NCBI GenBank assembly: GCA_023231475.1
Contig: JALJEE010001723.1
Location: 1 to 31,044, forward strand
Reading direction: 5' to 3'
DNA: 31,044 nt
From: Seison nebaliae
Lineage: Eukaryota > Rotifera > Pararotatoria > Seisonacea > Seisonidae
Part shown: positions 1 through 31,044 of the stretch, one piece after another
Layout: each line of letters starts with the position of its first letter
How positions within the stretch are numbered: position 1 is the first letter of the stretch
Made by a program: the position numbers and the translations under genes
Notes under the pieces: model-generated
Seen by the model: only the letters and a program-made list of their open reading frames with translations
What the model was told of the DNA's origin: nothing
Database searches by the model: none

Positions 1-141
1 ATAATCTGATTATTTATTGTACAGAAAAATCATCCTCTCATCCAATCTCTCTAAATTAATAATAATAATAATTAATATAATTCTATTTTCAACAACTCTC
101 TCAACAATTCTTTCACTTCAAATTATCAGCTTTCTCTCACT
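1..141. repeat. Left arm of a 141 bp terminal inverted repeat
   Basis: Bases 1-141 are identical to the reverse complement of 30904-31044. The match breaks at base 142 (c against t) and nothing alignable follows. The arm is AT-rich and carries a short (aat)n run at about 55-72. No gene lies in it. A short ORF read from the right arm is an accident of the AT-rich sequence. See the matching finding for assembly and biological readings. Confidence 0.97.
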
Positions 142-760
142 CTTGTTTTATTTAAATTATTGATATTATTAATTATTTATACATTATTCATATTTGTTAG
201 TATTTCGTTTTATGATTTCATATATCACATTTCAATCAATATTTTTCTTTCACGATTCTACTAATGATTCAGATAACATGAGAATTTGTTGGAGGAATAA
301 AGGAGGATAAAGTTTATCGCATTTATTTTTTATTATTAATAAATTTTTGTTATTATAAATTTACATACATTTGGGATAAATAGATAGAAATTAAAGAAGA
401 AATGTTCTGATAAAATATAAGATGGACCCTTGACGGAGAGGAAACACAAAAAGAAATGGAAAGAAATTCGTTTTGTGTTTAAATGTGAAAAATGAGAATT
501 GTCTAAAAACAAATAAATGAGAAATTGAATAAATATAAATTATTTTTATAAAAGAATCATAATAATGATGATGAGAAGGAGAAATTATTTATTGATCACT
601 TGACACTTGGAATCACATATCGTAATGTTATGAAAAACGAACGGATGAATGAAGGAGGAGGGAAGAAGGCATATATGTTCGGATGAAGATAAATGGATGA
701 AAAGAAAATTTATTTGAAGTGCAGAGTGATTTGAATGGATTTAATCTCTTTATAATATTC
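142..760. other. Non-coding, 3' flank of the Q-rich gene
   Basis: This is AT-rich sequence downstream of the minus-strand gene that ends at 761. I see no open frame with coding character and no RNA gene. It presumably holds the 3' UTR and terminator of that gene. Confidence 0.5.
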
Positions 761-825
761 CTATAGTTGTTGACCTTCAGATTTCATCTGTTTGGACATG
801 AGTGTTAACAAGGATTGATAGATGG

Positions 826-858
<33 letters not shown>

Positions 859-3800
859 CACCGTTCAATGAAGGCATATTTTGTGGATTCATTATTTCAT
901 TATGTAACGTTGGATTGTGGAGTGCTTGTGGAGGCGGGAAAAAATGAGAAAACGGAGATGCTGTTGATGTTATAGCGAGTTTCATCGAATTGATTTGTTG
1001 AGACTGTAACTGTTTTTGAGGTTGTTGTTGTTGTTGAACATGTTGTGTTTGTATGGGAAGTGTTTGTTTTTGATCTGGTAGAAAATTGGGAAAATTTTGT
1101 TGTTGATGTTGCATGGCAGCTTGTAACTGTAACAGTTGATTATTAAATTGAATTGATGGTTGGGATGATGATGATGATGATGGTTGTGTTGGAGCTGATT
1201 GATTAATCATCTTTTTCGAACGATTATGTATTTCATTCTTATTTACTATTATATTTCCATTTATCGCTTGATTTGGTTGTTGTTGATTCAAATGAATTAA
1301 ATTTTGAACTGAATTTACATTATTCTGTTGTAATTGAAATTGTTGTTGAATTAATAATAATTGTTGTTGTCTTTGTTGTTGTTCTAATTGATCTTGTTGT
1401 TGTTGTTGTTGTTGTTGTTGTTTTTGTTGTTCCATTAGTTTTTTCATATCGTTTATCATGTTTGGTTGAGTTGACATATTATTAGAAGGATAATGATTGA
1501 TTAGAGATTGATGATTCATCGGAATAGTTGATGATTGATCAGGAATCGTTAAATTGTTTTTCGGTTGAACAAATTGATTTGAATATAATTCATTTGAATT
1601 AACATTTGTTTGTTGGAAATTCATTAACCTTTGTTGTTGTTGTTGTTGTTGAATGAGACATAATTGTTGTAACATCTCTGGCGTCATATTTGAATTAACT
1701 TTAACATTTGATGAATCGATTCGTTGTTTCTTCAATTTCTTCTTTGATTGAATTTCATTTAATTTCTTCTCTTTTACTAATTGAATCATTTTCTCTTGAA
1801 TTAATCTCTGTTGTTCCATTTGCTCCTGTTGTTGTTGTTGTTGCTGCTTTAGTTGTTCTTGTTGTTGTTGATATTGTTGTAAATATTCAAGTTGTCTTTC
1901 ATATGTATATAATTTTCTTTTCTCTTCTTCCTGTTGTTGTTGTTGTTGTTGTTGAAGAAGTAATAATTTCTTATTTCGAATTTTCCATGCTAATTGTACA
2001 TGACGAGAACCGTTCTCACCAATAACTTTCGATTTATTATTATTTTTCATTTTATCTTTTCCCAATGTGAATGGTTGACGAAGACGTTGAAGAAGAATTG
2101 GATCTTTCTTTAATACATTCTCTGCACATGGAATACATCTCGTCAAATTCCTTGCACGTTCAATCGACAATTGTAATTCTGATTTTCTTATCGTCATTTT
2201 CATTCGTTTATTCGACAACTCATCAACATTAACATCGTTATTGATTAATGAATTTCTTCTTTTACCATTCGTTCCCAACATTGATGTGGATGTTGATGAT
2301 GAATTGACAATTAATCCACCTATTCCTGACATATTCGATGATGATGATGTACCTGATTTTATTTTAGATGAATTAATCGACGATTGACTTATTAAAGAAA
2401 TAGGACTATCAATTTTCATCATTTCATCATTGTTCTTCTCGTTCTGTTTCTTTCTCATCAATTCCATTAATCTTTCAATAATCTTCAATTTTTCTTTATC
2501 TTTCTCACTATTCATCTCATTTGTTTGAAACGGTCTCAATAAATCTTTATTTGATTGAAACAAATTTCTTGTCATTTCTGAACTTTCCATCGATTTTGAT
2601 ATGTCAAACTTTTTCTCATTTCCTTCATTCTTCTTCATCAAATTCAATTTCGATTCTTCAACAATCGATTTCTTTTCCTTTGTCGATTCATCATTATTCT
2701 TCGTTTTAACTTTCTCCTTTTTATTTTTTTCTTTCCATTCTTTTCCAGAATTCTTCTTCTCTTTTATATCAATTCGATTTTTCGGTAATTTCTCCAAAAC
2801 TTTATCCGATGAATAATTTACTTCATTTCCATCAGTTTTCGATCCTTTTATCATTTTAGTTTTTTTGGTACTACAACTTTTTAACTGTCGACCAGTTACT
2901 AATTTCTTCACATTATTTCGTCGACGTTTCGATATTTTTTCTTTCGATTGACTCAATAAATTATCATCTTCATCAATTCCAACGTTTTTCTCTCGTTCCT
3001 CCATTTCTTTCAGTTTAATATTTTGTTCGATTTGTTCACGTTGAAATTTAATCGCTTCATCCAAATCGTCAAATACTGTCATAACGAAACCATCAACGAT
3101 ATGTTCTCCGACAAGAGTAATTTCCTTTTTATTTGATTCGTCGATATCTTGTTCGATTTTCGATTCCTGTTTCACAATTGATGGCATTGCGGCAGATGAG
3201 GATGATGAAGATAAAGAAGATAATGTTGAAATTGATGATTCCACTTCATCATTAATAACGATTCCACTCGTAATAGTTGTGTGGAGAGAATTAGTTGGAG
3301 AAACGGCTGAAATGAGACGATTCTTCCTATATTTATTCACCGATTTATTTCCCCCACAATTCTCCTCCATCAATTTAATTTCATCATATGATAATGAAGT
3401 CGACAATGAAGTTATTATAGCATCATTTGTATCAGTACATGTGGAGATTGCACTAGTCGTAGTAGTAGTCGTAGTAGTCGTAGTTGCTGTCAATGAATTA
3501 ATTGATATAACACCATTATTATTATTATTATTATTATTAATTAATATCAATTCATTTTCATCATTCTTACAAGATGGAATTCGTTTATTCTTCTTCATTT
3601 CTTTACACATCAATAAATTAGTTACACAATCATTAGATGATAAGGCTGTAGTAGCAGAGCGGACATCGTCGGTCACGTATACCAGATTCGACGACACATC
3701 AACTTCCATTGCAGCTGATGAATTGATGATATGGTTGGAGGATGGTGTTGTTTGTAAACAAGACGAACTTCCTACTGATGGAGATACATTCGAACTCGCT

Positions 3801-3904
3801 ATCATTACCACCAACTCGCTTACTGTTGATGAGGAGGGATGTAACGATAATTGTTGTGAAGTTTGTAAAGAATGAGGAGCATCTCTCTCTTCAACTAATA
3901 ACAT
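761..3904 (-). CDS. Large Q/N/S-rich protein of unknown function
   Basis: This is an uninterrupted 1047-codon frame starting at the ATG at 3904-3902. The first 270 residues are low-complexity, with poly-N, poly-T and poly-S runs. A more ordered block follows at about residues 265-300 (GEHIVDGFVMTVFDD, then an acidic and charged helix). Residues 300-480 are Lys/Glu-rich with nuclear-localisation-like basic clusters. A second ordered block at about 580-646 contains RCIPCAENVLKKDP and RHVQLAWKIRNKKLL. From about 650 to the end, long poly-Q tracts (CAA/CAG) dominate, with a final poly-N tract. The composition suggests a nuclear transcription or chromatin protein, but I recognise no named domain. 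It is not a poly-Q artefact, because the two complex blocks stay in frame across 3.1 kb. An upstream exon cannot be excluded. Confidence 0.8.
823..858. repeat. (att)n trinucleotide run encoding poly-Asn
   Basis: A run of tta/att triplets on the plus strand reads as a poly-Asn tract near the C-terminus of the Q-rich protein. A similar run at about 3513-3540 encodes another Asn tract near its N-terminus. Length variation is expected. Confidence 0.85.
1395..1425. repeat. (ttg)n trinucleotide run encoding poly-Gln
   Basis: About nine consecutive ttg triplets encode the longest pure Gln tract in the Q-rich protein. Other tracts lie near 1021-1038, 1630-1650, 1815-1875 and 1930-1955. All are in frame with the minus-strand gene. 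Confidence 0.85.
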
Positions 3905-6900
3905 TTCGAATCATCTGTTCATAGAAATGAGAAGATTGTTACAGTTCACTATTCTTCCACAACAGATCTCGCCATAAACTTTTGAAGAAACATGAAAATT
4001 CAAAGAAATTTATGAAAGACAAATGGAAATTTAAACAAAGAAGATTTGGGGGAACTGTTGGAATTGAGAAAAAATGAAAAGAAAGAATAATTCTTAATTT
4101 CAATTGAAATTCTGTTAAATTTTCAAGAGAAGTTCATCTCAAACATTTCCATTTGATAAAAGTTTGCATGATGATAAAGGTAATTAAGAGAATATATTAA
4201 GATGGACATTATCAACCGATAGAAAATAGTTATTTTATTTGCATTTTCCATCACGGAAGAAATGGGGAAAAAATGATTCGAACAATATGTTTTCCTTTTC
4301 TTCCCAATTCCAGTTGGAGTTGCTTATACCGTGGAATGAATGAAAGTTTTTCTTCCAATGTGTTGAGGAGCAAATAGAAGTTGAGGAGGAATGTTGTCCT
4401 CTTCGTTCGATTGTTTCAACATTTCTTCTTCGATTTTCTCTCTTCTCTTCCTTTACTGTGAGCTAACGAACTCTCTAGTAAACTATCTGAACGACCTATA
4501 CTTATCTCCATATTCCCATTGAACATGAAGAGGATGAGATGACAACATACAGACATGTTCGCCCAATTCATTTTCGCCCTTTATTTAAAACGATTTGGCC
4601 CACATCTTCTCCCAAATGGAACAAACAAATGAGAAAAAGAAATGAAGAGAAAATTCTCTTTATTTTTATTGATACATCAAAAATAAATATCTCCTTATAT
4701 TTCCATCATCATCAGAGATGAAGTCACTGTCATTGAACTCAAATTATTCACTGTCCTCAATTCGAAAAATAATCTCTCCATCTGACACGGTAAATTGAAC
4801 TCGGACAATTATCCCTCAGGACAAATAGAACAATCCATTTGACATCAGTTGAATAAACACAGAAGTTTACTAACGTATTATTCTTCATAGATTCTTTGAA
4901 CTTTTCTCCTTTCGAAACTATAAATTTATTCCTGAATGTTACGTCATTAAGAGGAATTGTTCGACTATTCATATTGTGCGTATATGAATGAACGAAAATA
5001 TCACGGACAAGTAAACACCCATCGATTTCTTATAAAATAAATAGCATATCATATCTTTTCTTGCATACATCATCGATTAACAGTCAAATTTCTACACTTA
5101 CTCTTATCGTCAACCTCAAATAATACGAATGAACTTATCATGATTAATTATCTACTAATGGAATAAATAGAAAATACTTTCAAAAATTCACATTTCTTTC
5201 ACAATAAATTGACCTGATCTCTATCCAAAAAAATAACAAATTTATCTTGTCCTTCCAAATAAAATTATTTAACCATTTCTCTCTCATTCAATTCTCTTTC
5301 ATATCATAATTATGATTTAACATGTCTCATATAAATGAAGGAGAGTCGAAGGAGTGTTAGAAAGCAATAGACATTATTCTTACATGCACTTGGACGGCAT
5401 TGCTCGACATGCAGAGAAAGAAATGAAATCAATTTTGAATGATAATTCTTTATCATTAATTTATTATCCACATGATATTAAATTCGACATAACATAGATA
5501 GATAACATTCTTTTAAATATTCACAATTTATCTTTAATTTTCCTGTATTGAAACTGTTCGATTAGAACTGTCGACTGTTGATGTTCAGTCATAAGTGTCC
5601 ACATGTTATAGATGTTATAGAAATTTATTTCCCGAATTCATCTCAAGATCATTTGAAAATGTTTGAAATCGATCAGTTATCTAACATATTGAATATAACG
5701 AATCACTAGTCAACTAAATGAGGAAGTGTTGGTAGACGGCATTAGATAATGGAGAAAGTGTAAAATGAAATAACCAAAGGACATCACATCTTCCTTCGAT
5801 TGGGAAAAGAGTAAATTGTGTGAAGGTCAACAGAAAAAAAAGTTTCTGTACATTCACTCTTTTGTCATGTTTATGGTTTGAATAATTTTTTGATTGCTAT
5901 TAAATGTGTTAAAGGTAAAACCACAAAATAGTTAATTTCTCTATTTAAATTATTTCATGACGGAAAATGATATTCCAATGGGAATTAATTTAATAAATAT
6001 CTCAATCAATAAAATGGAAGTATTACGGAAAAAAGAATGAAATAGAAGGAAAGATGGGAAAGATTTGTGAAAAGAAACACAGATATGTTTTGCCATCAAT
6101 TTTCATCTGAATAATTTGGTGGTGACATGGGAAAACATTTCTCTCTATTTATTTATTTCTCCCACTAGATAAACATTAAATAATTACTTGTTCTCTTTCT
6201 ATTGAGTGGTGTTAAATTTGAGTGAAATCGAGTTTAAGTGTTCATCATCAGTTTCTTTCTCTACTACAATTCCTATTCTTGACACGGTAAGATGATAATA
6301 TTCATTGAACTTAAAAGTGAAAGTTTTATAGTTCACATACTCTCTGCACAAAATATAATTCATTTCTCTCAACTTATTACAATTAACTTACACAATCGAC
6401 ATCGATACATAAGATGGGCAGTAAAACAATTTGTTCCAATTGAAATTGTTCTGTTAATTCTTTCTTATTAGCATGAAAGAGACAGAAAGAGTGTGTAAAC
6501 TATAATTTATGTGAAAAAATATTATTATTGGGAGTGGATAGAAACATATGATTTGCATATGTTCATAGATAATTACATTAATTCATCAAAGATATATCGT
6601 CGTGTTAGTTTGGGAAGGAGGACTATTAGTAAAATTTCCAATAATTTTAATTTAATTTCAAAGATCTTAATGTAAAAGTGAAATAAAAAAGATGAAACAT
6701 TTAGATAATGAAGTGTGGTGTTGAAGAGAATAATTTAATATCTTCTTTCCTTTATTAAATGTAGTTTAACTGTAATTTTCCTGTTTTTTTTTCGTCTTCC
6801 TTTTTTATTGATCAACAAAATGAGAAGTGAATAATAGTTACTTAATCGAATTTCTTCCCCATTAGTCAGAGGATGAGAAAGGGAAAAAATTCCTTTCCTT

Positions 6901-7699
6901 CTCAATTCAAATACGAGGCCATAGTAAGAATATTTAAATTTGGAAATAAAAGGGAAATATATTGAACGTTTTGCTTCACATATACGGGAGGAATGATTGG
7001 CCTAATTCTTCAGCTATTTAGAAACGGTTGGAGTAATTTGGATAACCGTTCATTTCTTACCCGCGTCATCCGTACATGCGTTCTTCAATTTCTTCTTTTT
7101 TATATTGCGCTTCATGAATGAATGGAGGGGGGATAGACATCTATGTATATATTCCATATACATATAAATAATTCTATATGTTTCTCATCGACACTCTTCT
7201 ATGTACGTATAATATAATTATGTACACATACACGATCTAACTACTAGTTGAGATGGAGGAACTCTCACATATAATTAAACAAAATGAATTTTCGTTTCTA
7301 TATATACATTAAACAAATGTGTGTGTGTGTTTATGTGTGTGTGTATGTGTGTATGTGTGTGTGTATGTGTGTGTGTGTGTGTGTACGTGTGTGAGTGGAA
7401 GTGGATGTGTATTTTAACAATACAACTAATGTAAATGATGATTAAGTTCATTCTCTTTACAATTGTTAATGATATTGATGTATGATGTAGATTAGACGAT
7501 GTTGTTGGTGGTGTAGATGGACGATGTCCCGAAGATTTCTTTCTTTCCATTTCTCTTCTTCACACTTCGATTTCATTTCAATCTTGTTCTTCTTTCTCAT
7601 TTCATGTGTCATGTATGGAAGAGAATTTTAATTCAAGTGAATAATCAATGATTTATTTCTGTTCTACAGATACGAATTGTTCATAATCGATTGTAAAAG
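3905..7699. other. 3.8 kb non-coding interval between divergent genes
   Basis: I find no frame with coding character on either strand and no tRNA- or rRNA-like fold. It separates the minus-strand Q-rich gene from plus-strand Grb2/Drk, so it must hold both promoters and 5' UTRs. A 3' splice site (ttctgttctacag, ending at 7670) lies 29 bp before the Grb2 start codon and suggests a spliced 5' UTR. The (tg)n microsatellite below lies inside. Confidence 0.5.
7317..7387. repeat. (tg)n microsatellite with ta interruptions
   Basis: About 70 bp of tgtg repeats are broken by tatg and tacg units. Read on the minus strand it gives a spurious His-Thr repeat frame (7275-7550), which I do not count as a gene. 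Confidence 0.9.
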
Positions 7700-8636
<937 letters not shown>

Positions 8637-9364
8637 AATTTCTAATCAAAATTTCTTTCAATTCTATTTGAAAAAGAAGAATCATCAAATTATTTATGGA
8701 ATCACTCTCAAACAATTTATTTATAAAAACAAACATCAACTTTTCTTTTTTACACACTAATAACATCACTAATCAGATGAATTACTCTTCGCGTGAAGAG
8801 ATTTCGCATGAAAATTGTAAACGAATCTGTTCTCTTCAAGATGATTCAGATATTGGAGCAATCTAATTTTCTTTTCTCTCATTTCTTCTTTTCACACATC
8901 TTCCAAACGAAACCTTTTTCCTTTTCATTATACAACAATTTCATTCTTAATCAGATAATAAATTTTTTAAATATCTTTCCAACGAAAAGAAGAGGAATAA
9001 AACTATATTAATACATTGATAGTTTGAAGAGATTCGTTACCCATTTGTCACAAACGTCGAGTAAACAGATTTTTTTTTGCCTTACGTAAAAATAGAAAAG
9101 ATTCGAATAATTTGATATTTCTGACGGGAAAATGAATAGAATTTCGTTTACATAATTTTCCATCATCTTCTTTTTCATTCCGATAAGATGTGAATGGAAT
9201 TATGAAACAAACAAAAGAATTGATGTTTCCATCCTCATGCTTGTATGCGTGTACATTCATAAAATGATCTCCGAATAATGGGAGAGTAAAAGAAATATCA
9301 TGTCACCGATAAATCGATTGAAGAAGAAAAAAATTTTCTTCTTTGTTTGTGAAATCGGAACCTG
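8637..9364. other. Non-coding interval between Grb2/Drk and the EGF-Hint gene
   Basis: This is AT-rich, with no coding frame that I trust. A potential poly(A) signal (aataaa) overlaps the Grb2 stop region at about 8632. The rest is presumably the 3' flank of Grb2 and the upstream region of the next gene. Confidence 0.5.
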
Positions 9365-9365
9365 A

Positions 9366-9401
9366 TATAAAAGCGGAGGGGGAATTTACATATTATTCAC
9401 T
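9366..9401 (+). promoter_or_regulatory. Candidate TATA box and initiator of the EGF-Hint gene
   Basis: TATAAAAG at 9366-9373 is followed about 30 bp later by TTCACT (9396-9401), a loose initiator match. The start codon is at 9537, which would give a 5' UTR of about 140 nt. This is a spacing-based inference only. AT-rich DNA produces TATA matches often, but this one sits before a GC-richer stretch (gcggaggggg). Confidence 0.4.
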
Positions 9402-9536
9402 CGATGATGATGAGAAATGAGATAATCAACAAAATATTTATTTGAATTTTTATCAAATTTCTTTTCCATTTACTTCGATTGATGAATATTCATCTGATAT
9501 TTAGATACATTTCCGTTAAATTCATCTAATCTGAAT

Positions 9537-11685
9537 ATGAAAGTGATTATATCAATCTTATTCCTCAATCATATCCTCTTAATATCTACTTCAAAATTAA
9601 AATCAGGTAGTTAGTTGTCTTTTGACATAGTTATATGATTCTATTTTTCTACCATTTTCAGGAGCAGATATCGATCTGTTAAAACGTCTCTTAGGAGATG
9701 ATGCGTCTCAACAATTATTGGAGCAAGTCGCTTATGGAGTTAATTCAAATCCAATACCCATTTCATCATCGTTTTTATCTTCATCATCAATATATGAAAG
9801 ACCAAACAATAAATCATCAGAAGAATTAACAATAAAAAAATCGAAATTTATACAAACTAATAATAATAATAATAATAATAGTTCGAGAGGAGAGAATCGA
9901 ATGATAAAAAGAAGAGGAGAAAATAAGACAATTCGAAGTAATTATTTATCGCTGACAAGTGACTTTCAAATTCGAGCAATCGAAGTATATTCGATTGATA
10001 GTAAAGTGAAAGTTAAGTCATGTGTCCACGATGAACCATGTCAACATGGTGGAATTTGTATTAGACATCGAAATAAAAGAGAATGTCTCTGCACTTCAGT
10101 TTATTTCCATTTCTTCATATCAATTTATGAGAAGTTCATTTCTAGCAATATACTGGTCCTGTTTGTGAGTTAAAAGCAGGTGGTTGTGAATCGCATCCAT
10201 GTGTTCCTGGATCAACATGTGAAGATGTTCAACAATCACCTGGATTCATTTGTCATTGTGCACCAGTTTTATTATTTGTTTCATCTGTGAAATAAATGAT
10301 AAATATATTTTAGGGTATTGGCGGTCCCCATTGTGAGAAATATGATCGATCAGATCCATGTAATTCACGACCATGTTGGAATGAAGGTAGTTGTGCACAA
10401 GAGTCTCTCAGAGACTCATTCAAATATCGGTTAGTTAGTTATCATACTAAATTTTATCTCTCTCTAATATTTAATAATTTTAATTAGATGTATTTGTCGA
10501 AATGGATTTACTGGAAAAAACTGTAAAGTTCCTATAGACCCTAATAATGTGTGTCAACGTCAACAATGTCATCCAGATGCTTATTGTAAAGTACTCTCCC
10601 TTGATCGTTTCTTCATTTGTTTCATGATCATATAAATAAAAATTATAAAATAGGTCGAAGATGTGATTGTCCTAGAAATCGAAGAGGTGAGAATTGTACC
10701 GAACCATTTAATCCATGTAAAATCATTGATAATGTATGTCTGAATGATGGCGTTTGTGTATCACGAGATCGTACTGCCACCTTCGAATGTTATTGCAGTG
10801 CCAATTTTATCGGAGCCAGGTTTTATTTAATGAAAATGAAAATTTTAAATTTATTTTCCATTTTTCAGATGTGAACAACCAAATTCGGAGAGTTGTATCA
10901 TTAAAGGTTGTAGTGGTGGCCGAGGAGATTGCCAGCAAGTTAACGGTAAATTTTTTTGTGTTTGTATTCCAGGATTTGAAGGTGAATTTTGTGAGAGAAG
11001 TAGTTCAAGTTTGTGTTAAAATTTTTAATAATTTTCAATTTCTAATATTTTTCTATAAGAATGTTTCCCATCTGATGGAATTATTCCAATCATTTCCTTC
11101 GATAAACATCAAAACAAAATCATTAATAAAAAAATGATTAATGAAACAAAAATTGGAGATGTAACATTAACAATAGAGAAGAATGAATTAATAGAAACAA
11201 CAATTTTAGCATTTCTTCATAAAGACAATAATGGAGAAGGTGATTATCTCCGAATAGAAACTGATAATTATCATCATTTCTATATATCTCCACTTCATCT
11301 TATTCCAAAATATGAGAATGAAATGAACAAATTCGTTTTTGCGAAACATCTCCAATTGAACGATATCATTACGATGAATGATGGAAATCGGATTTATCAG
11401 AAAACAATTAACAAAATCGATTTAGTGAGAAGGAACGGTAAATTTGCAATTCTCACAGATCACTCGACACATTTAATAGATAACGTTCTCGTTTCATCAT
11501 TTGCACATATTCAATCTCATCAATTCGCTGCAAATCTATTCAAACCAATTAATTATTTGTTACAATTCTCATCTACAAAATTCTCAGTTATCGTTTATGA
11601 TAAATATACATCATTCCTCCAAATCATTTGGTCTCTCCTCAAATCAATTCACTTTCAATATCTCCATCAATTCGTCCAGTTGTAA
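9537..11685 (+). CDS. Secreted six-EGF protein with a C-terminal Hedgehog-type Hint (Hog) domain
   Basis: Eight exons (9537-9606, 9662-10098, 10146-10265, 10314-10429, 10488-10585, 10654-10819, 10869-11008, 11060-11685) join in phase into 590 aa. All introns are GT-AG and 47-68 bp. Residues 1-20 are a signal peptide (MKVIISILFLNHILL). A low-complexity stretch with basic clusters follows. Then come six EGF-like modules, each with six Cys, from CVHDEPCQHGGIC to CIPGFEGEFC. The Hint domain starts at Cys384 (CFPSDG). It continues through LRIETD, ISPLHL (Ser459, His462), FAKHLQLND and ILTDHSTHLID to VLVSSFAHIQSHQFA. A hydrophobic C-terminal tail is placed like the sterol-recognition region of Hedgehog. 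In Hedgehog the Hint domain self-cleaves before the Cys and attaches cholesterol to the N-terminal part. Here the cargo would be EGF modules. The final intron has two possible in-phase donors (11009 or 11000). Both leave Lys before the Cys. Confidence 0.88.
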
Positions 11686-12347
11686 TTAGAAAAATTAACT
11701 TGGAATTCTTTTAATATTTTCATCAAACAAATTTGTTTTGATTCAAAAAAAATTTTTTTTTATTTAAAGAACAACATGAAAAGTTTGATGGTGAATGAGA
11801 AATGAATTTATAAAATGTTTTTTATTTAACAGAAGCGACGCTTCAACCTATTTCCTTCCAAAAGAAAAAAATAAGAGAAATTTCTTCTACACCAAAAGAA
11901 ATTGTTTTGACTATTTTGGACGAAGAATGTTCGTAGTTTGATTGAATAAAATTTTAACATTAAAATATTTTCCCACAACCAAAATTTACTGTTGAATTGA
12001 ACTCCAAATTTTCCAATGAATTCTCTTCATTACCAGAAAGCGGAAAATGGGAATTTAGAGAATGAAAATAAAATTACAAATATCCGACGGAATTCCAAAA
12101 AAGATTTCCATGTGAAAATTAAATTAAAAGAGTTATTCTTTTGTAATAAAAAAATTAAAATTTGAATAACTTAACATGATGATAATGTCGAAAATAAAAG
12201 AACAGAGAAGAACAGAGAAAGAGAAAGAACATTTGTACTAGTACAAGTGTGGATGGTTTTTGTTGGAGAAGGAGAGGAAATGAATGAGAGAAACAACGAT
12301 AATTTCATTAACAGTTGTGCGAAGAAATTCTAATTCATTTCCCATTT
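11686..12347. other. Non-coding interval between convergent genes
   Basis: The EGF-Hint gene (plus) and the PP2A gene (minus) converge here. An AATAAA at 11945 could serve the EGF-Hint transcript. Plus-strand tttatt at about 11821 could be the minus-strand poly(A) signal for PP2A. I see no gene. Confidence 0.5.
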
Positions 12348-13467
12348 TTATAGAAAGTAGTCAGGCGTTCTTCTCGTGACATGAGGTTCATGTTTTCTTG
12401 GCGCTGGATCAAATTGAATGAATTCTTTATCTTTCAAATCTTCAGTGGGAAGGACCATAATGGCGGCCATATTCGTACATCGATAACAGTAATTCGGCGC
12501 TGAGAATACAGTTACCACTTGCTCGCCATGAGTCCAACTGTAACCATCCATCACAAGTTGATGAGCTCTAGAAATCATTTCGAGATCGTTCTTCAGATTG
12601 AATTGTTTCGATACGTCGTTCCCAAAAGTGTAACCGGCACCTCGTGGTGAAATTCCCCAACCATTTCGGTCATCTGGATCTGACCATAATAGATCACACA
12701 TTGGACCCTGAATAAGATTAATGATAGAAGGTATATTTAGAAAGAAAAAAAGAGGAAATATTTATTAACTTCATGTGGAACTTCTTGAATTCGTTGAAGA
12801 TTTCTGATAGTGTCTAATGTATCGAATGATGGTGATAATCCTCCATGAAGACAAAAGATCTTCTCATCAACTAACGCTGTCAATGGTAAGAAATCGAATA
12901 AGTCAGTAAAATATTTCCAGACATTCGAATTACTATATTTTCTTAGACATTCATCATAGAATCCATAAACTTGAGTAATTTGACGAGATTCATGATTTCC
13001 ACGTAAAATCGTTATTCGAGTAGGATATCTCACCTAAAATCACATTGAAATAAAGATAATAATTAAAGGAAATAAACTTTTAATGCAACTAATAATGTTA
13101 CAGTTTCGATACTATAATATCCTCGATCAACATAATCACCCATGAATAAATAATTGGTTTGTGGTGAATCACCTCCAATGCGGAATAGTTCCATCAAATC
13201 ATAAAATTGTCCATGAACATCTCCACAAATGGTGACTGGTGTATGTACATGTTGAACGGTATTCTCCAACATTAGAATTTCTTTCGCTTTCCCACATAAC
13301 AATTTCACTTCACATTCCAGTAACGGTTGACAAGTTTTCAATTTTTCGATCCATCCATCCAAATCTTTCGAAGGGATTTCGATTGGAGGCTGTTCAGCTA
13401 TTCTCGCATCTCCATCAGCACTGATTCCTTCCTCACTAAAATTCTCATTCAATGATTCGGCATTCAT
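12348..13467 (-). CDS. mts: Serine/threonine protein phosphatase 2A catalytic subunit
   Basis: This is the catalytic subunit of PP2A, which dephosphorylates Ser/Thr as a complex with A and B subunits. Three exons (13467-13078, 13033-12770, 12707-12348) join in phase into 337 aa. Introns are 44 and 62 bp. The metal-binding motifs GDVHGQ, GDYVDRG and RGNHESR are intact. The family blocks [26 protein letters not shown] and SAPNYCYRC are also present. The C-terminus is TRRTPDYFL, the PP2A signature ending in the Leu that is carboxymethylated. An acidic N-terminal extension of about 28 residues precedes the usual start (compare DLDGWIEKL with human ELDQWIEQL), and the core is unusually divergent for PP2A. 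PP4 and PP6 are less likely because of the PP2A-specific blocks and tail. Confidence 0.96.
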
Positions 13468-15192
13468 TTTTCTTACGAAATTGAACCAATTGATTTAGAA
13501 TGGGAAATTCTAAGAAATATGTTTGAAAAGATAATGAATTATTCGATATCAGAAAAGAGAAAACATTATTTCAAAATTGAATTAAACTAAATTCTCTGTT
13601 TTTTTTTCTTTTGCTAAATAAAAAACTGAAAGATGAATAAATCAAGTTTGACCACTCTTTTTCTTAAGGGAAAGTAATCGATCAACAACAGAAAATCTCC
13701 TCCTTCGTCGATTTCTCTTGTTGGACATATAATTCTCTCAAACATTCTTTCTATTCTTCTTCAGAAGAATATCCCAATTCTCCCAATTCATTGCTTAATG
13801 AACTTCCTTTTTGTCCGATTCGAACGTTGAGCGTTACGCTTTCTACATTTCCTATTTGAAATTTCAATTCGAATTCCACCATCTGATACTCACCACAAAG
13901 AATACTTCGTTTGCACTTATCTTTTCTCTTTCTTCTATCACTAATGGCGATAATGTAAAATCGAATTAATTTAATTTAATTTCCGCTTTTAATTTGAATT
14001 TCTTGAAAAACTATTATCACAACATATTTGATTCAGTATTAACTTTTAGTTAAAACCATTAACATCTCCACCATAATTTATGTCTTAATTTTTTTATTAT
14101 TTAATGTTCTTAAAATATCAATTAAATATTTTTTATATTCAATATAATCTCCACAATAATTTAGTTGAATAAAAGAGGAATATTTAATTTAATTTAATTT
14201 TAGTGTGAATGGTCTGAGATTATGGAAATTTATTGATTTTATAGTAATAAATTATAATATCAACAAAAGAGGCGTACATTCACAATAGAGGATTTGAAAA
14301 GATTATTTGTCAAATATTATGGAATATGCAATGGTGAAAATGGTTTGTTTTACAAGAAGATTTTATTGAACTTCATAAAAGTGAATGAAAAAGTGAAATA
14401 TAAAAATTTGTACTTTCATGACATTTGAATGATCATTGATTAAATGGACAATAATTATATTTTATTACTAAGGAAATATCAATAGTAGTAGAAATCATTT
14501 GGAATATCTTGTTTATCTTTTTCACAGTCGACATTGACGAGGTAACGAGTCCTCAGTTAATTCGAGTTCGATTCGAACGAATAAAATGCAAAATATCCCT
14601 TTTGACATTACGGAATTTTGAAGGCAGAATATTAAGACAGAAATTTCAGAATAGTAGAAATTGTTTTTCATTCATAATCCCTTTCGACTTCAAAATATTT
14701 GTGATTCTTTCTTTCTTTTATCGAGAGAAATCGATCAATTAATCTTGTTGACTTATTAAACAAAAAGAAAAGAAAGCGAAATTGAATGGTGAAAAAAACA
14801 TCTCGCTCGCCTCTAGAATTTTCACATTCTAATCCTAACTTTTCCGTTTACGTTACCTTAATTACAACATTACGTACGTCGTTAACTGGTTAAGTTAGAC
14901 GGATATATATACATCTTTTATACATTCAATCAAATCTTAATCGTCTAAGCGTACGTGTCGCCGAACTTTATGATTGGGAGATCGACTAAAGTGTAATCGT
15001 TTAGATTATTTCGTAAATTAGCTGCCAGCTGTAGCAATTAATCTGCTTAGCAACTGTGAAATAACTTCTCACAGATTCATTTAGTTGTGAAGTAATTTGT
15101 GTTTGAAACAAAGAAGTATAGCGTGGACTAACGGGCATGGCTAACAGCCTTATCGCAATACTAATATCGACAATCATTCCAATCGAAGTGGA
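13468..15192. other. 1.7 kb non-coding interval
   Basis: This lies between divergent genes, PP2A (minus) and the orphan gene at 15193 (plus), so it should hold both promoters. A small upstream ORF (ATG at 15137, ending at a TGA just before 15197) overlaps the start of the next gene. A frame at 14509-14742 has no coding character that I trust. The stretch 14870-14900 has short palindromes (acgtacgt), but no RNA fold that I can name. Confidence 0.45.
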
Positions 15193-16091
15193 ATGAAATG
15201 CGAAGAATTTATACCTGAAAACGACAAGAATACTTCGCCGTCTAGTAAGAAGAATCAACGAATCTATGGGAAAAAGAAGAGATGTTTTTTGTTAAAGGAG
15301 GCGATCGATTATGAAACTGGAAAAAGGAGAAAAGTTTTTAGTCAATTTCATATTCTTCCACAATCTCAAATTATTCAGATTAATCCATTATTCTCGACAG
15401 TGAAACCTGCTTCAACTCCAGTTGCTGAAGCAAATATATTCTCCCAATGGAAGAATGATGTTCTTCTTTTAGAGAAACGACTGAACAGTAAAAATGGTCC
15501 GAAAGCAGAGTATAAGTTTTAGATATTTCTCTCAACTTCTTCAAACTCAATTCTAATTTGATAGTCGTAATATTCAAATGTTAGAAAACGAACGACAAAA
15601 TTTGAAAGTTCAACTCAACACATATCAAATGGAACAATCGATATATTCGTCATTAAGTTCCTTCCAAAATTCCAATCAATATCGTTCTCGTCGTCAATTT
15701 CTTATCGAGAAAATGAAAGATACAATAAAGAAAGATAAATTACCAGATGTGAAACAATTCCGATTGAGTTTCTAAACATTCATTTCTTGAAATTATATAA
15801 TATTCTGCAGATTTACAGAAACATATGACGAATAATAGTGTAGATCAAACTACGAGTAGTTCACATTCTCCCAAACGATATAGAAATATATTGTCCAACA
15901 AAAATATACGTACTGGTCGTATTCTTCGGAATGAGGGAATGAACAACGACGGTGTGATTACAGAGAAAGAAGTTCGTTTGTGGAGAAAGGTCAATAGTAA
16001 TGAAGCGACACAACTAACAATAAAAAATAAATCAGATACAGAAGTTAAACTTCCACGAGTCAGAAATCGTCCTCAACTTTCCATTTTCTAA
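15193..16091 (+). CDS. Orphan basic protein with a coiled-coil segment
   Basis: Three exons (15193-15509, 15565-15767, 15811-16091) join in phase into 266 aa. Introns are 55 and 43 bp, with GT-AG ends and phases 2 and 1. The protein is Lys/Arg-rich throughout. A helical stretch that is probably coiled-coil begins near NIQMLENERQNLKVQLNTYQ and runs about 55 residues. The C-terminus is basic (LPRVRNRPQLSIF). There is no signal peptide or membrane segment. I do not recognise a family. The start was chosen as the first in-frame ATG, and a further 5' exon is possible. It lies head to tail with the next orphan gene, with 650 bp between them. Confidence 0.72.
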
Positions 16092-16741
16092 CAAGTTCTC
16101 CCAATACAGTTTTATAAAACAAATTTTCCATATTTTTGATATTTTATTTCAAAACCAAAATTTTTAAACAAACTTCAAAATGGTTCAGACATTCGGTATA
16201 GTTTAAGAAAATACTTAATTTCATCAATGTAAATAATCGACGGGTAAGATGTAAAATTGTAAATTGATGACACATGACAGTGACGAATCAAAAAAAAAAG
16301 AACTAGTGTAAAAGATGCACCATTATTATTCATTGAAGGTTTCGAATTGTTGTTCGATAGTTTAAGATAATTTATTTATATGACAAACTGAATACGACGA
16401 CAAGAAATTTTCCAAAACATGTCTAACATATAAGGAAGAATAACTAACAATTACAAATAAGGGAACTATTTAGATTTATAATTATAAGAAAATACAACAA
16501 AGCAAATAACAGTAAAATGTACAAGATATTCCGTGAGAAAATTGAATGGGAATTTTTTGTCTGTATGTGGTGAGGATGATTGAGGATTAACGTTAACGAA
16601 AAAAATCAGTATAAGATCTTTCATCTCATAATTATATTCTGGGCTTAGCTGATTAAAGATACACATAAAATGAGGAATAATTAAATTGTATCCACTTTAA
16701 ATTTGTGGCGTAATTAGAGAAGAATAAAATTGTTCTTTATT
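16092..16741. other. Non-coding interval between two orphan genes
   Basis: Nothing coding is visible. It would contain the 3' UTR of the upstream gene and the promoter of the downstream one. Both genes are on the plus strand. Confidence 0.45.
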
Positions 16742-17638
16742 ATGCAGTCATCTCAATCTACGTCGAACGATAAGGTTTTTTTTCATCAAAGTCTCCGTTT
16801 ATCATTTAGGTTCTTCTAGCGTCCAATCGATCGAACATTTGATGGAATAGGAGTTTCAATAGAATCATTAGAAACGACTGTGATGCCCAATATTCTCAAA
16901 TTTAACGAATCGAGCACTACGGCGAAATATTCGACGATGTATATGGAATCGCAGCAACAACAACAGAGAACGTATTCAGAACAACCGAAAATGACAGAGA
17001 ATGTTCTAAAATCGTTATTGAACGATGACTGGCTGAAAGACCACTTGGAGGATGAAATTTTCACTTCTCAGACATCTCAGATCGATGATGATGTCTTGTC
17101 GAAAGATGATGAGAGTTTAGATGGAAATCGAACACCTAGTTGGTTCAAATCGTTGGCAGATAAACCATACATGTTGAATAAATCGAAAAGACACAAAGAC
17201 TTTGAAGTGAGAATTGTAACTCATTTGAAGAAGTTGTTCCTTCTGATGAAAGAGAGACATAATGAAATGGCCAGAAATGATGAAACTTTTCTGGTGAATC
17301 TGGAAAGATTGAGAGAAGTGGAAGAGAAACACGAACGAATTCGAATGGAACAATATGTTGATCATGAAAATCGACAAATTGATTTGAAAAAGAAATATTT
17401 GGAATCTTTAGTCACATTAAATTCGAATTTGGAAGATATACAAAACGAAGACATTCAACGGAAACTTCAGGGAAATCATAGTCCAATTCGTAAATTTTCC
17501 GTCAAAAAAGAATTCATCAACTTCGATGACCGTCGAAATAAATCGAAAAGAACTTCATCATCATCATCTTCTCAATATTGTCATGTTACGTCATCTGATC
17601 ATCCTAAAATTAAAATTAATCGAATAAATCTTGATTGA
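16742..17638 (+). CDS. Orphan charged helical protein
   Basis: I read two exons. A short first exon, 16742-16774 (MQSSQSTSNDK), is followed by a 45 bp intron (gtttt...tctag) and a second exon, 16820-17638, giving 283 aa. The upstream exon is favoured because the main frame stays open back to 16820 with sensible coding (RPIDRTFDGIG) but has no ATG until 16883. A start at 16883 would be the alternative. Visible features are a QQQQQ run and an acidic region (DDDVLSKDDESLD). A long amphipathic, charged helix, probably coiled-coil, runs at about residues 150-230 (REVEEKHERIRMEQY). The tail is Ser-rich and basic. I recognise no family and see no membrane or signal sequence. Confidence 0.68.
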
Positions 17639-18691
17639 GTTTTTAGAGGGAAATATTTTTCTTTTAATCAATTTGTGAAAGAATGTGAATATTTTTAGAT
17701 ATTCATTTGTATATCATAATTCAGTTTTTATCAGAACTCTTTTTTTTCATTTCTTCTTATTTCCATATAAATAATCTTTCCATTTCATCATAAACAACAG
17801 GATAATCTATTTTTATCAATCCAAATCAAAAACAAGTTCAATTTCTAGTTTAATAATAAGTAATGTTTATATTATTGGTTGTTTTTCAATATAAAATTTC
17901 TTTATGATGAAAACATAAATTAAATGAATAATTAACAGAATTCATCTTCATTCAAAATGATATTTCAAAATATGCAAAAAATAAATATTCAAATATTCCG
18001 AATGGAGAGTATGATTGGAGTAGCTGTTATGTCTTGTCGTTTGTTATCGATTTGTGATGAATATTATATTGATGATTGACAATTCTATGAAAGTTTGACT
18101 TAACCAGTAACTATAAATTGGAATTATAGATATACAATTAATAATTCCATAGAAACAACAGATGATTTCCATTGAACTATCAATAAATATATTGGAATAT
18201 GAAGAAATTAGAAATTTCACATTAGTTCCATTTTGAATATTTCAATTTCTGCTATTATGTTTTGAATTGTGAGTAGTAGTGGAATTTTTAAATTGTTTAA
18301 AATTGAAATTTGATGAGAAGAAATATAAGTAACGTTAAGAGAATTTGTATATGAAAACACATGAATTATATGTAGTTCCTTTTTGAGAATAATTTAAAAA
18401 ATAAAAGTTTCTCCTTCAAATCACTCCCATCATTTTATCATCTTATATGAAAATAATTAATCATATTAATTAATAAGTGAAGAAGAAGAAGAAATATTAA
18501 TAAGTGTTTCCTTCGTATATGCACGAGAGATGATGTAACACGTTAATGCTCTACTTCAATCGCATAAAGTAAGTGAATGTTACACTGTGGAGGTGTAATT
18601 GAACAATGTTTGTCGAGACGGAATGTTGTGGATAGATGTGTTGTTGGGATGGTTATTGAAATTAATTAAATAAACACATGAGATGATATGT

Positions 18692-18727
18692 GGAGAGAGA
18701 GAGAGAAAGAGAAGAAAAAGAAGAAGT
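18692..18727. repeat. ga/gaa-rich simple repeat
   Basis: A run of gagagaga passes into gaagaaaaagaagaag. It produces a spurious Arg-Glu repeat frame, which I do not count as a gene. Confidence 0.8.
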
Positions 18728-20735
18728 TGATGTTGGAGAAGTGTATTTGTTCGTAATGATCGTGTTGTTGAAGGAGAATGTTTTCAACATACAGAAGAGA
18801 AAACGAATAAATCATAAAATTTCCTTCGTTCTTCTCAATAGCTTCATTTTTCTACTTTATTCTTGTTCGTTTTTTTTTCATTCGCAATCATTCTATTGAA
18901 TTGGTTGATGGAATAGAATTTCCTTTTTTCCTTTGATAAATATTCCTTTCTTTCTCATCATCTTTTCCCATGTTTTCTTTCCCTTCTACTTTTGAAATGG
19001 CTTTTCTGTTTATATTCCATTTCTTTCATTCCCAAATATTATTCAGCATAAAACACAAATATTTCGCTACTTCATTCCTTGCTGCTTATTTTCCTATTTT
19101 TTTATTCGAATTATAGATTTTTCTTATTCTTTTCTCAACAATTTCCTTTAGATGAAATGTTGGATTTTTTATAGCTGTTTGGTAAATGCTCTTCAAAAAG
19201 AAAAAGAATGTACTTAATAATAATGTTAGTTAAGAACGTATAACGATAAGAAGATGGGGTGTGTGTCTATCTATATATGTGAAATGTTTACAAGAGAGGT
19301 CCATCTTGAAGTGGATTTATTGAGAATAGAAAAAAAATAATTCGTTCATGGATGAATGATGGATGAAGATGGATAGAGTGTCGTCGTTTGACATCATTTA
19401 CCTGTTGATAACAACCATTTATATCATATTCTCTCACATACAGACGGATAAGTCATTTAGTTCGAATGTTTAATTGTCGATCATGTCGACCTCTGTTCAC
19501 GATCATGTGAAATGGGAAGTTAATTCTCCCAAACGAACATAAAAATATATTCGGAAGGCGATAGAAATTTCAACATTCTTCTTTCTCGTCCACATCCCAA
19601 TTGGTAAGACGATTCTACCGAAAATTGAAGAATTGATGAACCGAAAATTTTGAGTTTGCCAAATCCTCTTTCCTTTTTGGTTCTCATTCATCGTTTATAT
19701 TTTTAACATTTTCCATTAATCCTTCTATGATTATGGTTGACCTTTTTTTTATCGGAACTGATCGATTTTAATGATAGTTTATGTTTCTTTTTCCGTTATT
19801 AACGAATAACTGAAGTTATATAATTATTATTCTGTAATGGAAAGAATAAGGATGTGTTCAAGTAGATTGACGAATAAACGAAATATTTTTTTTTTGATAA
19901 TTTATTCTCCTTCTTAATTGAATTGTATTGGTAATCTGACGGAAAAGATGGAGAAGAAAGGGTAGAAAGATAATAATGAGAGATTGACTCAACGTTAGAG
20001 AGAGAAATGGTGTTGGTTGGGAGAGAATAACAATTCCTTTTTCTAATTCTACAACTATGTATATGTCTTCTAATGATATTGGGACATTTGGTATGGCTAA
20101 AATATTTAAATTGGACATTTCATTATTTCATCTCTTCCATTATTTATTTCTTCCATTCAAGTAATGATTTTATGTTTTGTGATTTTTTTATAATATATTA
20201 TATTATCTATGTGATTATACTGATGATGTGTTATGTGATAAATATAATTTAAAATTAGATAATAACGTTAGACAAGAAGAATAAATGTCAATTTGGAAAG
20301 GATTCCGTTGAGTCAGAAGAAGATGGAAGAGAATCGATTCGTTTATGCTCGTTTAATAATAACATTTCTACCATTTTCCATTAGCGATTGATTGATATTG
20401 TAGATAGGAAGATTGTAGACATTTATTATTAGAGATACTGAATACTTCAAATAAGATAGAATGGATGTATGGGAGAACACATCCATATACACAATATTAT
20501 ACACAAACATCCATTCAATTTCAAAAGTGTAATGATTAATAATTAATCTTTATCGAATTAAAAATTCATAAATTACTTACTCATATTATTTTCCTTCTCC
20601 TAATTTATTTGCATTGTCCTTTATTTATAATGTCATATCAGTTCATCATCTCCTCCAGACATTCATCTTTATTCGCAAAGAGAGATGAAGGGAAGAGAAT
20701 GGAAATGAGAAGGAGAAAATACTGAACCTCTCTAT

Positions 20736-20765
20736 ACATATATACATATATATGTGTGTGTGTGT
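20736..20765. repeat. (ta)n-(tg)n microsatellite
   Basis: Alternating tatacatatata is followed by about five tg units, in non-coding DNA upstream of UBE2H. Confidence 0.75.
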
Positions 20766-21158
20766 TGCATATTGTTGTATCATGTTAACTCATGTACAAC
20801 ACTCGATCACAATAACGAGTGCAAAGAGTTGGAAGGAAAGTTGTCGGATGGAAATGAAATTCTTCTCATTTAATTCACCTCCCTCAACATCATTTCTTTT
20901 TTCTCTTGTGTCATCAGCGTTATGAATATTTTTCTACGTATTAAACCAATATTCCTTATTATTCTTCATTTATCGATATTCGATGAGACATCAGTCGAAA
21001 CTTTTTCAATATTTCTTTCTCACCTAATTGTTCTATAAAACATCGTTTTAGAGTCATCCATAAAAATAACTTAATAAATTATGTTTGTCCTTTTCAACTT
21101 GTCTTCATCAACAGATATTTTTTTTATAAAAATAGATCGATAATTCGAAAGGAGAAAA

Positions 21159-22074
21159 ATGTTAGGAAAAGGAAGTAATGAAAGACGAATGAAAGAAGAT
21201 GTACTCAATTTGGTGAAGAGAGGTCATTCCATCGATATGATCAATGATTGTTTCAAAGAATTCTATGTTCAATTGAAAGGACCACCAAACACTTTATATT
21301 ATGGAGGTGTATGGAGAGTCTACGTCAAATTACCTGATGTGTATCCTTTCAAATCGCCCAGTATTGGATTCGATACAAAAATTTTCCATCCGAACATTGA
21401 CGAATGTAGTGGTTCAGTATGTCTAGATGTCATCAATCAAGAGTGGACACCAATTTATGGTTTGTTCAATATATTCGAAACATTTCTTCCCCAACTCCTC
21501 ACTTATCCTAATGCAAAAGATCCGTTGAATACAGAAGCTGGAAATCTTTATCTCTTCGAACATTCTCGATATGAGAAGAGAGTGAAAGAATATGTAAAGC
21601 GATATGCGACTGTCACTAAAAAGAAGGAAGAAGAAACAACTTCCGGCAAGAAGAGAAAGAGAAGTGACGTAAAGAATTCCGATTCCTCTGATTCAAAAGT
21701 GAAAAAAATGCAGAAATTCGATTCTTTATCATCCACTTCATCATCGTCAACTACAACAACTATTATTGACAATTCGACGGTAGTAACATCAACGGTGAAG
21801 AAAACGAGAAAGAAATATTCGAATCAATTGACAAATGAAGTTAAATTTCATTTCTACTTTTTCCATTTCAATTCTTCCTTTTTAGTTACGGAAAACTTCG
21901 GAGAAAAATACTGGAAAAAATCATAGAAAAAATAAGAATCATCAAGAGGATGATGATGGAAAAAGTGATCATTCATATGACTCATCTTCCGAATGTTCAT
22001 CTTTATCCGATTTTGGTGCCATAGACCATAACAATTCGATGTTACAATGTTTGCAACAGAATATTCTCGATTGA
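21159..22074 (+). CDS. UBE2H: UBE2H-type ubiquitin-conjugating enzyme E2
   Basis: This E2 carries ubiquitin as a thioester on its active-site Cys. In animals UBE2H works with the CTLH/GID E3 complex. Two exons (21159-21839 and 21886-22074) join in phase across a 46 bp intron into 289 aa; human UBE2H is 183. The UBC core occupies residues 1-150 and has the UBE2H-specific blocks YPFKSPSIGF, IFHPNIDE and CLDVINQEWTP. The catalytic Cys is in GSVCLDV and the HPN motif is present. The C-terminal tail is about 140 residues. It starts Lys/Arg-rich, continues through Ser/Thr runs, and ends with an acidic, Ser-rich segment (SSSECSSLSDFGA) resembling the acidic end of human UBE2H. The inserted basic Ser/Thr stretch is the unusual part. 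Confidence 0.94.
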
Positions 22075-22520
22075 ACGTCATTTGAAGAGAGAAAGAAAGA
22101 AAGAGAGAGAGAAAGAGAGAGAAGAATAAGCGAAATAATTATTATGACAAAGAAAAATACGAGAAATTTATTATAACAATTTAATTGTGTTCGTCCAACT
22201 TTTCTATAAACATGTTTCTAATGAGAATAATCTGTTCTTGTAAATCTGTAAACTCCAATCAGCTCTTCCCTTTCATTTTCTTATTTGGCTTATCATCTTT
22301 CACCAAAACCATATTTATTTTAACAACAAACCATTTTTAACATTCACCTGATTCTTTTACTTGTTTTTATGCATCGTTTTCCAATACATGTACTCTCCCG
22401 ACAAAACAATTGACTTTCTCATCAATTTCTTTATTTCCATTTTCTTCATCAAATAAAATATTTAAATTCAAATTACGATAATTTATTCATTAAAATTTAA
22501 TTTTCTTTAATTCGTTTAAT
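22075..22520. other. Non-coding interval between convergent genes
   Basis: UBE2H (plus) and QDPR (minus) converge here. A purine run of ga and gaaa units lies at 22085-22125, just after the UBE2H stop. No gene is seen. Confidence 0.5.
22085..22125. repeat. ga-rich simple repeat in the UBE2H 3' flank
   Basis: About 40 bp of gaga and gaaa units start roughly 10 bp after the UBE2H stop codon, probably within its 3' UTR. Confidence 0.8.
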
Positions 22521-23261
22521 TTATTCGAATAAAATTTGCGTAATATTATTTTCCGTCTTCAATTTTAAGACACTTCCATTAACTAGTGGCATTTCTTTCT
22601 CCTCTTTCACCCATTTCTCCAACATTTCACTCACGAATGAAAGTGGAGTCCAACTCGATGTATCTCCATTTGGCATCGCATTTCGATTAGGGATCGTATC
22701 TAAAATGATTGGAGCGAGAGCATAAACTCGACATTTATCTGGTAAACCAGATGAGTTGTGAGCTAAACTCTTCGTCATATGAATAACAGCTGCTTTCGAA
22801 CAACCATATCCAATCATTGTTGGAGTTCCATTTTTCAGATCAATAGCTGCCGCTGGTAATAGAAGGAAAGTTCGTTTGTCTTCCAACAAATATTTAGTTG
22901 CAAGATGTGCAGCAATGATTGAACTCCAAATACTTTGTTCGATGGAACATTGTCCGGATTGGACAAATGTTTCTGATTTGGCATTTCCACCTGCCCATCC
23001 ACCAGCCACATTGATTATTGCTTGAAACTTTCCATTTTTCTCAACAAATTCTTCAATATTCGAATTAACACAACTAAATTGTTTTTGGAGATTAGTTCGA
23101 TTTTCTTCTTTAATCACAATCGATTGAACATTCGGTGATTTGCAAACTGATTCAGCAATATCGACACTCACTACCTTTATTTCAGAGAAGACTTTAACGA
23201 AATGTTCAATGATCGTTCGTCCTAAACTACCTCGACCACCATATATCAGAATATTTTTCAT
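22521..23261 (-). CDS. QDPR: Dihydropteridine reductase
   Basis: This short-chain dehydrogenase regenerates tetrahydrobiopterin, the cofactor of aromatic amino acid hydroxylases, from quinonoid dihydrobiopterin using NADH. It is a single exon of 246 aa (human 244). The N-terminal nucleotide-binding motif is GGRGSLG. The family block AGGWAGGNAKS is present. The catalytic Tyr and Lys sit in GYGCSKAAV. The C-terminal half keeps MIGYG, NSSGLP, LDT and SSWTPLSF in the QDPR order. The ORF is complete, with start and stop in the expected places. Identity is secure. Confidence 0.95.
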   Translation of the reverse strand: MKNILIYGGRGSLGRTIIEHFVKVFSEIKVVSVDIAESVCKSPNVQSIVIKEENRTNLQKQFSCVNSNIEEFVEKNGKFQAIINVAGGWAGGNAKSETFVQSGQCSIEQSIWSSIIAAHLATKYLLEDKRTFLLLPAAAIDLKNGTPTMIGYGCSKAAVIHMTKSLAHNSSGLPDKCRVYALAPIILDTIPNRNAMPNGDTSSWTPLSFVSEMLEKWVKEEKEMPLVNGSVLKLKTENNITQILFE

Positions 23262-23659
23262 AATTCTTCTAGAAATTTCTAAAAAGTTTTTTCTTCTAAA
23301 ACAAATCGAGAATTTTATTATTATTTAAGAAAATTTATTGTGCTAAAATAAGAGAAAAGGAGACAAAAGAAGAGAATGAATAAATTATATTTCCATTAGA
23401 TGAATGTTTCGATCGCATAATTTATTTTCAAGAACAAAGAAACGGATGTTCGAATAATAAATTAACGAAATTCATTTTTCTTCTTCAACAATTTTTTCTT
23501 GAATTTTATTATTTAGAAACGAGTCGAATGTAACTAGCAAATTCTTTGGAAAGAAAAGAAGGAAAATTTCACTTTTCACATTTGATCGCATTCTCCAAAG
23601 CTTCTAATCGTTTGAGAACTGACAATTATGAGAAAGGAATTGACATTAAATATCAAAGA
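23262..23659. other. Non-coding interval between two minus-strand genes
   Basis: About 400 bp lie between the orphan helical gene and QDPR, both on the minus strand. No coding frame or RNA gene is seen. It should include the QDPR promoter unless the genes are co-transcribed. Confidence 0.45.
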
Positions 23660-24648
23660 TCAAATCAAATAAATGAAACTTTCTGGTTTCTTCTCCAACA
23701 AATTCTTCGATTTAGAAGTTGTTACTGAAAAATTATCGATATGAACTTGACTACTTACATCTGAAGAAGATTCGATGGAGAACATTCGTCGCAGTTGAAG
23801 ATTGATAATGGGATGTCTATTTATCGATTTTAAATTGTTTTTTTCTGAACTTAAATTATTTAGAATCATTTCAAGTAAAATTTCTAAATAATCATCAATA
23901 ACATTCTCCACCATTTCTTTCATTAGAAGAAGATATTGTGAAAATTCTTTTAATTCTCTTTCGGATTTCTTCAGTTCGTTTGAGAAGATTTTTTTCTTCT
24001 CATCATTAAACTTTTGCGAATTGATCGAAATTATTTTCATTTGAATATATTGAACGAATTGTTTGCTGAAGATAAAATGATACCATAAATGTCTGAAAAC
24101 ATTTAACGACGCATAATCTTGAAGTAAATGAAGATTACATTTCCATAACACATCTAATAAACAATTTTGATTTATAAAAATTTCCTTAAAATTGCCATGA
24201 AACTCTTCGTCTATTTTCCTTTTCTGATCTTCAACACTGAACAATTTGATATTCGAATTACTATGTCGTCTCAATTTCTCAATAAGTAACGAGTCAGTAC
24301 TCTTCAATTGATTTGGAACCTCTGTTAAATCAGATAATTTTTGTGAAAGAGACTCCACTTGTATTTGGTCAGAAACTAATTTCTTTAGATCAATTTTAAT
24401 CGTTTCGTTTAAATTCTTTAAAACAAAATTGTTAATCTCAATGAGAATGTGAAACTTTAGTAATTCTCGATTTATAAAAGTATTTTTCTATCGATTCTTT
24501 TCCGATTTCTGAATAAGTATCAATTGGCCACTCACTCTTCAATATAAAAGTTAATTGAGAATGCAAGAATGAAATGTTTAACGATATTCTTGTACACTAA
24601 GAAATCTTCATAATTTTTTGGTATTTCGATATGCTTAACTTGATCCAT
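23660..24648 (-). CDS. Orphan helical protein
   Basis: I read three exons: 24648-24640 (only MDQ), 24596-24456 and 24415-23660, giving 301 aa. Introns are 43 bp (gttaag...ttag) and 40 bp (gtttca...aaag). The 43 bp intron gives exon 2 a start codon; the main frame has no ATG in its open 5' stretch. The 40 bp intron explains an apparent single-base frame shift at about 24455. Exon 2 reads coding-like (SEWPIDTYSEIGKESIEKY). The rest is rich in Lys, Glu, Leu and Asn and looks mostly helical, with a coiled-coil-like block (KKSERELKEFSQYLLLMK). A perfect consensus donor (gtaagtag) at about 23753 may remove the last 30 or so residues. I recognise no family and see no signal or membrane segment. Confidence 0.62.
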
Positions 24649-24916
24649 AATTTTGTTGCCTAGCAACGTCACTAGCCAATCTTCAAACTTTCTTTGCTTT
24701 AAAATATTTAATTTTATTCTTAAATATTCATAAAAATTGTATTTTTTTTATTGAACATCTCATTTTGGGAATTTTGAATTTTTTGTTCGATCTCACCTAT
24801 TATAGGAACGATATTCTCGACATTTGTCTGATGTCTCCAAATATTTCGATGTTGACGATGTAATTCCGATTGTTCTCATATGAATTTACGATATTGACTA
24901 CTTTTATTTTACGAAT

Positions 24917-25903
24917 CTATCGAGTATCCGAATTATAATTCGAATTTATGAAATTGTCGAATTGTTCATCAATAATTTGATGGATTTCTTCAACTGAAGA
25001 AATTTTAGATTTGTAATTTTTTTTTCGTTTATTCAATTCACAAAGAAATCCCATAATCTTCTTATTATCTGCATATTTGGAATAATATTGATTAATATAT
25101 TTCCTCCATTCACATTCGATTTGATTCCTTAAATTTGTCATATTAATTTGGCGAGACTGCTCATAATTTCTTAATAATTCTTCATCATTCTCTTTCCTCT
25201 CCACCATTCTCCCACCTTCAATTATTGTTTCAATAAACTTTTCGTCATTTATCTGAGCAGTAAGAAGATTAATATGTAATAATCGACTAGTTTCCCATTC
25301 CGTTAAGAATGAATCGAATTTCTCTACAATTTTATCAAATTTTCTACAATCGACATTTGATTGTTTTCGGTTATAACGCTCTTCACATTTCATTCGTATT
25401 TGTTCAATGCAATTACTTTTGAAACATTTGTCCATACTTAATTCATGATGACAATGATTGACATATAGGAATAACAATTTCTTTCCTTCACTTAATCTCA
25501 ACAATTCTTTTCTCATACTCTCAAAATGCATTGTGTCATCGATAATTAATATTGTGGAATTGATTATGGATTTTGAGAAATTCTTCAAATTCTCATTCAA
25601 CATATCCAGAATTTTGTATGGAATATTCTCAGAAATATGATGGACATCTTTGGAAAACAATTGAAATAATATATATTTCCTACAAATCTTCCAAAGAAAT
25701 TCATCTGATTCATTTGATATGATCATTTCCATAATTTCTTCAGTTATTAACGAATCGAACGAACAATAATTCACTTTCCATTTGATTTTCATTTTCTCAC
25801 AGAAATAGGTTTTACCGACACATGGCAGTCCAACTAAAGAAATCACTTCCTGAAAATTTAATATATTTTCCATTTTTTTCTTTTCCCAAAAATATTTTAT
25901 CAT
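24917..25903 (-). CDS. PSTK: L-seryl-tRNA(Sec) kinase (PSTK)
   Basis: PSTK phosphorylates Ser on tRNA(Sec), the step before SepSecS makes selenocysteine in archaea and eukaryotes. It is a single exon of 328 aa; human PSTK is about 350. The Walker A motif is GLPCVGKT at residues 25-32. The PSTK-type IDDTMHFESMRKEL block is at about 121-134 and matches the DDNFYYQSMRYEV region of human PSTK. A strand (LLFLYVNH) follows, then a helical half. The start could instead be the internal Met11 (MENIL), which stands closer to the P-loop. The KTI12 family is related and is the main alternative, but the DD...SMR block favours PSTK. The gene starts 77 bp after the stop of the SNARE-like gene, on the same strand. 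Confidence 0.8.
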   Translation of the reverse strand: MIKYFWEKKKMENILNFQEVISLVGLPCVGKTYFCEKMKIKWKVNYCSFDSLITEEIMEMIISNESDEFLWKICRKYILFQLFSKDVHHISENIPYKILDMLNENLKNFSKSIINSTILIIDDTMHFESMRKELLRLSEGKKLLFLYVNHCHHELSMDKCFKSNCIEQIRMKCEERYNRKQSNVDCRKFDKIVEKFDSFLTEWETSRLLHINLLTAQINDEKFIETIIEGGRMVERKENDEELLRNYEQSRQINMTNLRNQIECEWRKYINQYYSKYADNKKIMGFLCELNKRKKNYKSKISSVEEIHQIIDEQFDNFINSNYNSDTR

Positions 25904-25980
25904 TTTTAAATTTTATTCAAATTCATTCAAATTCAAATTATTAGAATATTTTAGAAAACTGAATTTATTTAAGTATTAGC

Positions 25981-26463
25981 TTAGAAATGAACGATACTTA
26001 CAATGCCAATAATGCAGAGAACGATAAGAATGGTAGTGAAGCAGATTTGTAATTTCCATCGTTGAAAATTCCATTTTTCTTGTAATTTCAATTTGTTGGA
26101 TGCCTGTTGAAAGACGACGGCATCTGTCTGCATTTGTTCCGCCGTCCCCAACAAATTGTTCAATGGAATCTCACTCAACAACAATTTCTCAACACCATTC
26201 GCCAAATGATTATATGTTTCATCTACCTGCTGATTAAGGAAAGCTAATTGTTGATCTAATTCTTTTCTTTGCATTTTCCTTTCCATTTCTATAATTCGTT
26301 TTTGTTCTTCTTTTGGAATCTTATCTTTATTCTGTTTGAATAATTCTAATCTTTTCTTTCTCTCATCCATAATCTTGGAGAATAAATCATCCATCGATCG
26401 TTCGACAGTAGGTGAATTGATGAGAGCTTTTTTAATATTCTCATTTTGTTTCGAATCTGACAT
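25981..26463 (-). CDS. Synaptobrevin/VAMP-like SNARE with Ser at the zero layer
   Basis: R-SNAREs sit on vesicles and zip with Q-SNAREs to drive membrane fusion. This is a single exon of 160 aa. The N-terminal 70 residues are charged and helical and too short to be a longin domain. Residues 73-135 align without gaps to the synaptobrevin SNARE motif (shared QVDE, V.K.L, L..L, F...A.KLK). A C-terminal anchor follows (ICFTTILIVLCIIGIVSIV), with four residues beyond it at most. The position of the ionic-layer Arg is Ser97 (codon agt at 26175-26173). Pro100 falls where synaptobrevin has Lys. Fold and class are convincing, but the key residue is missing, so fusion activity is open. The stop of the SNX14-like gene is only 49 bp upstream. 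Confidence 0.82.
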   Translation of the reverse strand: MSDSKQNENIKKALINSPTVERSMDDLFSKIMDERKKRLELFKQNKDKIPKEEQKRIIEMERKMQRKELDQQLAFLNQQVDETYNHLANGVEKLLLSEIPLNNLLGTAEQMQTDAVVFQQASNKLKLQEKWNFQRWKLQICFTTILIVLCIIGIVSIVHF

Positions 26464-26512
26464 AGTTCAAATAAATTAGAAGAATAAAATTTTGTCAATA
26501 AATCTTTTGATT

Positions 26513-29500
26513 TTAGATGTTTTTTTCAGAATTTAATTCTTGATAGAAAACGATCGGTAATAATTCATCTAATGTCTCGTAGAGTAACTGAAAAAAACGG
26601 AGAGAAATTATTGAAATTGAAATAACTGAAAATTGAAAACATGTTTATTTAATAGATTTGATTGAAGTATGAATAAAATGAGACGATTCATTTCTTTCAC
26701 TTTCCCTAATCTCATCAGATATTTCAACGGTTTCATATTCTCAAATGTTTCTTCCATCAGTTTCATTAATTCTTCATAATTGATTGTTTCTTCTTCAACC
26801 TCCTCGAATAATAAACCTTCAAATAATTCGATAAAATATAATTTGAAATCAGAATAGAAACCGTTCATCTTATCTATCAAATTTGACCATAATGATTGTT
26901 CATATAAATTCTGATCGATTATTCTACAAAAATTATTTGTCAAATAATAATCGAGAGGAATATAAATGAAATCAAATAATCGATTAAATAATCTCATAAA
27001 ATAGTTAAATCCATAAATATGTTGAACTGAAATAAAAGAATTATAAATTTTTATCATATTAAATTTATAAATAAAACTTAAAAATTTGAGAAATATTCCA
27101 ATTCTTCCTTTCGATTCACAAATCTTCTTTTTCGAATCAAATAAACTATCAGAAGAAGTTGATGTTGATGGTGAATCATTTATTCCTAATCCCTATTTAT
27201 AAATAAACCAATTCAACTTTCAACTTTCAACTTATTTTAAACTTTTAAAATTTTCGGATTTCTTTCTTTTATAATTTCTTCATTACGTTTCGGAAGAATA
27301 TAATATTCATTAATTCCTTCCAAATAATTCTCCAGAAATTTATCGATATCTTGTCCTTTCTTGGATGAGAATGAAAATTTCTGTAACAATTCTAAAAGAG
27401 AAACTTTCCGTCGTAGAACAGGTCGAGCTCTGAGAACTCGATTGAAAACTAAATCATCTTCAATATTCGTTTCATTCTCTTCGTTTCCAGTGAGAAATCG
27501 TTTCAAAATAACACTTCGATTAAGACAATGTTGTTGTAAAATTAACTGAAATTGAAATGAAAATTTTGAGAGAATTATTTCGAGGAAGAACTTGAAAATA
27601 TTCGTAAATTATATATGCTGCTTTCTCATCATTCTGTAATTGTTTCATTTCATTCACTAGAAATTCCAATTTTCTATTATCTATTAAACTTCCATGAATT
27701 GCCTTCAATCTCGAATGCAAAGAAACGATATCGCTGAGACTTCGCATCTTTTTAAATTGTTTATCTTTGACGATTTTGGTGGAAATGAGAAACATTTTGG
27801 GATTTTTTGTTGGTTCAATTGTACAATTCCATGAAGTAATGTCATCAATCACTCCTTGTTCCACTAAATCATCATATACTGTTTTCTATAAATAATTATG
27901 AATCAAATAAAATTATTCTAATAATTTTACTAAACTGAATGTGGACGTGTTTTTCTTTTTTCTTGACTAATTTTCAATTCAGTCTTAAATTTCCGATCAG
28001 CTTCTGACGCAAATAATTCGTTCGTTCTTCAAAACAGAAATTATTATAGATAATATGGAAATTGTAAATGAAAATGATTATTCCAGTAAATTAAACATGA
28101 ACTTAAGTAAGTGAATTTAGTGGTGAATAATTGTTTGTGTAAAAAGAATAAATCAATTGAATGGAACAAAATACTATTGTGAAGAGCTATGAAGAAGTGA
28201 AATTGAATTCCAGGAAAAAAAAGAAACCATTTCAAGAAATAAAATATCAATTCAAGAAATGAGAAAACAACATTGTCCTGAAAACAATTTATTTTACCTT
28301 ATTGACTGACTCTCGTTATCATCAGACAAATTCTCAATACTTTTTTTCCAATAACAAAAAATGATAATCGATGAAGCAGTCGAATTTTGAATTTGTAGAA
28401 TTAATTTAAAATACTTCAAGAACTTTCTACTAACATTACTGGTTCATCGATATCGTCACAATTGTCATTTGTTGGAATTGATAATGGTTTAATGTTCAAT
28501 GTTGAATAGAACTGGAGAATTAGATGAATGAATGAATGAATGAATGAATGAGAATGAGTAAGTGAGAAAATGAAGAGAATAACCATAGAAGAATAAAGAA
28601 ATTTCGAATAATAAAATTGATTGATATAATTATAAATTATTACATATAATTCTTTAACTAGTATGGTTGAATTGAGATAAGCTGGATTGGAATGTTCAAT
28701 ACCATCAGGAGCATAAGTGATCCAATGATCACAATCCCAATTACGAGTATACATCACACGTCTCTGTATTCGATTAGCATAGAATTTATTGATAATTATT
28801 TTATTGCATGTCAATTGGAAAGGATTATTCCATGACGTCTTTTTAAGAGTTTCTCTTCTTATCCCAAAGAATGATCCAAATTTATTATCAACTAAATCAT
28901 TAAATTTCTGATGACCGGATTCCATAAGTTGAACGTCTTTAGCAAGAGATGCTCGTTCAATATCACGAACGATCGACTCTAACGTGAACAAACAGTCAAC
29001 CAGTTCCATATTTCCACGAAAATGTCTAACGAAAGACATGAAATAAAAGAGAATTGAATCTTCGGTGAGAACGGAACGTAGATCAGGAGCGATTGCAGAA
29101 ACATGAGGAGTAAATTGAAAGAAATCACCAACAATTGGAACATGTTTTCTATAATCTTTGTATACATTTCTACATTTAATAGATTGAGTAGAATTACAAT
29201 TAATCAAAATCGATTGAAGAAGATTATTTATAAAATTTATATTTGTTCCTTTCATCAAAACCAATTTACTTAATGTATTCGTCAATATAATTGTCAATTC
29301 ATGACTCTTCTTCTGTTGTTGTTGTTGTTTAGAGGAATTGGTAATAATCGTTTCATTAAGTTGTTCTAATTCGTCATCTTCATTTGTTATTGATGATTTC
29401 TTTTCATTCGAATTCGATTTATTTATCAATCGATTCTGTTCCACATTATGTTCGTTTTCAGCATGTTCATTCGCTAAATGAAGAGCGAAATATGGTGATG

Positions 29501-30372
29501 ATTTGTGGAGGAAATATTCCCAATATTGTCCTTCATATATCTCATCATAACTTGCCGGATGTATTTTAAATAATAAATTAGAAGACTTCAATAAATTTTC
29601 AATTTTCTCCAACAATTCTTCTAATAATTTCTCATTGGACAAATGATGTGAATGAGAAAAGAATCGAGAATAATTTTCTTCAAAACTTTCTTCTTCATTT
29701 AATCGATCGATAAATTCAAATTGATTCAAATCATAAAATGATTTCATTGATTGTATTATCAGAAAGATATGACGTGATAAGATTGGGAAGAATTTCTTTC
29801 TCAAGAAACAATCGACATTCAAACATGTCACTCTCGTCAAACAATACATTAATAGAGTTTTCAATTGAAGACGAATTTCAAATTCGATGGATCGATCCTC
29901 AGAAATATATTTCAAATATTTAGTGATGTATTCTCGAATACAATTCTCTAAGAATTTCATAAAAGAACCATTTAACTCTTTCGTCATTAATCCATTCATC
30001 CACGAACATTTCAAACATTGTTCCCATGGCTCTAACTTCTCCAACTCGAGAACAATATCAGATTTCTTTAGAAACGTTTCTTTAATAAAATGATCATCAT
30101 TTCCTATCCATTTCTTCCATAAATAATCTGAAAGATATTTGGCTGAAAGTGATTTGTTTGAATTCTGAAGGAATTGACCGAACGCATATCCTACACTACA
30201 TAGGAATAATCCAAAAATAACTATAGGTCTGAGATCGTATTGATAAGAGTTGAAAATGAGGAAATTCTAACTGTTTAACTAGAACGATAAAGAAACTAAT
30301 AAATAATGGGAATGTCATAAATATTTTCATTTTGCTCTTATCCATCATATTCACATAATTTATCTCTTCCAT
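26513..30372 (-). CDS. SNX14-like sorting nexin (PXA, RGS-like, PX, nexin-C)
   Basis: This belongs to the SNX13/14/19/25 family of membrane-anchored sorting nexins, which act at ER-endosome and lipid-droplet contacts. The clear exons are 30266-28644, 28511 to about 28416, 28026-27936, 27885-27592, 27545-27243, 27192-27078, 27026-26641 and 26587-26513. A small exon is likely at 28339-28298. The total is about 1000 aa. It begins with a membrane segment (PIVIFGLFLCSVGYAFG). A PXA domain follows at about 30000-29200, broken by a Ser/Gln-rich insert. The RGS-like part (LTEDSILFYFMSFVRHF) is at about 29085-28890. PX is at about 27840-27500. The nexin-C domain ends in LNKHLLYETLDELLP, which matches LNKQLTYVLLDIV of SNX14. 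The first exon (30372-30355) and the junction at 28416 remain uncertain. SNX14 is the best guess within the family. Confidence 0.75.
28525..28552. repeat. (gaat)n microsatellite in an intron
   Basis: About six gaat/atga units lie inside the SNX14-like gene, within the intron between 28644 and 28511. Read through on the minus strand it gives a spurious His-Ser-Phe repeat. Confidence 0.8.
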
Positions 30373-30903
30373 ATCACATAATTCAACATTAGAAGAGGAA
30401 ATTTTATTTATGACATTTTATCAATAAATTGTCGATAATTTAAATTTGACCTTAATTTTTAAATTAAAATTTTTCATCGAATTTTATTTTCATTTTTCAT
30501 TTAAAATAATTTATCTTTTTCGACCATTTTTAAATTATTCAATTTTCACCACATGTTCTGTTACGAATGAAATGATTAATTCAAATCTTGTATCACTCAT
30601 TTATCTCATTTCTGCCTCTTCAATTTAAGGATGAAACTTTTGAAAATAATGATGATAAATTAGAATGATTTAAAGTTTTAGACTGGAATAAATTTGAATA
30701 GAAATTGTATGCTCTAAAACTTATGCCATTCTAATCAATCATAATTAATACCTTCAATCCTCAATTTTGTCTGATTATTTCATATTTTCTAATAGATACA
30801 TATCTTTCTCTTATGGTCGACGTTTGGAAGTTTGAACGATAATTGTTTGATATGAATAATAATTAGAAAAAATTTGAAAGGTTGGTGGGGAGGAGGAAGA
30901 AGA
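30373..30903. other. Non-coding 5' flank of the SNX14-like gene
   Basis: This is AT-rich sequence between the presumed start of the SNX14-like gene and the terminal inverted repeat. I see nothing coding. It should hold the promoter that serves the minus-strand gene run. Confidence 0.45.
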
Positions 30904-31044
30904 AGTGAGAGAAAGCTGATAATTTGAAGTGAAAGAATTGTTGAGAGAGTTGTTGAAAATAGAATTATATTAATTATTATTATTATTAATTTAGAGAGAT
31001 TGGATGAGAGGATGATTTTTCTGTACAATAAATAATCAGATTAT
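30904..31044. repeat. Right arm of a 141 bp terminal inverted repeat
   Basis: This is a perfect reverse-complement copy of bases 1-141, checked base by base. The repeat runs exactly to the last base of the window. The window is therefore probably a complete contig, not an arbitrary cut. Confidence 0.97.

Follow-up and report, generated by a model that had tools for sequence, protein, structure and literature searches.

Is the self-processing Hint domain of Hedgehog tied to the Hedgehog signal domain in animals, or can it stand behind a different extracellular cargo? The question is raised by contig C827 of the tiny marine seisonid rotifer Seison nebaliae (the window, that is, the whole stretch of 31,044 bases analyzed, from a 36-Mb draft assembly), where positions 9537–11685 hold one eight-exon gene with seven GT-AG introns. 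The encoded protein leads from a hydrophobic N-terminus/signal peptide through a low-complexity spacer and six EGF modules into a C-terminal Hedgehog-type Hint domain. The initial annotation had described a single frame from signal peptide to Hint once the seven introns are removed, and this holds: the frame runs from the ATG at 9537 to a stop codon ending at 11685 (590 aa in the first model). The NCBI entry for the protein (Seison nebaliae SNEBB_001692, P0001, 597 aa) is labelled 'hypothetical protein', and the eight exons, joined with the intron 5 donor at 10607, reproduce it letter for letter. The 590-aa reading differs from P0001 only in that donor (10586 instead of 10607). The end of exon 5 at 10606 in the deposited model is preferred over 10585 because its GTTT-type donor and 47-nt intron are closer to the other introns; in the deposited model the introns measure 47–58 nt. 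The six EGF modules of P0001, with six Cys each, span residues 144–176, 183–216, 225–260, 270–302, 309–344, and 352–384. The first Cys of the Hint domain had been numbered 384, which is correct for the 590-aa reading and becomes residue 391 (nt 11062) in the preferred deposited model. The features of the gene are as follows, with residues numbered as in P0001 and active-site positions as in Drosophila Hedgehog.

9537..9606, + strand: exon 1, ATG and a hydrophobic stretch judged to be the signal peptide (by eye)
9662..10098, + strand: exon 2, low-complexity spacer (about aa 25–143) and most of EGF 1
10146..10265, + strand: exon 3, end of EGF 1 and most of EGF 2
10314..10429, + strand: exon 4, end of EGF 2 and most of EGF 3
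10488..10606, + strand: exon 5, end of EGF 3 and start of EGF 4 (the 590-aa reading stops at 10585)
10654..10819, + strand: exon 6, end of EGF 4 and most of EGF 5
10869..11008, + strand: exon 7, end of EGF 5, EGF 6, and linker
11009..11059, + strand: intron 7, 51 nt with an in-frame TAA; splicing it out links EGF to Hint
11060..11685, + strand: exon 8, Hint domain, C-terminal helical tail, and stop codon (Pfam Hint 2e-22, pLDDT 86)
11062..11064, + strand: predicted nucleophile Cys391 (C258 in Drosophila Hedgehog), with predicted cleavage between Lys and Cys, before the Cys
11218..11220, + strand: His443 at the position of the general base Asp303 (by alignment)
11287..11298, + strand: SPLH (Ser466, His469), counterpart of the TxxH motif (by alignment)
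11497..11499, + strand: Ser536 at the position of Cys400 (by alignment)

Pfam recognizes both halves of the protein. Hint and EGF scored E-values of 2e-22 and 9e-10 on the 590-aa model and of 2.1e-22 and 1.4e-12 on P0001, the latter two above the curated cut-offs, so that the domain search proposed in the initial annotation is significant for both. No NCBIfam family matched P0001.

The window gene has company in its own genome. Pfam Hint gives 15 matches in the Seison assembly that group into 12 loci, and half of these (6/12) are EGF-Hint genes: the window gene, four genes on contig C767, and one on C215. Six loci on three contigs rule out a one-off chance fusion or an assembly error. The Seison gene models come from a simple splice search, and their N-termini are uncertain; the starts of C767_14843 and of the C215 gene are unsure, with no clear signal peptide, and three automatic models (C767_24582, C767_20815, and C510_10621) overran into upstream sequence. 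For the comparison of Cys spacing, the deposited protein P0022 replaced the automatic model of C767_24582, and C767_20815 was trimmed by hand. The Hint of C510_10621 was excised at its Cys, and the deposited P0003 gave the same start. EGF modules per protein were counted by a pattern match, which may miss some.

The other six Seison Hint loci encode a short Cys-rich cargo (about eight Cys) and lie on contigs C510 (two genes), C186, C164, C168, and C58. The cargo of five of these six genes (all but C186) has no Pfam family above cut-off; the sole match among the five is a weak one to GT_PLOD in C168 (6.1e-4, under cut-off). These genes possibly form a second unnamed Hog class. In a further deposited model, P0002 (SNEBB_005546), a glutaredoxin domain precedes a Hint gene, apparently because neighboring genes were fused in the annotation.

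Relatives with the same layout are also found in bdelloid rotifers. The earliest homologue search, with the window Hint as query, recovered only the query itself, and an earlier profile search returned 21 proteins (three from Seison), among which only the window's own protein had EGF domains. A further profile search scored the 8000 candidates sharing most words, without reaching Monogononta and Acanthocephala, and returned 31 proteins. Six of them carry both EGF and Hint by precomputed domains: two from Seison and four from bdelloids, namely P0028 (643 aa) and P0044 (632 aa) of Adineta ricciae, P0039 of Rotaria sp. Silwood2 (633 aa), and P0037 of Rotaria sp. Silwood1 (1304 aa). In P0037 a neurotransmitter-transporter domain precedes EGF-Hint, probably as an annotation fusion. 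When Pfam was rerun on P0028, P0039, and P0044, EGF and Hint were both present. The remaining 25 proteins (111–425 aa; one from Rotaria) have Hint alone in the precomputed list, and in one of these, P0025, an EGF stretch precedes the Hint (Pfam EGF 0.00037, just under cut-off). In viral contigs a search gave 50 pattern matches and in bacterial/archaeal contigs 3, with no relative among them. Tandem EGF modules, a C-terminal Hint, and His at position 303 (see below) occur together in the six Seison loci and the four bdelloid proteins. The same architecture, which the initial annotation proposed to look for in related species, does recur there, and, judged by sequence, the window gene is a member of a multi-gene rotifer EGF-Hint family, not a single gene.

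In the window gene, the EGF-Hint join depends on splicing out the intron at 11009–11059, and the locus could also be read as two adjacent genes, one for the EGF part that stops at the TAA after 11008 and another for the Hint. That TAA is in frame if intron 7 is retained, and the join in this gene is predicted from gene models. The join is supported by the deposited model, which unites EGF and Hint, by a paralogue on C767, and by the four bdelloid proteins that unite the two domains. The C767 paralogue (Hint at 7549–8067, minus strand) holds EGF modules and Hint within one stop-free frame of 269 aa and no intron (Pfam Hint 3.3e-25; EGF_TEN 6.5e-6, below the curated cut-off). P0025, from a contig of 2244 bases, with its EGF stretch upstream of Hint, points the same way. 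We regard two genes as very improbable here, and the single-frame paralogue, the deposited model, and the bdelloid proteins led us to rule them out.

The Hint domain itself is of the Hedgehog type. Against sequences of solved structures, the Hint region has three matches at E up to 0.001, all of them Hedgehog (best 7.8e-8). An AlphaFold model of the Hint exon (mean pLDDT 86) is closest to 6tyy (rmsd 2.1) and 1at0 (rmsd 2.4), both Hedgehog Hint domains, with a TM of 0.89 over the target; after these two chains, the structure matches listed are inteins and intein-like domains. Helices follow the Hint in the model, the second tail helix with low confidence (block means 47–59). Two helices after the Hint have been proposed for the sterol region of Hedgehog in the part of the literature consulted (PMC9163320).

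The active site was compared in an alignment of 18 Hint domains, ten EGF-Hint rows among them. The nucleophile Cys (C258) and the TxxH His (H329) are present in all ten rows. At the T326 position, nine rows have Ser and a single row has Thr; altering the Thr or the His of TxxH in Hedgehog is described as compromising the acyl shift (excerpts of PMC4695875), and the Ser in place of Thr keeps the hydroxyl. These results from Pfam, alignment, and fold uphold the earlier view of a Hedgehog-type Hint with a cleavage Cys and a TxxH-type His behind EGF cargo. The position of Asp303 is His in 10/10 EGF-Hint rows and in 11/12 Seison Hint domains, and Asp in P0048 and P0049, two rows outside the Seison and bdelloid groups. 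Asp303 of Drosophila Hedgehog activates the sterol, and its D303H variant retains structure and activity with wider sterol acceptance, as stated in the portions used of PMC9163320. The C400 position is Cys in 7/10 EGF-Hint rows and is changed in the window gene (Ser), C767_20815 (Ser), and C767_7549 (Asn). Directly before the Hint Cys, the ten proteins have K, E, E, S, N, S, E, E, E, and E, never Gly (0/10); the Lys belongs to the window protein, before Cys391. In the C-terminal tails inspected by eye, no counterpart was seen of the HWY-motif His, which is listed among the cholesterol contacts in models of Hedgehog (PMC9163320, in part).

Did the fusion of EGF modules to Hint arise once? In their last three EGF modules, C767_24582 and 4/4 bdelloid proteins share a Cys spacing (4/5 or 6/4, 4/5/10, 4/5/9) that is identical between them but for one residue, which suggests common descent of the fusion. 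The same five proteins have Glu before the Hint Cys. In a tree of Hint domains, the bdelloid rows group at 99/97, whereas the six Seison EGF-Hint rows do so only at 75/62, and the Cys-cargo Hint of C186 joins the bdelloid EGF-Hint rows (86/84). The tree does not show a single EGF-Hint clade, and with C186 among the bdelloid rows there may have been more than one gain or loss of the fusion. The tree is poorly resolved (10 of its 34 inner branches are starred and 12 are open) and is unsure because long branches meet in it. BLAST of EGF against EGF was also run and is weak evidence of kinship, since EGF modules resemble one another. From sequence, a single origin of the EGF-Hint fusion appears likely, with the Cys spacing in its favor and the weak tree against it.

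Several known systems resemble this layout in part. Hedgehog shares the signal peptide, the extracellular cargo, and the C-terminal Hint with its Cys, TxxH-type motif, and helical tail; it differs in carrying the Hedgehog signal domain instead of EGF modules, in Asp rather than His at 303, and in Gly before the Cys, where EGF-Hint proteins never have Gly. Like other Hog-domain proteins, the window protein joins an N-terminal cargo, judged by eye to be secreted from its N-terminus, to a Hog domain. Burglin 2008 lists Hedge, Wart, Ground, Quahog, and further domains at the N-terminus of Hog proteins, and C. elegans has Hog paralogues in an animal without Hedgehog (PMC2362128, in part). The nematode warthog, groundhog, and quahog proteins are thus alike in placing Hog behind another N-terminal cargo, with several paralogues, although, compared by description only, that cargo is a Wart, Ground, or Qua domain and not EGF. 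The Lophohog proteins of molluscs and Capitella are likewise lophotrochozoan Hog proteins with a non-Hedgehog N-terminal domain, which is called unique and was set against EGF-Hint by description only (extracts of PMC9695228 and PMC5103448). In the sections of PMC2362128 drawn on here, EGF comes up only for a protein with a Hedgehog signal domain and without Hog; there, Nematostella Nv 200640 (Hedge, VWA, cadherin, EGF) is extracellular and combines a Hedgehog part with EGF repeats in the reverse arrangement, the signal domain being present and Hog absent. Delta/Serrate and other EGF-repeat proteins have tandem EGF modules and some glycosylation motifs in common with the family, whereas the EGF-Hint loci have no DSL match and a C-terminal Hint instead. 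The word 'hedgehog' is absent from the main text of the Seison genome paper (PMC8351084) and of the syndermatan paper (PMC12256650), and no description of an EGF-Hint protein was found in the open-access literature searched. Within that literature, the statement that no named class has this layout stands. The initial annotation is supported in part: its Hedgehog-type Hint, its EGF cargo, and its unnamed class stand, that the adduct is cholesterol is less sure, and its Notch- or EGFR-type signal is a conjecture. That similar proteins recur in other rotifers suggests that the Hedgehog processing domain has been turned to a different cargo.

What remains of the Hedgehog pathway in Seison? The Hedgehog signal domain (PF01085) is not among the Pfam matches of the window protein, and HH_signal had no match in the genome even with E-values up to 10 allowed, in a search run without a positive control. 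Patched-family and sterol-sensing models hit the same three loci, which by Pfam and solved structures are NPC1 (C356), HMG-CoA reductase (C535), and SCAP-like (C146); C356 matches NPC1 best, at 2e-268, and Patched-1 at 1.4e-41. Neither Patched nor Dispatched is among these three loci, in an exon-by-exon search, which can miss genes, of a draft assembly whose completeness is not stated. Two Frizzled-family genes are present, both nearer Frizzled than Smoothened chains, and the same kind of search found neither Smoothened nor SUFU. Because these searches turned up none of the five components (Hedgehog, Patched, Dispatched, Smoothened, and SUFU), the EGF product is probably outside the Hedgehog pathway, and it is unlikely to act through it. 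The transcriptome of the chaetognath Spadella cephaloptera (another gnathiferan or near relative) is reported to contain no shh orthologue (PMC12852818), which may fit a wider Hedgehog loss.

We propose that these rotifer proteins are self-processing precursors in which a Hog domain carries EGF cargo, and that the EGF product is probably freed with an adduct, most likely a sterol. After removal of the signal peptide, Cys391 would form a thioester with the preceding residue. The thioester would be resolved by a nucleophile held in the C-terminal helical tail and activated by His443, which replaces Asp303. The EGF product would then depart from the Hint carrying at its C-terminus an adduct that is most likely a sterol, and would either stay attached to membranes or be released from them, serving in adhesion or signaling. 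Self-cleavage of the window protein is likely and a sterol adduct plausible; that the adduct would be cholesterol in particular is less sure, because Asp303 is His, Gly never precedes the Cys, and the HWY His was not seen. More tentatively, rotifers may have retained the Hint after loss of the Hedgehog pathway and re-used it for sterol-tagged EGF-repeat proteins, with a native His as general base and with a sterol that is perhaps not cholesterol.

The Hint might instead cleave without attaching a sterol, water or another small nucleophile resolving the thioester and a soluble EGF product being released. The absence of Gly before the Cys, the lack of a visible HWY His, and the low confidence of the second tail helix would agree with this, as would the nematode Hog tail, which is named an 'adduct recognition region' and for which cholesterol addition is unclear (PMC2362128, in the part used). 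Conversely, His at 303 can act as a sterol-activating general base and the two helices after the Hint match the proposed sterol region (PMC9163320, in part), and the genes for NPC1, a SCAP-like protein, and HMG-CoA reductase suggest that Seison handles sterols; cleavage without a sterol is rather unlikely. A decaying Hint that no longer cleaves, leaving the window protein to act uncut as an EGF-repeat protein, is considerably less probable. Of the six Seison EGF-Hint rows, the window gene sits on the longest end branch (2.64); its Cys400 position is Ser, and it reads ILT at a site that is PLT in the nine other EGF-Hint rows. Yet its domain frame is open throughout, the nucleophile and both active-site His are retained, the Hint fold is confident, and C400 is also altered in the two C767 paralogues named above.

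Another reading makes the cargo a lipid-anchored ligand of the Notch pathway. Notch LNR repeats are present on contig C390 of the Seison genome, and motifs matching the O-glucose and O-fucose consensus each occur in 2/6 EGF modules of the window protein. However, such motifs are widespread among functionally diverse EGF proteins, and none of the five DSL matches in the Seison genome falls on C827, C767, or C215. DSL matches being absent from the EGF-Hint contigs, a DSL ligand identity was ruled out; a Notch link for the cargo is conceivable but lacks support, and the lipid-anchored Notch ligand is improbable. We favor the self-processing precursor, with a product that would be a membrane-tethered or released EGF-repeat adhesion or signaling protein.

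A Hedgehog engine behind EGF modules in an animal family would show the natural portability of that engine, and the EGF cargo would offer a second cargo for testing what the lipid does. His at 303 in 10/10 EGF-Hint proteins is a natural version of the laboratory D303H, which makes the active-site predictions directly testable. Should Seison really have lost the Hedgehog pathway, its Hint has survived the partner and receptor with which it usually works. Sterol-tagged EGF-repeat proteins, if true, would be the second class of sterylated secreted proteins in nature.

Other Hint partners appeared among the proteins recovered. P0048 (425 aa, from a contig of 3372 bases) joins a strong Hint (2.3e-52) to a possible secreted AID/APOBEC-like deaminase domain, with deaminase-type Pfam matches to NAD1 (7.9e-6) and SNAD4 (1.4e-5), both under their cut-offs. 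In the precomputed list, P0016 and P0020 have Hint at the C-terminus of MACPF-domain proteins, and P0016 also has GTPase domains.
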